From assembly GCA_018818835.1 (NCBI GenBank), contig JAHIRD010000102.1:1-64000 (forward strand): DNA of 64,000 nt. The letters run 5' to 3'. The stretch comes from Pseudomonadota bacterium (GTDB taxonomy: Bacteria; Desulfobacterota; Desulfobacteria; Desulfobacterales; Desulfolunaceae). Each line of letters starts with the position of its first letter. Position 1 is the first letter of the stretch. The notes beneath the pieces are model-generated. The model ran no database searches and was not told the origin of the DNA. It saw only the letters and a list, made by a program, of their open reading frames with translations. Below, piece after piece: positions 1-64,000 of the stretch. A program made the position numbers and the translations under genes.

Positions 1-213
1 CTCAGGAAGCATTTTTACGAGGATGTGAACGTGATTGCTTAGAACTGCATAACCGAGGATTTCCGTAAAATAGATGCGGGCAAACCGCTTGAGGATTGAT
101 ACAAATTTTTCTTTTTCCACCGCTCCGAAGGGGAAACCGTCCAGGGCGGTCCGGGAGATCACATGATAAACACTCTTTTCATCCCGAATAACCATTCGTG
201 TTGTTCTTGGCAT
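1..213 (-). CDS. Y1 (IS200-like/RAYT) transposase, N-terminal part, cut by window edge
   Basis: The gene starts at 213 on the minus strand behind a GGAGG ribosome binding site and runs open off the left edge, so only 71 codons are visible. It begins MPRTTRMVIRDEKSVYHVI and contains NHVHILVKM near the edge; the HxH pair in HVHILVK is the metal-binding HUH motif of Y1-type single-strand transposases. The spacing from the start (residues ~61-69) and the N-terminal YHVISR segment fit the REP-associated tyrosine transposase (RAYT) group better than classical IS200. The catalytic tyrosine would lie outside the window. RAYTs are known to act on short palindromic repeats, several of which occur in this window; any link is inference. 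Confidence 0.8.
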   Translation of the reverse strand, partial: MPRTTRMVIRDEKSVYHVISRTALDGFPFGAVEKEKFVSILKRFARIYFTEILGYAVLSNHVHILVKMLPE

Positions 214-382
214 AGGATACCTCCATAGATTGTGAAAATGGGGTTATTGTTAATGTATGAACGACCATAGCAGAAGGAACATTGTTTGGGAAGTGTATTA
301 TTAGCCTGTCCCCTAATTTACTAATTTTTGTATGATTATTCCAAGTAAACTGCAGCTTTTTTTGAAAATTGAATTAGGGTGG

Positions 383-423
383 CAGCATACGCAATTATCA
401 ATAATTGAGAATTGCGTATGCTG
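383..423. terminator. 14-bp stem-loop after the exported coiled-coil gene
   Basis: Arms 383-396 (CAGCATACGCAATT) and 410-423 are perfectly complementary, with a 13-nt loop. The hairpin lies 28 bp past the stop codon of the minus-strand gene ending at 452 and before the transposase start. There is no tight T-run directly after the stem on either strand, so it may be a terminator or simply a palindromic repeat. The rest of 214-451 is AT-rich and shows no gene. Confidence 0.45.
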
Positions 424-451
424 TCCAGAACAATTCTATTGAAGGCCAATA

Positions 452-1066
452 CTAATAATTATAGACGATCCAGTGAAAACTGCCTTGAATTGGGTTGCCG
501 TCTAAATCATAAATATAAACCAATAAATTGCCGCTTACAGAACTCACATTGATAAATACCGGCTCGCTCATAAAGGGATTGGCAAAGGCGACAAAGCTGT
601 TCGGGCTGACGCTTAGCCCTTCGACGTCGATTTCATAGCGACTGTATGTCGCATTCCAAACAACGTCATTGACGTTGGACGTACCATGGATCTGGTCTAA
701 AAAGTATTGATTGACATAGCCAAAGGCAACCGGAAGACGCCGTTGATGAGTGTTGAAGCTTTGGCGGTGGGTGGAAAGGCCATTGGTATTGTTGCCGATA
801 GCGGTGGTGTTATCATCAATAGCAGTTGCATTGGCGGTAATATCCGCAGTGTTTGTACTGATATCTGTCTCATTGGCGCTTATATTGGCGGCATTATCAT
901 CCACTTCGGCCTTTACTGCCGTAAAATTCTCGTTGACCTCGGCCGCCACTGCAGGCATGCCAGCTACAAATGCGTTGGGAATGGTGACTTCTCCGGCTTG
1001 GGTTGCGGTTAAGGTTGCAAGGATGAGAAATAGGGTAAGCGATAAAAAATAACTGGGTCGGTTCAT
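452..1066 (-). CDS. exported protein with heptad-repeat stalk, unknown function
   Basis: A 204-aa protein with a clear Sec signal peptide (residues 1-24, cleavage after ATQA). Residues ~36-95 form a regular heptad series rich in Asn, Thr and Ala with Ile or Val at core positions (ANISANE, TDISTNT, ADITANA and so on), which resembles the trimeric coiled-coil stalks of surface adhesins or phage fibres. The C-terminal ~90 residues are a globular-looking, aromatic-rich domain ending VYNY that I do not recognise. The start has a GGGAG site 10 nt upstream. A small lipoprotein gene lies 62 bp upstream on the same strand, so the two are probably co-transcribed. No catalytic motif is visible; a surface structural or binding role is inference. 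Confidence 0.75.
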   Translation of the reverse strand: MNRPSYFLSLTLFLILATLTATQAGEVTIPNAFVAGMPAVAAEVNENFTAVKAEVDDNAANISANETDISTNTADITANATAIDDNTTAIGNNTNGLSTHRQSFNTHQRRLPVAFGYVNQYFLDQIHGTSNVNDVVWNATYSRYEIDVEGLSVSPNSFVAFANPFMSEPVFINVSSVSGNLLVYIYDLDGNPIQGSFHWIVYNY

Positions 1067-1128
1067 GTGTGTCGTCTCCCTTTTTTGATAAATTCTTAAG
1101 TGATAAGTTCATGTTGCATACCAACGTT

Positions 1129-1299
1129 CTACTGCCAATTGCTCTGGTCCCAAGTCATGGTATCCCACTCACCTCTCTGGTCTTGGGGTGTTGGGTTGTT
1201 TGATGACCCGCCACCGCAGCTCGATAGTGATAAGATGCTCAGTAAAATGAATGTCACCCACTGGAAAACGGATTTGTTCAATGCTTTGCGGTTTTTCAT
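1129..1299 (-). CDS. small lipoprotein, 56 aa, Trp-rich tail
   Basis: This short gene reads MKNRKALNKSVFQWVTF, then a hydrophobic stretch and LSSC, a good lipobox, at residues 25-28. The mature part would be only ~29 residues: Cys followed by Gly/Ser, a short polar linker, and a tail in which Trp-Asp pairs recur (GEWDTMTWDQSNWQ). A strong AAGGAGAAGG site precedes the ATG. It sits upstream of, and on the same strand as, the exported coiled-coil protein, which suggests one envelope-associated unit. The family is not recognised; its role is unknown. Signal peptide, lipobox and ribosome binding site together make it a real gene despite its size. Confidence 0.7.
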   Translation of the reverse strand: MKNRKALNKSVFQWVTFILLSILSLSSCGGGSSNNPTPQDQRGEWDTMTWDQSNWQ

Positions 1300-1480
1300 A
1301 GCACACCTTCTCCTTTTGTCTGATTATCCATAGACTCTGATGTATGGTTCATTTGTTGTTAAGATCTGAGGTAATTGACGCATGGGAAGAGAATTTCTCG
1401 CATAATGTGTATGGTTTTTTTAAGATGCGGAAAAAAAGAAATCATAGTTTAATTTAATGTCACAATAATTAACCATCAAA

Positions 1481-1514
1481 GGACTTATAGGTCCCATGGG
1501 TCCTATAGGATTTA
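1481..1514. repeat. 10-nt-periodic repeat tract, locus 1
   Basis: GGACTTATAG, GTCCCATGGG and TCCTATAGGA follow one another without gaps. Each unit is a variant of a GG(A/T)CYYATRG theme on alternating strands. The same kind of tract occurs near 9659, 25863 and 55882. The surrounding gap 1300-1620 otherwise holds only the terminator at 1559. Confidence 0.7.
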
Positions 1515-1558
1515 TATTCCGCATATGCTAATGTGTTGGGGCCGTGACGATGATAAAA

Positions 1559-1588
1559 TAAAAAAGCCGCCCATTGGGCGGCCTTTTT
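1559..1588. terminator. bidirectional intrinsic terminator after the acyl-CoA ligase gene
   Basis: GCCGCCC (1566-1572) pairs with GGGCGGC (1576-1582) around a 3-nt loop. There is a T5 run on the plus side and an A-run on the other, giving a U-tract for minus-strand transcripts leaving the ligase gene that ends at 1621. Confidence 0.85.
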
Positions 1589-1620
1589 ATTTTTAACTGG
1601 ATAGTATCAGTGAGACAGGG

Positions 1621-3267
1621 TTAGTGAAAATCCTTTCGAAGAACTTTTTTGTCGATTTTGCCAACGCCTGTTTTGGCGATGCTGTCCACAAGGGCGATTC
1701 GTTCGGGCACACCGTATTTGGGAATGGTGCCGTCATCGGCGAATTTTTTGAAATAGGCTATAAGGTCATTATCCGTGACCTTGCCTTTGAAGGCTTCTTT
1801 GAGGACCACCAGGGCCATGGGGCGTTCCCCCCATTTATCATCGGGTACTCCGATGACGGCCGCTTCGCTGACAGCTTCATGCTGGCTGAGGATGTCTTCC
1901 AGGGTCAGGGATGAAATCCATTCACCGCCGGTTTTGATCACATCTTTGAGACGGTCGGTGATCTGGAGGTAGCCGTCTGTGTCGATGAACCCCACATCGC
2001 CGGTGTGGAGCCAGCCGTTGCGCCATAATTCTTCGCTTTTTTCTGGCTCTTTGACGTAACCCTGGGTGAGCCAGGGTGTCCGGACCACCACTTCACCGGT
2101 GGTTTCTCCGTCGTGTGGCATGGGATTCCCGCTGTGGTCCACGATTTCAAGTTGAACATTGGGAATGGGAAAGCCGGTACGGCAGCGGATAGCCACCTGA
2201 TCTTCCATGGGCCAGTCCAGCATGTGGGGTTTCATGATGGCTGCAGTTAGAAGGGGGCAGGTCTCGCTCATACCGTAGGCGGAGTAAATGTTGATCTTAT
2301 GTTTGAGGGCTGCCTGGCAAAGGCCTTTGGGCAGGGCCGAGCCTCCGATAATGACCTTCCAGCCCGAAAGATCGATTTTGTTGATCACGGGACTGTTGAG
2401 CAGCATGTGAATGATGGTGGGAACGCAATGGGAAAAGGTGACCTTTTCCGAAATAATCAGTTTGAGCAGCATTTCAGGTTCATAGCGGCCAGGATAAATC
2501 TGTTTGGCACCCAGCATGGTCATCAGGTAGGGAACGCCCCAGGCATGAACATGGAACATGGGCGTCAGGGGCATGTACACATCTCCTGAATTGATCGTCA
2601 CCTGGCTTTTATAACCACTCACGGCGGTCAGCAGGCCATAGGTGTGCAGAACGAGCTGGCGGTGGCTGAAATAAACCCCTTTGGGATTGCCCGTGGTTCC
2701 TGATGTGTAGAACGTGGTGGCCATGGTGTTTTCATCAAAATCAGGAAAGTCAAACTGGTCACTTTCCTGGTTGACCAGCTCTTCGTATTCGCCCACAAAG
2801 GGGATCTTTGATTCGGGAATGGGGCCGAAATCGGCGATGAGAATAAATTTTTTAACGGTTTTGATTTTGTCATAGATGGGTTCGAGCAGGGGCAGAAGCA
2901 TGGCATTGACCAGAATCACATCATCTTCCGCATGATTGATGGTATAGAGAATCTGCTCGGGAGTCAGCCGGATGTGCACTTTGTGAAGCACGGCACCCAT
3001 CATGGGTACGGCAAAATAACATTCCAGGTACCTGTGGCTGTCCACATCCATCACCGCCACCGTATGCCCCGGTTCAACGCCAAGTTTGGTCAGGGTGTTG
3101 GCCAGCTTGGATACCCGTTTGTTGAAATCAGCATAGGTATATCTGAACTGGTCCCGGTAAACGATTTCCTGTTGGGGGCCAAGGGTCACGGCCGAGGGCA
3201 GAAGGCTTTTGATAAGAAGGGGATATGAGTAAGCGGACGGTGTTTTTTCGATTTTACGTAAAGCCAT
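1621..3267 (-). CDS. fatty acyl-CoA ligase (AlkK-like AMP-binding enzyme)
   Basis: A 548-aa member of the ANL superfamily: it would activate a fatty acid with ATP to an acyl-adenylate and transfer it to CoA. The P-loop TFYTSGTTGNPKGV is at residues 185-198. The hinge region GDVGFIDTDGYLQITDRLKD is followed by IKTGGEWISS, the form typical of medium/long-chain ligases of the AlkK/FadD type. The catalytic C-terminal Lys lies in the TGVGKIDKK segment. Length and both domains are complete, and a GGAGG site precedes the ATG. It is monocistronic, closed by the terminator at 1559. Chain-length preference cannot be read from the sequence. Confidence 0.88.
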   Translation of the reverse strand: MALRKIEKTPSAYSYPLLIKSLLPSAVTLGPQQEIVYRDQFRYTYADFNKRVSKLANTLTKLGVEPGHTVAVMDVDSHRYLECYFAVPMMGAVLHKVHIRLTPEQILYTINHAEDDVILVNAMLLPLLEPIYDKIKTVKKFILIADFGPIPESKIPFVGEYEELVNQESDQFDFPDFDENTMATTFYTSGTTGNPKGVYFSHRQLVLHTYGLLTAVSGYKSQVTINSGDVYMPLTPMFHVHAWGVPYLMTMLGAKQIYPGRYEPEMLLKLIISEKVTFSHCVPTIIHMLLNSPVINKIDLSGWKVIIGGSALPKGLCQAALKHKINIYSAYGMSETCPLLTAAIMKPHMLDWPMEDQVAIRCRTGFPIPNVQLEIVDHSGNPMPHDGETTGEVVVRTPWLTQGYVKEPEKSEELWRNGWLHTGDVGFIDTDGYLQITDRLKDVIKTGGEWISSLTLEDILSQHEAVSEAAVIGVPDDKWGERPMALVVLKEAFKGKVTDNDLIAYFKKFADDGTIPKYGVPERIALVDSIAKTGVGKIDKKVLRKDFH

Positions 3268-3368
3268 GGTTCCTCCTTAATTGATGGTGACTGTTCAGAA
3301 ATAGGCTGATGTGTCTTTGGTGTTAATCAGAAGACAAACAGCCTCATAAATAAAGGCTGAATATGATC

Positions 3369-3520
3369 GATGGCGTCGTAAAAAGTCCCATATGCGGCGT
3401 TATAGTGTTTAGACGGATGTTCGACATACGCTCATGTATGCCTTCACGCCCGGCCAAACACTATGCCTTGCCTATGGGCCTTTTTCCATAGCCATTCGAC
3501 GACTTTTTACGAGTTCATCA
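3369..3520. repeat. MITE-like palindromic element, copy A (about 151 bp)
   Basis: One end reads GATGGCGTCGTAAAAAGTC and the other, on the opposite strand, TGATGAACTCGTAAAAAGTC. Internal arms (ATAGTGTTT... and ...AAACACTAT) make most of the element self-complementary. It matches the copy at 21414-21565 in inverted orientation, end to end. ATGATC flanks both sides (3363-3368 and 3520-3525), a possible 6-bp target duplication. The gap 3268-3661 holds nothing else recognisable. Confidence 0.8.
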
Positions 3521-3661
3521 TGATCGGTCGAGAAGGGGACACGAGGTTTGACATGTATCCACTTCTGTCAAGCACGAACGATGTCAGAAAAATATAAACA
3601 GGGCAAGCGTTAAAAAACAGTCAGTTCCTTGGTATATCACGCATACTGGCGTACGTTTCAA

Positions 3662-5089
3662 TCAGTTGGCATTCATGGATGTAAACATCAGAACCGCTTC
3701 GGCTACGGCAGACTGTTTCTTCATCATAAGCCCACGGGTTGATGTCAATGCCTTCTCGGGTTTGCTGGGCACGGGCAGTCCACGATTTTTCCCCCCGGTT
3801 TCTCCGATGGTGTAAAGACCGGTTTTGGTGTCTAAATAATTTTGGGGCACACGGCTGATGAGATCATCGGTCGCTGCAACCATCTGAAGTGTTTCCACAC
3901 CAAAGGGGGGGACGACGTCAAATTCACCCAACTCCAGCCATTTGTTAACGGCATCCCCATCCACATAATACACAAATTTTCTGTCACCCGCGTCATCCGT
4001 AAAATGAATGATATAGGAATAGGTTCCGTTTTCCTTGATGTTGTGGCTGACCAGATAAAAATAGCCGGGTTTGTTTAACTTGACAAGAAGTTTCATGGTG
4101 TCACCCCGGGTGTATAGGAGGTCATGTTTCCCCTTTTCTGTTTTGAGGTCCACCCGGAAATTCCCTGGAAGCACATACCCGGCCTGGACCAGTTTTTCAA
4201 AGTCAAGGGAAAGGGGTTTGACAGTATAGCCCTCATAGGCCGAAGGCAGAAAGAACACAAGACCTGTTTTTAATGTGTTACTGGTCTTGTCGGTGAGATG
4301 ACAGGTCAACTCTACTCCGTTGTTTAGAATCTTGTATGATCCCGTGATAAACAGATCCGCTTTGTCTGGTGTGGGGCATGTTTTCAGAACCGTTGCCAGA
4401 TGGTCTTTAACGGCCCGGCCGAATTGGGTTACTTCATTGGACTGTTCAGCGGTGGGCGGGTATATGTAAAGGTTCTTGCCGTCAAAATTCCGGGCCAGAA
4501 TACGGATGCCAAAATCCAGGGTGTCCGCTTTTTTTTCCAGAGCTGAAAGACGGCCTGCGATGTCGTCGGTGGTGACGGAAATCTCAGGAATCGCATTGCT
4601 TTTGAGAAACTGGGCAACGATCCTTAGTTTGTAATACTGTTCGATCTGGGCGAGGATACCCTGGAGGAGTTTCACTTTAGCGGCGTTGCTAATTTTTTTT
4701 TCAAGATTGGTGATGTTTTGTGCAATGAGATCGGCTGTTTTTTGAAGCTCTTTTTCATAAAGCACCGTGGCCGATGAATTTAATATGGCATCCACCATGA
4801 ACCCGTCCATGGACGTAAGGGAAGAGAACTGGGCACCCAGAATGGGAAGATCTGACTTGAGATGAATTATTTTGATTTTCAGCTCGTCAAGACTCGTGTT
4901 CCTCTGGGTCTGGGTGCTGGAGAATTCGCTTTTTACTTCAACCCGTATATTCTGTGACAATTCGGCAAGTGCTTCTTTTTTGGCTTCGTCCAGGGTTTTT
5001 CCGAAACCGGTTCCTGTGACACTCTGGGCATGGGTGCTTTGAACACTAAAAAGGCATGCAAATACGATCAGGGCAAGAATGTGCTTCAT
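3662..5089 (-). CDS. exported LPP20-like / DUF4384 protein
   Basis: I place the start at the ATG at 5089, which has a GGAGG site 6 nt upstream and opens a good signal peptide (MKHILALIVFACLFSVQSTHAQ). An in-frame start at 5179 would put 30 polar residues before it. The mature N-terminus GTGFGKTLDEAKKEALAELS is the LPP20-type motif of exported proteins. The middle is helical. The C-terminal third (RGDTMKLLVKLNKPGYFYLV onward) has the look of DUF4384, a domain often found in bacterial surface and signalling proteins. The length is 475 aa. It is transcribed divergently from the membrane protein/DUF3187/kinase cluster. The function is unknown; the LPP20 call is firmer than the DUF4384 one. Confidence 0.75.
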   Translation of the reverse strand: MKHILALIVFACLFSVQSTHAQSVTGTGFGKTLDEAKKEALAELSQNIRVEVKSEFSSTQTQRNTSLDELKIKIIHLKSDLPILGAQFSSLTSMDGFMVDAILNSSATVLYEKELQKTADLIAQNITNLEKKISNAAKVKLLQGILAQIEQYYKLRIVAQFLKSNAIPEISVTTDDIAGRLSALEKKADTLDFGIRILARNFDGKNLYIYPPTAEQSNEVTQFGRAVKDHLATVLKTCPTPDKADLFITGSYKILNNGVELTCHLTDKTSNTLKTGLVFFLPSAYEGYTVKPLSLDFEKLVQAGYVLPGNFRVDLKTEKGKHDLLYTRGDTMKLLVKLNKPGYFYLVSHNIKENGTYSYIIHFTDDAGDRKFVYYVDGDAVNKWLELGEFDVVPPFGVETLQMVAATDDLISRVPQNYLDTKTGLYTIGETGGKNRGLPVPSKPEKALTSTRGLMMKKQSAVAEAVLMFTSMNAN

Positions 5090-5248
5090 GTAACCTCCTG
5101 AAGAGGGGTGCAGAGATTCACGGTCTTTTTTATTATCAAATTGCAGGACTAAAGGATTTGGTATAAACATAAAGACCATGTCATAGTGACACTATCATTT
5201 TAACAGATTTATCTACACTTTTTACATGACTGACAGGGGGACGTCAAC

Positions 5249-6178
5249 ATGGGTTTTGAAAAAATTCAGCAAGGTCTCCGATTACTTGTACTTGTCTTAA
5301 TGATATGGCTGTCCGCCAGCGGCCTGCTGGAAAAAGCCGCCGGTTATCTTGGGGCAGACAGGGCCAATGCATATAACACCGCATACATTGATCAGTCCTT
5401 TGATGCAGCCATGAATGGCTTTTTGATTCTATCGGCCATTAAAAGCGGCCTTGCCGTCATCGAAGGTTCCGAGGTGGGGCTGGGCTTCAACCTTGAGGTG
5501 GGGGATGTGGTCCAGTCGGTTTACGATTATGTGGATATCGCATGGAAAACAGCCCTGATGGGCGGTACGGTCCTGATTTTGACCCAGTTGCTGCTCCAGT
5601 CTGTGGGCCTTTTGAACCATTGGTGCCTTGCCCTGATGTTTTTGCTTCTCCTTGTGATGAATATCCAGACCCTATACACAAAAAAGGATATTTCACCACG
5701 CTCTCTGGTCAAGCAATTATTTTCCATGGTCACGGTGATGACCCTGGCCCTTTATATCATTTTTCCCCTTTCAATCCGGGGTGCGGCCTGGCTTTCCGGG
5801 AAAATCACCAATCCTCTTTTGACCGAAGCCCGGCAAGGGTTTTCATCGGTCAAGGACGATCTGTCCGTGGATACCCTGTCTAAAAAGCTGTTCAGTGATG
5901 ATCCGGGCGGGGCTGAGTCCTTTCTGGACAAGCTGAATCTGGGAGCTCAATATACTAAGATCAAAAAGCATTTGGATGATCTTGGCGGGTATCTGGCGAA
6001 AAAAGCTGAGGAGATCGCCGTGTGGACCGTTAAACTTATCGCAGGGTATCTTTTTGATTGCCTGATTTTTCCCATTATATTTTTTGTGCTTCTTTATCTG
6101 TTTACCCGGTTTTCGTTTCAGTATCTGCTGGACATGAGTCTTTCCGGATATCGCGCTCGGGTGGTTGGCCAAGCATGA
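5249..6178 (+). CDS. integral membrane protein, about five TM helices, unknown function
   Basis: A 309-aa protein with hydrophobic segments at about residues 8-24, 99-118, 124-141, 156-176 and 264-288. Between TM4 and TM5 lies an ~85-residue soluble amphipathic region rich in Lys and Asp. A GGGG run stands 8 nt before the ATG. Its stop overlaps the start of the DUF3187 gene (ATGA), so the two are translationally coupled, and the SrkA-like kinase gene follows 15 bp after that. I do not recognise the family. The coupling to an outer-membrane-like protein suggests a shared envelope role, which is inference. Confidence 0.75.
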   Translation: MGFEKIQQGLRLLVLVLMIWLSASGLLEKAAGYLGADRANAYNTAYIDQSFDAAMNGFLILSAIKSGLAVIEGSEVGLGFNLEVGDVVQSVYDYVDIAWKTALMGGTVLILTQLLLQSVGLLNHWCLALMFLLLLVMNIQTLYTKKDISPRSLVKQLFSMVTVMTLALYIIFPLSIRGAAWLSGKITNPLLTEARQGFSSVKDDLSVDTLSKKLFSDDPGGAESFLDKLNLGAQYTKIKKHLDDLGGYLAKKAEEIAVWTVKLIAGYLFDCLIFPIIFFVLLYLFTRFSFQYLLDMSLSGYRARVVGQA

Positions 6179-7155
6179 TGACCATGAATCGATTATTTCT
6201 GATCTGTGTGACCATCCAGGTGTTGGTCTTAGGTCAGGCGGGTGCTGAACCGCTGACCCAGAGCAGTCGTTTTCCCCTGATGCTTATGGTGATGACCCCG
6301 GAGGCCGAAAGTCCGACACTGCCCCAGGGACAGGTTTCACTCCATGTGGTGACCGATTACACCAGCGTATTTATCAATAAACAGTCTGAAAATTGGCAGC
6401 TCTTGGCAGACATGGAAATCGGGGGGATCACCCCGGGTTTTGATATGCGGATAGGTGAACATGCATCTTGGGGTTATGCTCTTCCCCTGGTGAGCATGAA
6501 CGCAGGGTTTATGGACGGTTTTCTTGCAGACTATCACAAGGCAGGGCATTTCCCGGATTATGGCCGGAGCCTGAGGCCTGATAACGAATTTGCCTACGTG
6601 GTTGAAAAAGATGGACAGGAATGGTTTTCTCCGGAAACAGGGGGCCTTCATCCAGCGGACAGCCGTCTGAATCTGAAATATGTTTTTCACAAGAACCTGG
6701 CGTGTTCCGCTGCCCTGATGTACAGTATCAAACTACCCACCGGTGATGAAAAAAAAGGTCTGGGCAGCGGTCGGGTGGACCATGGCTTTTTTCTGTTAAG
6801 CCGCATGGTGCGGGGGCCCGTGGTGTTTTATCTGAACCCCGGCCTGATCCTGCCCCATGACCCTGTGACCCTGGGCGCAGACGTGCATTTCAGAACCATG
6901 GCCACGTTCTTTGCAGGTGCCGAATACCTGGCCAGTGAAAACATGAGTTTGAATGTTCAACTCAATACCTTTACCTCCCCCTTGTCGGGAACGGGCATGG
7001 AAACCCTTGATCGACCTTGTGTGGAGCTTGCCTTTGGCCTTGTATGCCGATTAAGGACCGGTTTGTCTCTGGATGTTTCGTTTAACGAAGACCTTTCCGG
7101 ACCTGCGCCTGATTTTACAGTTCGTGCCGGAATCAAAGCTGATTCCGGGTTTTAA
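6175..7155 (+). CDS. DUF3187 outer-membrane-type protein
   Basis: The start overlaps the preceding stop (ATGA at 6175-6178); ATGs at 6178 and 6184 are alternatives giving almost the same protein. Starting at 6175 gives 326 aa with a signal peptide ending near GQAGA. The mature protein alternates hydrophobic and polar residues through repeated Gly- and aromatic-containing strands, as in an outer-membrane beta-barrel, and resembles DUF3187. A typical family segment is YSIKLPTGDEKKGLGSGRVD, found in porin-like and phenol-degradation MetA-like proteins. It is coupled to the upstream membrane protein. No substrate can be inferred. Confidence 0.7.
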   Translation: MMTMNRLFLICVTIQVLVLGQAGAEPLTQSSRFPLMLMVMTPEAESPTLPQGQVSLHVVTDYTSVFINKQSENWQLLADMEIGGITPGFDMRIGEHASWGYALPLVSMNAGFMDGFLADYHKAGHFPDYGRSLRPDNEFAYVVEKDGQEWFSPETGGLHPADSRLNLKYVFHKNLACSAALMYSIKLPTGDEKKGLGSGRVDHGFFLLSRMVRGPVVFYLNPGLILPHDPVTLGADVHFRTMATFFAGAEYLASENMSLNVQLNTFTSPLSGTGMETLDRPCVELAFGLVCRLRTGLSLDVSFNEDLSGPAPDFTVRAGIKADSGF

Positions 7156-7170
7156 TGAAAAGGATAACCG

Positions 7171-8145
7171 ATGACTAGTGTTTCGGATTATGAGGGATTG
7201 ACCCCTGATATGATCATCAATGCTGTGGAAAAGGCACTGGACAGACCCATGACCGGCCTGACCTCACCCTTGCCCAGCTATATAAACCGGGTTTATGAGT
7301 TGCAAGCCAGGGATGACACCCGCTTTGTGGCCAAATTCTACAGGCCGGGCCGTTGGGCTCGTGGGGCCTTAGGAGATGAACATATCTTTATTCACGATTG
7401 CGAAAAGGCCGAAATTCCCGTGGTGTCACCCCTGGTTCTTGCTAACGGGGATACTCTGGATCAGGTGGGGGCCATCTATTTTGCGGTATTCCCCAAACGG
7501 TCGGGACGGGAAATGGAGATCATAGATGATGAGGACTGGCGAAGGATAGGGCGGCTTATTGGAAGGATTCATGTGGAAGGGGCCCAAAAAAAAGCACCGG
7601 CCAGGATCAGTCTCCAGCCCGGACTTTCAACGGCCAGCGATATTTCCCAGTTGGTTGAGGGTGGTTTTGTCAGTCAGTCCTATGAAAATAAGTTCAAACA
7701 GGTGACCTCGGAAATCCTGGACCTATGTGAGGCAGCCTTTGGTGACACGGAGTTCATTCGCCTCCACGGGGATTGCCATCTGAAGAATTTCCTCCACCGT
7801 CCGGGTGAAGGCCTTATGATCATTGATTTTGATGATATGGTCAACGGCCCGCCGGTTCAGGACCTGTGGCTTCTTCTTCCGGATTATGTGCACAAGGCCC
7901 GGCGTGAAATGAATCTGATGCTCCAGGGTTACGAGCAATTCCGGGAGTTCGACGACCGGACCCTCCGCCTTATCGAGCCATTGCGTGCCATGCGCATTAT
8001 TTATTTCCTGGCCTGGTGCAGCAAGCAGGCCAGTGATTACAAATTCAAAACCCTTTTTCCGGACTGGGGAGGGGAGATGTTCTGGAGAAATGAAATCAAG
8101 GATCTTGAAGAGCAACTCGCCATTATGAAGAAAGCGTGTCTATAA
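7171..8145 (+). CDS. srkA: stress response kinase SrkA (YihE/RdoA-like, APH fold)
   Basis: A 324-aa kinase of the aminoglycoside-phosphotransferase fold, very close to SrkA/YihE along its whole length. The ATP-binding Lys is in RFVAKFYRPGRW (residues 51-62, Lys55). The catalytic loop is HGDCHLKN (199-206) and the metal-binding site IDFDD (218-222). The family signature GPPVQDLWLLL and the C-terminal RLIEPLRAMRIIYFLAW are also present. In enterobacteria SrkA is a cytoplasmic Ser/Thr kinase that counteracts stress-induced death and is co-transcribed with dsbA. Here the neighbours are envelope proteins instead, 15 bp upstream, probably one operon. Confidence 0.88.
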   Translation: MTSVSDYEGLTPDMIINAVEKALDRPMTGLTSPLPSYINRVYELQARDDTRFVAKFYRPGRWARGALGDEHIFIHDCEKAEIPVVSPLVLANGDTLDQVGAIYFAVFPKRSGREMEIIDDEDWRRIGRLIGRIHVEGAQKKAPARISLQPGLSTASDISQLVEGGFVSQSYENKFKQVTSEILDLCEAAFGDTEFIRLHGDCHLKNFLHRPGEGLMIIDFDDMVNGPPVQDLWLLLPDYVHKARREMNLMLQGYEQFREFDDRTLRLIEPLRAMRIIYFLAWCSKQASDYKFKTLFPDWGGEMFWRNEIKDLEEQLAIMKKACL

Positions 8146-8150
8146 AGTAT

Positions 8151-8191
8151 TGATGAATTCGTAAAAAGTCGACGGACGGCTGACGCCATCA
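8151..8191. repeat. MITE-like element, short copy C (41 bp)
   Basis: Both termini of the family are kept (TGATGAATTCGTAAAAAGTC and TGACGCCATCA) but the whole centre is missing. It starts 6 bp after the srkA stop codon. Confidence 0.7.
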
Positions 8192-8231
8192 AGATTAAAT
8201 GATGACTATACATTGAAAGGAGATCAGTATC

Positions 8232-9230
8232 ATGGCAACAAATAAGCCGTTTTCAAAGGCAATGCTGGATCTGGATTGTGAGGCTTGTGTAGAGAAAATA
8301 ACCGAAGGACTTCGAAAAAGTTTGGCATCAACTCTTCACAGACGCGGGTTTATCGTCGCTGTGTCCGGGGGCATTGACAGCAGTGTCACCCTGGCCTTGT
8401 GTGCCAAGGCCGTGGGACCTGAGCGGGTGATTGCCCTGCAGATGCCCGAACGTCACTCTGCCGAAGAAACATTGGATTTGAGCGGTCTGGTGGCTGAAAC
8501 ATTTAAGGTCAAAACGTACCATGAAGACATTTCACCTGTACTTGAATCCGTAGGGTTCTATACCCGTTATGACCAGGCCGTTCGAACCGTGATTCCCGAA
8601 TATGGGGAGGGCTGGAAATCCAAGATTGTGCTGCCTGGTATCTCGGAGAACAAGGCCTATAATCTTTATTCCATTGTGGCTCAATCCCCGGATGGTGACA
8701 TGGTTAAGAAAAGGCTGAAACATGACGCCTATCTGGCCATTGTTTCCGTGACCAATTTCAAGCAACGCATACGGAAAATGTTTGAGTATTATTATGCGGA
8801 CCGGTTCAATTATGCCACCACCGGCACCCCCAACCGCCTGGAATACGACCAGGGATTCTTTGTTAAACTGGGAGACGGTAGCGCGGACATCAAGCCCATT
8901 GCCCATTTGTATAAAACTCAGGTGTACACGCTGGCACGGCATTTGGGTGTTCCGGCGGATATTGTGAAACGGCCACCCACCACCGATACCTATTCCCTTC
9001 CCCAGGGCCAGGACGAGTTTTATTTTGCTCTTCCTTATAACACGATGGATCTTTGTCTTTACGGCAAAAACCATGGTTATACACCGGAAGATGTGGCCAT
9101 TGTGGCAGGCCTCACTGCAGAGCAGGTGGCTTATGTGTACAAAGATATCGACACCAAACGTGCAACAACAACCTATCTCCATTTGCCACCGGTTCTTTTG
9201 GGATCTGTGCCTGAGATCGTTCATGCGTGA
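8232..9230 (+). CDS. nadE: NAD(+) synthase, ammonia-dependent type
   Basis: A 332-aa protein with the PP-loop SGGIDSS at residues ~45-51, which binds ATP for adenylation of deamido-NAD. The later signature GDGSADIKPIAHLYKTQVY matches the GDG...P..LYKTQV block of NAD synthases. The usual GTGNKSE segment reads GTPNRLE here, as in one NadE subgroup. No glutaminase domain is present, so free ammonia is the expected nitrogen donor. It makes NAD in the last step of the pathway in the cytoplasm. A strong GGAGA site precedes the ATG. The ~90-residue extra segment after VLPGISENK is unusual for short NadE proteins. Confidence 0.85.
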   Translation: MATNKPFSKAMLDLDCEACVEKITEGLRKSLASTLHRRGFIVAVSGGIDSSVTLALCAKAVGPERVIALQMPERHSAEETLDLSGLVAETFKVKTYHEDISPVLESVGFYTRYDQAVRTVIPEYGEGWKSKIVLPGISENKAYNLYSIVAQSPDGDMVKKRLKHDAYLAIVSVTNFKQRIRKMFEYYYADRFNYATTGTPNRLEYDQGFFVKLGDGSADIKPIAHLYKTQVYTLARHLGVPADIVKRPPTTDTYSLPQGQDEFYFALPYNTMDLCLYGKNHGYTPEDVAIVAGLTAEQVAYVYKDIDTKRATTTYLHLPPVLLGSVPEIVHA

Positions 9231-9266
9231 GGTTTTGGTTTTTTATTTGATCTTTAAGCGGTCTTC

Positions 9267-9296
9267 TGTCATGTTTCTACACACAGAAACATGACA
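9267..9296. promoter_or_regulatory. perfect 12-bp palindrome before the TrpR-like gene
   Basis: TGTCATGTTTCT (9267-9278) and its exact complement (9285-9296) flank a 6-nt spacer ACACAC. The site ends 17 bp before the ATG of the repressor gene. Position and symmetry suit an operator for self-repression. It could instead be a terminator for nadE, but no U-run follows directly. Confidence 0.5.
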
Positions 9297-9313
9297 AGGT
9301 CAGGGGGGAGACG

Positions 9314-9598
9314 ATGACAGCTTACAGAGAACTGATCGGGATATTTACAGCCATTGACAAGGAACAGGATATGGCCCGTTTGTTTGAAGAGATTTTTACC
9401 GGGCGGGAGCTGAGTGATCTTTCCCTACGCTGGCAGCTTTTAAAAGAGCTCCACCAGGGAAACACCCAGAGGGATATCGCGGCCAGGCATAAAATCAGCT
9501 TATGTAAAATAACCCGTGGCTCAAGGCTTCTGAAGAATGGGAACTCCATTATCAAGCGTCTTCTCACCGCGGCTTATGGCGATGGGAAACAAAAATAG
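9314..9598 (+). CDS. TrpR/YerC-family transcriptional repressor
   Basis: A 94-aa all-helical protein aligning well with Trp repressor. LSLRWQLLKELHQGNTQRDI corresponds to the dimer core leading into the helix-turn-helix, and KISLCKITRGSRLLK matches the TrpR recognition helix (ATITRGSNSLK in E. coli). TrpR binds tryptophan and represses aro/trp genes; whether this protein senses tryptophan cannot be told, since no trp genes lie in the window and the family also includes YerC-like members. A palindrome (9267-9296) just upstream may be its own operator. A GGGGGAG site precedes the ATG. Confidence 0.8.
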   Translation: MTAYRELIGIFTAIDKEQDMARLFEEIFTGRELSDLSLRWQLLKELHQGNTQRDIAARHKISLCKITRGSRLLKNGNSIIKRLLTAAYGDGKQK

Positions 9599-9656
9599 CT
9601 TAACCATGTAGCACATGAAGAACACAGTACGACATCGTCGCGACCAAACAAAAGAT

Positions 9657-9695
9657 ATGGGACTTATACGACCTATGAGACTTATATGTTCTATT
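9657..9695. repeat. 10-nt-periodic repeat tract, locus 2
   Basis: GGGACTTATA, CGACCTATGA, GACTTATATG and TTCTATTG follow in register, a weaker version of the tract at 1481. Confidence 0.55.
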
Positions 9696-9732
9696 GTTTC
9701 CAAGGATTAAAAAATTATTGAAGAGGATGAAC

Positions 9733-11787
9733 ATGGATAAGACATTCCGGGTGATTATAGTGGCGTTTCTCGTTTTATGGCCTGGCTGTGGAAACGATTC
9801 GGGGCAAGGAGCTTATCCGGATCTCGTGGTCAACAGCCCCGAGGATATTCTGACCCCGGCCGGAGATACCATAACCCTGCGGTCGGCCATAGACTCGGCC
9901 GCATCGGGTCAGGTTATCCGGTTCGACCCAAGCCTGGACGGAGCCACCCTTGATCTTTCCATTGTGGGGGAAGCCCATTCGGTTCTTAAGGGCGAAGTCA
10001 TGGGCATGAGAATGGAGGAAAGCGGTCTTGTGTCCTATCTGGAGGGTTATTTTGACCGGGATTACGGGGCCTCGGCACTGTATGCACAAAAGGACGTGGT
10101 GATCGATGCCTCGAACCTTCCCCTGGGCATCACCATCCGGTGGAATAACCCGGACACGGAGGCCAGAGTCCTTGGGGTTTACGGGAATCTTACCATGGCC
10201 AACGTGTCCATGACAGGGGGGCGAAGCGTGGCCCAGGATATATCGGATGACAATCCTGATCAGCCCTTTACCCTGGCCCGGGGCGGGGCACTGGCTGTCT
10301 GGGGCAGGGCCCGTCTGACAAACTGCCGTCTTTTTGACAATCATTGTGAGGGGGATTTTGGCCAGTCCAGGGATCGCGGGGCCTTTGGCGGTGGAATTTA
10401 TGCGGAAAATGTGAATCTGATTGATTGCCTGATCAGCGGCAACACCGTTCTAGGGGCTGGGGCCGCCGGTGGCGGGGTTTATACTCTGGGGGGCATCAGC
10501 CCGTTGACTGCGGGTTCTGTGGTGGATCGGTGCACCATTACAGGGAACCGGATCAGCGGCATTTTTGTGTATGGGGCAGGCGTGTATTCCGATGGCGGGG
10601 GAATCGGTAACCGGAAGGTCCTGACCGTGACCCAGTCCACCCTTGCACGGAATCTGGCCGAACCCTCGGCAGATCTCCCCATTTTCCTTCTGGGAATGGG
10701 CTATTGGCGGGGCGGCGGGGTGTACATGTCCAACGGATATCTGAAGATGTCCGCATGCACCGTGGTTGAAAATGAGACCTTTGGTTATCCCCGCACCGAT
10801 GATCTGGGCAAGTCCAATCTGGCCGGCGGGATTGCAGCCACCATCGGCAATGCCCATGCCGTTGAGAGCATGATGATCGGCCAATCCATTGTTTGCGGAA
10901 ACACCGTCAACGAACTGAACCCGGCCGATGGCACCGTCGCTCTGTCCTATGCCCATGATATCTTTACAGGCTCACTTCTATATTTTAAAAGTCAGGGATA
11001 CAACCTCCTGGGAGTGACTGATTTCAGTCAGATTCTTGTTCCGGTGGGCGAGAAAGATTGGGCGTCCCTGTGTCGAAAACATTTTCCCAAAAATGGGGAC
11101 CAGGCAGGTGTCCTGGTTGAGGATGTGCTGGATCTCGGGTCCGGTGTCATGGTCTCGGATATGATTCTTTCAGCAGGTGTGGATGAGGGCCAGCCCACGG
11201 TTTTGTACTATGAGCCCAAAGGAGATGCCCTGGGGCAGATCCCCGGAACTCCCTATGTGGTGTCAGAAACCATGGCCGAATATCAGGTGGCAGATAGCGT
11301 GACAGATAACTTTCTTTCAATCCTGCTTCAGCGGTTGGAGGACTTGTACGATATCAATGGGTTTGCTTTGGATTTTACCGATGACTTTGAACTATTTCTC
11401 CAATCCGTGGACACGGACGCAGATGTTCCGGATAACCAGCCCTACACCGATCCCGACGGTCAGCCTGTGTTGTCCCTGGCTGACACCCACTGGTACGGAC
11501 CTGCGGAAACCTGGCCCAAGGCCGTGGTCAACTACCCCTACATTGAATTCTGGCACCGTCTGGATTCGGCTCTTGGCGAGTTGGACATCCCGGACATGGG
11601 GGCCGAGGGCCTGGGTGACGATGCCTGGACTGCCTTGTTTTCAACAGGTCCCTTGGCTGAAAATACCGGTATCACCATAGCCATCTGGCAGGCCATCTAT
11701 AGTGTAACCCCCTTGGGTGTGGATCAGCTGGGGCATGTCAGAGCAATGCATGGACCCTGGGACATAGGCGCCATTGAGATGCCGTGA
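9733..11787 (+). CDS. parallel beta-helix surface protein (probable lipoprotein)
   Basis: I choose the ATG at 9733 because AAGAGG stands 6 nt upstream; ATG 9727 and a start at 9694 are in frame. The result is 684 aa. The N-terminus is a lipoprotein-like signal ending in LWPGC, an atypical lipobox. Next comes DTITLRSAIDSAASGQVIRF, similar to the opening of CSLREA-type surface proteins. Residues ~110-360 show short repeated strands with Gly and Asn turns (GNLTMANVSMTGG, ARGGALAVWGRARLTNC, AGGGVYTLGG, GGGVYMSNGYL), as in right-handed parallel beta-helices. The C-terminal half is not recognised. It is likely exported and surface-located; ligand or enzymatic activity is unknown. Confidence 0.75.
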   Translation: MDKTFRVIIVAFLVLWPGCGNDSGQGAYPDLVVNSPEDILTPAGDTITLRSAIDSAASGQVIRFDPSLDGATLDLSIVGEAHSVLKGEVMGMRMEESGLVSYLEGYFDRDYGASALYAQKDVVIDASNLPLGITIRWNNPDTEARVLGVYGNLTMANVSMTGGRSVAQDISDDNPDQPFTLARGGALAVWGRARLTNCRLFDNHCEGDFGQSRDRGAFGGGIYAENVNLIDCLISGNTVLGAGAAGGGVYTLGGISPLTAGSVVDRCTITGNRISGIFVYGAGVYSDGGGIGNRKVLTVTQSTLARNLAEPSADLPIFLLGMGYWRGGGVYMSNGYLKMSACTVVENETFGYPRTDDLGKSNLAGGIAATIGNAHAVESMMIGQSIVCGNTVNELNPADGTVALSYAHDIFTGSLLYFKSQGYNLLGVTDFSQILVPVGEKDWASLCRKHFPKNGDQAGVLVEDVLDLGSGVMVSDMILSAGVDEGQPTVLYYEPKGDALGQIPGTPYVVSETMAEYQVADSVTDNFLSILLQRLEDLYDINGFALDFTDDFELFLQSVDTDADVPDNQPYTDPDGQPVLSLADTHWYGPAETWPKAVVNYPYIEFWHRLDSALGELDIPDMGAEGLGDDAWTALFSTGPLAENTGITIAIWQAIYSVTPLGVDQLGHVRAMHGPWDIGAIEMP

Positions 11788-11899
11788 TGGCTGAGAATAC
11801 ACTGGATGCACATTCTTCGTACCAGCAAACAGTTATTTTAATTCGGGTCAGCTCAAAAAAATAGTGAATTGAAACTGAACGGATCTGTTGAACATTAAC

Positions 11900-11938
11900 T
11901 TGCGCTAATGTTTATCGTACGTTATATTGTACGATAAA
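11900..11938 (+). promoter_or_regulatory. toxin-antitoxin promoter with overlapping operator palindrome
   Basis: A candidate promoter, TTGCGC (11900-11905), 17 bp, TATATT (11923-11928), lies inside a perfect inverted repeat: TTTATCGTAC (11911-11920) and GTACGATAAA (11929-11938). The palindrome brackets the -10 element 23 bp before the antitoxin start, as expected for autorepression by an antitoxin-toxin complex. Confidence 0.6.
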
Positions 11939-11961
11939 TATTAAATATATGGAGATGCACC

Positions 11962-12243
11962 ATGCAAAGACTGAGAATAAACGAAGATATCAAGCCGTTA
12001 TCTGAAGTAAGAACCGGTATCGCCAATTTTATCAAGCAAGTCCATAATACAAAAAGGCCCGTGATAATTACTCAGCATGGGAAAAGTGTTGCTGTTCTTA
12101 TTGATGCAACTGAATACGAAGCGATGCAGGAAAAAATCGAATTATTAACGGATGTTCAGACGTCCATAAGCCAGGTCGAAAACGGGCAGGGTATCGATCA
12201 TGTGGAGGCCATGGACATAGTTTTGAGTCGAGTTCTTAAATGA
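11962..12243 (+). CDS. Phd/YefM-family antitoxin
   Basis: A 93-aa antitoxin. The N-terminal half (IKPLSEVRTGIANFIKQV, then RPVIITQHGKSVAVLID) is the Phd/YefM DNA-binding fold with the usual PVIIT.HG...AVL core. The C-terminal part, from ATEYEAMQEKIELL on, would wrap and neutralise the toxin. It is preceded by TGGAG and overlaps the toxin gene by 4 bp (ATGA). It probably represses its own promoter through the palindrome at 11911-11938. Confidence 0.9.
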   Translation: MQRLRINEDIKPLSEVRTGIANFIKQVHNTKRPVIITQHGKSVAVLIDATEYEAMQEKIELLTDVQTSISQVENGQGIDHVEAMDIVLSRVLK

Positions 12244-12536
12244 ATATCGTCTGGTCACCACTCGCAGTGGACAGGGTTTCGGAAATAGCGGCATACATTG
12301 CCCAGGATAAGCCTGCAGCAGCAGAACACTGGGTTAAAACCATATTTGCAAACGTTGAGCATCTAAAATTTTCACCGGAAATCGGCAGAACAGTCCCTGA
12401 AATTAATAACCGCAAGTTTAGAGAACTCATTTATGGAAACTATCGAATCATTTATCGTATTGAACCGGAAAAAATATCTATTCTTACGGTCCGTCATGGC
12501 AAACAAATATTGCCAATAGAAGAAATAACAGCATAA
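12240..12536 (+). CDS. RelE/ParE-family toxin
   Basis: A 98-aa toxin of the RelE/ParE fold. WSPLAVDRVSEIAAYIAQ is the N-terminal helix, FSPEIGRTVPEI the middle loop, and FRELIYGNYRIIYRIEPEKI, then LTVRHGKQ, the sheet with the conserved Arg and the C-terminal His. The RTVPE...RELIYGNYRIIYRI pattern is closer to ParE than to ribosome-dependent RelE. This suggests gyrase as target, but ParE-like sequences do not predict the target reliably. It is translationally coupled to the antitoxin upstream. Confidence 0.88.
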   Translation: MNIVWSPLAVDRVSEIAAYIAQDKPAAAEHWVKTIFANVEHLKFSPEIGRTVPEINNRKFRELIYGNYRIIYRIEPEKISILTVRHGKQILPIEEITA

Positions 12537-12724
12537 CCACAGGTCGGCTCCTGCCTGGCTCCAATTGACATAGCTGGAGCCATAGGGCATACACTCCCAG
12601 GCTTTTAGCCCTTCTCCGTGATCTCTGTGCCTCTGTGAGAGACGAGGCTTTTTGGTTGTGGCTTTGCCGCACTGTGGTTCTTCGTGTCATTCAGTGAGCT
12701 ACGCGAACGGGTGGTGTTAAAAAA
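12537..12724. repeat. degenerate intergenic repeat region R3-1
   Basis: A stem (12556-12563 with 12575-12582, TGGCTCCA) is followed by a segment shared with 56877-57241. The shared parts include GAGAGACGAGGCTTTTTG, GTGGCTTTGCCGC and CGAACGGGTGGT. No gene is seen. Confidence 0.6.
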
Positions 12725-14803
12725 TCATGCGTTCAAGACCTCTGTTTCCTCCGATGTTTTCTTTATTTTTTCCTCTGCCTTTTGTTCAATAAACATTGTA
12801 ATTTCTTTGGCAATGGTCCCTGGATCTTCAAACTGGATGGCATGGCCGCAGTTGACGTGGGTAAGCCGGTTGACTCCCTTTTCTGTGAAACGGGCGCCCA
12901 TGAACTGAAGAACTTTGGCGTTGTCCACAATTCGGTCCTTGTCAGCCATAACCATGAGCATGGGTTGCCGGATGTCGGCAATGGACACCCATGAGAGTTC
13001 CTGGACTTCGTCCATGACGCTGGCTGATTTCATGGTGATCATGGTGGTTTTCAGTTTGTCATTCTCAATGAAGTCCAGCCAGGTATCGTTGAGGGTGAAA
13101 TCCGTGCCTTCCATGGGAATGGGCACACAGGCATGGTCCCGGTCCGGTTTCAGGGAAAATTCATTGATCATTTTGAGCACGACTTTTTCTGCAATGGTCA
13201 AAACAGACCGGAAACGTTCGTTCCAGAAAAACCCCGGGGTAAGGAGGATCAGTGTGTCAACGTCCATTGGAAGACGGGCTGCGGCAATGGCCGCGTACTG
13301 GCAGCCCTGGCACCATCCTGCCACATGAACACGTTTGAAGTGTTTTTTCAAAAAAAGAATATGCTCGGTGACATCGGACGTAACCTGACTGACGGTGCCC
13401 AGATCACCCCTCTTGTCATTGAGGCCGCAGCCCCTTCGATCCGGTGCCATGACGGTCACGGACGGGGATATGGCATGCATAGCTGCAGCCAAAGGGGCCT
13501 GCCACGCCGAATGGCTCATGCCGCCATGGAGAACAAAAAGAACATCATCCCCCTTTGTTTTTCCCCAGACCCGATAATGAATATCATATCCGTCGGGCAT
13601 GGTCAGAGATTGAATCAAAGGGTCACCGTCAGGGGGTGGGCAAGGCGACCTTCCGTCCATTCCCATCCCAAGATTCCATGTCTCGGCTGGAACAAGCTGG
13701 AGGCCCATGGAGGTTTTGTAATAATAGAGGCCATCCAGGTCCAGTTTCCCACTGCTGCCGAATCGAAGCATGGGCTTGACCGGTTCCCATTCCACAAGGT
13801 AATCGCCAAAGGCTCCTTCATGGGCGGTCAGGTTGTCACCTGCGGCACCTGAAGCGATCAGGCCAGCCCGGGTCAGAAGTGAACTTTCTCCCACATGGCA
13901 GCCGATGATAATGGGCCAGCCTTTTTTCTTCAAGGCCTGGATCAGCGATAGAGTCCGCATCAAGCCTCCCACCCTTGAGATCTTTATGTTGGCAATAAAG
14001 GATCCGGGAAGATCCTGGTAGGTGTCCAGGTCCTTGGGGGTCAACAGGCTTTCATCAAGGATAACGGGAAGACCTGTTTCCACGCTGAAACGGCTTATTT
14101 CCTTGGCATCCCTTGCCTTGACCGGTTCTTCCACTGCAAAAAATGACCCTGTAAGAGCCTTGATATGAGCAATGGCAGCATCGGTTTCTCCGGCCCAGAG
14201 ATTGTTTGCATCCAGGCGAATTCGAAGATCGTCAATGCCATATTCCTTTGCAAGTTTGAGCAGGATATTGATTTTTTTCTGGTCTTTATCCAGCCTGCCG
14301 TTGAGTTTGATCTTAAAGTCCCGCATGTCCCTGACCAAATACTGGTCGGTCAGATAGGTGTATCGCCAGGTGTGATCGTCCCCAAGAACGGCTGTATAGC
14401 TTCCTTTTCGCTGAATCTTCCCGAGATGAAGCAGATCTTCGACGCCCATGCCATGCTCCCGGGCGAACAGATCCAGAAGAGCCATTTCAATGGCACACCA
14501 AGCCGACGGATAGGTGTCGATCAGCTGGCAGTTTTCCTGTGCCCAGAGTTCCATGGAAGAAAGACAGGCCAACGCATCATGGCCTTCTTGAAAATAGTCC
14601 CTGGCCCAGATGACACTGGATGTAAGGTCGTCTCCAGCTACATAATCCCGTGGACAGCCTTCGCCGTACCCTGAAAGGCCCTTGCGCGAGGCAACGACCC
14701 ATATGCTTTCACCTTCATGGCGGGTTGCTCCGGCATGTCTGAACTTTGACTTCAAGGTCACCTGGAGGGGCTGAATGTCAAGGGTTACTGCTGTTTCAAT
14801 CAT
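12725..14803 (-). CDS. enolase-superfamily enzyme fused to alpha/beta hydrolase
   Basis: A 692-aa, two-domain protein. Residues ~1-375 form a muconate-cycloisomerase-subgroup enolase domain with the full catalytic set: KIK (Lys164/Lys166), metal ligands Asp198, Glu225 and Asp250, and Lys274. This fits an epimerase, cycloisomerase or o-succinylbenzoate synthase-like reaction. After a linker, residues ~395-680 form an alpha/beta hydrolase with oxyanion segment LHGGMSHSAW. The nucleophile elbow reads GWCQG, so Cys498 replaces the usual Ser, as in dienelactone hydrolases. The late His is in NCGHAIQFE. MenC-MenH is a known pairing of these folds (fused in plant PHYLLO), but MenH uses Ser, so that reading is weak. 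A GGAGA site precedes the ATG. The gene lies 56 bp downstream of the PilZ gene. Confidence 0.8.
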   Translation of the reverse strand: MIETAVTLDIQPLQVTLKSKFRHAGATRHEGESIWVVASRKGLSGYGEGCPRDYVAGDDLTSSVIWARDYFQEGHDALACLSSMELWAQENCQLIDTYPSAWCAIEMALLDLFAREHGMGVEDLLHLGKIQRKGSYTAVLGDDHTWRYTYLTDQYLVRDMRDFKIKLNGRLDKDQKKINILLKLAKEYGIDDLRIRLDANNLWAGETDAAIAHIKALTGSFFAVEEPVKARDAKEISRFSVETGLPVILDESLLTPKDLDTYQDLPGSFIANIKISRVGGLMRTLSLIQALKKKGWPIIIGCHVGESSLLTRAGLIASGAAGDNLTAHEGAFGDYLVEWEPVKPMLRFGSSGKLDLDGLYYYKTSMGLQLVPAETWNLGMGMDGRSPCPPPDGDPLIQSLTMPDGYDIHYRVWGKTKGDDVLFVLHGGMSHSAWQAPLAAAMHAISPSVTVMAPDRRGCGLNDKRGDLGTVSQVTSDVTEHILFLKKHFKRVHVAGWCQGCQYAAIAAARLPMDVDTLILLTPGFFWNERFRSVLTIAEKVVLKMINEFSLKPDRDHACVPIPMEGTDFTLNDTWLDFIENDKLKTTMITMKSASVMDEVQELSWVSIADIRQPMLMVMADKDRIVDNAKVLQFMGARFTEKGVNRLTHVNCGHAIQFEDPGTIAKEITMFIEQKAEEKIKKTSEETEVLNA

Positions 14804-14859
14804 GTTTTCTCCTTTATGTCATATCAAATTCATTGATGATTATCGTTTTTGTTTAACCG

Positions 14860-16917
14860 TTAATGCTTACCATTACCAAGTTTGTTTATCTGTTCCAGAA
14901 ACTCGAAATAATGGTCCGAGTACTTGGTGGCCAGAATCCAGAGAATATATTGTTTCTGATAGGCGATTTTGTTTTTGTCAGCAAAGGATAAAGGATAGAG
15001 TAAAATGGGAAATCGTTTCTGATCAAAAAATGTGGAAAGCCTCTGGATCGTTTTGCTCACAACGTCAGGGGAGACCTCTTCCTCATTTATGACCATCAGG
15101 GTGATGCAGTTTGATAAATCTGACAGATTGATGGCGATGTCTGTGACATTGACCATGGCGATAGCCTTCAAACAGCCATTTTTTTTCAATGAAAATAAAT
15201 GGCGTTCTTTTTTAAGGCCTGCATCGCAATATTTTTTTTCAAGCTCCATGCACCCGGTAAATGATGGAGACAGGTCAAGTGCATCGATCATCAGGCCCCC
15301 GGATGTTTTTTTGTAATAATCTGAAAGTGCCATGAGATCACCAGTCACAGAGTCTTCAAGGCTCCATTCGGGTGGTAAATCATCTTTAATGCTCAAGGGT
15401 TTCCGGTAGCTATAATAGGCAAAGGTGTCTGTGGACGAGCCTGCCGGGTCGTTCAAATTATCGGCAAAGCCTTTAAAGAAATAGTTGGGGAATGCGTTGT
15501 CCGGTCTAAAATAACAGAGCATGTACCGCATATGACAGGCATCCAGCCACATGGAATTGTAGCAGAACCATGCCAGGTGATTTAGAACGGCCAGGCCTGC
15601 TTTCACACTGGAACGCTTCAGGGCTGCATGGTGATGGATCAACCAGGCATCCTTGTAAATGCGGAGCATGGATAGGTGACCCACAATTTCGCCCTTTTCC
15701 TGGTAGGTGAAATGGCGGGCAATGCTGGGGCTTTTGCCATAGAGCTTAAGGTAGGTTTCACGAATCCGTTTCTTGTTTTCCATAATGCCTGTGTATTTCT
15801 TCGCATAGATAAATCCTGTTTCGAAAAAAAAAGCCCAGAGAGCATTTTCATCCACGGTTTTGCAGACACGGATCAGGCTGTTTTCCCGCTGATGAAGAAT
15901 GCCGGAAAGTTTCAGATGATCATCAAGGGCCATATCGATAAATGCAAACCCATATGAGATCTTATCCTCACCCGCATCGGTTTTACTGACACTGCGATGA
16001 ACAACTTGGGCGCTGCAGCTTATGGTAAAGGCTCCGGCGAAATTGAGTTCCAGCTTTGGAATGACCATGCCGGTAAGTAGAGCACTTTTGTCTCCGTCAT
16101 TCTCCACGGAGAAACCGGCTCCGGATAGATCACAGACATTCATTGACAGGTATCTTCCATGGAATGGATGTATGAAATTGGCATCCGGAGAAGGGCTCAG
16201 AGAAAACCGGGGACTCCTGAATTTTTTTGGGGGGAACCTGTGGATGACCTGGGCACAGGGTTCTAAACGTATCCTCAGGTTTTTCCCCAGAATCTGTGTA
16301 TAAAGGATTCTGTATTGTCCGGTAAAGAGTATCCTTCTCCCTTTGACAAAAGCGATATTAACGTTGGTTTGCGGGTCGTATTGAACGCTATCTTGCTCTG
16401 AAACATTAACAATAATAGAGATCCTGTTTTCATTTATTTCATCGATTTTTCCCATGGCCGAGTGGTTCGTCGTGTTGATTCTAATCCCCACACTCTCAAG
16501 GATCCGGCTGTGTCCTTCCGGTGCTGGGACCTGAATGCCGGATTCAGGGAGGCGGAGGCAGAAGCCTTTTTGTGTTATGGATCGAACGTTCGGCTCAAAG
16601 TCGATCATGGTTCCCTGGTTCGGGATGGAAATTTTTAAGAAGCGGTAATTCATATATGGTTTTATGGCGATATTTCTGGGCCAGAGGCAGACCAGGTTTG
16701 AGCCAAATGAGGGCTGGGGTTTCATGGGCAGGCATACTGTTTTGTCATCTTGGGGATGGCCGAAATGACACAAAATCATTTCGTCCTGGAAATGGATGAA
16801 ATTGAGGTGGTTCACCAGTTTTTTTTTGGTGACGGTGTTCTCGGTGTTTCCGGATTCGTGACATGAATCATCGCGGGAGGGGTTTTGTGCTGAGAGAGTG
16901 ACATTGTTCGATTTCAT
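14860..16917 (-). CDS. PilZ-domain protein with acetyltransferase-like C-terminal half
   Basis: A 685-aa protein without signal or TM segments. Residues ~90-210 look like a YcgR-N/PilZN-type beta-barrel. Next comes a PilZ domain with RSPRF and the DLSGAGF motif (DxSxxG). The first Arg of the usual RxxxR loop is Phe here (FRSPR), so c-di-GMP binding may be weakened. From about residue 350 the sequence changes to a GNAT-like pattern (GEIVGHLSMLRIYKDAWLIH and after), suggesting an acyltransferase fold, but no acyl-CoA loop could be confirmed. The likely role is a cytoplasmic effector coupling c-di-GMP to a modification reaction; that is inference. A strong GGAGGAG site precedes the ATG. Confidence 0.65.
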   Translation of the reverse strand: MKSNNVTLSAQNPSRDDSCHESGNTENTVTKKKLVNHLNFIHFQDEMILCHFGHPQDDKTVCLPMKPQPSFGSNLVCLWPRNIAIKPYMNYRFLKISIPNQGTMIDFEPNVRSITQKGFCLRLPESGIQVPAPEGHSRILESVGIRINTTNHSAMGKIDEINENRISIIVNVSEQDSVQYDPQTNVNIAFVKGRRILFTGQYRILYTQILGKNLRIRLEPCAQVIHRFPPKKFRSPRFSLSPSPDANFIHPFHGRYLSMNVCDLSGAGFSVENDGDKSALLTGMVIPKLELNFAGAFTISCSAQVVHRSVSKTDAGEDKISYGFAFIDMALDDHLKLSGILHQRENSLIRVCKTVDENALWAFFFETGFIYAKKYTGIMENKKRIRETYLKLYGKSPSIARHFTYQEKGEIVGHLSMLRIYKDAWLIHHHAALKRSSVKAGLAVLNHLAWFCYNSMWLDACHMRYMLCYFRPDNAFPNYFFKGFADNLNDPAGSSTDTFAYYSYRKPLSIKDDLPPEWSLEDSVTGDLMALSDYYKKTSGGLMIDALDLSPSFTGCMELEKKYCDAGLKKERHLFSLKKNGCLKAIAMVNVTDIAINLSDLSNCITLMVINEEEVSPDVVSKTIQRLSTFFDQKRFPILLYPLSFADKNKIAYQKQYILWILATKYSDHYFEFLEQINKLGNGKH

Positions 16918-17746
16918 GGGTCTCCTCCTGAATAAATAAAATGATATGAACGCCTTCGCCCCTTGAATACGTTGCGGCGAAGAAAACCAAATGATCTGAA
17001 TCGGCTTTCGCCAATTAATTATGGCGTAAATAGTTGTAACATTCTGTATTTATTTATTTAAATTTTATTAAAGTATGGGCGAACAATACCATGGTGCATG
17101 GGTAACGTTTTTTAATCGGGTTGAATAGTGATTTGGATATACCAGCATTCAATTTAGCTAAATTGTTGCATGATAGGTATAGTCCGCGGAAGGTCTGATA
17201 ATCTATGCCGGATATTCCCATGAGAATATGGCCGCCTCCCCCTCCCCTTAAAGCAAAAACACCATGAACTGATCTGATCTTGTTCAGGGCATGTGGGAAG
17301 ATAAAAAAAGTGACGAATTATATCTGGTTTCCCCCAGCACATGAACAAGTGTAAAAAATGTAAATAACGATTATTAACTGATTATTTTTCATTTAAAACA
17401 TGTTTATATGATACGGTTTTATAATCATAAAAATTTAAATTTAACAATGTTAAAATAGACTATTAGGTAAAATAATTATTTTGCGTTTAAAAAATATTAC
17501 AAATTAGTTTTATATTTATTTTTTGATGACGTAAAAATGATGTCGATGAATTCAGGTAAAGCCAGACAGGGGACTCTTCACTTTTCGCCAGAGAAGTGAT
17601 ATAGAAACAAATCAATTGAATTTTATATGCGTCACGCGTAAGATCGTCCCAGGTTTTTTTTAGATGTCCCATGCCATATCCGGCGGGATGTTCCCCAAAC
17701 AAACAGCGCACCTCATCAAGGTGCCATTTTACGTTAAGGAGGGTAT
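16918..17746. other. 829-bp intergenic region, AT-rich, no gene seen
   Basis: This divergent gap between the PilZ gene (minus) and the TIGR03546 gene (plus) probably holds the promoters for both. The part 17340-17540 is strongly AT-rich. A small hairpin GCACCT-AGGTGC (17708-17723) precedes the ribosome binding site of the plus gene. The short open frames here lack ribosome binding sites and protein-like composition. Confidence 0.6.
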
Positions 17747-18250
17747 ATGCTTACCTTGCTTGCAAAATGCTTGAAAATTCTCAACTCGGAAATTGAGCCT
17801 GGCCAGATTAGTCTGGCTTTGTGCTTTTCAATGTTGATGGGACTTACACCTCTTTTCAGTCTTCATAATGTGTTTGTCCTTTTTGCCGTGCTGTTCATCA
17901 GGGTCAACCTCTCGGCCTTTCTCTTGGGCTGGGGCATGTTTTCCCTGATGGCCTATCTGCTTGACCCCCTGTTCCATTCTCTGGGCCTTATTGTGCTCAG
18001 TGCCCCGGTTTTTCAAGGACTGTTTACGATTTTATACAACATCCCCATTGCCAGGGTTTCCGGTTTCAACAACAGTATTGTGATGGGGAGTCTGGTTTTT
18101 TCCCTGGTGCTTTTTGTTCCCTCATATATTGTATTCAAGATTCTGATTACCCGATACCGGGTTGATCTTCTCTCCTGGGTTCAAAAAGTCAAATTGGTTC
18201 AGATTTTGAAAACAAGTAAATTGTTTTCCATATACGAGTCATTATCATAA
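17747..18250 (+). CDS. TIGR03546-family membrane protein
   Basis: A 167-aa integral membrane protein with about four hydrophobic segments. It begins MLTLLAKCLKILNSEIEPGQ, followed by the LCFSMLMGLTPLFSLHN segment characteristic of TIGR03546, a small family related in pattern to DUF2062. AAGGAGGG stands just before the ATG. A TIGR03545-type gene follows 34 bp downstream; these two families are typically neighbours. Function is unknown in both, and an envelope role is likely. Confidence 0.82.
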   Translation: MLTLLAKCLKILNSEIEPGQISLALCFSMLMGLTPLFSLHNVFVLFAVLFIRVNLSAFLLGWGMFSLMAYLLDPLFHSLGLIVLSAPVFQGLFTILYNIPIARVSGFNNSIVMGSLVFSLVLFVPSYIVFKILITRYRVDLLSWVQKVKLVQILKTSKLFSIYESLS

Positions 18251-18284
18251 TCGCGGTCAGGGTCATCTGACCCGGGAGGATATC

Positions 18285-20018
18285 ATGAAAACGTGGATAC
18301 GCTGGAAAGGAATTCTGGCTTTTGTTGTGATCATGGCCCTGGTGTTTGGTTTTTTTAAATTTTATGCCGGAACACTGGTAAAGAAGAGTATTGAATATGG
18401 GGGCACAAAAGCCGTGGGGGCACGTGTTGACCTTGGGGCTGTTGACCTTTCCTTATTCCCCCTGGGCATAACCTTAAAAGGACTTCAGGTCACGGACCCG
18501 GATGAGCCCATGACCAATATGGTCGAGGTCGGCACCACACGGTTTTCCATTGAACCCGGGAGCCTTTTGCTCAGAAAGGTGATCATCGATACCATGGCTG
18601 TTGACGATATGCGGTTCAAGACAGCCCGGAAATATTCAGGGGAAATTCCAAAATCAAAAGAAACAAAAAAAGACGAGAAAAAGGCCGAAGGCAGCAAATT
18701 ATTTTCCATGCCATCCCTTGAGTTTTCCGATGTGAAAAGCGTGTTAGCCAAGGAACCCCTGGGTGTTGTCGAGGAAGGGGACAAACTGAAAAAGGACATG
18801 GAAAAAGCCCGCATTGATTTTGAGAGTCGTTTTATGGGTCTGCCTGACAAGGAGACATTCGAGGCGCATAATGACAGGCTCAAGGAACTGAAATCAGGGA
18901 AAATAAAACTGGGCAATATTCTCAGCAAAGCTGAAGATTTGAAAAATTTGAAGAAAGATGTGGAAAAAGACGTTGAAAAAATCAAGGCCATGAAAAAGGA
19001 CCTGGCCCAGGCGGTGGATGATTATCAAGTCCGAATCAGGCAACTGCCCCAAATGGCAGCGGCTGATGTCAAGAGGCTCAAGGACAAGTATGCCTTGTCT
19101 CCCCAGGGCATGGGCAATGTGTCTGCTCTTTTTTTCGGACCAAAAAGTTCGGTTTGGGTTGAAAAAGGTCTTTCCTGGTATCTGAAGCTGAAACCCTACC
19201 TGAAGAAAAACGACTCAGGCAGTGACAAGGAAAAAGAACAAGAGGTGCCACAACACGACCGGGGAAAAGGCGTTTATGTGGCATTCAAGGAAAAGAACCC
19301 CAGTCCGGGTTTTTTGATCAAACATGCGGATCTGTCTCTGGTTCTTGACGCGGGACGAATGGAAGGGGCCCTGGATCAGGTGACCAATGAACAGTCCCTC
19401 ACAGGTTTGCCCATGACCCTCTCCCTGGCATCGACTGAAATGAAGACCATGAAAGGGATAAAGATCGTAGGGGTGCTGGACCGGGTCAAGAAAAATGAGG
19501 ATAAGGATGCTCTGATGCTTTCGGTCAAGGACATGAATATCGATGGTCTTGCCCTGGCATCGGGCAGCCCCATGGGCGTTCGTATGGACAAAGCCCTGGC
19601 TGATTTTGATATGAATATCAAAATAAATGGGAAAAAACTGGAAGGAACCCTGGCCGCTGCCCTTGATCCCATGACCCTAAACTCCTTGAATCCTGAAAAA
19701 AATGATCGCCTGAGCCGTGCCCTTTCCAAAGCCCTGGCCGATGTGAAGGCCATGAAGATTGGCGCCTCCCTTTCGGGGACAGTGGATGACTATAAGGTAA
19801 ATCTGGAATCCGACCTTGATAAAATTGTCAAAAATGCCGTACAGGGAATAGTCAAGGATCTTTCCGATGAATTCGCCAAAGAGTTGCAGGTGGCTGTTCA
19901 GGAAAAAATACAAGGCCAGATCAAGGACCTGACAGGCAAGCTTGACCTTTATTCCAATCTTGGAACCGATGTTGAAAAACGTCTGGATGTGGGTAAGGAA
20001 ACTTTGAAGGGTTTATAA
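18285..20018 (+). CDS. TIGR03545-family envelope protein (AsmA/DUF748-like)
   Basis: A 577-aa protein anchored by one N-terminal TM helix (residues ~8-28), the bulk being periplasmic. Residues ~40-110 (VGARVDLGAVDLSLFPLGIT, then LKGLQVTDPDEP) have the AsmA/DUF748-like beta pattern of proteins in lipid or outer-membrane homeostasis. Residues ~160-250 are a highly charged Lys/Asp coiled coil. The C-terminal half returns to beta-rich sequence with DKALADFDMNIKINGKKLEG. It is the usual partner of TIGR03546 upstream. A GGGAGG site precedes the ATG, and the terminator at 20039 closes the unit. Confidence 0.82.
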   Translation: MKTWIRWKGILAFVVIMALVFGFFKFYAGTLVKKSIEYGGTKAVGARVDLGAVDLSLFPLGITLKGLQVTDPDEPMTNMVEVGTTRFSIEPGSLLLRKVIIDTMAVDDMRFKTARKYSGEIPKSKETKKDEKKAEGSKLFSMPSLEFSDVKSVLAKEPLGVVEEGDKLKKDMEKARIDFESRFMGLPDKETFEAHNDRLKELKSGKIKLGNILSKAEDLKNLKKDVEKDVEKIKAMKKDLAQAVDDYQVRIRQLPQMAAADVKRLKDKYALSPQGMGNVSALFFGPKSSVWVEKGLSWYLKLKPYLKKNDSGSDKEKEQEVPQHDRGKGVYVAFKEKNPSPGFLIKHADLSLVLDAGRMEGALDQVTNEQSLTGLPMTLSLASTEMKTMKGIKIVGVLDRVKKNEDKDALMLSVKDMNIDGLALASGSPMGVRMDKALADFDMNIKINGKKLEGTLAAALDPMTLNSLNPEKNDRLSRALSKALADVKAMKIGASLSGTVDDYKVNLESDLDKIVKNAVQGIVKDLSDEFAKELQVAVQEKIQGQIKDLTGKLDLYSNLGTDVEKRLDVGKETLKGL

Positions 20019-20038
20019 AAACATCAAGCCATCGAATA

Positions 20039-20072
20039 AAAAGGGCCTTGGGCATCTGCCCGTGGCCCTTTT
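20039..20072 (+). terminator. intrinsic terminator after the TIGR03545 gene
   Basis: AAAAGGGCC (20039-20047) pairs with GGCCCTTTT (20064-20072), with an inner GGGC-GCCC stem. The T4 run forms the 3' arm. Confidence 0.85.
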
Positions 20073-20096
20073 GCATTAGCTTAAATGAAGGGCGCT

Positions 20097-20690
20097 ATGA
20101 AACGAATCTGTGTGTATTGCGGTTCCAGCTCTGGATCGGAACCCGATTATATCCAAGGGGCAAGGCATCTGGGCAGGGTGCTTTCCGAAAATAACATTGA
20201 CCTTGTTTATGGCGGGGCAAAGGTGGGCCTCATGGGAGCGGTGGCCGATGCGGTTCTGGCCCATGGGGGCAACGTTATCGGTGTGATCCCCGATATACTC
20301 AACAAGGCCGTTGCCCATGCGGGACTGACCGAACTCCACGTCACCGGCTCCATGCATGAGCGAAAGGCCATGATGTTTGATCTTTCAGACGCGTTTATCG
20401 CCATGCCAGGAGGCATGGGAACCCTTGAAGAGATCTTCGAAGTGATGACCTGGGCCCAGTTGGGCTCCCACAGAAAACCCTGCGGGCTTTTGAACATACG
20501 TAACTACTACGCCAAATTGATTGATTTTCTGGATCATTCAGCGGATGAGGGATTTATCCACCGTGAACACCTGGGGATTATTTCCTCATCCCCTGATCCG
20601 GAACAGCTTCTTGACCATTTCCGGGCCTATCGCTCCCCCGCCGAACAAAAACTGGACAAGTTGTCACTTTTATCAATGCAAAAAAATTAA
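20097..20690 (+). CDS. LOG-family nucleoside monophosphate phosphoribohydrolase
   Basis: The ATG at 20097 has AAGGG upstream; an in-frame ATG at 20085 has none, so I use 20097 (197 aa). The protein has the Rossmann LOG fold: RICVYCGSSSG at the N-terminus, YGGAKVGLMG, and the active-site signature PGGMGTLEEIFE (Arg in HERKAMM and the Glu of TLEE). LOG proteins cleave nucleoside 5'-monophosphates to base and ribose 5-phosphate, releasing free cytokinins in plants. In bacteria the physiological substrate is often unclear (the family was once misannotated as lysine decarboxylase). The gene stands alone after a terminator. Confidence 0.88.
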   Translation: MKRICVYCGSSSGSEPDYIQGARHLGRVLSENNIDLVYGGAKVGLMGAVADAVLAHGGNVIGVIPDILNKAVAHAGLTELHVTGSMHERKAMMFDLSDAFIAMPGGMGTLEEIFEVMTWAQLGSHRKPCGLLNIRNYYAKLIDFLDHSADEGFIHREHLGIISSSPDPEQLLDHFRAYRSPAEQKLDKLSLLSMQKN

Positions 20691-21365
20691 ATTTTACGAG
20701 ATAGAAGCACAAGGTGGCAAAACCACAAACAAAAAGCTGGCCGCCGGAGGCATGTTTTTCTTCGTGCTCTTCGTGTTCTTGAGCGACCAAAGGGAGCGGG
20801 TGGTTAAACTATTTAATCGTTTTTCTTCATGACCTTCATGTACTTCATTGTAAAACCGTTTTGGTTTCATTCCCAGGCATTGCCTGGGCAATGAAACCTT
20901 GTTTTCTTTTTTATCCACCACCCGTTCGCTACGCTCACTGAAGGACACGAAGAGCACGAAGAAGAGCAAAGACTATGCCTCCGGCGGCCCTGCCGGGGGC
21001 CAAACTTTTAAAAAGTTTGTCAAACAGGTATTGTTGTTCTTCATGTGCTTCATGATTGACATATAAAAACAGAAAAACAGAGGACTAACAGGCAAATAAT
21101 TCGTTCTGTGAGAAAATGTTAACGGCATCCCCCAAAGGGGGAAACGCACAGTTTGAGGCCTACCCATAAATGGGGTTGTTCTATAAGTATAAGGTCATTA
21201 AGGACATGAAGTTTGGGCTATAGCTGATATCTTTTCTTCGTGCTCTCAGGGTTTTTGCAGAAATAGTCGGCGGGGTTTTGCTAAAGCTTGGGGTATGATT
21301 TTACAGTTAGTGATGCCATAGAAAACTATAGAGAATCCTTATTCATATGAGCGCAGCTCATCCAA
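20691..21365. repeat. degenerate intergenic repeat region R3-2
   Basis: Segments shared with 51738-52307 and 56877-57241 include GCTGGCCGCCGGAGGCAT, CTTCGTGCTCTTCGTG, the palindromic ATTCCCAGGCATTGCCTGGG at about 20870, CACCCGTTCGCTACG and AAACTTTTAAAAAGTTTG. Frames here encode only repeat-derived sequence. 21065-21365 shows no feature I can name. Confidence 0.65.
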
Positions 21366-21404
21366 AGATAATGCCTGATACGGGAACCGTATCAGGCATT
21401 ATCT
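21366..21404. terminator. 18-bp perfect stem-loop
   Basis: AGATAATGCCTGATACGG (21366-21383) pairs exactly with 21387-21404 around a GAA loop. A TTTTATT run follows on the plus strand. It lies beyond the aspS end, outside the MITE copy B. Confidence 0.7.
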
Positions 21405-21413
21405 TTTATTCTT

Positions 21414-21565
21414 GAGGGACTCCTAAAAAGTCGACGGATGGCTATGGAAAAAGGTCCATAGGCAAGGCATAGTGTTTGGCCGGGCGTGAAGGCATACTTG
21501 GTCGTATGTCGAACGTCTGGCCAAACACTATAACGCCGCATATGGGACTTTTTACGACGCCATCA
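21414..21565. repeat. MITE-like palindromic element, copy B (about 151 bp)
   Basis: Inverted relative to copy A at 3369 and nearly identical by eye, except for the centre and one degenerated end (GAGGGACTCCTAAAAAG). Its other end, TGATGGCGTCG on the minus strand, contains the TGA stop codon of aspS (21563-21565). Confidence 0.8.
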
Positions 21566-23350
21566 TTCTTCGATGATCTTAAGTCGCAGGCTAAGTTCTT
21601 CCAGCTGATCCCGGCTGACAGATGACGGGGCATCGGTCAGGAGGCATGAGGCCTTCTGGGTTTTCGGGAAGGCGATGACATCCCTGATGGACGGCTGACC
21701 GCAGAGAATCATCATCAGGCGGTCAAAACCAAAGGCCATACCACCGTGGGGAGGGGCACCGGATTCCAGGGCTGACAGAAGAAAACCGAATTTTTCTTCG
21801 TAGTCCTGTTTTTCAAGTCCCAGGCTTTTGAGAATTTTGATCTGCAGGTCTTTATTGTGTATACGGATGCTGCCTCCTCCGATTTCCGTTCCGTTCAACA
21901 CCAGGTCATAGGCCCGTGATTTAACGGCCAGAGGATCGGTGTCGATTTTATCGTAATCCTCTTCCGACGGTGCGGTAAAGGGATGGTGGGGGGACTGGAG
22001 ACGTTTGTTTGTATCATCGTATTCAAACAAGGGGAAATGGGTGACCCAGAGAAAACGGTACTCATCCTTGTTGATCATCCCGAGTTTGGCGGCCAGATGA
22101 TTTCGGAGATTGCCCAGGGATTCGTTGACCACCTTGGGCTGGTCAGCTACAAAAAAGACAAGATCCCCCGGTTCCATCTGAATTTTATCGGCCAGGGCTT
22201 TTTTCTCGTCATCGGTGAAAAATTTTGCAATGGGGGACTGCCATTCGTTTTCACGGACCTTGATCCAGGCCAGGCCCCTGGCACGGTAGATGGCTACAAA
22301 GCCGGTAAGATCATCAATGTCCTTGCGGGAAAAATCCATGCAGCCTTTGGCGTTCAGAGCTTTGACCATGCCCCCCTTGTTGACCACGTCCGCAAAAACC
22401 TTGAATCCCGACCCTTTAACAATGGATGAAACATCCTTCAATTCCATGTCGAAACGCAGGTCCGGTTTGTCCAGGCCATACCGGTCCATGGCATCGTCAA
22501 ACAAAAGACGGTCAAAGGGCAGTTTCAGCTCAATGCCCAGAATCGCCTTGAACACGGCAGCCACCAGGCCTTCACCGGCCGCCATCACATCTTCTTCACC
22601 CACAAAGGACATTTCAAGGTCCACCTGGGTGAATTCGGGCTGACGGTCTGCCCTTAGATCTTCGTCTCTGAAACACCGGACAATTTGATAATAACGATCG
22701 AATCCGCTCATCATCAGGAGTTGCTTGAACAGCTGGGGTGACTGGGGTAAGGCATAAAAGTGGCCGGGATTCACACGGCTGGGCACCAGATAATCACGGG
22801 CACCTTCGGGTGTGCTTTTGGTGAGAAACGGCGTTTCAATGTCAAGAAAACCAATCTCGTTCAGATAGTTCCGAATGGCAAGCCCTGCCTTGTGACGGGC
22901 AATGAGGTTTCTCTGGAGATTGGGCCGCCGTAAATCAATGTGACGGTTTTTAAGCCGAATACTTTCGTTGACATCCACGGTTTCCTCAATGAGGAACGGC
23001 GGGGTCTGGGCCTCGTTCAGAATCTTAAGATCTGAAACCATGACCTCTATTTTTCCGGTTTTCATTTTACCGTTGACCATGTCGGCGGGCCTGTGAACCA
23101 CTTTGCCTTTGATCCCCAGAACAAATTCACTTCGGATCCCATGGGCCTTTTCATGGACGATCGGGTTTTCTTCGGGGTTGAATACGATTTGTGCCAGACC
23201 GGTCCGGTCCCTGAAATCGATAAAGATCACACCCCCGTGATCCCGTCTTTTCTGAACCCAGCCCATGAGGACCACGTCCTTTTCAACCAGGTCTTCGTCC
23301 AGGTCACCACAGTGATGGGTTCGTCTCATATCTCCAAGAATATCTGTCAA
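21563..23350 (-). CDS. aspS: aspartate--tRNA ligase
   Basis: A class II synthetase of the bacterial long type: OB-fold anticodon domain ([20 protein letters not shown]), motif 2 [18 protein letters not shown], the GAD insertion domain, and motif 3 [18 protein letters not shown]. It charges tRNA-Asp in the cytoplasm. I choose a TTG start at 23350, 8 nt after AAAGGAG; an ATG at 23329 (MRRTHHCG) is the main alternative, matching where many AspRS begin. A frame start further upstream at 23371 would overlap hisS. The length is 595 aa. It lies 13 bp downstream of hisS. Its stop codon coincides with the end of a repeat element. Confidence 0.93.
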
Positions 23351-23363
23351 TGGTCTGACTCCT

Positions 23364-24617
23364 TTATCCAATTATTTTTATCAGTTGAGGCACAAGATCG
23401 TCCAAGGGAACGGAGATCTGCTCCTTGCTTTCCATGTTTCGAAAAAGTGCGTGGCCATTTTCCCGTTCATTGTCTCCCAGAATCAGCACAAAATCAGCAT
23501 GAAATTTGTCTGCACGCTTCATATGACTTTTCAGGCTTCGTTCCTCAAAATCCATTTCCGTCTGGACACCGTCCAGGCAAAGGTCCGAGGCCCAGCCCCA
23601 GGCCAGATTCCGACAGGTGTCACCCAGAGCTGCAATATAGATCTTTGGGTTTTTGGGTGGAAGGGTGCGGTTTTGTGCCATGATTTCAGCCAGACGGTCA
23701 AAGCCGATGGCAAAGCCGATGGCTGGCTGGGACGGTCCGCCAAGGGCTTCCACAAGGCCGTCGTAACGCCCGCCCCCTGCCACGGCATTCTGTGCTCCAA
23801 GGGAGGTGGTCAAGATTTCAAAGGCGGTCCGAGTGTAATAATCCAGGCCCCTTACAAGGTTTTTGTCTATGTCAAAGGGGATGTTCTGCCGTGTAAGCAG
23901 GTCTTTGACCGTATTAAAATGGCTCTGGCAGTCCCCGCATAAAAAGTCAAGGATAGACGGCGCGTCTTTTAAGGCGTTCCTACAGGACGGTACCTTGCAG
24001 TCAAGGGTCCTTAGGGGGTTTTTTTCACTGCGTCTGAGGCAGTTTTCACAAAGATGGTCTTTTTGCGATTCAAGAAGGCTGAAAAGGGCTTTCTGGAAAT
24101 CCGGTCTGCAGACCGGGCATCCCAGGGAATTGATGTGGGCTGAAACATTTTGGACCGCAAGTTTGTTGAACAAGGACACCAGCATGAAAATGATCTGTGC
24201 ATCCATATAAGGAGACGCGGTTCCGAAGACTTCGGCATCGATTTGGTAAAACTGGCGATAGCGGCCTTTCTGGGGGCGTTCGCGCCGGAACATGGGGCCG
24301 ATGGTGTAGAGTTTTCTCACCGGCTCTTCAGCATACATTTTATGCTGGATGTAGGATCGAACCACCGATGCTGTGGCTTCGGGCCGCAAGGTGACGTTTC
24401 CCCGCTTGCCGTCTTCAAAGGTGTACATTTCCTTTTCAACAATGTCGGTGGTGTCCCCTATACTTTTTGAAAACAACTCTGATTTCTCAACGATGGGCAA
24501 CCGGATCTCTCGGAAACCGAAATCCTCGAAAAGTGCCCTTGCCGTATCTTCAATATACTGCCAGAGAACGATTTCATCGGGAAGTATGTCTTTAAAACCT
24601 TTGATTAACTGTATCAT
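23364..24617 (-). CDS. hisS: histidine--tRNA ligase
   Basis: A 417-aa class II synthetase with motif 2 [20 protein letters not shown] and the histidine-A motif [22 protein letters not shown] and the C-terminal anticodon domain are present. I use the ATG at 24617, where AGGA lies 4 nt upstream and the protein opens [15 protein letters not shown] as usual for the family; a GTG at 24629 would add four residues. It is the first gene of a hisS-aspS operon, a common order in Deltaproteobacteria. Confidence 0.94.
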
Positions 24618-25133
24618 GTATCCTGTCACAACCGGAGTATCGCCCGGTCTTTAAAAGGTTAAAATAAAACCTGAAATATCAGATATAAAACCGTAACATA
24701 AGAATAACCACTTTATGTACATGAACTGAGGCGACTTAGTCAATACCAATATTTACAGTTACTTTTACCTTGAAACAGGATAGGAACGTTAGCGAGCCAA
24801 CACCAAGCTGGATGCGACACGTAAAAGCAGAGTGCCGCATCTGGGCGTTATTGTCCGGCAAAGGCCATCATGGGTTTGATTAATTGATATATCTGTGATA
24901 ATTATCATCGGTTTTAATCAGTTTTAAAAAAGATTCGTCGGTTGGGTGTTGATATTGCCTTTAAATTTAAAGGATATAGAAATTTTGCCCCACAACCGGG
25001 CAAATAAAAATGACCATAATGCCCTTTGTAAATAAAAAAAAAATTTACGACGCATGAAAAACATGTCATGTTTGGCCGTCTCTAAGGGAACATTTTGTAA
25101 AAACGTCACACGTATGGAGTCAATGAAGGGCAG
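24618..25133. other. 516-bp divergent intergenic region, no gene seen
   Basis: The region lies between hisS (minus) and the COG2426 gene (plus). It contains a small imperfect stem near 24812-24842 (GATGCG...CGCATC) and AT-rich sequence. No tRNA or riboswitch consensus was recognised. Confidence 0.5.
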
Positions 25134-25775
25134 ATGAGCACAGAAAAATTACATCATACTTCCGAGGGAAGAGTATTATGGGTTGGGATAGTCATGGCTT
25201 TATTTCTGGCCGGCCTGGTGGTTTTCTATTTGTTTGTTGAACCGGAGCGGGCAAAGACCCTGTCTCTGGTTTTAGTCGCACATACCTTTGGAGGCAGGGC
25301 CGCAGGAGTGGGGCTGTGTATCATGTCAGGCCTCGGTTATGTCTGGAATGTGGCCTATAATCTGTATCTTGAAATCCTGATCGTCTGCTTCACTTATTCC
25401 GTCTTTGTTTTTTCATTGACCAACCATATCCATTTCCCCTGGGCGATTTCATTTACAAAAAATTTGATGACAAAGGCCAGCAAGCATAAGGATAAGATCG
25501 AAAAATACGGATGGCTCGGTTTGTTTTTATTTGTGATGGCACCCCTTCCTGTCACGGGGCCGGTTATCGGTTCTATCATCGGCTATCTTTTGAAAATGAA
25601 TATATGGCGAAATCTAAGTGCTGTTTTTTTGGGCACACTGTCGGCCATTATTGTCTGGGTCGTCTGTTTTAACTTTCTGGAGCAGCATCTCCATATGATA
25701 CAATATTTTCTTGGGGCCATCATTGCCATCGTTCTATTTTTTCATATCAAAACCATCAAGGGGCTTTTTTTATAA
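25134..25775 (+). CDS. COG2426-type membrane protein (small multidrug export family)
   Basis: A 213-aa protein with about five hydrophobic segments. The signature is KYGWLGLFLFVMAPLPVTGP followed by GSIIGYLLKMNIWRNL, matching the LGLLLFVAIPLPGTGAWTG-type block of the family called small multidrug export protein (PF06695). The PLPxTGxxxGS loop is related in pattern to DedA-like permeases. Transport function in this family is weakly supported, so the name is nominal. AAGGGC stands before the ATG. The gene appears monocistronic. Confidence 0.78.
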   Translation: MSTEKLHHTSEGRVLWVGIVMALFLAGLVVFYLFVEPERAKTLSLVLVAHTFGGRAAGVGLCIMSGLGYVWNVAYNLYLEILIVCFTYSVFVFSLTNHIHFPWAISFTKNLMTKASKHKDKIEKYGWLGLFLFVMAPLPVTGPVIGSIIGYLLKMNIWRNLSAVFLGTLSAIIVWVVCFNFLEQHLHMIQYFLGAIIAIVLFFHIKTIKGLFL

Positions 25776-25862
25776 AGATCAGGCCTGCGTTTTTTTAGGT
25801 TCAAGGCCTCACCTTCCTGCTTTTTCTGTTTGTCCGCATACTTTTTAATGATGGAAATGCTG

Positions 25863-25903
25863 TGGGGCTTATGGGTCCTATGGGACTTATGAGACCTATG
25901 AAC
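25863..25903. repeat. 10-nt-periodic repeat tract, locus 3
   Basis: GGGCTTATGG, GTCCTATGGG, ACTTATGAGA and CCTATGAAC follow in strict 10-nt register in the gap between 25775 and 26043, which holds no gene. Confidence 0.7.
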
Positions 25904-26042
25904 ATCATAAAAAAGTCAAAATATTGATATTTGGGGCTATATGGGGTATTCTTACAGGATATAAACCCTGATCAATCAAGGGTAGGGCCTTTATTATGAT
26001 GGCCCCGGGCGGAAAGTCTATTCCCCATACAGGAGAAAAATT

Positions 26043-26918
26043 ATGAAACCGAGCTTTTCAATTGTGGGTTGCGGTAAAGTGGGAACCACCCTGGCCAGGT
26101 ATCTTACCGGCGCTGGTTATACCGTGCATGGCCTTGCAAGCAGATGCCTTGAATCTGCGAAAAAGGCTGCGGAGCTGTCAGGGGCAACAACATATTCCAC
26201 GGATCCCCTGGATGTGACACCCGGTGCGGATATGGTGTTTATCACCACCCCCGACGGACTGATCAAGGAGGTCTGTGACGCCATTGCCGCAAAAGGCGGC
26301 TTCAGTGATAAAAATATGGTGTTCCATTGCAGTGGGTCCCTGCCGTCCACTCTTCTTGGGTCGGCGAAGAAACAGGGGGCCGTGATCGGTTCTGTGCATC
26401 CGCTTCAGAGTTTTGCGTCGGCCTATGGGGATAAAAATCCATTTGAGGGCATCGTTATGGCTCTTGAAGGGGATGAGGCTGCTGTCAACGTGGGGCTTGA
26501 AATGGCTGAGACCCTGGGAGCCAAAGGGTTTCGCATCCAGACCGATGCCAAGACCCTGTATCATGCGTCGGCTGTAGTGGCCTCCAATTATCTGGTGACC
26601 CTGGTTGATTTTGCCTACCAGCTACTGGCATCATCCGGGATAGACCACAAGGATGCCTATACGGTTCTGGGCCCTCTGATTGAAGGGACATTGGCCAATA
26701 TAAAAAAGGTCGGGACTGTTCAGGCCCTGACCGGGCCAGTTGTTCGGGGTGATTCAGCCACGGTTTCAGACCATCTGGACGCAATCAAGGATATTATGCC
26801 CCATGTGATGGGCTTGTACACGGTCCTTGGGCGGCATACCCTTGAGATTGCCAAGAAACGAGGAACACTGACCGAATCGTCCAGGGATGAGTTGACGCGT
26901 CTGTTCTCCGAACCATGA
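26043..26918 (+). CDS. Rossmann-fold oxidoreductase, DUF2520 family
   Basis: A 291-aa protein. The N-terminal dinucleotide-binding fold shows GCGKVGTTLARYL (residues 9-21, GxGxxG type), and FITTPDGLI follows at the end of the fourth strand. FHCSGSLPS and SVHPLQSFA are the hallmarks of the DUF2520/Rossmann-like family. The C-terminal half (HASAVVASNYLVTLVDFAYQ) is the all-helical dimerisation domain seen in ketopantoate-reductase- and ProC-like enzymes. It is probably an NAD(P)-dependent dehydrogenase with unknown substrate. A CAGGAG site precedes the ATG. Confidence 0.85.
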   Translation: MKPSFSIVGCGKVGTTLARYLTGAGYTVHGLASRCLESAKKAAELSGATTYSTDPLDVTPGADMVFITTPDGLIKEVCDAIAAKGGFSDKNMVFHCSGSLPSTLLGSAKKQGAVIGSVHPLQSFASAYGDKNPFEGIVMALEGDEAAVNVGLEMAETLGAKGFRIQTDAKTLYHASAVVASNYLVTLVDFAYQLLASSGIDHKDAYTVLGPLIEGTLANIKKVGTVQALTGPVVRGDSATVSDHLDAIKDIMPHVMGLYTVLGRHTLEIAKKRGTLTESSRDELTRLFSEP

Positions 26919-26921
26919 ACG

Positions 26922-26953
26922 TCTGTCCGGGAAACCATGTTTTCCCGGACAGA
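26922..26953. terminator. stem-loop between convergent genes
   Basis: TCTGTCCGGGAAA (26922-26934) pairs exactly with 26941-26953 around a 6-nt loop. It fills the 39-bp gap between convergent genes and can serve both, although U-runs are short. Confidence 0.75.
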
Positions 26954-26957
26954 TTCA

Positions 26958-29942
26958 TCAGATTCGGTGAAGGGTCAGTGCGTTTTCGCCAAGCTTTTTG
27001 TTGGCCTCTCCCAGCTTTTCTTCCCCGGAAATAACCGCCACGGACATGGGCGTTGTGCTTTCTATAAAATATTTTTCGCTGATCAGCCCCAGATCTCTTC
27101 GTGTGACAGCCAGAAGATTGGCTTTGTAATCAAGTCTCATTTGGTCTGTCAGGGAAAGAATACTCCGATAAAAGGCTTTCCGTGCTGCCGGGCCGGGTGT
27201 ATCTGGCTTGTCGATGTGGGAACAGACCTGGAGTATGGCCTCGGTGACGTCCTCATCAGAGATCTGATTTGAATTCAAATACTGTCCGGTCTCTTCAAAA
27301 ACCTTGATGGTGTTTACAATGTGGGGATCCCTGTAAGACCCGAGACTGAACAGGCCGTCCTCGGGATTGTAAATGGCAAACCCGCCATATGCGCCACCTT
27401 TTTCCCGTATTTCACGATGCAGGTATTTGGAACGAAGTATTTTACTGATCACGGCAAGGGCCGGTGCGTCCGGGTGACTTAAGGGAACCACTTCCCAGGA
27501 TGCCGCGACAAAAGACACGGCACTGTTGGTGCTCCATCCTTCTCTGATGGCCTGTCTGTGGGGGGCCGGGTCCAGATTGACCTGGTGAATCGTTGAATCG
27601 CCCGGGATTCCCAGTTTGTCAGAAAGAGGCGAAATCCCCTTTTGGGCGGCTCTGATGGCCTCATCTTCACCCACCAGTGCGAATTTGAAATTATCCCTGC
27701 TGAAAAAAAGATCGGCCATCTGTTTGAGGGATCCGGCAAGGGACGTGAGCATATCTTTTTCTTCGGCTGGGTCCTTGAGGTTCAAACACAGGTCTTTGAT
27801 GTGTTTCAACTGACCGATGCCATGCCAGATTTCGTTGATTCTGCAGGTGTCCGAAAAATGTCGTGAGGCAAGGGACATGGCCAGGGCATGTCCGTTCTGG
27901 ACAACGGCGGATTCCAGTCCGGCACGGTATTCAAGAAGCAGGCTTTTCAATCGTTCCAGATCTGAGAAATCATAGTGGAAAAAGCACTCCTGGATGATAT
28001 CAAAAAATGGATCAAGGTTACGATTCAGGCATTTCCCGCTGAATGAGACAAAAGGCAGGCATCCGGCATGCTCTCCGTAACATGTGCGGGCATTGGAGGA
28101 CAGGCCTATTCCCCCGGTTTTCGCCGATATGATTCTGGCAAGGCTTGAATAATCCCGTTTCCGGGTTCCCATCCGTGTCAGGGTGGAACAGAAAAAGGGC
28201 ACAAGGGGCAGCTGATCCGTGCTGAATTTTGAAATCCCGGCAGCTGCAGCCAGATAAAAAATCCCGGAGGTGGGTTGCTTGTAACAGGTGACCGGGATTG
28301 CATCATAGCCCTGGTTGGGTGCCATCACAGCCACATCCTTGGGTATGTCCGTAATTTGGAGTGTGGGCAGGCAAGACAGGTTTTCCTCACTGTCCTGAAG
28401 ACTCTCCAGCTTTTGGTTGTCAGATTTTATTTTGTCGAGTTCGGCAGGGGTCAGGCGGACTTTGATTTCATCCAGTTCTTTTTTGACACGGGAGGTTTCT
28501 TTTTCTTCCAGGGTCTGGTCCGGGGCCAGTGTGAATCGGACACGATGGGTGTTTTCAAGAAGGTTCCGCCGGATCAGGTTCTCGAAAAAAGGACCTTTGT
28601 CCAATTCCTCCCGAAGGGTCGCAAGATCGTTGTCAAGCATCAAGGCGTTGATGGTATCACCGCCATGAAACCAGACGCCGGAAATACCCAGAAGAAGCTT
28701 GATTCCATAGGGATATGGAGTATTTGTCCGTTCTTTCCGTCTGAATTCGATTTGGTGAATGGCTGTATCCACGAGCTCTTTTTCAACGCCGTTTGAGGCC
28801 AGATCGTTCAGTGTTTTGAAAATAATGGCTTCGATCTCTTCAGCATCATTCGGGTCTACGTCTTTCAAACCGCAGGCAAACATGGTGTCGCGGTTGTCCG
28901 AATCAAATCCCGAGGCATCGCAGAGGGCCGATCCAAGCTTGGAATCAATCAGTGCTTTTCGTAAGGGGGATGCGGAATTTCCCATAAGAATGTGACCCAG
29001 AAGGGAGAGGGATAGCACATCAAAAGACCGGTTGATGTCTGCCGTGAGCCAAGCCACACAGATCTGGCTTTTTTTCCCGGTGTTTTCCTGTTTGTCCAGG
29101 GGATAAAAGTAGGTCGTCTGTCTGGGGGTCTCCCATCGTGGTTCATTTAAAACCTCTGTTTTGGGGTCGATCCGTTCAAAGGACCTGAGAATTTTGCTCT
29201 CTATGAACCGGAGGTGTTCCGAAAGGGGAAGGTTGCCGTAGGTGTAAAAATAAGCATTACTCGGGTGATAGTGGCTTTGATGAAACGTTTTGAGCTGGTC
29301 CCAGGTCAGATGGGGAATGATGGCAGGGTCCCCTCCGGAATTCCACCCATAGGTGGTTGTTGGATATAGGGCATTCAACAAGGCCCGTCCCATCACTTGG
29401 CTGGGGGATGACATGGCCCCTTTCATTTCATTGTAAACCACACCTTTATATAAAAGTGATCCGTCCTTTTCAATATCGAGCCTGTGCCCCTCCTGCTTGA
29501 AGCTTAGTTCTCCAATGGCGGGGAAAAATGTTGCATCCAGATACACATCCATCAGATTGTAGTAGTCCTTTTTGTTTTGACTCGAAAAAGGATACATGGT
29601 CCAGTCTGATGAAGTAAACGCATTCATGAATGTATTGAGGCTTCGTTTGATCATGGAAAAAAAGGGGTCCCGCACAGGAAATTTTTTTGATCCGCAAAGA
29701 ACCGTGTGCTCGAGAATATGAGCGACCCCGGTGGAATCCTTGGGCACGGTTTTAAAGGCGACACTGAAGGTGTTTTCAGGATCACTATTGCTGATGTGAA
29801 TATGTCTGCAGCCGGTTTCAATATGCTCCAGTTCGTAAAAGACAGATTCAATTTCCTTGAGGCTTACCTTGCGGCAACATCGATAGCCGGTCACAAGGTT
29901 TCCTTCATCCAGAGTCGGGTTGAACGGGTCATTTATTTTCAT
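26958..29942 (-). CDS. M16C metallopeptidase (presequence protease/falcilysin type)
   Basis: A 994-aa, full-length M16C protein. The inverted zinc motif HILEH is at residues 75-79, within TGVAHILEHTVLCGSKKFPV, and the downstream Glu lies in YNEMKGAMSSP. Two pseudo-symmetrical halves are joined by a charged helical linker (~470-530), as in PreP, which closes around short peptides. It lacks a signal peptide, so a cytoplasmic oligopeptide-degrading role is likely. There is no clear Shine-Dalgarno before the ATG. It is convergent with the DUF2520 gene. Confidence 0.9.
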   Translation of the reverse strand: MKINDPFNPTLDEGNLVTGYRCCRKVSLKEIESVFYELEHIETGCRHIHISNSDPENTFSVAFKTVPKDSTGVAHILEHTVLCGSKKFPVRDPFFSMIKRSLNTFMNAFTSSDWTMYPFSSQNKKDYYNLMDVYLDATFFPAIGELSFKQEGHRLDIEKDGSLLYKGVVYNEMKGAMSSPSQVMGRALLNALYPTTTYGWNSGGDPAIIPHLTWDQLKTFHQSHYHPSNAYFYTYGNLPLSEHLRFIESKILRSFERIDPKTEVLNEPRWETPRQTTYFYPLDKQENTGKKSQICVAWLTADINRSFDVLSLSLLGHILMGNSASPLRKALIDSKLGSALCDASGFDSDNRDTMFACGLKDVDPNDAEEIEAIIFKTLNDLASNGVEKELVDTAIHQIEFRRKERTNTPYPYGIKLLLGISGVWFHGGDTINALMLDNDLATLREELDKGPFFENLIRRNLLENTHRVRFTLAPDQTLEEKETSRVKKELDEIKVRLTPAELDKIKSDNQKLESLQDSEENLSCLPTLQITDIPKDVAVMAPNQGYDAIPVTCYKQPTSGIFYLAAAAGISKFSTDQLPLVPFFCSTLTRMGTRKRDYSSLARIISAKTGGIGLSSNARTCYGEHAGCLPFVSFSGKCLNRNLDPFFDIIQECFFHYDFSDLERLKSLLLEYRAGLESAVVQNGHALAMSLASRHFSDTCRINEIWHGIGQLKHIKDLCLNLKDPAEEKDMLTSLAGSLKQMADLFFSRDNFKFALVGEDEAIRAAQKGISPLSDKLGIPGDSTIHQVNLDPAPHRQAIREGWSTNSAVSFVAASWEVVPLSHPDAPALAVISKILRSKYLHREIREKGGAYGGFAIYNPEDGLFSLGSYRDPHIVNTIKVFEETGQYLNSNQISDEDVTEAILQVCSHIDKPDTPGPAARKAFYRSILSLTDQMRLDYKANLLAVTRRDLGLISEKYFIESTTPMSVAVISGEEKLGEANKKLGENALTLHRI

Positions 29943-30072
29943 GGTGTATTATCTTTACTTTAAAGAAATAGGTCGGAAAAAGTGTCATGTAAAACGATTC
30001 ATTTTGAGAACATAACATATTGAGGGGGGTTCGTAACAGAAAAAAACAAGAAGAACATGTGAATAAAAACAA

Positions 30073-30110
30073 AAAAGCCTTTTGACCCGAACATGAGGCA
30101 AAAGGCTTTT
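30073..30110. terminator. intrinsic terminator, both directions
   Basis: Arms 30073-30083 (AAAAGCCTTTT) and 30100-30110 are complementary, with A/T runs on both sides. It lies 26 bp past the stop of the minus-strand gene at 30137. Confidence 0.85.
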
Positions 30111-30136
30111 AATGTACTATGGACAGGTTATCTTGA

Positions 30137-30517
30137 TCACCCGGTAATCGTGTAAATACCACGCGTTTTTCGTTCAATTTTTCCTATTTTATTTAAACGG
30201 AAAATAATGTTTCGAAGTTTTTTGTCTTCAAAGCCAGTTTTGGATTGAATCCGTGCAAAATCAGCACCTTGCCGTGAATTCCGGATGACTTTGAGAACAG
30301 CGCCCGACGCTGTCAAATCAGACTTGTCCACAATTTCTTTTTCTTTCCCACCCGGTGCTTTGATTGTTTTGCCGGATGTCTGTTTCAAAAGTTTTTCAAG
30401 ACGGTCTATTTTTGCTGATACTTTCTCAACATCCTGCCTTGAAGCAATATCATAGGATTTTATGAATGCTTTAAACATGGAATCTACGTTTACTGATTTT
30501 ACTTTTTTCTTGGCCAT
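30137..30517 (-). CDS. hypothetical protein, coiled coil plus winged-helix-like C-terminus
   Basis: A 126-aa basic protein. Residues ~25-50 form a heptad coiled coil (VEKVSAKIDRLEKLLKQ), and a Gly/Lys linker follows. Residues ~70-126 (SGAVLKVIRNS, GFEDKKLRNIIFRLNKIGKI, RGIYTITG) resemble a small winged-helix DNA-binding unit. GGAGG precedes the ATG. The high Lys content and architecture suggest a nucleoid-associated or regulatory DNA-binding protein; this is inference. It is monocistronic with its own terminator. Confidence 0.65.
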   Translation of the reverse strand: MAKKKVKSVNVDSMFKAFIKSYDIASRQDVEKVSAKIDRLEKLLKQTSGKTIKAPGGKEKEIVDKSDLTASGAVLKVIRNSRQGADFARIQSKTGFEDKKLRNIIFRLNKIGKIERKTRGIYTITG

Positions 30518-30999
30518 ATGTGCCTCCTGGACATGGTGTTAACAACGAATGATTTTTCAAAGTCATTTTTTTTTAAAGAAAATACGTATAACATATAATA
30601 TTAAATTGTTATGGAAATTGAAAACATGACGATATCCATGACTTAACATAAGTATCAAACGGTTGAATATCAACCTATAACGTTGTGTCTTCAAGAATAA
30701 AATGAATTTGAAAAAAACTCTAGACTAAGCCTTTTGTATAAGTAACTCATTTCTATGTAAAAAGTCAAGGGTGTATGCAGATAAAAAATATTTTATTTAC
30801 TCTTTGTTGGAATAAAAGTCAAAGTGTTAGGAAATAAGGGGCTGAGCACGATTCCAACCGTTCTTTTCCTGTGTTCATTTTTATATATTTCAAGTATGAT
30901 TTATGATAATTGACTCCTGAAAAAGCAAGAGGGGGCTATCAGAATATTTATTAATCCCGGCCTGTAGAAGCACCAAAGCCGGGAGGAAAGTTAGGTATT
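30518..30999. other. 482-bp AT-rich divergent gap, nothing recognised
   Basis: The region holds upstream sequences for the minus gene at 30517 and for the DUF2062-rsmA unit. I see no repeat, RNA or coding signal in it. Confidence 0.5.
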
Positions 31000-31038
31000 A
31001 TGGCGGGAAAAGCCATGAATGATAAAATTATTTCATGA
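31000..31038 (+). CDS. possible 12-codon leader ORF coupled to DUF2062 gene
   Basis: GGGAGGAAAG at 30981-30990 stands before an ATG at 31000 that encodes MAGKAMNDKIIS. Its TGA overlaps the ATG of the DUF2062 gene (ATGA at 31035-31038). The DUF2062 start itself has no Shine-Dalgarno, so translation may depend on termination-reinitiation from this leader. Confidence 0.4.
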   Translation: MAGKAMNDKIIS

Positions 31039-31526
31039 ATAAAATATTTCGACATATTAGTACGTTGAATGGAAGTCCACGGTATGTGGCAAGGGGTGTG
31101 GCCGTGGGAGTATTTGTGGGGATTACACCCACTATTCCATTTCATACGGTCCTTGCATTCATATTGGCCTTGTTCTTACGGGGTAGCAAACCGGCTGCAG
31201 TCATCGGCGCTTGGGTTGCCAATCCCTTGACCATTCCTCTGTTTTATGCCGGAAGTTATAAGGCTGGTTCGTTTCTGTTTTTGCGATCAGTTTCAGAAAG
31301 AACCGATGTAAGGTCCATCGTCATTCTTCTTCAACAGCCGTTGCCCTTCCTTGATAAAGTAAGTGGAGTCAATGAATTTTTTTTTAACAATGTGGATGTG
31401 GCATGGAAAATACTTGCAGGGGGAGTTATTCTCGGGATCATTCCCGCTGTCCTGTCCTATGCCATTACCTTGAAATTTTGCAGTACTTATTTACCAACCA
31501 AGGAAAAAAAGGAAATCGATATATGA
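31035..31526 (+). CDS. DUF2062 membrane protein
   Basis: A 163-aa protein with three to four hydrophobic segments and the DUF2062 signature: SPRYVARGVAVGVFVGITPT, then a core ending GAWVANPLTIPLFY. No ribosome binding site precedes the ATG; the overlapping leader ORF at 31000 may supply ribosomes. The 3' end overlaps the rsmA start by 4 bp, so the pair is translationally coupled. The function of DUF2062 is unknown, though it often neighbours glycosyltransferase or lipid genes elsewhere. Confidence 0.82.
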   Translation: MNKIFRHISTLNGSPRYVARGVAVGVFVGITPTIPFHTVLAFILALFLRGSKPAAVIGAWVANPLTIPLFYAGSYKAGSFLFLRSVSERTDVRSIVILLQQPLPFLDKVSGVNEFFFNNVDVAWKILAGGVILGIIPAVLSYAITLKFCSTYLPTKEKKEIDI

Positions 31527-32374
31527 CCTCGCCCCGGACCATTCTGACAGCATGGAATTTGCATGCTAAAAAGCAATTTGGGCAGAATTTTTTATCCGAT
31601 CCTTCCACGCCGGAGATGATCGTGAGGAAATCAGGCTTGGCCCAGGGAGATATTGTTTTTGAGATTGGGGCTGGGCTGGGTGCCTTGACCATTCCATGCG
31701 CCCGTTTGGCAAACAAAGTTTACGCTGTGGAGCGGGACAACCAACTGGTCCCGCTTTTGAAAAATGAAATTCTGGCTGCAGGTCTGATGGATAAGGTGGA
31801 CATCATTCATGATGATATCCTTAAGGTGGACCTTTCTGCCATTGCGGCAAAGCATGGACAGCAATTAAGGGTCATGGGGAACCTACCCTATAATATCAGC
31901 TCACAGATTCTGATATGGCTCGTCAAAGCCAGAAAACATGTGGACAAGGCTGTGTTCATGTTTCAAAAAGAACTGGCTGATCGTATTGCAGCACCTGCTG
32001 GGTCAAAAAATTACGGGCGGCTTTCAGCCGTGGTTCAATATTGTGCCGCCATTTCCAGTGTGGCAAAAATTGATGCATCACAGTTTTTTCCTAAACCCAA
32101 AGTGGATTCGGAAGTGATCGACATTGTTTTTTTTGATAAGCCCGAGTGGCCTGCAAACAATGAGGAGTTCCTATTTGCCGTGATCAAGGCAGCCTTTGGT
32201 CAGCGGCGCAAGAATTTGAAGAATTCGTTGGGAAGCAATCTCGCAGGAATGGATTCCAAATCTATTATGACGGCCCTTGAGCAGGTGGATATTGACCATC
32301 ATCGGCGGGCTGAAACACTGTCTATCCGTGAGTTTGTCATGCTTTCCAATGCTCTTTTAGACTTATCTTCCTGA
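31523..32374 (+). CDS. rsmA: 16S rRNA dimethyladenosine transferase
   Basis: A 283-aa SAM-dependent enzyme that dimethylates two adjacent adenosines near the 3' end of 16S rRNA. The N-terminal KKQFGQNFLSD, motif I EIGAGLGALT (residues 47-56), acidic VYAVERD, and catalytic NLPYNIS (120-126) are all present. The start at 31523 overlaps the DUF2062 stop and has AGGA upstream; an open frame extends 40 codons further upstream but lies inside the DUF2062 gene. Confidence 0.93.
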   Translation: MTSPRTILTAWNLHAKKQFGQNFLSDPSTPEMIVRKSGLAQGDIVFEIGAGLGALTIPCARLANKVYAVERDNQLVPLLKNEILAAGLMDKVDIIHDDILKVDLSAIAAKHGQQLRVMGNLPYNISSQILIWLVKARKHVDKAVFMFQKELADRIAAPAGSKNYGRLSAVVQYCAAISSVAKIDASQFFPKPKVDSEVIDIVFFDKPEWPANNEEFLFAVIKAAFGQRRKNLKNSLGSNLAGMDSKSIMTALEQVDIDHHRRAETLSIREFVMLSNALLDLSS

Positions 32375-32385
32375 AATATTTATCG

Positions 32386-32415
32386 TTGTTTACCCGGATT
32401 CTTCCATGCTATAGT
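32386..32415 (+). promoter_or_regulatory. candidate sigma70-type promoter for the HD-GYP-like gene
   Basis: TTGTTT (32386-32391), an 18-bp spacer and TATAGT (32410-32415), 77 bp before the ATG. Confidence 0.4.
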
Positions 32416-32492
32416 CACTAAAGATGTTATCATGAATCGTGCCTTGGAAATAACGGCCCACCATTAATCAACTCAGCAGGAAAAGATATTTT

Positions 32493-33839
32493 ATGGATAA
32501 TGAAACGATAAGCATTGATCACTTGATTACTGTTGTAAAAAAAGGGGGGCGAGTTAAGACAGGGGTGGATATCTATAATAAGTCGGGTGTTCTGCTTCTT
32601 GAGCAGGACATTATGGTGAGTTCAGCCACTGTGCTTGAGAATATCAAGAAAAACGGGGTGAATACCCTGGCGATTATTCCCGGAAATCAAGGGGGACTCT
32701 GGGATGAGACAGGTAAACCCATTGTCATTGAAACACATCCCAGAGCCCAGGGCACATCTGTTCCGACTCTGGACGCTGGCCCTGAGATAGAAATCAAACT
32801 TAGAGAAATCACCCATCTCCGGAAAGAGGCAACGGCGAATTACCAAAAAGCAAGGGGAAATATTAGTAAGGTCCTCGGCGATATTAAAAAGACCGGGGGG
32901 CAATTTGATTATACCCTGGTTGAGGATACGGTGTCCGATCTTTTGAAGTTCATGACGGAAAATGAAAACGGATTCTCATACCTGACCAAGGAGATATTTT
33001 CCTACGACAATTATCTGCACAACCATTCGGTGAATGTTTGCACCATCGGGACCGCCATCATCAGCCGGTTCAATAAACGCTTCAGCGAGTCGGTGAACGA
33101 GTTCCTGGCCAGTGGCGTGAATGTCGATGCCTCGTTTCGCTATTATCAGCCCGAAGAGCTTGTGGATATATCTGCAGGTTATTTTTTACATGATATCGGC
33201 AAGGTCCTGGTGCCTGACAACATCCTTAATAAAAAAGGACGGCTCACCCAGGATGAATTCGACGTGGTCAGGCGACATTCTTATGAGAAAGGGCTTGAGA
33301 TTCTTGAGAAAAACAAGATAAACAACCGATTTATCCGAAACATTATCATGTATCATCATTCGGTCCTCTACGACAATGAAATGAATTGCTATCCCGATGA
33401 AAAAGCACCCGAAGGTCTGCCCGCCTACGTCAAAGTCTGCAAACTGGCAGATATATATGATGCCATGACATCCAAACGCAGTTACAAAGACGCATTCAAC
33501 CCCATCAACGTGGTCACGGAGATATTCAGGAAATATGCCCGAAAGGATAATCTCCTGCAATTTATTCTTTATTCCTTTGTTAAGAGTATCGGAATTTATC
33601 CCACGGGAAGTGTGGTTATGCTTGAAAATGGCCAATATGCTTATATCCTGGACTCCATAGGGCCCCTGGTCCTGCCTTTTACGGATACGGAGGGGAAAAC
33701 CCTTGATCAACGTCAGGCTGCCTTGGATCTTGGTGGCGAGGGTGCGATCAAAGTGGACAGTGAGAGGTCCCTTTTACACCCCATGGAATCCTTTGAAATT
33801 CTCCCTCCATACCTGAAGGCCCTTTCAATGCCTGCCTGA
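32493..33839 (+). CDS. HD-GYP-type phosphohydrolase with altered motif
   Basis: A 448-aa cytoplasmic protein. The N-terminal ~100 residues match the small domain often preceding HD-GYP (GVDIYNKSGVLLLEQD). The HD core is there: NHSVNV (177-182), FLHDIGKVLVPD (His233-Asp234), and RHSYEKGLEIL. Where HD-GYP enzymes have HHE and GYP, this protein has HHS (288-290) and NCYP (298-301), followed by GLP and DIYDAMTSKRSYK. The metal site is mostly intact, but c-di-GMP hydrolysis should not be assumed. A promoter candidate lies at 32386. No receiver domain is present, so the input signal is unknown. Confidence 0.82.
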   Translation: MDNETISIDHLITVVKKGGRVKTGVDIYNKSGVLLLEQDIMVSSATVLENIKKNGVNTLAIIPGNQGGLWDETGKPIVIETHPRAQGTSVPTLDAGPEIEIKLREITHLRKEATANYQKARGNISKVLGDIKKTGGQFDYTLVEDTVSDLLKFMTENENGFSYLTKEIFSYDNYLHNHSVNVCTIGTAIISRFNKRFSESVNEFLASGVNVDASFRYYQPEELVDISAGYFLHDIGKVLVPDNILNKKGRLTQDEFDVVRRHSYEKGLEILEKNKINNRFIRNIIMYHHSVLYDNEMNCYPDEKAPEGLPAYVKVCKLADIYDAMTSKRSYKDAFNPINVVTEIFRKYARKDNLLQFILYSFVKSIGIYPTGSVVMLENGQYAYILDSIGPLVLPFTDTEGKTLDQRQAALDLGGEGAIKVDSERSLLHPMESFEILPPYLKALSMPA

Positions 33840-33978
33840 TCGGGTTCGGGACATCGTCTCGGTTGGCCATTAAGACCACTCGTAATCATACTCATACTCA
33901 ATCCCCAATGGACGCTACTCCTACGCGTACTTTAATGGGCAAATATGTTTACCCTCCTCAGGTTTTTTTATCTTTTTC

Positions 33979-34007
33979 TTGACAGAGAGTAATGGGCCTA
34001 CTATAGG
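33979..34007 (+). promoter_or_regulatory. promoter of the qrc operon
   Basis: A perfect TTGACA (33979-33984), a 17-bp spacer and TATAGG (34002-34007), 92 bp before qrcA. It is the best sigma70-type match I see in the window. Confidence 0.7.
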
Positions 34008-34099
34008 TTTTCCTTTTGTATGTTGCTATTCCTGAAAAATGAAATAGGTTGCCAATAAAGGCGGCTGACTGTATCAACTTTAAGCATGGTGGAGTTTTC

Positions 34100-34756
34100 A
34101 TGACTACTTCGGACCACAAGGCAAAAGGCGATGCTCCGGACAAAGCCCCCAAAGGGCGGGAAGGATCTTCCTTCGGCATCATTGTGTCGTTTTTTCTCAT
34201 CGGCTTTGGATTGAGCATGGCCGTCGGCTGGATTGCTTTTCCAAAGCTCCTTTATTCGGAAAAACAACAGCCCTTTGATTTCAATCATGCCATCCATATG
34301 GATCTGGTGGATGAGGGGTGTGAAAGCTGTCATCTTTTCCGTGAAGACGGGACCTATGCAGGCGTTCCTACCCTTGACCAGTGCTCAGGCTGCCACGAGG
34401 ATGCTCAGAGCGACAGCCCTGATGAAGAAATCTTTGTAAATGAATACGTGGCCAATCAGCAGGAAGTGCCTTGGCTGATTTATTCAAAACAGCCCGATTG
34501 TGTGTTTTTTTCCCATGCCGTCCATGTGAAGACAGCGGAAATGGAGTGCGCCGAATGTCATGGGGATATCGGAACGTCCGAAAGTCTTAAAGTTTACAGG
34601 GAGAACCGGATAACCGGTTACAGCCAGGATATATGGGGCGCAAACATTGCCGGGCTCAAAAAAAATACCTGGGACCGTATGAAAATGGATGATTGTGGCA
34701 GCTGCCATCTTGAACGCATGGGAAGCAAGGGCCCTTGCTTTCAATGCCACAAATAA
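34100..34756 (+). CDS. qrcA: menaquinone reductase, multiheme cytochrome c subunit QrcA
   Basis: I start at the ATG at 34100, behind GGTGGAG, giving 218 aa. A single N-terminal membrane anchor (~27-47, IIVSFFLIGFGLSM region) is followed by a periplasmic domain with five CxxCH haem motifs: CESCH, CSGCH, CAECH, CGSCH and CFQCH. His pairs before two of them (FNHAIH, FSHAVH) are likely axial ligands. QrcA takes electrons from periplasmic type I cytochrome c3 and passes them into the Qrc complex. The Desulfovibrio protein is described as hexahaem; only five canonical motifs are visible here. Confidence 0.88.
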   Translation: MTTSDHKAKGDAPDKAPKGREGSSFGIIVSFFLIGFGLSMAVGWIAFPKLLYSEKQQPFDFNHAIHMDLVDEGCESCHLFREDGTYAGVPTLDQCSGCHEDAQSDSPDEEIFVNEYVANQQEVPWLIYSKQPDCVFFSHAVHVKTAEMECAECHGDIGTSESLKVYRENRITGYSQDIWGANIAGLKKNTWDRMKMDDCGSCHLERMGSKGPCFQCHK

Positions 34757-34784
34757 CGACGATTCAATGGTTTAAGGAAAAGCG

Positions 34785-36995
34785 ATGAAAATTGACAGAA
34801 GAAGCTTTTTAGCATTGGGAATTGGGGCAGCAGCAGGTACGGCGTTCACTCCGCTCCCCTGGAAACTGACGGATGACCTTTCCATCTGGACCCAGAATTG
34901 GCCATGGACTCCTGTTCCCGAAGATGGTGACGCATATTATGACCATTCCGTGTGCACACTCTGCCCCGGCGGCTGTGGCATTTTGGTCCGAAAAATAAAT
35001 GATCGCATCGTTAAAATCGAAGGCATGCCATCCCATCCTGTGAACCGAGGAGGCATATGCGCCCTGGGTATATCAGGCCCACAGCTGCTTTACGGGCCGG
35101 ACCGGGTCATCGCCCCCATGAAACGCAGTGGTGCACGGGGCGAGGGGAAATGGACAACATTGTCATGGGATGATGCCATCGCAGAGGTGCTTGACCGTTT
35201 AAAAAAACTTGAAGCCGACAATAAAACCGAGCACCTGGCCTGTATCTGCGATACGGATCGTGGTACGGTTCCCCAGCTTTTTAAGCGGATGCTCTCCCTT
35301 TTCGGTTCTCCGAATTTCATGACAACGCCCTCCATGTATGACAGTTACGAGGCTGTATTGAAAAAAATGCATGGGCGCAAAGACACCCTGGACATCGGTT
35401 TTGATTTTGAAAATACCGATTTTATCCTGAGCTTTGGCAGTGGTGTCATCGAAGGCTGGGGGTCACCCGTGAGGATGATCATGGCCAACAGCGCATGGAA
35501 AACAAAAAAGGCCAAACAGATCCAGATAGAACAGCGCTTGTCCAATACAGCGGCTTCGTCCAACGGGCTTTTTGCCGTCAAGCCCGGCACCGAAGCAGAT
35601 CTGGCCCTGGGTCTTGCCTGTGTGATCATGGAGGAGGAACTCTATGATAAAGCCTTTACCGGGGCTTATTCCACAGGTTTTCCCGAGTTCAGAAACATGG
35701 TCACAAAAAACTATAATCCCGATGTGGTGGCTGAAAAAACAGGTATCGAGCGGCACCTGATCATTGAGCTTGCAAGACATTTTGCATCTGCCGGAACCTC
35801 ATCCCTTGCCATTTGCGGACGTGGAAAAGGTCAGACTGCAGGAAGCATGATGGAATTTATGGCGGTCCATTCCCTGAATGCCCTGGTTGGGAAAATCAAT
35901 ACACCGGGCGGTGTTTGGTCTGTGGAACACCCGGATTACATTCCCTGGGCCAAAGAGATGAATGTGAGGGCAGCCATTGCCGGGAAAAAACGAATTGACG
36001 AGGCAGGGTCACCCGTTTATCCTGACAGCCTGTCTCTGTTAAACCGTCTTCCTTCAAAGATTCTTGAATCAAAGGAATCTCCCATTGAAATGCTTTTCGT
36101 GAGCAATGCCAATCCGGCATATACCCTTGCAGGCACGGACAAGGTTATAGAAGCATTGGGAAAAATTCCTTTTATCGTGAGTTTTTCAAGTTACATGGAT
36201 GAAACAGCTGACCAGGCCGACCTGATCCTTCCTAATCACATCTATCTTGAGCGTTACCAGGATGTTCCTGTCCGGGGCGGTCTGGCCCGCCCTGTGATCG
36301 GTCTGACACGCCCCGTGGTTGAACCCCAGTATGATACCATGCACAGCGGCGATGTGGTTCTTAAACTCGCCAAGGGCCTTGGTGGACAAGTGGGTGAAGG
36401 ATTTCCCTGGGACGATTACAAAGATTGTCTGGAAAAAACCATGGCGGACAGGTGGAAAGAGCTTGAAGAAACCGGCTTCTGGACCGATGAGGCTTACCAG
36501 CCCAAACCCTGGGCCGGGGCCTTTGGGGGGACCTATGGAAAATTTGCGTTTTCCGATACGATTTTGCCCCTGCCCGACCTTGAGGGAGATGTTAAAGATT
36601 ATCCTTTGATTTTGATTCCCAAAGAGTCCATGAGGATTTCAAGCAGCCACATCGGTGACACACCGTTTACGGTTAAAACCGTTCCGGACACCGAGCTTAA
36701 AGGAAAGACTCTGGTCATTGAAATCAACCCCAGGACCGGAAAGGAACAGGGGCTTGCGGATGGGAAGGACGCCGTCTTGAAAACGCCCCTGGGGCAGGTA
36801 CGGGTTAAGGTCAGTTTTTTTGAGGGTATCATGCCTGGTTTGATGGCCATGCCCAAGGGCCTTGGTCATACAGCTTATGGGAAATACCTGAAAGGAAAGG
36901 GCGCAAGTTACAATGCCCTGGTGGGTCCCATGGAAGATCCGGTATCGGGCCAGGATATTTCCTGGGGAATTCGGGCCAGGATCAGCCGGGTCTGA
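34785..36995 (+). CDS. qrcB: menaquinone reductase, molybdopterin-oxidoreductase-like subunit QrcB
   Basis: A 736-aa protein opening with a Tat signal (RRSFLALGIGAAAG), so it is exported folded to the periplasm. The mature N-terminus carries CTLCPGGCG and a later Cys in GGICALG, the binding pattern for an iron-sulfur cluster. The rest follows the molybdopterin oxidoreductase fold (DRGTVPQLFKRMLSLFGSP, GKINTPGGVWS, MDETADQADLILPN). In the characterised Desulfovibrio Qrc this subunit contains no molybdenum, and the same is expected here. AAGGAAA precedes the ATG. It is the second gene of a four-gene operon. Confidence 0.9.
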   Translation: MKIDRRSFLALGIGAAAGTAFTPLPWKLTDDLSIWTQNWPWTPVPEDGDAYYDHSVCTLCPGGCGILVRKINDRIVKIEGMPSHPVNRGGICALGISGPQLLYGPDRVIAPMKRSGARGEGKWTTLSWDDAIAEVLDRLKKLEADNKTEHLACICDTDRGTVPQLFKRMLSLFGSPNFMTTPSMYDSYEAVLKKMHGRKDTLDIGFDFENTDFILSFGSGVIEGWGSPVRMIMANSAWKTKKAKQIQIEQRLSNTAASSNGLFAVKPGTEADLALGLACVIMEEELYDKAFTGAYSTGFPEFRNMVTKNYNPDVVAEKTGIERHLIIELARHFASAGTSSLAICGRGKGQTAGSMMEFMAVHSLNALVGKINTPGGVWSVEHPDYIPWAKEMNVRAAIAGKKRIDEAGSPVYPDSLSLLNRLPSKILESKESPIEMLFVSNANPAYTLAGTDKVIEALGKIPFIVSFSSYMDETADQADLILPNHIYLERYQDVPVRGGLARPVIGLTRPVVEPQYDTMHSGDVVLKLAKGLGGQVGEGFPWDDYKDCLEKTMADRWKELEETGFWTDEAYQPKPWAGAFGGTYGKFAFSDTILPLPDLEGDVKDYPLILIPKESMRISSSHIGDTPFTVKTVPDTELKGKTLVIEINPRTGKEQGLADGKDAVLKTPLGQVRVKVSFFEGIMPGLMAMPKGLGHTAYGKYLKGKGASYNALVGPMEDPVSGQDISWGIRARISRV

Positions 36996-37075
36996 CAACA
37001 ACGAACCCAATACATGGGAGAGACCGATGTCTCTGGCCATTGTGATATGGACACTAATTATTTAATGAGGTCCCG

Positions 37076-37888
37076 ATGAAAAAAGAAAGTTCCCATGAAC
37101 CAGGCAGAAAATACGGGATGGTCATCGATCTGGATAAATGCACCGGATGCGGTTCCTGTATGGTGGCCTGCATGGCGGAGAATAACGTTTCGTTCAAGGA
37201 AGACGAGTCCAATAAATTGGACAGCATCACCTGGATGCGGGTCTACCGTCTGACAAACAACAAACCCTTTCCGGAAACGGAAATACGTTATCTTCCGAGG
37301 CCATGCATGCATTGTGGCGGCAAAGGCGATCTCGGCCATTCCCCGTGCGTTTCTGTTTGCCCGGCAACAGCCACGGACTATGACCACAAGACAGGTATTG
37401 TGAGTCAGATCTACACCCGCTGCTTCGGTTGTCGATACTGCATGGCCGCCTGCCCTTACCACGCCCGATATTTCAACTGGTGGGATCCCATCTGGCCTGC
37501 GGATTTGAAGAAATCCCTGAGCCCCAATGTCTCACCCCGGATGCGAGGGGTGGTTGAAAAATGCAGCTTCTGTTTTCACCGGTATCAGCTGGCCATGGAA
37601 AGGGCCTACAACGAAGACCGTCGTGAATTGGAAGAGGCGGAATACCAGACTGCATGTACCCAGGCCTGTCCTGCTGGAGCCATCGTGTTCGGTGATTTGA
37701 ATAATCCTGATCATGCGGTTCATACTCTGAAGGATCATCCCAATGCCTTCAGACTGCTGGAGCGGCTCGGAACCAATCCCAAGGTTTATTACATCTCCGA
37801 TAGGGAGTGGGTAAGGCGTTCAGGAGACAATTATCTGAATAATGAGAAAACGAATACAAAACCTGCGGTTCAGGAACACCACTCCTAA
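37076..37888 (+). CDS. qrcC: menaquinone reductase, iron-sulfur subunit QrcC
   Basis: A 270-aa NrfC/DmsB-like ferredoxin subunit. Four cysteine clusters are visible: CTGCGSCMVAC, CMHCGGKG...CVSVC, CFGCRYCMAAC, and CSFC...ACTQACPAG. They would bind 4Fe-4S or 3Fe-4S centres. It links QrcB to the membrane subunit QrcD. It has no signal peptide of its own and is presumably exported with the Tat substrate QrcB. GAGG stands before the ATG, and the gene lies 80 bp after qrcB. Confidence 0.92.
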   Translation: MKKESSHEPGRKYGMVIDLDKCTGCGSCMVACMAENNVSFKEDESNKLDSITWMRVYRLTNNKPFPETEIRYLPRPCMHCGGKGDLGHSPCVSVCPATATDYDHKTGIVSQIYTRCFGCRYCMAACPYHARYFNWWDPIWPADLKKSLSPNVSPRMRGVVEKCSFCFHRYQLAMERAYNEDRRELEEAEYQTACTQACPAGAIVFGDLNNPDHAVHTLKDHPNAFRLLERLGTNPKVYYISDREWVRRSGDNYLNNEKTNTKPAVQEHHS

Positions 37889-37928
37889 ATAGGGGGTGTT
37901 GAACCGTTTGTGGAAAAGGGAATAAATC

Positions 37929-39170
37929 ATGGATTCAGCGTTCATACCAAAAGGTGTCAAACGATGTTCTTTCGGGACGTTCAGTCTTGGGATGCTGGTT
38001 TTGACAGCCATTGTATTCTGGGGTTTTTATGCGGCCATACTCTGCTGGCTCAAGGGCCTGAACCAGACCAACATGAATGATTCTTACGGTTTCGCCCTGT
38101 GGATCTGGGCTGATCTCGCCGTAATCGCCATTGGAGGCGGGGCTTTTTTCACAGGGCTTTTACGCTATGTGATCGGTCTGGATGAATTAAAGAACATCAT
38201 TAATTTTGCGGTGATTGTGGGGTTCTGCTGCTACTGTTCCGCCATGCTGATTCTGGCCATTGATATAGGTCAACCCCTTCGGGGCTGGTTTATTTTCTGG
38301 CATGCCAATGTGCATTCCATGCTCACCGAGGTGGCCTTCTGCCTGTCTTTGTATCTGAGCGTACTGGCCATTGAGTACATTCCTATTCTGCTTGAAAACA
38401 GGAAGATAGACGAGGTCCCGTTTTTTCATAATCTGGGGCACACCATGCATGGTGCCATGGCTGTGTTTGCGGCCACCGGTGCCTTTCTTTCCTGCTTTCA
38501 CCAGGGTTCTCTGGGTGGCGTGACCGGCGTTCTGTTCGGGCGTCCCTTTGGATACCGGGAAGGCATTTTTGTCTGGCCCTGGACCTTTTTCCTCTACACT
38601 TGGTCTGCGGCGGCCTGTGGCCCCTGTTTTACCATGCTCACCTGCAAAATCACGGAAAAGATCTCGGGGAAAAAACTGGTCAAGGATAATGTCTATGATC
38701 TTCTGGGAAAAATTTCAGGCTGGATGATCGGAACCTATATGGTGGCGAAGATCGCCGATACCCTTTACTGGGCCTATGTGACATCGCCATCCTTGGGCTT
38801 TGCCGTGATGGATTATTACAATGCCCATCCCCTGCACCACGGGATCTGGATTCTGATTCTGGAAATAGTGATTTGCGGGGTTCTGCCGGCCATGATTCTG
38901 ATTTCCCGGAAAGGGCGGGCCAATGCAACGCTGTTTACCCTGGCCACTATTCTGGCCGTGATCGGTGTTTGCCTGAATCGATGGGTCATGGTAATGACCC
39001 CCATGGCCATGCCCGTGATGACCTTTGACAGTTGGGTATCCTATTTTCCGTCCTGGCAGGAAGTGGCGACCACCATTCTTCCTTTGGCCGGCGGGATCAT
39101 GATTGTGTCCCTGTCGTTTCGATATTTGCCCGTGTTTCCCCAGGAACAGGAATTGAATCCTGTTGACTGA
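37929..39170 (+). CDS. qrcD: menaquinone reductase, NrfD-like membrane subunit QrcD
   Basis: A 413-aa integral membrane protein of the NrfD/PsrC family with about ten TM helices. Typical elements are GFYAAILCWLKGL in the first loop, DIGQPLRGWFIFWHAN and the LGHTMHGAMAVFAATGAFLS segment. It carries the quinone site that reduces menaquinone. Together with the three preceding genes it forms the complete Qrc complex. It lies 40 bp after qrcC. A 51-aa membrane protein gene follows 95 bp downstream on the same strand. Confidence 0.9.
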   Translation: MDSAFIPKGVKRCSFGTFSLGMLVLTAIVFWGFYAAILCWLKGLNQTNMNDSYGFALWIWADLAVIAIGGGAFFTGLLRYVIGLDELKNIINFAVIVGFCCYCSAMLILAIDIGQPLRGWFIFWHANVHSMLTEVAFCLSLYLSVLAIEYIPILLENRKIDEVPFFHNLGHTMHGAMAVFAATGAFLSCFHQGSLGGVTGVLFGRPFGYREGIFVWPWTFFLYTWSAAACGPCFTMLTCKITEKISGKKLVKDNVYDLLGKISGWMIGTYMVAKIADTLYWAYVTSPSLGFAVMDYYNAHPLHHGIWILILEIVICGVLPAMILISRKGRANATLFTLATILAVIGVCLNRWVMVMTPMAMPVMTFDSWVSYFPSWQEVATTILPLAGGIMIVSLSFRYLPVFPQEQELNPVD

Positions 39171-39265
39171 TCTGAAACCAGCGGGCTGAAGCGGTTGATT
39201 ATGAGTTTAAAGACGATATCCATCCCGGGATAGGCCCTGGGATAGATACCAAAAGGAGATGGGTG

Positions 39266-39421
39266 ATGTTTCCATTTATATTTGAGTGGGTTTGGGACTC
39301 GGGGCATTATATATTTTTCGGAGCCATGTGGTATGTTATCTGTATCCTCACGGTGGGCCTGACATACTGCCTGGTTAAAACCGTCAAAGACACCCTGGCC
39401 GGGGACAACGACCACCATTGA
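39266..39421 (+). CDS. 51-aa single-pass membrane protein after qrcD
   Basis: AAAGGAGAT precedes an ATG at 39266 that opens a 51-aa frame: MFPFIFEWVWDSGHYIFFGA, then a hydrophobic stretch to about residue 37, then a polar tail ending GDNDHH. One TM helix is predicted (~16-36), with two Cys and many aromatics. Its position, strand and strong ribosome binding site suggest co-expression with qrcABCD as an accessory subunit. It is too short for most gene callers. The TGA stop is the first triplet of a MITE-like repeat. I know of no named family. Confidence 0.65.
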   Translation: MFPFIFEWVWDSGHYIFFGAMWYVICILTVGLTYCLVKTVKDTLAGDNDHH

Positions 39422-39488
39422 TGGCGTCGTAAAAAGCTTTTCATAGCCTTCAGGTGATAGCCGGCCGACGATTTTTGCGAGTTCATCA
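39419..39488. repeat. MITE-like element, short copy D (70 bp)
   Basis: Termini TGATGGCGTCGTAAAAAG and (opposite strand) TGATGAACTCGCAAAAATCG are kept; the centre is different and shorter than in copies A and B. It overlaps the stop codon of the 51-aa protein. Confidence 0.72.
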
Positions 39489-39513
39489 TTACTTCAACAG
39501 GGGCTTTTTGTGA

Positions 39514-40968
39514 TCAAGCCCCTTTATCTTTCTTTGCATCACGGATTTGAGAGATGATTTCGGGGAGATATCTGAACAGATAGTCGATGTCTTCCTTGTT
39601 TGTCTGGAGCCCGAAACTGAAACGGACGGTTCCGAATTTTTGTGTATCCACTCCAATGGCCTTGATCACAGGCGATGCTTCCTTGCTGCCTGCACCGCAG
39701 GCCGACCCTCCTGATACATAGATTCCGATCTGATTCAGACTGATCAGAAGGGCTCCGCTATCCACATCGGGAAAGCCGATGTTCAGGTTGGTGTGTATCC
39801 TTTTTTCCATGGACCCGTTGATGATATATCCCGGGACATGCGCATCCAATTTTTCAATGAAATAATCCCTGAGTTTTGTAATCCTTAGTCGTTCATCTTT
39901 CATTTCCACCTGGGCCAGTTCCGCAGCGACTCCAAAGGCCATGATGTGGCTGACATTCTCTGTTCCGGCTCTTCGGTGAAATTCCTGTTCTCCCCCGTGA
40001 ACCAAGGGGACCAGATTGTAACTGTCATTGATATAAAGAGCGCCCACGCCTTTGGGACCGTATATTTTATGGGCTGACAGGGAAAGAAAGGAAATGCCCA
40101 TGTCCCTGGGTTTCAAGTCCATTTTTCCGAAGGCCTGGACACCGTCGACCATAAAGGGGATCTCGGCCAGAGTACAAATACGGCCGATCTCAGCAATGGG
40201 ATTCACTGTTCCAATTTCATTGTTCACAGCCATTACAGCCACAAGAATCGTATCTGATCTCAGGGCGTTCTGGACCTGGGTGGCTGAAATCAGGCCCTGT
40301 TTGTCCACATCCAGAAAGGTGATATCAAAATTGAACATGCCAAGAAACTGGATGGCCTCAAAAACAGACGGATGTTCGATCTGGGTCGTGATGATATGCC
40401 CTTTTGATTTGCTCTGGATGTACTTCATGGCAATGCCCTTGATGGCCATGTTGTTGGACTCGGAACCACTGCCGGTGAAAATGATTTCACGGGGAGCCAC
40501 ATCCAGGCAGCGGGCGATTTTTATTCGAGCCTTCATCAGTTCATCAAAGGCGTTTTTACCCAGAAACGTGCTGCTTGAGGGATTCCCGAAACCGATTTTG
40601 CCGCTGTTGTACGAATGGAGAACCGTTTGAATTTCTTTGCGGATGGGTGTGGTGGCGTTATAATCAAAATAGACTTCACGGGGGGTTTCCACATGCACCT
40701 GTGCAATGGGTTTGCACATGTCATTTATTGAATGGATGGGAATGCCTACCCAAGAATAAACCGAATTGAGGCCATGGGGAAACAGTTCTTCGATGTCCTC
40801 GCGACTGGCTCCGGTGAACCGTTCGATGTTTGTGTAAAGGGGCCCCACACGGTTTTTTTCATAATAGGCATAGGCAAATTCAAGAATGGTCCTGTGCTTC
40901 TCCGTGATGTTTGTTCCTGTTCGTCGTGACATCTGGTTGATAAACGTTTTTACATAGTTGTTGAGCAT
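39514..40968 (-). CDS. cysteine desulfurase with N-terminal DsrC/TusE-like domain
   Basis: A 484-aa fusion. Residues ~95-484 are a class V aminotransferase of the NifS/IscS type: EVYFDYNATTPIRKE, the PLP lysine in SLSAHKIYGPKG (Lys301), and catalytic Cys424 in GGSACGAGS. Such enzymes take sulfur from cysteine as a persulfide. Residues ~21-87 align by eye with the C-terminal two thirds of DsrC/TusE: EKHRTILEFAYAYYEKN, ELFPHG, and VGIPI leading to Cys85, in the place of the DsrC C-terminal cysteine. The second DsrC cysteine is not conserved. The domain could accept the persulfide in cis; this is inference. It lies 16 bp downstream of a DUF169 gene, one operon. Confidence 0.82.
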   Translation of the reverse strand: MLNNYVKTFINQMSRRTGTNITEKHRTILEFAYAYYEKNRVGPLYTNIERFTGASREDIEELFPHGLNSVYSWVGIPIHSINDMCKPIAQVHVETPREVYFDYNATTPIRKEIQTVLHSYNSGKIGFGNPSSSTFLGKNAFDELMKARIKIARCLDVAPREIIFTGSGSESNNMAIKGIAMKYIQSKSKGHIITTQIEHPSVFEAIQFLGMFNFDITFLDVDKQGLISATQVQNALRSDTILVAVMAVNNEIGTVNPIAEIGRICTLAEIPFMVDGVQAFGKMDLKPRDMGISFLSLSAHKIYGPKGVGALYINDSYNLVPLVHGGEQEFHRRAGTENVSHIMAFGVAAELAQVEMKDERLRITKLRDYFIEKLDAHVPGYIINGSMEKRIHTNLNIGFPDVDSGALLISLNQIGIYVSGGSACGAGSKEASPVIKAIGVDTQKFGTVRFSFGLQTNKEDIDYLFRYLPEIISQIRDAKKDKGA

Positions 40969-40984
40969 ATCCTATCCCACCTGA

Positions 40985-41872
40985 TCAGTAGTAAGTTTGA
41001 GTATTGTCGGCATCGGGATACAGGTGAAAGGGAAATCCTGTTTTCGAATCAGCCATGCCTTTAACGATCTGTTTGAAATCCGAATAGGGCATTCCCATTC
41101 CCATTCGGTCCCCTTCGTATTCGGCAATCAAGCGAGCTCCAAGGCAGTATGTGGATATATTGATGCTCTGGGTCAGATAGGGTCTGACGATCAGATCGGA
41201 ATTTACGACCCTCAAACCCCCCATGCTTGCCAGAACACGTTTGCCGGAGTTGAACTGGTAGGCCTGAATCAAGCGGGTCAGCTCCACAGGACGGACACTT
41301 AAGATGATCACATCCGGTTCAAGCCCCTTTAGAGAAAAGTCCTTGGAAAAAAAGAAGACAGCATGGGTGTCAGGGGGCTGAATGGCCATCATATCCGAGA
41401 CAGCGTTTCGTGCAAGCTCAACATTCTGGTACCTTCCCGAATCGGTCGGGCCGAAAAGGGCAAAATTATCGCAACCCGAATCTTTGCATGCGTATACCCG
41501 TCCCTCGGTAAAGTCCTTGGGCGATGGGGGGTTGAATCTGTTTTCTTCTTTGGCCTGTTTCTTCATCAGATCAGTATAAACCCGTGGGCCTTCCATGGGG
41601 CTGTCCTGATTCTGGTTGACAAGCCCGAAGGTGATGGCTGCTGCCACACATCCGATGTTGTCACGTGTCAGACAGACCGCATCCCCCAAGGACGCTTGTC
41701 TGGCTGCCTGGCAACTGGTCAAGGTGATCCCCTCTGGTTTGTACTTCAAAATTTCAGGGGGGATGTCGTTGTTTTTTCCACGGAAAAATGTGACAGCCGT
41801 CAGGGGGATGATAAGGCCGGGAACGCCCATATCATCGATCATATGCTGGTATTGTTCGTTAAGCTCAGACAT
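40985..41872 (-). CDS. DUF169 family protein
   Basis: A 295-aa cytoplasmic protein with the DUF169 pattern: an N-terminal MGVPGLIIPLTAVTFFRGK segment, then SCQAARQASLGDAVCLTRDN and GCVAAAITFGL. It has further Cys in YACKDSGCDN and STYCLGARL; several are likely metal or thiol ligands. The function of DUF169 is not known. Here it is the first gene of a two-gene operon with the DsrC-like/cysteine desulfurase fusion, which ties it to sulfur transfer or iron-sulfur chemistry by context only. GAGGACATC precedes the ATG. Confidence 0.8.
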   Translation of the reverse strand: MSELNEQYQHMIDDMGVPGLIIPLTAVTFFRGKNNDIPPEILKYKPEGITLTSCQAARQASLGDAVCLTRDNIGCVAAAITFGLVNQNQDSPMEGPRVYTDLMKKQAKEENRFNPPSPKDFTEGRVYACKDSGCDNFALFGPTDSGRYQNVELARNAVSDMMAIQPPDTHAVFFFSKDFSLKGLEPDVIILSVRPVELTRLIQAYQFNSGKRVLASMGGLRVVNSDLIVRPYLTQSINISTYCLGARLIAEYEGDRMGMGMPYSDFKQIVKGMADSKTGFPFHLYPDADNTQTYY

Positions 41873-42434
41873 GATGTCCTCACATGTAAAGTGACGAAGA
41901 ATAATAGATTTACCAACGGTTAATGTATCGTCGGGTTTTTTGCTTGATCGTATATCAGTTTGATCATTGACGATGAATGATACGAAGCGTTTGAATTGTT
42001 AACCTATTATAGTCTTACGGTGTTAAGAATGCAACCGTGGATATGGGGCAGATTATTTTCTTTTTAGGAAAGTGGGTATGAACACGGGAAATCTTTATGG
42101 GAGAAAAATGGCGAATTTATCTTTGATAAAAGGATCTTACAAAACTTTTACTTATGTGGGCAACCCCCTGTCCCCGGGTATGCAAAACAGACGAACTCAA
42201 ATGGAAACGCCTGAAAAAACAGGGTATGGAACGCTATGCATAGGGAAAATCATGGGGGACAACCCTCCGTGACGTTCCTTATGTAAAAGGATGGAACATG
42301 GATGCTGGGGAAAAGGATTGACGGGTCTCATTTAATTCTGTCTATTGACGGATATGCTTCATCACTCAACCCGGCGCGGGCATTGATAACATTAAAGATC
42401 ACATCCCGCCCATCTTTTTTTGGGATTTCTACAC
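41873..42434. other. 562-bp divergent intergenic region
   Basis: The region lies between the DUF169 gene (minus) and the radical SAM gene (plus). It contains an open frame at 42078-42272 with an AGGAAA site, but the product has no recognisable features, so I leave it uncalled. Otherwise nothing is recognised. Confidence 0.4.
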
Positions 42435-44219
42435 ATGAAAAAGAAGTACTATATTGTTTATAATCCGGTGACCTACAATCTCATGGACAGCATAGGTTTA
42501 TGCAAAACACCCCTGGAACTTCTTGGGTACATTGCCAACCGTGATGCCAAGGACCTGAACGAAAACACCTATCTTGATTTTCTTGATTTCGATCCCCGCA
42601 AGGAAAAGATGGGCATGGTGGAGACCTTTGCCATCGAGAGTTATGCCATTATTTATGTGGGCAATCAGGTGGCGAAACAGGATCCCGATGCCCAGGTGAT
42701 TCTTTCCGACGGACTTCGGAACAAGATCAAAGATCTGATCATGGAAAACGGTAAGCCAGAGGCTGTGCTCATCTCATCCATGAGTTCTAATTTCCCCACC
42801 AGCGTGTGTACAGCCATTGCACTGAATCATGCAAAAATTCCCGTGATCATCGGGGGCATTCATGTGTCCACCAGCGGTCACGATGTGGATCTGTTCATCC
42901 GGAAATACGTTCCCCATCCCGAGCTGGTGTCCTATGTCCGGGGCGGGGCAGACACGGATGTGATGAGCGCGGTGATGAAGGATCTTAAAATCAGAGATTT
43001 GAAGCCATCCTACACAGGCTACAAGATGATTGAAGACAAGGTCTGGGGCCGGCCGAATATCACCTACATGCCACCCATGAAGCTGAATTTTTTAAGGCGG
43101 TTTCCCCTGGTGGGAAACATGATGGCCGAAAAGATTCGGATCAATCCCACCGCACCTTATCTGGGATGTCCCCATTCATGCAGTTTTTGCTCCATTTCCA
43201 GTCTTCCCAAGGATATCCGGCGTTTCACCCTGAGGAGCGCAGACGATTTTGTGAATGAAATCGAATATATTCAAAGTGGCGGTGTGTCCCTTCAAAACCG
43301 GCTTTTTTTCTTTCTTCCCGATAATATCATCCTGGGTGGGAAACGGTTGGTTGAAATGCTGGACCGCATGATCGACCGGAAACCCAAAATCAACTATACG
43401 GTTCAGATCTCCATTGAGGTTGCGGACAACGACGAGCTTTTGAAAAAGCTTCGCTTGTCAGGCGCATCCCATTTTTTTATCGGCTTTGAATCCCTGGATA
43501 TCCGGAATTTGAGGGCGGTGGGCAAAAGTGTGGTCAAGGACATCGAAAAAAGCGGGCAAACGGTTCGGGAATACTATTCCCAGCGCATACGGAAAATCCA
43601 GAGCTATGGTATAGCCATTCACGGGGCCTTTATTCTGGGGCTTCCTTACGATTATTTCAATTCCATTTACGATAACACCGGCCACGAGTATGGAAAATTC
43701 TGCGTGGAACACAATATTGGAATCCAGGCTACGCCCTTGTCAGATCTGCCGGGTTCCCGAGATTTTGTTGAAAGTCAGAAGATCGGTCGCTATCTGTTTG
43801 CGAAAAACGGGACCATGGATTATATGATCAGCCTGGTGGTCTGCGATTTGACCGAAGGCAACAGGATCCCCTCGGAGCGACTGAAGAAAAGCCCCCTGGT
43901 GGTCCTCCATATGGCCTATGAAGCCATCAATCACGTGGGGCAGATGAAAAGTGCGTTTAAGAGTGCATTTTACATGATGGTGAAAAGTTTTCTCTACCCC
44001 ACCATCAATGGCCGGGAGCGCTTTCTTTCCCGGCTGAACGATATGTTCGTCGGGTTTGCGGTTCCTCTTATCGTCAGTCAATACAAGGACCATGCAGAAA
44101 AGGTACTTTCATCATACAGTGAAATACGTGGATCCCTGGAACGTCTCTACGATATGGAAAAAGACCCATCTGTCAAGAAACAATTTACGAAGTATATCAA
44201 GGGTTTTATACACAGATAA
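42435..44219 (+). CDS. B12-binding-domain radical SAM protein
   Basis: The ATG at 42435 gives 594 aa. The N-terminal part (IPVIIGGIHVSTSGHDVD) has the cobalamin-binding-like Rossmann pattern of this class. The radical SAM motif is CPHSCSFC (Cys245, 249, 252) for the 4Fe-4S cluster. The barrel continues with FFFLPDNIILGG, ASHFFIGFESLD and HGAFILGLPYDYF, typical of radical SAM/B12 methyltransferases and related enzymes. A ~170-residue C-terminal extension is helical. The substrate cannot be inferred and no biosynthetic neighbours are present. A terminator follows at 44234. Confidence 0.85.
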   Translation: MKKKYYIVYNPVTYNLMDSIGLCKTPLELLGYIANRDAKDLNENTYLDFLDFDPRKEKMGMVETFAIESYAIIYVGNQVAKQDPDAQVILSDGLRNKIKDLIMENGKPEAVLISSMSSNFPTSVCTAIALNHAKIPVIIGGIHVSTSGHDVDLFIRKYVPHPELVSYVRGGADTDVMSAVMKDLKIRDLKPSYTGYKMIEDKVWGRPNITYMPPMKLNFLRRFPLVGNMMAEKIRINPTAPYLGCPHSCSFCSISSLPKDIRRFTLRSADDFVNEIEYIQSGGVSLQNRLFFFLPDNIILGGKRLVEMLDRMIDRKPKINYTVQISIEVADNDELLKKLRLSGASHFFIGFESLDIRNLRAVGKSVVKDIEKSGQTVREYYSQRIRKIQSYGIAIHGAFILGLPYDYFNSIYDNTGHEYGKFCVEHNIGIQATPLSDLPGSRDFVESQKIGRYLFAKNGTMDYMISLVVCDLTEGNRIPSERLKKSPLVVLHMAYEAINHVGQMKSAFKSAFYMMVKSFLYPTINGRERFLSRLNDMFVGFAVPLIVSQYKDHAEKVLSSYSEIRGSLERLYDMEKDPSVKKQFTKYIKGFIHR

Positions 44220-44233
44220 AGAAAGGGAATGTA

Positions 44234-44268
44234 CAGCCTGCCCCATGGGACACGGGCAGGCTTTTTTT
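44234..44268 (+). terminator. intrinsic terminator after the radical SAM gene
   Basis: AGCCTGCCC (44234-44242) pairs with GGGCAGGCT (44254-44262), followed by T7. Confidence 0.9.
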
Positions 44269-44283
44269 ATTCGGGTGGGTTGA

Positions 44284-44562
44284 TCAGGGCTCTAACACGC
44301 CCAGTTTTACAGGAATCCACCAGGTTAGGCCGAAGATCAGTGTGTTGATGATGGTTTTTTCGAGTGTAAAACCCGCCTTTTTGGCAATGGGGATGGAAAT
44401 TGCCAGTTCCAGGGGATGGCAGATACCCCAGACCAGGGTGATGATCAGCCAGAAGGTGTGGATATTTCCGTGAAGGGTCATTCCTGCACCAATAAAAATA
44501 AAAAGCCAGCCGACAACGGCTCCTGCCATGTTTCCGTACCAGAATAATGGGTTTTTAATCAT
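44284..44562 (-). CDS. small membrane protein, three TM helices, unknown
   Basis: A 92-aa protein with hydrophobic segments at about 10-29, 36-55 and 70-88. Between TM2 and TM3 lies a conserved-looking loop (HPLELAISIPIAKKAGFTLE). AAGGA stands 8 nt before the ATG. I do not recognise the family. It is convergent with the radical SAM gene. Confidence 0.65.
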   Translation of the reverse strand: MIKNPLFWYGNMAGAVVGWLFIFIGAGMTLHGNIHTFWLIITLVWGICHPLELAISIPIAKKAGFTLEKTIINTLIFGLTWWIPVKLGVLEP

Positions 44563-44751
44563 ACATGGATCCTTTTGGGTTATGGGTTTTTTCGTATCCC
44601 CGGCGAATGTCTTTCCCCTGTGTGATGCACCCGCATCCTTGCCGGTTTAGATTCATGGGAACCATAAAACGTGAAAGCCCGTGACAAGTCAAGCTCTTTT
44701 CCTATGTGGCCGGTAAATTTTTAAAGGGCCGGGTTTTCGAGTGATTTTCGA

Positions 44752-44782
44752 TTGACAAGGCGCGCAGACCCCATGGTATAGA
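44752..44782 (+). promoter_or_regulatory. weak promoter candidate for the HD-domain gene
   Basis: TTGACA (44752-44757), a long 19-bp spacer and TATAGA (44777-44782), 63 bp before the chosen TTG start. Confidence 0.35.
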
Positions 44783-44845
44783 GCATGTGTCATGAACGAT
44801 TTGGGTCCGTCGGCAGGGCCATGTGTCAGGAACAGGAGAGAGGTT

Positions 44846-45361
44846 TTGATTACAAAGGAATTGTTGGGAACGATTGTGAGCCACTATGCACAGAATGAAA
44901 ACGGCCGTCACGGAATCGTCCATTGGGCCAGGGTCCTTGAAAACGGCCGCCGTCTGTGCAGCATAAACGGGGCACGGCGACAGGTGGTGGAGTTGTTTGC
45001 GGTATTTCATGATTCCGGCAGGGTCACGGAAAAACGGGATCCGGGCCATGGACAGCGGGGCGCCGATTTTGCCCTGGCCCTTCGGGGGAAGGCCTTTGAT
45101 TTGGACGACGAAGATTTTAAGCTGCTCTACGATGCCTGTGTCCGCCATACCGACGGTGAAACAATGGCCGATCTGACCGTCCAGACCTGCTGGGATTCGG
45201 ACCGCCTGGACCTGGGCCGGGTGAATATTACCCCTGATCCGGCCATGCTCTGCACCGAAGCGGCCAAAGAAAAATCCATGATTGAATGGGCCGAGGCACG
45301 CAGTAGAGAAAATCATGTGCCAACGCTAATCCGGGATGAATGGGGTATTGTCATACCCTGA
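44846..45361 (+). CDS. HD-domain phosphohydrolase-like protein
   Basis: I choose a TTG start at 44846 because AGGAGAG lies just upstream; the ATG at 44792 has no ribosome binding site. This gives 171 aa. The HD metal motif is spread over HGIVHWARV (His), FHDSGR (His-Asp) and VRHTDGE. It is a short single-domain HD protein, probably a metal-dependent phosphohydrolase of unknown substrate. No second domain or signal peptide is present. Confidence 0.7.
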   Translation: MITKELLGTIVSHYAQNENGRHGIVHWARVLENGRRLCSINGARRQVVELFAVFHDSGRVTEKRDPGHGQRGADFALALRGKAFDLDDEDFKLLYDACVRHTDGETMADLTVQTCWDSDRLDLGRVNITPDPAMLCTEAAKEKSMIEWAEARSRENHVPTLIRDEWGIVIP

Positions 45362-45384
45362 AAATTTTCCGACGAAGCCTGATG

Positions 45385-45666
45385 TTAAGGCTTTTTCTCG
45401 GGGTCTTGTCTATTGTCAAATACAGAATGCACTATGATTTCATGCTCCTCAATTGTATAAAATATTGAAAAAGGAAATCTTCTTATTGGGCTTCCATGGA
45501 AGTTAGAGTATCGTATTTGGTATATCTCCGGACAGTCAATTATGTTTTGTATGGTCGCCTCAACACAATCCAAGAACTCAAAGCCGAGTCCTCTACGTTG
45601 CCTCTCATACCAGACAAAAGCCAATTCAAGATCATCCCTTGACCTCTCCGTATAACGAATATTCAT
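45385..45666 (-). CDS. RelE/ParE-family toxin
   Basis: A 93-aa toxin: YTERSRDDLELAFVWYERQR as the N-terminal helix with FVWYE, GLGFEFLDCVEATIQNI, and SPIRRFPFSIFYTIEEHEII with VHSVFDNRQDP at the C-terminus. The pattern is that of ParE-type toxins. The start overlaps the upstream antitoxin gene by 4 bp. It is a second, independent toxin-antitoxin pair in the window, unrelated in its antitoxin to the pair at 11962. Confidence 0.88.
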   Translation of the reverse strand: MNIRYTERSRDDLELAFVWYERQRRGLGFEFLDCVEATIQNIIDCPEIYQIRYSNFHGSPIRRFPFSIFYTIEEHEIIVHSVFDNRQDPEKKP

Positions 45667-45890
45667 TTGAATTTATTCCTAATTTCTTCGTGAACTGATT
45701 GCCAGTCATAAAGATTTAGTTCATCGTCCTTATATTCGTTATACCTTTTATCTAATTCTCGCTTTTGCCATTCAGGCATCGGAAGTTCTGAATTCATCTG
45801 AGCGATAGAATCCCAAACGTCCTCAATTAGTAATAATTTTTCTGAAAGATGCAATTTGTTTATTTCTTGTTTTATTTCGTTTGGCCTCAT
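45663..45890 (-). CDS. addiction-module antitoxin, TIGR02574 type
   Basis: A 75-aa protein: LHLSEKLLLIEDVWDSIAQM, then LPMPEWQKRELDKRYNEYK and a Trp in the C-terminal DWQSVHEEIRNKFK. These are the hallmarks of the TIGR02574 antitoxins paired with ParE-like toxins. GGAAGAG precedes the ATG. It is translationally coupled to the toxin. The 170-bp gap downstream of the toxin-distal side (45891-46061) has no gene. Confidence 0.85.
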   Translation of the reverse strand: MRPNEIKQEINKLHLSEKLLLIEDVWDSIAQMNSELPMPEWQKRELDKRYNEYKDDELNLYDWQSVHEEIRNKFK

Positions 45891-46061
45891 TTTAGTCTCT
45901 TCCTATTGTTTTAAATCTATGGCATGTGTCGTTTTGGAGACTTCACATTTTGTATATATGCATAATAAACACAAAAAAGATGATATTAAAACTGAAAATA
46001 CAATTGAGAGTTGGAATTCATAGCCCACGATGTGTATCAATTTGACTTAATTTGGGTGCTT

Positions 46062-46613
46062 TCAAAAAGTAACCCCAAGAAGCGCCGAGTATTCCACACC
46101 GCCTTTGTCTGAATCTCTTATCGAATCCCAGCTTTCAAACACGTAATGGGCATACACATCGAAACTGAAGCGGCTGCCCAGGGGAATTCCGAGCCCGGCG
46201 CAGATCTGCCAGTAGACATCGGTCCAATGGCTTTCTGTTTTTCCTTTGACACGGCTTTTCAACGCACCGGCCCCCAGTCGGTAGAATCTGTCTTTGAGAA
46301 TCAGATTGATCTGGGGCGTCAACACATAGTCGATATCACGGTCCTTGGGTGAGGGGGCATAGGATGCCCCCAGTTGCCAGAAACCAATACCTTCATGGTA
46401 TTCGTACAGAAGTTTGTACGAATAATCCCCACGTTTCAGGGGGAGGTCTGTAAAATCAGGAATGGTTGTATGATATTGGGCCCCGGCCACGAGTTTATGC
46501 ATGGGGCCGCCCACAGGTTTTCCGAGACGAGTGGAGTCTGCCTGGGCCGTAAGAGAAAAAGAACAGACAAGGACCAAGGCAATCATTTCTATGATCTGAC
46601 CAACGCGTTTCAT
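46062..46613 (-). CDS. outer-membrane beta-barrel-like protein, unknown
   Basis: A 183-aa protein with a signal peptide ending in LTAQA (residues ~1-25). The mature part has alternating hydrophobic residues, many Tyr and Trp, and terminates in LLGVTF, a C-terminal Phe as in many outer-membrane beta-barrels. The small size suggests an eight-stranded barrel. GGGGG stands 7 nt before the ATG. I do not recognise the family. Confidence 0.7.
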   Translation of the reverse strand: MKRVGQIIEMIALVLVCSFSLTAQADSTRLGKPVGGPMHKLVAGAQYHTTIPDFTDLPLKRGDYSYKLLYEYHEGIGFWQLGASYAPSPKDRDIDYVLTPQINLILKDRFYRLGAGALKSRVKGKTESHWTDVYWQICAGLGIPLGSRFSFDVYAHYVFESWDSIRDSDKGGVEYSALLGVTF

Positions 46614-46857
46614 TTCATACCCCCAAAGACGGATAAACTCCTAAAAAGACAGCGTGTGAAGAGCGATTTATACTTTAAATGTCATATCATGTCACGCCCC
46701 CCATTCATAGGGCTGAATAATTTCTGACCTGATAAGCATGTGCCATAAAAGTATTGATTTCATCTCTGGGTGGGTATATGAGACAAAGGCCTCATTTTGT
46801 TTTTGACATAACCAGATTACGTTTCCCATTGCTTAAGTGGATAATAAGGAGGAACTC

Positions 46858-47211
46858 ATGTCAAACGTTGCCATTCTCTATTGCAAGAATATCAAGGACC
46901 ATTCATGTATTGCCTGTTCAAAATGCTACAAGGGCATGGATGAAAAAAACGGTGAATTCGCCATGCATGATGATATTCAACTGGTGGCCATGACCGATTG
47001 TGGTGGCTGCCCCGGCCTTGCGGTTCCACGGGTCAAGCTCCTTTCCGAAGTGACTGGAAATCTTGCCCGCCCCATTGATGTGCTCCATCTTGGGACCTGC
47101 ATGAAACTGGCCATGGAAACGGCCGGATGCCCCATTGATTATGAGGATCTCAAGGTCACCCTTGAGAAAAAATTCAAAGTCCAGGTGGTTCTGGGAACCC
47201 ATTCCTATTGA
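46858..47211 (+). CDS. CGGC-domain protein
   Basis: A 117-aa protein with the CGGC motif in MTDCGGCPGLAVP (residues ~43-55) and further Cys pairs in CIACSKC and LGTCMKLA, matching the CGGC domain (PF08821). Such small Cys-rich proteins probably bind a metal or carry thiol chemistry; the function is unknown. I take the ATG at 46858 behind AAGGAGGAA; a frame start at 46837 lacks a ribosome binding site. It stands alone. Confidence 0.85.
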   Translation: MSNVAILYCKNIKDHSCIACSKCYKGMDEKNGEFAMHDDIQLVAMTDCGGCPGLAVPRVKLLSEVTGNLARPIDVLHLGTCMKLAMETAGCPIDYEDLKVTLEKKFKVQVVLGTHSY

Positions 47212-47414
47212 TGCCATGAGGGTTTGGGGAAGGGAGAGACCCTTTCCCCTTTCCTTGAAAATTGTGGCAAAAACAAGGCCATGGATATTTTTTGTTGTTG
47301 CATAAGCATCCTTTCTGTACAATGTATTCCCATACACCGCTATTCTTAATCAAATCATAAGATATTTCTGTTTCAAATCGGGCGTGATCACGTATACGCC
47401 ATGTGGAGGAAAAG

Positions 47415-50400
47415 ATGAATTCTTGGTATCGATACCTATTTGTATGCATCGCGGTATGGGGGGGGCTTATGTTGCTCCATGCCGGTTTTCCCGGATCAAA
47501 CGCATGGGCCCTGGATGGAAAAGCCACGAGACTGAATAACATCAGTGAGAAACTTGCGGCTTTCCAGGCTGAGCTTCCCGAAGACAGGGTTTATCTGATG
47601 TTTGATAAACCCTTTTATTTTCCGGGAGAAACCATCTGGTTTCAGGCCTATGTGAGAAACGGCGCCGATATGGCCCCTTCCGTGAAAAGTGAGATTGTCC
47701 ACGTGGAATGGATCGGTCCTGCCGGAAATATCCTGAAAGAATTATCATTGATCGCCCGCAAGGGCACGGCATCGGGTGATATCAGTCTGGATGGGGACGC
47801 ACCCGGAGGCCTTTACACGGTCAAAGCCTATACCCGCTGGCAAAAAAACAGCCCGGAGCCTGCGTTTTTTGAAAAGGAAATTTCCGTTCAGCACCTGGTC
47901 TTGCCCCGGGTGAAAATGAAGCTTGATTTTTTGAGAAAATCATATGGAAAAGGCGATGAGGTCATGGCGGATTTTGAGGCACGGGGGCAGGATGACAAGC
48001 CCCTGGCCATGCTGGATTTCACCTATACCCTCCGCCTGAAAGGCCAGGGCCTGCTCCCGGTCAAAGGGAAAACCGATGAAAAGGGGAAGTCCCTGATTCG
48101 TTTTAAGCTTCCTGATGACCTTGCCCATACGGATGCACTGTTGAATGTGACGATTCCTTACCAGGGTATGACCGAATCCATTTCACGGTCAGTGCCCATT
48201 TTAAACACCCGGCTCCAGCTGGGTTTTTTCCCCGAGGGCGGAGACCTGGTTGTGGGGCTGTCCTCCCGTGCGGCCTTGCGTGCCCTTGACCCATGGGGAA
48301 AGCCTGCGGATATGACAGCCCGGATTGAAACGGACAAAGGCACGGTCATCGAGGAATTCTCAACCCTTCATGACGGTATGGGGTCCTTTCGTCTCACCCC
48401 GGCCAAGGGAGAGCGATACCTTCTAAGGGTCATTCAACCCAAAGGCATAGAGGACCTTTATCCCCTGCCCGAAGCCCTGGAACGGGGTTATGTCCTTGAA
48501 GTACTCCCAGCCAAAGACAAGACCCTTGATGTCCTGGTGCGGTCCACGGAAAACGAGACACTGACCCTGGCCATCCGGTCCCGGGGAACCCAGGCCCAGT
48601 TTTTGTCCCTTGGGGCAAAAAAAGGGGAAAACCGAATGACACTGGACACCGGGGATTTCCCCATGGGTGTCTGCCAGATCACGTTGTTTGATCAAAGGGG
48701 CATCGAACGGGCCGAACGCCTTGTCTTTGTCAATGCGGACAGAACCTTGAATGTGAAAATCGTCACGGACAAAGAGGCCTACCTGCCCAGGGAAAAAGTG
48801 ACCATGCTCATCGGTGTGGCTGATGACAGGGGCATGCCCGTGCCCTCCCAGCTGTCCCTGTCTGTGGCCGATGACGGTCTTTTGACCTTTGCCGATGACA
48901 AGTCCGGACGGATTTTCTCCAAGCTTCTTTTGGAGCCTGACCTGAAAGGAACCATTTATGAACCCTCCTATTATTTTGATCAAAGAAAAAAGGACAGGGA
49001 CAAGGCCCTTGACCTTCTGATGATGACCCAGGGATGGCGGCGCTTTACCTGGGAGAGGATTTTATCCCAGGATAAACCCTCCCTTGCATTTGCAGGAGAG
49101 AAAGCCGAAATCCGGGGATTTGTCTACAGCGACCCCAGAAAAAACGACCCGATTCCCAATGCCGAAGTGAAGATTGAATCCAGTGGTAAAACCGTGATCA
49201 CCGACGAAAAAGGGGCCTTTGTCATTTCTGATCTTGATTTATATGAGATCCAGACCCTGACGGCCACGGATGGGAAAAAGCAAAGTGACCCGGTCCAGGT
49301 CAGTGATTACAATCAGACGGTTAATCTCTACCTTGCCCCTGGCTTCCTTTTCAAGAAAGGGTTTAATTTTTTTAAAGGCCGTGAAGAAGAAGCCCTTCCC
49401 GGTATGGCTGTGGAGGGACGGGTTCAGGAAGCGGAGGCTCCGCCCGAGTGGAACATGGCCATGGCCCGAAAACCCATGGCCCCCATGCCCAAGGCAGCTC
49501 CCCAAGAAAAGCAACGGGTTATGAACGAAGAAAAAATTGATTTTCGAATTAACAGACAGCTCATGGATGACCAAGACAGAGATCAGCCACCTGCCCCCTG
49601 TCCTTATATCCGTGCCCGGGTTTTTCCGGCGCCTGTTTACACAAGCACAGACACCCCGGAGAGGACCGATTTCAGATCCACGGTTTATTTTAAGGGCCAG
49701 ATTGAAACGGACCGGCGGGGGATTGCCCGCATCGAGTTTTACAATTCCGATGCCATTGCATCCTTCAGGGCCATTGTGGAAGGTATTGGGGCCGGGGGAC
49801 TTGTGGGACGAGGGGAAAATGTCCATCATACCCAGCTCCCCTTTAGCCTGGATTTAAAATCCCCGGTATCTGTGGCCATGGGGGATAAGCTCAATGTGCC
49901 TTTGATTGTGACCAACAACACGGAAAAACCCCTCAGGGGTCTGATGAGGATCACACCTCCCTCTTCATTGCGGGCCCTGGAGCCCCTTGGCAGAGAGGTT
50001 ATTCTGGACAAGACCTCATCGAAAACCCTGTTTATTCCCTTTGAAGTCATGGATATCCCGGGCATGGGAACCCTTACGGTGGAATTCGGAAGCGGCAAGG
50101 ATAAGGATGCCTTCCGCCGGGACATTCGTGTGGTCCCCAGGGGATTTCCGGTGCGATTGGCCCTGTCTGATCAGGTCATGGACCGGACCTTTAATATGAC
50201 CATCCAAAAACCTGTCACGGGAAGTATCCAAGCAAGATTTACGGTATATCCAACCGTGTTGAGCGATATGCTGGCAGGTATCGAAGCCATTCTCCAGGAG
50301 CCCTACGGCTGTTTTGAACAGGCCTCATCAAGCACCTATCCCAATATCATGGTGATGAATTACGTCAAAAACCAGGAACGGCCCGATGCAGCCCTGGTCA

Positions 50401-51737
50401 AAAAAGCCACGGATCTTATCGATAAAGGCTACAAGCGACTCACCTCCTATGAGACCAAAGAGAAGGGCTACGAATGGTTCGGCGAGACACCGGGTCATGA
50501 GGCCCTGACAGCCTATGGGCTGATGGAATTCAAGGACATGGAAAAAGTCTATGCCGGTGTGGATGCCGGTATGGTCCAAAGGACAGCCCAATGGCTTCTT
50601 GAAAAGCGGGATGGTCAGGGTGGTTTTATTCGAAATGAAAAGGCCCTGGATAGTTTTGGTCGTGCCGATGCAGATATCACCAATGCGTATATTGTCTACG
50701 CCCTGTCCGAGGCCGGGTTTGTATTTGAAATTCAAAAAGAGTTGGACAAGGCCTGTGAAACAGCCCTGACCTCGGATGACCCCTACCAGCTTGCCCTGGT
50801 TGCCAATGCCTTGTTTAATGTCAAAGACAAGCGGAAAGACGAAGTCCTGGGCCGTTTGATTCCCCAACAGGCCGAGAATGGCAGCTGGACCGGGAAAAAA
50901 CATTCGGTCACCTGCTCCACAGGAACGGCCCTGTCCGTGGAAACCACGGCTCTTACCTTGATCGCTTTGTTGAAATCAGAGACACCGGAGATTCCGGTGC
51001 TTGACAAGGGCGTTCGATTTATCCTGGCATCCCGCTCCAGCTATGGAGGTTTCGGTAATACCCAGAGTACGGTACTGGCTCTCAAGGCCTTGACCGCCTT
51101 TGCCCAGTTCTCACGACGGACCGCCGAAGCCGGTGTGGCGGAAATCCAGGTGAACGGAAAAACCGTGGCGGAAAAAGCCTATGGAAAAGGGGAGCAGGGA
51201 GACATCGTCATTCCTGAAGACGTTCTGACCCCCTATTTCAAGGAGGGGGATTATTCCGTTCGGGTTCTGTTCAAGGATGTTAAAAATCCTCTGCCCTACA
51301 CCTTTGCCCTTAGTTACAATACCTTTGTTCCCATAAGCTCAAAATCATGCGATCTTGGTCTTGAGACCAAACTGGACAAAGACACGGTGACCATGGGAGA
51401 TACCTTAAGGATGAGCGTGACACTTTCAAACAAAAAGGAAGATAAAGGCCTTCCCATGAGTATCGCCATCATCGGCATTCCCGGCGGCCTTAGTGTTCAG
51501 CCCTGGCAGCTCAAAGAACTTTCAGAGAAAAAAAAGGTGGATTACTACGAAGTCCTGGGCAACGACCTGGTCATCTACTATCGTCAAATGGCACCCGGCC
51601 AAACCCGGTCCCTCAATCTGGACCTCAAGGCAGAAACCCCGGGCAACTACGAAGCCGCCGCTTCCAGTGCCTATCTCTACTACACCAGCGAACATAAAAC
51701 CTGGGTCAAGGGAGAGACCGTTACCATCAAGCAATAA
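47415..51737 (+). CDS. bacterial alpha-2-macroglobulin with intact thioester motif
   Basis: The ATG at 47415 has GGAGGAAA upstream and gives 1440 aa with a signal peptide ending near SNAWA, so the protein is periplasmic or exported; no lipobox is seen. The N-terminal MG domains show FPGETIWFQAYVRNG and later RTDFRSTVYFKGQIETDR (ANA-region type). A carboxypeptidase-regulatory-like insert lies near residues 575-630. The thioester reads GCFEQ (Cys966 to Gln969), a permitted CxEQ form, followed by a helical toroid domain. Bacterial A2Ms trap invading proteases. No pbpC, the common partner, is adjacent. Confidence 0.85.
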   Translation: MNSWYRYLFVCIAVWGGLMLLHAGFPGSNAWALDGKATRLNNISEKLAAFQAELPEDRVYLMFDKPFYFPGETIWFQAYVRNGADMAPSVKSEIVHVEWIGPAGNILKELSLIARKGTASGDISLDGDAPGGLYTVKAYTRWQKNSPEPAFFEKEISVQHLVLPRVKMKLDFLRKSYGKGDEVMADFEARGQDDKPLAMLDFTYTLRLKGQGLLPVKGKTDEKGKSLIRFKLPDDLAHTDALLNVTIPYQGMTESISRSVPILNTRLQLGFFPEGGDLVVGLSSRAALRALDPWGKPADMTARIETDKGTVIEEFSTLHDGMGSFRLTPAKGERYLLRVIQPKGIEDLYPLPEALERGYVLEVLPAKDKTLDVLVRSTENETLTLAIRSRGTQAQFLSLGAKKGENRMTLDTGDFPMGVCQITLFDQRGIERAERLVFVNADRTLNVKIVTDKEAYLPREKVTMLIGVADDRGMPVPSQLSLSVADDGLLTFADDKSGRIFSKLLLEPDLKGTIYEPSYYFDQRKKDRDKALDLLMMTQGWRRFTWERILSQDKPSLAFAGEKAEIRGFVYSDPRKNDPIPNAEVKIESSGKTVITDEKGAFVISDLDLYEIQTLTATDGKKQSDPVQVSDYNQTVNLYLAPGFLFKKGFNFFKGREEEALPGMAVEGRVQEAEAPPEWNMAMARKPMAPMPKAAPQEKQRVMNEEKIDFRINRQLMDDQDRDQPPAPCPYIRARVFPAPVYTSTDTPERTDFRSTVYFKGQIETDRRGIARIEFYNSDAIASFRAIVEGIGAGGLVGRGENVHHTQLPFSLDLKSPVSVAMGDKLNVPLIVTNNTEKPLRGLMRITPPSSLRALEPLGREVILDKTSSKTLFIPFEVMDIPGMGTLTVEFGSGKDKDAFRRDIRVVPRGFPVRLALSDQVMDRTFNMTIQKPVTGSIQARFTVYPTVLSDMLAGIEAILQEPYGCFEQASSSTYPNIMVMNYVKNQERPDAALVKKATDLIDKGYKRLTSYETKEKGYEWFGETPGHEALTAYGLMEFKDMEKVYAGVDAGMVQRTAQWLLEKRDGQGGFIRNEKALDSFGRADADITNAYIVYALSEAGFVFEIQKELDKACETALTSDDPYQLALVANALFNVKDKRKDEVLGRLIPQQAENGSWTGKKHSVTCSTGTALSVETTALTLIALLKSETPEIPVLDKGVRFILASRSSYGGFGNTQSTVLALKALTAFAQFSRRTAEAGVAEIQVNGKTVAEKAYGKGEQGDIVIPEDVLTPYFKEGDYSVRVLFKDVKNPLPYTFALSYNTFVPISSKSCDLGLETKLDKDTVTMGDTLRMSVTLSNKKEDKGLPMSIAIIGIPGGLSVQPWQLKELSEKKKVDYYEVLGNDLVIYYRQMAPGQTRSLNLDLKAETPGNYEAAASSAYLYYTSEHKTWVKGETVTIKQ

Positions 51738-52307
51738 GGACTGTCAAAAGCACATGAAGGGCACATGGAAATGTGCCTCCGTGGTTAAACCGTTTTTGTT
51801 TCGTTCCCAGGCAATGCCTGGGAACTTAGCTTTCTGTCCACCACCCGTTCGCGTGGCTCACTGAAGGACACGAAGAGCACGAAGAAGAGCAAAATAAGGC
51901 CTCCTGCGGCCCTGCCGGAGGCATGTTTTTCTTCGTGCTTCGTGGTCCCCCTGTGTCAGGATAGTTGTCGCATGCTTTAAAAAACAGAAATCAAAAGTTG
52001 AGCAGGTGGCACATGTCCGTGTTCGTCCCTGTCAGTCCGTGTTTGTCCAGGCTATTTCTTCGTGGACGGACACGGACGAGCACGGACTGACAGGGACATT
52101 GAACCCCCCCCCCTGTCCACGTGTCATTTCATTTTCTTTTCGATTGTCCCAACAATACCCTGAAAGGATCACAAACAATTCAAAACATATTTGTCAAACT
52201 TTTTAAGCTTGTCCCCGCGAAGGCGGGGAAGCTGGCTCCCGGCAGGGCCGCCGGAGGCCTTATTCTGCCCTTCTTCGTGTCGTGGTAAATTGGTTTCTTC
52301 TTTTTTA
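51738..52307. repeat. degenerate intergenic repeat region R3-3
   Basis: It carries the R3 motifs: GTTCCCAGGCAATGCCTGGG (about 51801), CACCCGTTCGC, GGACACGAAGAGCACGAAG, GGCCCTGCCGGAGGCATG and CTTGTCCCCGCGAAGG. It also holds the long palindrome listed separately. No gene is seen. Confidence 0.65.
52025..52097. repeat. 17-bp perfect inverted repeat
   Basis: GTCCCTGTCAGTCCGTG (52025-52041) is the exact complement of 52081-52097. The 39-bp loop contains further partial copies (GGACGGACACGGACG), so several alternative hairpins are possible. Confidence 0.75.
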
Positions 52308-53378
52308 TCAGAACGGATACTCGCAGATGTCCCCCAGGTAGTTTTCGACCTGTATTTTTTGTGGCGAATTGCCCTTAAGATCGAAGGGCAGAAGGGCAGT
52401 TTTGCCTTTGCCTCCCGGGAGATCGATCATGTACTGGGGCACGGCGATTCCTGAAATATGGCCTCGCAGGGCTTTCATGATATGGAAGCCGGTTTCAAGG
52501 GAGGGGCGGAAATGGGCGGTTCCGGCAACCGGGTCCGGATGGTGGAGATAATAGGGTTTGACCCTGATTTTGATCAGTTTCCGCATCAGGGATACCATGA
52601 TTTCAGGCGTGTCGTTCACCCCTTTGAGAAGCACGGTCTGGCAACCCAGGGGGATGCCTGAATCGGCCAGGCGGGCGCAGGCCTGTGCTGCCTGTTCCGT
52701 GATTTCGTCCGGGTGGTTGAAATGGGTGTTCAGGTACAGGGGATGGTACGTTGAAAGGGTTCGGACCAGATTTTCCGTGATGCGCATGGGAAGGGTGCAG
52801 GGAATCCGGCTGTGAATGCGGATGATGTCCACATGGGGTGCTTTACGGATTTCCTTGAGCAGCCAGTCCAGTTTGGGGGTGTCGAGCATCAGGGGATCTC
52901 CCCCGGAGAGAATCACATCCCGGATGGCCGGGGTGTTTCGGATATAGCCAAGACCTTTTTCCAGGGTTTCCCTGGAGGAAAAGGGCGGCCGGATGCCGAT
53001 ATTTCGTTTGCGCATGCAGTGGCGGCAGAACATGGCGCAGGTGTCGGAAACAAGAAAGACAACCCGGTCCGGGTACCGGTGAATCAGGTTGGCCACCGGG
53101 GACTGGCCCAGCTCATCCAAGGGGTCCTTTAGCCCGCACACATCGTCAAGTTCCCGGATGTGGGGAATGGCCTGTTTGCCCAGGGGGTCGTCCGGGTCCG
53201 TGATCAGGGACAGATAATAGGGATTGATCCGCATGGGATAGTGGTCAAGGACAGGGACCCTTTCCTTCAGGTCCCTTGAAAAAAAACCGTCCAGCTCATG
53301 GAGGGACACAATGCTTTTTTCAAGATATTCCTGCCAGTTTTTAAAGGGTTGTCCAGCCATGGCCTTAAATGATTCCAT
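52308..53378 (-). CDS. KamA-family radical SAM aminomutase (lysine 2,3-aminomutase-like)
   Basis: I start at the ATG at 53378, which overlaps the end of the ubiD-like gene by 14 bp and has GGGGG upstream; 356 aa result. The radical SAM motif is CAMFCRHC (Cys114, 118, 121). GGDPLML and THFNHPDEIT follow, and the PLP-binding block is PGGKGK near residue 320, in a DLPGGKGKTALLP context as in KamA rather than in EpmB. Lysine 2,3-aminomutase makes beta-lysine; another amino acid is possible. No beta-lysine acetyltransferase gene is adjacent. The coupling to UbiD is unusual. Confidence 0.83.
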   Translation of the reverse strand: MESFKAMAGQPFKNWQEYLEKSIVSLHELDGFFSRDLKERVPVLDHYPMRINPYYLSLITDPDDPLGKQAIPHIRELDDVCGLKDPLDELGQSPVANLIHRYPDRVVFLVSDTCAMFCRHCMRKRNIGIRPPFSSRETLEKGLGYIRNTPAIRDVILSGGDPLMLDTPKLDWLLKEIRKAPHVDIIRIHSRIPCTLPMRITENLVRTLSTYHPLYLNTHFNHPDEITEQAAQACARLADSGIPLGCQTVLLKGVNDTPEIMVSLMRKLIKIRVKPYYLHHPDPVAGTAHFRPSLETGFHIMKALRGHISGIAVPQYMIDLPGGKGKTALLPFDLKGNSPQKIQVENYLGDICEYPF

Positions 53379-55194
53379 GGAGGCAGCCCCCTTTTTTACC
53401 CAGTTCATCCACACGTCGAGTCACCTTGGGGTCTTCGATGAGTGGCGGGGCATGGTGGGGTTTCAACCGGGCGTCAATGATCATGGGACCGGCACAGCCC
53501 CAGTGTTTGTTTTGATAAAAGGACCCGGCCCCATGGATGTCGTGGGACGGGTTGGACCGAGTGAATGTGACCCAGAGAAAATTGTTCAGGGTCCGGGCTG
53601 CGAATGCGCTGTCTTCGGTCAAGACCACCCAGGGCAGGCCAGACAGGTCCGTCCCTGCCAGGGCTTTTTCAAGGCGTTGGATGTCATTAAGGGCATTTTC
53701 TTCATGCTCAAAGGGCGGAGCTTCCACCATCAGCACACCGGGCAGAGCCAGGGCAGGATGTTTAAATCCGGGGGGAAGAACAAGCCCAGAAGGAATCCGA
53801 GTTGACAGGTCCCTGATTTTGTCTCCGGCCGCCGTGATCACAACCTTGGAGCCCTGATTGATGCCTGTGCCCGAATAATCCAGGGTATCCATGGTGGTCC
53901 GGGTCTGGAAATGCAGATCCCGGGAAAGGTCGATGCGTTCAAGCACATGGCGGAAAAAGGCGTCAATGTCATGGATATCCATGTGGGGCCGGTCTTCTCC
54001 GGCCATGATGATCAGGTATTTGGCCAGGGCGCAGTGACCGAAGCCCAGAATGGCATTGGCCTGGGTCAAAAGTTCCATGGGGCGCCGTTTTTCGTAAGGG
54101 GCATATCGTTCACTGCCCACAGCCAGGAGCAGGGGATGCACCCCTGCGGCATCCACGGCATGGAGTGCCGACACACCGGGCAGGGACACCGGAACCATGG
54201 GGTCGGTGATCTCGTGGATCAGCTGGCCAAAACTGGTGTCCTCCTGGGGAGGGCGGCCCACGGCGGTAAATGGCCAGATGGCATCGGTGCGATGATAGAC
54301 CCTGTCCACCTTTAAAAAGGGAAATTCATGTTTCAGGCTGTAGTATCCCAGATGATCTCCAAAAGGTCCCTCGGTTCGGGTTTCCTGTGAACTCAGTGTC
54401 CCGGTGATGCAGAAATCCGCATCCGCAGAAATCACATGGCCGTTTTTTCGGATATAGCGGAAGGCCCGTCCACCAAGGGCTCCGGCAAAGGCCACTTCGG
54501 GAAGGCCTTCGGGCAGGGGCATGACCGCGGAAAAAGTGTGTGCAGGCGGGCCGCCCACAAAGATACTGACCTTGAGGGGCTTACCCATGGCCATGGCCTG
54601 GCTGTGATGGATGCCGATGTCCCTGCGAATCTGGTAGTGGAGTCCGATTTCACGGTTTGGGGCATACTGGTTTCCCCCCAGCTGGATGCGGTACATGCCC
54701 AGATTGGAGCGCATGATCCCTGGTTTTTCCGGACTTTCCGAATAAACCTGGGGTAGCAGGATAAAGGCCCCGCCCTCATCGGGCCAGGATGTGATCTGGG
54801 GCAATTGATCGATTGAGGTGGAATGGGCAAGGACAGGCCCGTTGAAACAGGGTCTGGGCAAGGCGGAAAGCCCTGTAAGGGGCAGCGCCATATGTTTCCA
54901 GGGTGCCTTGAGAACAGCCACGGCATCGGCCTTCATGGCGATGAGGCTCTTGACCCGAAGGAGCGTGGATCTGAAGATGAAACGTGACCGGTCAAGGGTG
55001 CCGAACAGATTGGATACTGCCGGAAAGGGGCTGCCGGAAACCCTTGCAAAATAGAGGGCTGGCCCCTTGTTCAAATAGACCCGCCTCTGGATTTCGGCCA
55101 TTTCGAGACAGGGATCGACCGTTTGGTCAATTTTGATCAGATGGCCATTAATCTCAAGGTCATCCACACAGTGTTTCAGGCTTTTGTAAATCAT
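53365..55194 (-). CDS. UbiD-family prenylated-FMN decarboxylase
   Basis: A 609-aa protein, longer than E. coli UbiD, with the family core: GIMRSNLGMYRIQLGG (prFMN/metal region), VFVGGPPAH-like IFVGGPPAHTF, and the active-site block SQETRTEGPFGDHLGYYS, carrying the catalytic Glu-rich E...EGPFG. UbiD enzymes (de)carboxylate aromatic or unsaturated acids reversibly and need prenylated FMN made by UbiX, which is not in this window. Quinone biosynthesis or an aromatic degradation step are both possible. It sits 20 bp after the flavin split-barrel gene and overlaps the KamA-like gene. Confidence 0.86.
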   Translation of the reverse strand: MIYKSLKHCVDDLEINGHLIKIDQTVDPCLEMAEIQRRVYLNKGPALYFARVSGSPFPAVSNLFGTLDRSRFIFRSTLLRVKSLIAMKADAVAVLKAPWKHMALPLTGLSALPRPCFNGPVLAHSTSIDQLPQITSWPDEGGAFILLPQVYSESPEKPGIMRSNLGMYRIQLGGNQYAPNREIGLHYQIRRDIGIHHSQAMAMGKPLKVSIFVGGPPAHTFSAVMPLPEGLPEVAFAGALGGRAFRYIRKNGHVISADADFCITGTLSSQETRTEGPFGDHLGYYSLKHEFPFLKVDRVYHRTDAIWPFTAVGRPPQEDTSFGQLIHEITDPMVPVSLPGVSALHAVDAAGVHPLLLAVGSERYAPYEKRRPMELLTQANAILGFGHCALAKYLIIMAGEDRPHMDIHDIDAFFRHVLERIDLSRDLHFQTRTTMDTLDYSGTGINQGSKVVITAAGDKIRDLSTRIPSGLVLPPGFKHPALALPGVLMVEAPPFEHEENALNDIQRLEKALAGTDLSGLPWVVLTEDSAFAARTLNNFLWVTFTRSNPSHDIHGAGSFYQNKHWGCAGPMIIDARLKPHHAPPLIEDPKVTRRVDELGKKGGCLHGII

Positions 55195-55214
55195 GGGAAG
55201 AACGCTCCGTCAGG

Positions 55215-55700
55215 TTAAAGATCAACCTCCTCTCTATACCCGAAGCGTATGCTGTTATCCAGATAATATACCCGGGTCGGCACATATTTATACCACTTGA
55301 CTTTAAAAGACGCTTCAATGGCTGCAAAGGTGCTCATGGGTGAAATGACTTTGCCCATGTCCCGTATAAAGCTGAAACGGCTGAGATAAAGAGCGTAGGC
55401 TGTGGTGGACCCCATGTCAAATCCGGCCTCTTCGATATGGCCTTCCATCTGGACCCCTCGGATGTCGGCCCAGCCCGAGGATGGCTCATGGACAGAGCCA
55501 GCCACGATTTTTCCCCCCAGGCTGTTGACGATGTGCCGAGATTCGGGATTGGAAAAAAAATAAAAAATCCCGCTTTTCAATACATAGTAAAGCGGCGACG
55601 CCCAAGCTCGTTTCTCATCACTGGTCGCAAGGGTGATGATGTGCTGGGAATGTAAAACTTCCAATGCTTTTTTGCTGATTTCATACGAAGTGTTTTCCAC
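55215..55700 (-). CDS. pyridoxamine-phosphate-oxidase-like flavin split-barrel protein
   Basis: A 161-aa protein starting with GTG at 55700 behind GGAG. The fold signature is LHSQHIITLATSD, then WASPLYYVLKSGIFYFFSNP and HIVNSLGGKIVAGSVH, typical of the PNPOx-like FMN-binding split barrel. Near the end it has KVKWYKYVPTRVYYLD, seen in general stress/flavin-binding members. It is the first gene of a probable operon with the UbiD-like and KamA-like genes. A role in flavin or haem binding is inference. Confidence 0.78.
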   Translation of the reverse strand: MENTSYEISKKALEVLHSQHIITLATSDEKRAWASPLYYVLKSGIFYFFSNPESRHIVNSLGGKIVAGSVHEPSSGWADIRGVQMEGHIEEAGFDMGSTTAYALYLSRFSFIRDMGKVISPMSTFAAIEASFKVKWYKYVPTRVYYLDNSIRFGYREEVDL

Positions 55701-55881
55701 GCGTGCTCTCCATATTTTGGGAAGATATCGATGTGATAAAGGGTAGAGAAAAAACGGTTAATAGTGAGTATAATGGCTGACTTTTCCGATTGCAAGGAAT
55801 TCCTGAAAATTCAGACCTGTCCTTATCTCATTAAGACACACATGTTATGATAAAAAAAGCCTATAATCCAATAAAAATGAT

Positions 55882-55933
55882 ATAAGACCCATACGTCTCA
55901 TGAGTCTCATAGGTCCCATACGTCCCATAAACT
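55882..55933. repeat. 10-nt-periodic repeat tract, locus 4 (longest)
   Basis: AAGACCCATA, CGTCTCATGA, GTCTCATAGG, TCCCATACGT and CCCATAAAC run in strict 10-nt register immediately before the amidohydrolase gene. Confidence 0.75.
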
Positions 55934-56000
55934 ACAAAGCCCAATAATGATAAAACCAGTGTTAAGCACTATCTTTAAAACCAAAAAGGAAACCCCATCC

Positions 56001-56876
56001 ATGCCACCAAAACTCCCTGAGACCCTCATTGATTCCCATGTGCATCTTTTCCCGGATAAGGGCTTTGATGCCATCTGGAAGGCCTTTGATCAGATGTACC
56101 AGGTGCCGGTGCTCCACCACCTTTACCACCAGGAGTGCATTGAATATCTGCGGGCACGGCAGGTGGGGCCAATTGTGTATTCCAACTATGCCCACAAACC
56201 GGGCATTGCCGGGTCCATGAACGCGTGGAACAGGGAGCTTCTCAATCGTTCGGAGAACCTTTTCTGCTACGCGGCATTCCACCCCGAAGATGACGAGGCC
56301 CTGGCCATGGCCGAGGATATCTTAAGCCATCCCCAGGTCATGGGCATCAAACTCCATTTTTTGATTCAGCATTACTATCCCCATGACAGCCGGTTTTTTC
56401 CTTTGTATGAACTGATCATGGACAGGAAAAAACGACTGCTCATGCATCTGGGCACAGGCCCCATCGGAAATCAGTATACGGGACTGGACCATTTTAAAAT
56501 CCTGTTAAAACGCTATCCTGATCTGCCCGTGACCATTCCCCATATGGGCGGATATGAGTACAAGGGCTTTCTGGACCTTTTGGATGATCACCCTGACCTG
56601 TACCTGGATACGGCATACAGTTTCTGGCATCAGGCCCCGGGCGGATATGACCAGGGGACAGAGGCCCTTGAGCGTTATCAGGACCGCATTGTCTACGGAT
56701 CGGATTTCCCCAATATCATTCTCCCCAGAAAGGATGAAATAGAAGGGCTTCTTTCCTATGACCTTTCTTCCGGGATTTACAGCAAACTGTTTTACGAAAA
56801 TGGTGCCAGGCTTATACAGTCTGCCTGCCCTGAATGCATACATTTTTGCCCACCACACGTTCACACAGCTTACTGA
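56001..56876 (+). CDS. amidohydrolase-family metal-dependent hydrolase (COG2159 type)
   Basis: I take the ATG at 56001, with AAGGAAA upstream; a start at 55947 lacks a ribosome binding site. The 291-aa TIM-barrel enzyme shows metal ligands in DSHVHLF (residues 11-17), the GIKLHF strand, LMHLGTG, IPHMGGYE, and the catalytic Asp in YGSDFPNI. This is the amidohydrolase-2 pattern, which includes hydrolases and decarboxylases such as ACMSD. The substrate is unknown. The last ~25 residues are Cys-rich and unusual (SACPECIHFCPPH). Confidence 0.8.
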   Translation: MPPKLPETLIDSHVHLFPDKGFDAIWKAFDQMYQVPVLHHLYHQECIEYLRARQVGPIVYSNYAHKPGIAGSMNAWNRELLNRSENLFCYAAFHPEDDEALAMAEDILSHPQVMGIKLHFLIQHYYPHDSRFFPLYELIMDRKKRLLMHLGTGPIGNQYTGLDHFKILLKRYPDLPVTIPHMGGYEYKGFLDLLDDHPDLYLDTAYSFWHQAPGGYDQGTEALERYQDRIVYGSDFPNIILPRKDEIEGLLSYDLSSGIYSKLFYENGARLIQSACPECIHFCPPHVHTAY

Positions 56877-57241
56877 AGAATACGAAGAAGGGAAAAAAAG
56901 GCCTTTGGCGGCCCTGCCGGGAGCCAAACTTTTGAAAAGTTTGACAAATAGGTATTTTTTTTCATATCATTCAGGGTTAACTTACGATGACACACCCAAC
57001 CACACGACCCATTTGCGTATCGGGGCGAAGCCTTGGCGAAGACCGATCCAGCTTTTTAGAGCTTGTCCCCGCAAAGGAGGGGAGCTGGCCGCCGGAGGCA
57101 TAGTTCTTCGTGCCCTTCAGTGAAGCGTAGCGAACGGGTGGTTAAAAAAAATGTGTTTGCGGCTATACCGCGCAGTGTTCTTTGCGCCACAGTGAGAGAC
57201 GAGGCTTTTTGCTTGTGGCTTTGCCGCGTTGAGTTTATGGG
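56877..57241. repeat. degenerate intergenic repeat region R3-4
   Basis: It shares GGCGGCCCTGCCGGGAGCC, AAACTTTTGAAAAGTTTG, CTTGTCCCCGCAAAGGAGG, GCCGCCGGAGGCAT and AGCGAACGGGTGG with R3-2 and R3-3. It shares GAGAGACGAGGCTTTTTG and GTGGCTTTGCCGC with R3-1. No gene is seen. Confidence 0.65.
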
Positions 57242-60094
57242 TCAATAGGTAACAAACAACCGCACGTCAGGCCCTTTTTCAAGAAACAGATAGTTGAAAT
57301 AACCCAGGTCGTCATGGGGATCGAAATAAAGCCGCATCTGGGTCCGTCCTGACGTGTTTATGGCTTTTTTACCCTCCTCATTGAAATCCGATGAATCTTT
57401 GCATCCCTGGTCAAAGGGCTCAAAAAATGCCACAGATATGGCTGTGGCCCCATCATCCCAGTCGCCTGTCTGGCACAGGACATCTGACCCGAATTTGCCT
57501 TTTTTGACATCAATGGTAAGGCGTGCGTTTTCAAAGGGATTTCCGAATCCCGACTGATGTTTGATTTGCAGATAGGCCCGTTTTATGTCGGCTCCCTGGG
57601 GTAAGGGCGAGGTGTCGAATGAAACGATGGCCCGGCTGATCATCCCATCCCAGCCTGCGCCAACAGCCAGGCCGGCATCATCCACAACACTGCGGTTTGC
57701 CCCATCCACCGAGGCCTTGATGTACCCGTCAATGTCGGCAATGTTTTCGAATACCCTGAGCTGGGGCTCTGTTTGCCGGATGAATTCAGCGGTCGTCACA
57801 TCTTCCAGGTTACCCTGTTTGTCTTTGGATCTGAATGTGACCGTGGTGGTTTCGGAAAGTGTGAAGGCGCTCTGGTAGAGATTCCCGTGAGTTTCATCGG
57901 GTATGCTGCCGTCGGTGGTATATTTGATCCATTCCACGGGTTCACCGGCGGTAAGGGATACCTCTATCCCGCCTGTGAAGCTGCCTCCGGAAGGAAAAAT
58001 TTTCGTTTCGGGTGCCATATCATCATGAATGACATAATGAAAGATAGACCGGGTTTCGTTGTTTGCACTGTCTTTGGCATAGCAACTGATGGCATGATTC
58101 CCGTTTCCGCTCAGTAAAAATTCTTTGGAATTCACAAAAAAAGGACTATGAATATCCGGCACGGTGCCATCTAAGGTGAAATAAATCCTGACATCCTCAT
58201 CCACGTCATCAACACCCCTGACGGTTATGGTGACGGCCGAGTCGTGAAAAACATTGACCGGTTCCGCTGTGATACTCGGCTGGATATCTGAGATGTCCAT
58301 GGTGAATACCCGGGTTTCCACAGGGCTTGCATTGCCGGATCTGTCCTGTGCAAAATAGGTGAATGTCTTTTCACCGGATGTCGTGAGCTCAAGGGTGCCG
58401 CGATTGATAAAATGCATACTTCCGGTTGAGGGTGTCGAACCATCCAGTGTGTAATAAATCTTTGGCACCGGATCGGCGTTATCAACGGCCGTCATCATGA
58501 CCCTTATCGGTTCGTGGTATGTTCCGGAATCATGGGAACATTCAACAACAGGCATCTCGTTATCCCTGGGGGCTGCGTCAGATGCGTCTGTCCAGACACC
58601 ATCAATGTGGTATAATGTGAACGATTGCATGTACCCGTATTTTGAACCGTAGTGCAAATATCCGTTCACATCCAGCCGCCCTGCAATATAGTGTGCGGTC
58701 ACGGTCCCTTGGGCCTGCTCTTTAACAGCCGCTTGGAACTTTCCGCACACGATGGGTGATGCGATTCCCGGTGATGAAATGGCCATGGCCTTGACAAGGG
58801 CCGTTTCCGAAATGGTCACCGTGGATGTGGCAACCCATCCGTATTCGTCCGAGCCGCCGTTGTTCATAAACAACACACCCACATCGGTCACAGCCTGGAC
58901 CTGGAGCGTTTGATTGAAGGGGACAGAGCTGTCCGTGATGATTTTAACATGTGGCGGTATGACATCGGCATAGTAGGTCCGAAAGACATTTGGGGCGCCA
59001 TCCGCTTCAAAGACAACCTCCCACATACCCGGAGATGCAAGGGTGAAGGATTGGCCGTTGGCCAGTGTATCGGCCACAGATTCGATCACCTCGGTTTCAA
59101 GATGACCTGCAATGATCTTTTTTGTCATCTTGCTGGCCTGGTAGAATATGGGGCCCGCATCATCAGGGGCGATGTGGACTGTGACCTCCACAGACCCATG
59201 GTAGGGCCCGCCGGGCGGATCAACCCGGATGATGACAGGGTCAACCGGAGGCATGGAGTTTAAATAGACAGCCCAGTCCCTGATGATGGCCGGTTCGTCT
59301 TTGACTTTTTCGTGGCTGAGCACACCGCTGCCCACATTGTAATTCCGGTTTTGATCCGCTCCGTCCAGATGTCCGGTACAGCCCTTGAAATTATCCATCT
59401 GATCCACATAGCCGCCGGGAACCATGCAGCACCAATACCTGACGTTGTGGGGCGGGGGAGGCGTTACAGGATCGTTTTTCCCATGGGGGGAGTTGTCCGG
59501 TGACAAACACCGGTAGATGGGGTGGGCCACAAGCCACTCATCATAGGTATCGTGGGGATAAAAGGTCTGGGAAAACTGTGACAGCCCTTTCATGGCCCCG
59601 TCAATCAGGACAATGGTGCCCACGTTTGCATACCGGGTTCCTTTGTCCCACACAATGGGCTCGCTTTGATTTTTAAGCCCTGCCAGATAACAGAGAATTA
59701 AAAAACATCCAAGGGAATGACCGACGATATCAACGCAATCCACGTCCAGATATGCTCTGACAGAATCGGTAAACACCCGGAGGTCTTCGACATTTGCCGT
59801 GTAGGCATCCTTGAGTGCTCGATCCCCGGAACCCAGATAGGATAAGGCCCAGAAATGCTCATCCGTATAACCGAATTCACTTCGCTTCAGCTCGTTGATC
59901 ACCTTGAGCCAGCCCCACTGGGAATGGGTTGCGGTGCCTGTATTCCCATGGACCAGGACGATGGGCGATTTGCCGCTTTTTTGTATAAAGTCCCTGTGAT
60001 AATCCCTGTCCTTGACCGGGTTGCCTCCAAAACCGCCCAGGGGCCGTCCGTCACTGTCATAAAGGGTAACAAAATCATTCGGAAAATTGCTCAT
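57242..60094 (-). CDS. lipase-like alpha/beta hydrolase with chitobiase-C repeats
   Basis: A 950-aa modular protein behind a strong GGAGG site. The first ~280 residues form an alpha/beta hydrolase: VLVHGNTGTATHSQWG for the oxyanion hole and VGHSLGC with nucleophile Ser127. Then come several ~80-90-residue beta modules of the CHB_HEX_C type, recognisable by IYYTLDGSTPSTGS, IYFTLDGTVPDIHS and KYTTDGSIPDETH. The last ~170 residues look like a carbohydrate-binding-type or DNRLRE-like beta-sandwich. No N-terminal signal peptide is apparent although the architecture is that of secreted enzymes. The substrate is unknown. Confidence 0.8.
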   Translation of the reverse strand: MSNFPNDFVTLYDSDGRPLGGFGGNPVKDRDYHRDFIQKSGKSPIVLVHGNTGTATHSQWGWLKVINELKRSEFGYTDEHFWALSYLGSGDRALKDAYTANVEDLRVFTDSVRAYLDVDCVDIVGHSLGCFLILCYLAGLKNQSEPIVWDKGTRYANVGTIVLIDGAMKGLSQFSQTFYPHDTYDEWLVAHPIYRCLSPDNSPHGKNDPVTPPPPHNVRYWCCMVPGGYVDQMDNFKGCTGHLDGADQNRNYNVGSGVLSHEKVKDEPAIIRDWAVYLNSMPPVDPVIIRVDPPGGPYHGSVEVTVHIAPDDAGPIFYQASKMTKKIIAGHLETEVIESVADTLANGQSFTLASPGMWEVVFEADGAPNVFRTYYADVIPPHVKIITDSSVPFNQTLQVQAVTDVGVLFMNNGGSDEYGWVATSTVTISETALVKAMAISSPGIASPIVCGKFQAAVKEQAQGTVTAHYIAGRLDVNGYLHYGSKYGYMQSFTLYHIDGVWTDASDAAPRDNEMPVVECSHDSGTYHEPIRVMMTAVDNADPVPKIYYTLDGSTPSTGSMHFINRGTLELTTSGEKTFTYFAQDRSGNASPVETRVFTMDISDIQPSITAEPVNVFHDSAVTITVRGVDDVDEDVRIYFTLDGTVPDIHSPFFVNSKEFLLSGNGNHAISCYAKDSANNETRSIFHYVIHDDMAPETKIFPSGGSFTGGIEVSLTAGEPVEWIKYTTDGSIPDETHGNLYQSAFTLSETTTVTFRSKDKQGNLEDVTTAEFIRQTEPQLRVFENIADIDGYIKASVDGANRSVVDDAGLAVGAGWDGMISRAIVSFDTSPLPQGADIKRAYLQIKHQSGFGNPFENARLTIDVKKGKFGSDVLCQTGDWDDGATAISVAFFEPFDQGCKDSSDFNEEGKKAINTSGRTQMRLYFDPHDDLGYFNYLFLEKGPDVRLFVTY

Positions 60095-60378
60095 ATGCTA
60101 TCCTCCTGTGTTGGTGGGTTATGCTGTGATCCTGGAGTGTTTTTTTAACGTTGTCTGGTCGTCATCACGCGTTATTTGACGATTAATCTACAAAACAGAA
60201 TGATAATTAAACGTGGAAGAGCAACACTCATAGAAATGAATCTTGATTTTTTTCAAATAGCATATGACGTTAGTGTTGTCAAGACGATATAAAGCAATTG
60301 AGTTACCATTAAGGAGTCTATTGTAAGCGGTTAGACTTGGGGGGCGGTGATGTTTTCAAGGATGAGGAAATCCTGGGT
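60095..60378. other. 284-bp intergenic gap, nothing recognised
   Basis: The gap lies between the AAA+ gene end and the lipase-like gene start, both on the minus strand, so it should hold the lipase promoter. No strong consensus is seen. Confidence 0.45.
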
Positions 60379-62199
60379 TCAGTGAAGCCCCCTGGCTTCC
60401 AAGCGGATCAGTTCCGCTTCCCAGGCAAACCGGTCCGGCTTGTTTCTGAAAGCCCTGGGTAAAAGACTTTTCCGGGTGCAGTTGATCAGGGCCTGGAGGG
60501 TCTGATATCGCCGGGTTTCGCCAATGGCAGGCAAAATGATTTCTTCGATGACATCCAGGATATCGTGTTCGGTGAGTTTCGAGTGTTTCATGGATGCGCG
60601 TGCTTTTAATTCCGAACGTAAGGAGGCAAAGGCAGCCGCTGAATAATGGTCCAGGGCCAAACGCATGCGGGCGATCATCTCAGACGTTAGTTCTGTGTCC
60701 AGAACACCGGAGACCGCCCATGAGATAAAGGCGTCAATGTCCTCATCTTCGGGGTCAAGGACCGGGATGATCAGATCACCCACCCGGCCGGGTCGCCGGA
60801 TATCCGGTGAGAGGTTGTGGATGCGGGCGGTCATGAGCAGCCAGAAAACACGGCCCCTGAGGCTGGTATCAGACATCATGGCCTGGATTTTACCGGTGAG
60901 CCGCCTTTCGGTGGCATGGGTTTCCGCTCCAATGCCTCCGAACTGGGTATCGGCTTCATCCACAAAGATCAACACCCGGGAAAGGGCGTTCAGTACCCGG
61001 CGCAGGCGCTCCAGAATCACATCGGTCTGGCCGAACCATTGACTCCTCAGGTTTTTCAGGACAAGCACAATCATATCAAGTTCACTGGCCACAGCCTCGA
61101 AGATAAAGGTCTTTCCCCCACCCACGGGCCCACAGACCGCCGCCCCTGGAAGGGCCGCAGAGGGTCCGGATTTGAACCGGGGCATCACCTCGGTTTTTAA
61201 AAATTCTTTGAGATCGGAAAACCCCACCACATCATCCAGGGTATGGCTGGGTTTTTTGAATTCAACAATGTCTTCACCAAGTTGGCTCTGGATATATTCC
61301 TCGACTTTTGAAATCACATCGGATGAGGTCAAGGGTGTTTCATCATGGACAGCCCCCAGGAGCAGTTGCATCAGGGCATGGATGGAAAGACCTGCCGTGT
61401 AATCGCAGAATTCGTCGATGCTCCCTTTCAGTTTCAGGGTTTTATCCCCGCGGTGCATCTGATCGAACCAGGTGATGAAATGGTTTCGTGCCTGGGTGTC
61501 CGGGGAATCAATGCTGACCTCAAGGACCTGGGGCAGGCGGGAGACTCTCTGGTTGATCAGGCTCCGTGATTCACTGAAAAGAATCACCGCATCGTCACTG
61601 GCCATGAATCCGGGGTCAGAAAACCAGTCCTGGCAGATACAGACCCTGTGGCGGTCGGCATCGGAAAGACGGGTGATTTCGCCGTCGGGGATGACCATGT
61701 CCGTCGCTTCAATGAGAATGATGAGGTTTTCACCCATCCCCGGTGTTTGTCCTTTCATGGTCCGTGAACAGAGGCAGAATTGGCGGAGGAGTTCCAGGGC
61801 CACCGTGGGGTTTCCCACGGCCTTTGTCAGGGTGTCATCAAAGGATTTTTCAAGGGTGTCGAGGCGATCCCGGGTGGAACCGGATCTGAGCATTTTTTCT
61901 ATGGCCAGGCGATTGGCATCAAAGCCGCTGCGCCAGGTGAGCCAGGCATTTTTGACGATGTCCCGGTCCTGGGGCCGGATAAAGCGGATGGGGCCGTTGA
62001 GTTCATAGACCACAAGAATCCGGTCATCCACCTGCCAGTGTTCGCAAAGAAGGGAGACCAGGGGCAGGTAATCCCAGCCGTCTTGGGTTTGAAATGCAAA
62101 AAGGTCCTGGATGTTGCCGGTTAAAAGAACCGTGCGGGCTTGGTTTGAATTGATGATTTTACCGGTTTTTTTTAAAAAAGGGTAGCTGATGGTGTTCAT
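60379..62199 (-). CDS. AAA+ ATPase, Ycf46-like architecture, coupled to ABC transporter
   Basis: A 606-aa cytoplasmic protein. The C-terminal AAA module has Walker A GPVGGGKT (357-364), Walker B VLIFVDEAD (409-417), and a sensor/arginine-finger segment LLMTARIHNLSPDIRRPGR (455-473). The N-terminal ~290 residues look like a second, degenerate AAA domain without P-loop (TVLLTGNIQDLF... VILFSESRSLIN), an arrangement reminiscent of Ycf46. The start overlaps the ABC ATPase stop by 4 bp, with AGGAA upstream. It is probably one operon with the permease and ATPase. It may remodel or regulate the transporter; that is inference. Confidence 0.78.
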   Translation of the reverse strand: MNTISYPFLKKTGKIINSNQARTVLLTGNIQDLFAFQTQDGWDYLPLVSLLCEHWQVDDRILVVYELNGPIRFIRPQDRDIVKNAWLTWRSGFDANRLAIEKMLRSGSTRDRLDTLEKSFDDTLTKAVGNPTVALELLRQFCLCSRTMKGQTPGMGENLIILIEATDMVIPDGEITRLSDADRHRVCICQDWFSDPGFMASDDAVILFSESRSLINQRVSRLPQVLEVSIDSPDTQARNHFITWFDQMHRGDKTLKLKGSIDEFCDYTAGLSIHALMQLLLGAVHDETPLTSSDVISKVEEYIQSQLGEDIVEFKKPSHTLDDVVGFSDLKEFLKTEVMPRFKSGPSAALPGAAVCGPVGGGKTFIFEAVASELDMIVLVLKNLRSQWFGQTDVILERLRRVLNALSRVLIFVDEADTQFGGIGAETHATERRLTGKIQAMMSDTSLRGRVFWLLMTARIHNLSPDIRRPGRVGDLIIPVLDPEDEDIDAFISWAVSGVLDTELTSEMIARMRLALDHYSAAAFASLRSELKARASMKHSKLTEHDILDVIEEIILPAIGETRRYQTLQALINCTRKSLLPRAFRNKPDRFAWEAELIRLEARGLH

Positions 62200-63170
62200 A
62201 GGTTTCCTGCCCAGCCTTCCCTGGCATCATATTCCTGCCAGAACTGGACATGTTCGTTTGGGTCGGTGATGTGACGGGCTTCAAAGGCAACAGCCCTCAA
62301 CATTTCCCGTTGTTTCCTGAACAACTCAAAATCCGGAGCTTCACTGGGACGGAAAACAGGGGACATGCAATCGTAAACCACGGTTGCCCCGGGATGGCCG
62401 GAAAGACCCAGGTCCTTATGATCCCAATGCTGGGATAAGGCCACCACACGGTCTCCCACATAAATGGCCTCGTTTAATTCATGGGTGACGATGAGGATGG
62501 TGTAGGGCGGTGTCCTGTCTTCATTGCGCGCCCGTGTGTTTTCACCATAAAGGGTCAAAAGCATTTTCTGGAGTTCTTCACGGGTGGCCTCGTCCAGCGC
62601 TCCAAAGGGTTCATCAAGGAGCAGAACAGACGGTTTCATGATCAGGGCCTGGGCAATGGCAACACGTTGGCGCATGCCCCCGGACATTTCGTGGGGATAC
62701 TGGTTGACCGACTCCCCGAGCTTAAGGGTGTTTAACAGGGCATCGGCTTCATCCAGATGCTTTTTCTTCATGGTTCGCCAGCTTTGAAAACGAAACAGAC
62801 GGAAGGGCAGGCTGGTCTGATCCAGCATAAGGCCCACGGCCACATTTTCACGGGCCGTGAGAAAGGGAAACAAGGTGTACTGCTGGTAGACAATGCCCCT
62901 GTCCCTGCCGGGCCGGGTGACAACCCGGGCCGTATCCGAATCCCGGGGTTTGATCATAACGTCGCCTTCACAGGGGGGATGGGTGCCCACAATGGCTCTG
63001 AGCAAGGTGGACTTTCCGCAGCCGCTGGGGCCCACCAGGGAGACGATCTCGCCCCGGATGATTTTCAAATTGATATTGAACAGCACGCGCTTGGGACCGA
63101 ACCAGTGGTTGAGATTTCGGCACTCCAGAACAATATCCTCTTTAAAGGCCTGATGTTTATCTTTTGCCAT
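62196..63170 (-). CDS. ABC transporter ATP-binding protein (nitrate/sulfonate/taurine type)
   Basis: The ATG at 63170 with AGGTGG upstream gives 324 aa; a frame start at 63269 lies inside the permease gene. Walker A GPSGCGKST, Q-loop VYQQYTLFPFL, signature MSGGMRQRVAIAQAL, Walker B VLLLDEPFGALDE and H-loop VTHELNEA are all intact. It resembles SsuB/TauB/NrtD ATPases. After the ATPase core a C-terminal ~80-residue extension (residues ~245-324) carries polar sequence without a known domain. The start overlaps the permease end by 14 bp, and the end overlaps the AAA+ gene. Confidence 0.88.
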   Translation of the reverse strand: MAKDKHQAFKEDIVLECRNLNHWFGPKRVLFNINLKIIRGEIVSLVGPSGCGKSTLLRAIVGTHPPCEGDVMIKPRDSDTARVVTRPGRDRGIVYQQYTLFPFLTARENVAVGLMLDQTSLPFRLFRFQSWRTMKKKHLDEADALLNTLKLGESVNQYPHEMSGGMRQRVAIAQALIMKPSVLLLDEPFGALDEATREELQKMLLTLYGENTRARNEDRTPPYTILIVTHELNEAIYVGDRVVALSQHWDHKDLGLSGHPGATVVYDCMSPVFRPSEAPDFELFRKQREMLRAVAFEARHITDPNEHVQFWQEYDAREGWAGNL

Positions 63171-63978
63171 GGGTATACCACCTGAAAAATATGTGCTGGG
63201 TCCTGCGGAGCAGGACATCCATAAAAAATCCAAACGCAGCCAGAACCGCCAAATACGGGTAAACCACATTCATGTTCAATAGACGGGACTGGAGGCGGAT
63301 TCTGTAACCGAAACCCACATCGCCCACCACCATTTCCGCAGCGATCAGGTAAACCATGGCCGGTCCGATCTGAAGCCTGACTGCGTCCAGCATTTTGGGC
63401 ATGATATGGCGAAGGATGATGTTCCAAATCAGTTCGGTTTGGGATGCTCCCAGGGTGTATGCTTTGTAAAGGGTTTCATCGGGGACTTCCTTGACAGCCA
63501 GGTAAATGGATTGGGCCAGGGTCGGCAGCACGCCAAAGGAAATCATGGCCACATACATCCGGGTGTCGGTTCCGGCCAGAACGAAAAAAACAGCAAGGGC
63601 CGCCGTGGGCGGAACCTTGGCCAAAAGGGACATGGGGGGAGCAAGAAAGGCTTCAAAGGGTGTGAAACAACCCATGAGGAGGCCGATGACCACGGCGCCT
63701 GCCACGCCGAAGAAAAGTCCAAGGAAAAGACGTGACATGGTGGCCTTACTGTCCACCACGATCCAGCGTTCGTCGGAACGGGGGTTGACCTCAATGATTT
63801 TCTGGACACCCTGGCCCAGCTGGGTCCAGGTGGGAATGGTGGAATCATCGGGGTTTTTCTGGTGCTGCCAGTGTGAAACCAGGCTGTAGAACCCCATCAG
63901 GACCAGAATGGAAAGGACCCCTATCATCAGGCTCTTTTTTTTGTCAATGGCACGTCGGATCATAGTATGTTTTCCCAT
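63157..63978 (-). CDS. ABC transporter permease (SsuC/TauC-like)
   Basis: A ~273-aa permease with an N-terminal TM helix and about five more. The cytoplasmic EAA loop reads AYTLGASQTELIWNIILRHI with the conserved Gly, typical of the SsuC/TauC/NrtB branch. Starts at 63981 (GTG), 63978 (ATG) and 63963 (ATG) are all possible; ribosome binding sites do not decide clearly. It is the first visible gene of the transporter operon; the substrate-binding protein is expected beyond the right edge. The transported substrate is unknown: this branch handles sulfonates, nitrate, taurine and thiamine precursors. Confidence 0.87.
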   Translation of the reverse strand: MGKHTMIRRAIDKKKSLMIGVLSILVLMGFYSLVSHWQHQKNPDDSTIPTWTQLGQGVQKIIEVNPRSDERWIVVDSKATMSRLFLGLFFGVAGAVVIGLLMGCFTPFEAFLAPPMSLLAKVPPTAALAVFFVLAGTDTRMYVAMISFGVLPTLAQSIYLAVKEVPDETLYKAYTLGASQTELIWNIILRHIMPKMLDAVRLQIGPAMVYLIAAEMVVGDVGFGYRIRLQSRLLNMNVVYPYLAVLAAFGFFMDVLLRRTQHIFFRWYTHGKR

Positions 63979-64000
63979 CACCCTATGGGGTGTTTTTTAC

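Follow-up and report, generated by a model that had tools for sequence, protein, structure and literature searches.

A nine-gene bacterial operon joining a PspA-like protein, a tandem AAA+ ATPase as its predicted remodelling motor, and a NitT/TauT-type ABC importer

Our analysis of a 64,000-nucleotide stretch of DNA (here called the window; bases 1-64000 of a contig that is 71,867 bases long) revealed three overlapping genes at its right edge, which encode an ABC permease, an ABC transporter ATPase and an AAA+ ATPase (Table 1). An initial annotation of this DNA had described overlaps of 14 bp and 4 bp between the three genes, and both are present in the DNA. The permease gene probably begins at the internal start given in Table 1, because orthologous permeases start at the ATG of an MIRxPI sequence. 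The same annotation had proposed looking to the right of the window for a binding protein, and a gene for a periplasmic binding protein (SBP) was indeed found there, directly upstream of the permease gene. The window's right edge thus cuts an operon of nine genes, all on one strand, which are transcribed in the order SBP-OmpA, vWA, TM-SBP-OmpA, membrane coiled-coil protein, PspA-like protein, SBP, permease, ABC ATPase and AAA+ ATPase. The window also encodes a lipase-like protein of 950 aa that contains three chitobiase/Fn3-associated repeats (57242-60094); its gene is on the same strand and follows the AAA+ gene after 284 bp. A partial match to a group II intron upstream of the operon (L003:13779-13868) runs off the contig end; as this was the sole match, control of the importer by a riboswitch was rejected.

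Table 1. Genes and gene junctions of the operon in the order of transcription. Positions without a prefix are those of the window; L003 denotes C3:58000-71867, and the window coordinate equals the L003 coordinate plus 57999.
Feature	Position	Strand	Remarks
SBP-OmpA gene	L003:11636-13483	(-)	615 aa; first operon gene
vWA protein gene	L003:10685-11617	(-)	310 aa
TM-SBP-OmpA gene	L003:9043-10623	(-)	526 aa
Membrane coiled-coil protein gene	L003:8264-9043	(-)	259 aa
PspA-like helical protein gene (diverged PspA/IM30, ESCRT-III-like)	L003:7143-7976	(-)	277 aa
Third SBP gene	L003:5984-7096	(-)	370 aa
Tail end of this third SBP (periplasmic binding protein) gene	63983..64000	(-)	remainder beyond the window's right edge, same contig
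ABC permease gene (BPD_transp_1, TauC/NrtB-like)	63157..63981	(-)	probable true start 63963
Permease/ABC ATPase overlap, ATGGCAAAAGATAA	63157..63170	(-)	14 bp; read in DNA
ABC transporter ATPase gene, NitT/TauT type	62196..63170	(-)	324 aa; start ATG at MAKDK, ortholog alignment agrees
ABC ATPase/AAA+ stop/start overlap, ATGA	62196..62199	(-)	4 bp; read in DNA
AAA+ ATPase gene	60379..62199	(-)	606 aa

The transporter had been described as an importer of the SsuBC type, a label that proved to be loose. Its ABC proteins belong to the NitT/TauT group, but none reached an NCBIfam equivalog cut-off: the permease scored 43.5 bits against the SsuC equivalog NF008470 (cut-off of 347) and also stayed below the cut-offs of the other NitT/TauT equivalogs. 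Membership in SsuBC, TauBC or NrtCD was therefore rejected. The nearest solved chains of the ABC ATPase were NrtD/CmpD, and the protein is extended at its C-terminus by about 50 aa that are conserved in the operon family.

The AAA+ protein comprises a degenerate AAA domain (residues about 1-300), an intact Vps4/Cdc48-like AAA domain (about 301-577) and C-terminal helices that reach to residue 606, and the Pfam AAA match was confined to its second half. The degeneracy of the first half, suspected from the single sequence, was borne out by 44 orthologs, none of which contains a Walker A motif within the first 300 residues. In the second domain of the same orthologs, Walker A, Walker B (DE) and both arginine fingers are essentially invariant, the sensor is also conserved and a W/Y-x-G pore loop is present in all 44. 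In an AlphaFold2 model (mean pLDDT of 87), residues 301-581 aligned with Vps4 (6bmf) with a Z of 21.7 and an rmsd of 2.9 over 268 residues, while residues 3-569 aligned with tandem-AAA chains such as Rix7 with a Z of 21.6 and an rmsd of 6.4 over 464 residues. For the second half, Vps4, fidgetin, spastin and proteasomal ATPases tied as matches (Z of about 21-22), and since proteasomal and Cdc48 AAA domains lie within about 1 Z of Vps4, the latter is not singled out. The active AAA domain of the protein is thus of the Vps4/spastin/fidgetin type and has an aromatic pore loop 1. No MIT domain was identified in the protein; in the model, residues 1-300 form a degenerate AAA domain that aligns with the first AAA domain of tandem-AAA chains, and recruitment is therefore not a textbook MIT-MIM contact. 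In cyanobacteria and plastids, Ycf46 consists of an inactive first and an active second AAA domain. Calling the protein Ycf46-like, as the initial annotation had done, is justified for this architecture alone.

The PspA-like protein of this operon scored an E value of 0.59 against PF04012 (PspA_IM30), below the cut-off, and an identification from this Pfam match alone was discarded as too weak; the family alignment was used instead. PF04012 was matched by 41 of 48 orthologs (E of at most 1; best, 1.4e-8), so that membership in PspA/IM30 holds for the family and not for this member on its own. In a profile search of the PDB, the top matches were Vipp1/PspA. The predicted helices (residues 2-29, 31-100, 112-195, 198-222 and 227-252) follow the alpha0-alpha5 order, with a long alpha1 and an alpha2/3 hairpin. 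Vipp1/PspA were also the top Foldseek matches of the model, with a best E value of 8e-4, which is modest, and long helices match easily. Judged from the family alignment and the model, the protein belongs, as a diverged member, to the PspA/IM30 branch of the ESCRT-III superfamily. A separate, canonical PspA_IM30 match (67.9 bits) lies on another contig of the same genome (G000:C273:1670-2050).

Relatives of the AAA+ protein were sought in one scan across 84,980 species genomes, which yielded 80 loci with 51-71% identity, labelled as Desulforapulum/Deltaproteobacteria, Verrucomicrobia, Planctomycetes, Hydrogenedentota, Acidobacteria, Poribacteria and others. Among matches to AAA+ homologs in other Desulfobacterota, most of the low-scoring ones were generic AAA+ proteins and were left out. 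Partner genes were scored with the operon's own proteins as queries. The closest relative fetched was a Desulforapulum-labelled metagenome-assembled genome, whose AAA+ protein is 71% identical; in this genome, a stretch resembling, by eye, a RelE/ParE-type toxin-antitoxin pair lies between the permease and SBP genes (L034:3669-4639). All eight partners of the AAA+ gene were found in the same order in 20 of the 46 loci with at least 8.5 kb of upstream sequence, and these loci span several phyla. The initial annotation had reasoned that the gene overlap would be incidental if the AAA+ gene had unrelated neighbours in most relatives. This was not what the survey returned, because the link between AAA+ and transporter genes is conserved across phyla. 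Moreover, an identical 4-bp overlap of the ABC ATPase and AAA+ genes recurs in 14 of the 39 relatives measured, and the coupling is therefore not incidental.

The most constant partner of the AAA+ gene was the PspA-like gene rather than the transporter. Among the 56 loci with at least 4.5 kb of upstream sequence, 23 contained both the PspA-like and the ABC genes, 28 the PspA-like gene only, 4 the ABC genes only (L049, L065, L077 and L104) and 1 neither. A gene of the ESCRT-III superfamily thus lies upstream of the AAA+ gene in 51 of the 56 loci, and in all five loci that lack it locally, a PspA-like protein is encoded elsewhere in the genome. At the 28 transporter-less loci, the AAA+ gene follows the PspA-like gene, often with a gap of 10-110 bp. 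In one Verrucomicrobiota order (116 genomes), the PspA-like protein occurred in 10 genomes, the AAA+ subfamily of this operon in 12 and both in 9 (Fisher p of about 3e-10, which is not a strict p value because the genomes are related). As PspA is kept with AAA+ when the transporter is absent, the PspA-AAA+ pair forms the core and the transporter a frequent addition. As far as gene neighbourhoods tell, the ABC importer is an attached yet separable module of a PspA-AAA+ operon.

Towards its end, the PspA-like protein has an unconserved linker, about 20-30 residues long, which the model shows as disordered (pLDDT below 50 at residues 250-275); LPE follows at the extreme C-terminus. In a set with less than 75% identity, the last three positions showed entropies of 0.44, 0.70 and 1.30 bits, compared with about 2.8 bits in the linker. 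[LI]P plus one or two residues closed 47 of 48 aligned proteins and all 33 further non-truncated proteins (the two sets overlap in genomes), the variants being LPV, LPL or LPI in Poribacteria and IPE(S/A) in two planctomycetes. Truncated PspA-like paralogs encoded in the same poribacterial operons are devoid of an LPE-type tail; they stand in tandem beside the tailed protein at L092, L101, L113, L117 and L119, possibly forming a composite polymer. When the other operon proteins were inspected by eye (up to 16 sequences each), most members of the first SBP-OmpA family (L003:11636-13483 and orthologs) were seen to keep a C-terminal SDFDF, and none of the remaining proteins had a tail as sharp as LPE. 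A conserved end on a free linker looks like a candidate docking or entry peptide for the AAA+ protein, although the tail could serve something other than AAA+.

A distant group of AAA+ proteins from Verrucomicrobiota, about 30% identical to the one described here, is encoded in operons that also contain genes for vWA, a PspA-like protein distinct from the present one, SBP-OmpA, a permease, an ABC protein and a membrane protein. The PspA-like protein of this second subfamily has an invariant tail of its own, ERQKIAE (4/4). A PspA-like gene also shortly precedes the AAA+ gene for the further distant AAA+ proteins at L192, L193 and L211. In one further genome (G039, L035:226-9423), the whole gene set contains TelA (PF05816, E of 8e-72) in the slot of PspA and has the AAA+ gene on the opposite strand. 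In that genome, the AAA+ protein may therefore serve another polymer, and TelA may be a functional stand-in for the ESCRT-III-like protein, as judged from a single locus; a wider search of the class for more TelA-containing operons found few AAA+ relatives of that type, and the swap remained confined to this locus.

In human cells, Vps4 takes apart the ESCRT-III polymer. Because the PspA-like gene is the most constant partner of the AAA+ gene, the AAA+ protein is probably the motor of a PspA polymer, and by analogy with Vps4 we favour with reasonable confidence that it disassembles or remodels the PspA-like protein encoded in the same operon. This prediction rests on the observed gene order, conservation and co-occurrence, the predicted folds, the catalytic residues and the near-invariant tail. 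We infer that the PspA-like protein forms polymers on the inner membrane, where its disordered tail would make a C-terminal peptide, ...(S/T)xLPE-COOH, available to a hexamer of the AAA+ protein. The peptide would probably be received by the inactive N-terminal AAA layer, or else pass straight into the pore, and the active second AAA ring, with its W-F-G pore loop, would use ATP to thread and extract PspA-like subunits in a Vps4-like manner. In the nine-gene form, the PspA-AAA+ pair would work in concert with the transporter: the membrane patch may surround the NitT/TauT-type importer, with the extra binding proteins bearing OmpA peptidoglycan anchors, and transport or the sensing of the periplasmic state may be coupled, in whichever direction, to remodelling of the membrane or envelope. 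A more far-reaching version, in which the operon encodes a complete bacterial machine of the ESCRT-III/Vps4 type, with the LPE tail as the MIM counterpart, read by an inactive AAA domain that replaces MIT, and with wiring to an importer that has peptidoglycan-anchored SBPs, is possible, though we lean slightly against it.

Several findings could also be read from the side of the transporter. The initial annotation had suggested a regulator or assembly factor for the importer, and AAA+ and transporter are indeed linked; however, the transporter is not the primary partner, as half of the loci (28/56) have PspA without it. A dedicated factor of this kind would touch the ABC ATPase or the permease, and PspA would merely support the surrounding membrane. 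The adjoining ABC and AAA+ genes with their recurrent 4-bp overlap (14/39) would fit such a role, the conserved C-terminal extension of the ABC ATPase could be a docking site, and at 4 loci ABC, permease and AAA+ genes occur together without a local PspA gene. We nevertheless regard it as unlikely, since the 28 loci just mentioned pair AAA+ with PspA and have no such ABC genes, and since the conserved tail sits on PspA, with none as sharp on the ABC ATPase. That an ordinary SsuBC-type importer is followed by an AAA+ gene by chance is scarcely credible: only generic Pfam matches speak for it, and the neighbourhood survey refuted it by finding the nine-gene order in several phyla, at 20 of the 46 loci.

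It also seems very unlikely that the AAA+ protein is a general unfoldase or chaperone, with LPE as a degradation or localisation signal for another factor and the cluster as an envelope-stress regulon that co-expression alone keeps together. In its favour, vWA, OmpA-fused and PspA proteins are common components of envelope stress and C-terminal hydrophobic tags can act as degrons. Yet the adjacency and co-occurrence of AAA+ and PspA come close to being obligate even among distant phyla, and the two AAA+ subfamilies each go with their own conserved PspA tail. The operon offers a bacterial PspA with a near-obligate AAA+ partner of its own, and the three-residue tail makes the predicted contact directly testable.

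An operon type of PspA/Snf7, AAA+, ABC and SBP/OmpA genes was predicted from sequence by Ravi et al. 2024 (PMC11237479; example, OGG56892.1). Its main text describes PspA with a TM coiled-coil partner, an AAA+ protein with an inactive N-terminal copy and longer operons with an ABC ATPase, a permease and SBP-OmpA, and puts forward a link between ATP-dependent remodelling and solute transport, the same inference that we reached independently. Compared by description, the gene sets agree, and the present AAA+ protein, with two AAA domains of which the first is inactive and with PspA, ABC ATPase, permease and SBP-OmpA encoded alongside, belongs to that PspA-associated type. A term search of the main text of PMC11237479 found no mention of the conserved PspA tail, which the supplements may contain, and the complete order of the nine genes, including vWA and a third SBP, and the TelA substitution are likewise absent from the main text, with Text S2.2 and the tables as possible places of earlier notice. 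Relative to this main text, what is added here is the tail motif, the hierarchy of association and the TelA-for-PspA swap, the operon type itself having already been predicted.

As in the Vps4/ESCRT-III and CdvB/CdvC systems of eukaryotes and archaea, an AAA+ gene is here coupled to an ESCRT-III-superfamily gene, the AAA+ protein has a Vps4-like active AAA fold with an aromatic pore loop, and the polymer subunit has a short conserved element at its extreme C-terminus. In contrast to Vps4 and CdvC, the present AAA+ protein has no identified MIT domain and is a tandem of an inactive and an active domain, a layout that is more Rix7/Cdc48-like, and the tail motif of the PspA-like protein is different from and shorter than that of ESCRT-III and CdvB. 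With canonical PspA/PspF and with Vipp1, the operon shares the PspA/IM30 fold of the polymer subunit, whereas PspF is a sigma-54 enhancer-binding AAA+ protein and does not belong to the family of the AAA+ protein described here. The permease and nucleotide-binding domain (NBD) families are common to this operon and to the NitT/TauT importers (NrtCD, CmpCD, TauBC and SsuBC). Compared with those importers, the operon encodes an NBD with a C-terminal extension and an insertion in the helical region and three binding proteins, two of them fused to OmpA, with AAA+ and PspA encoded alongside.
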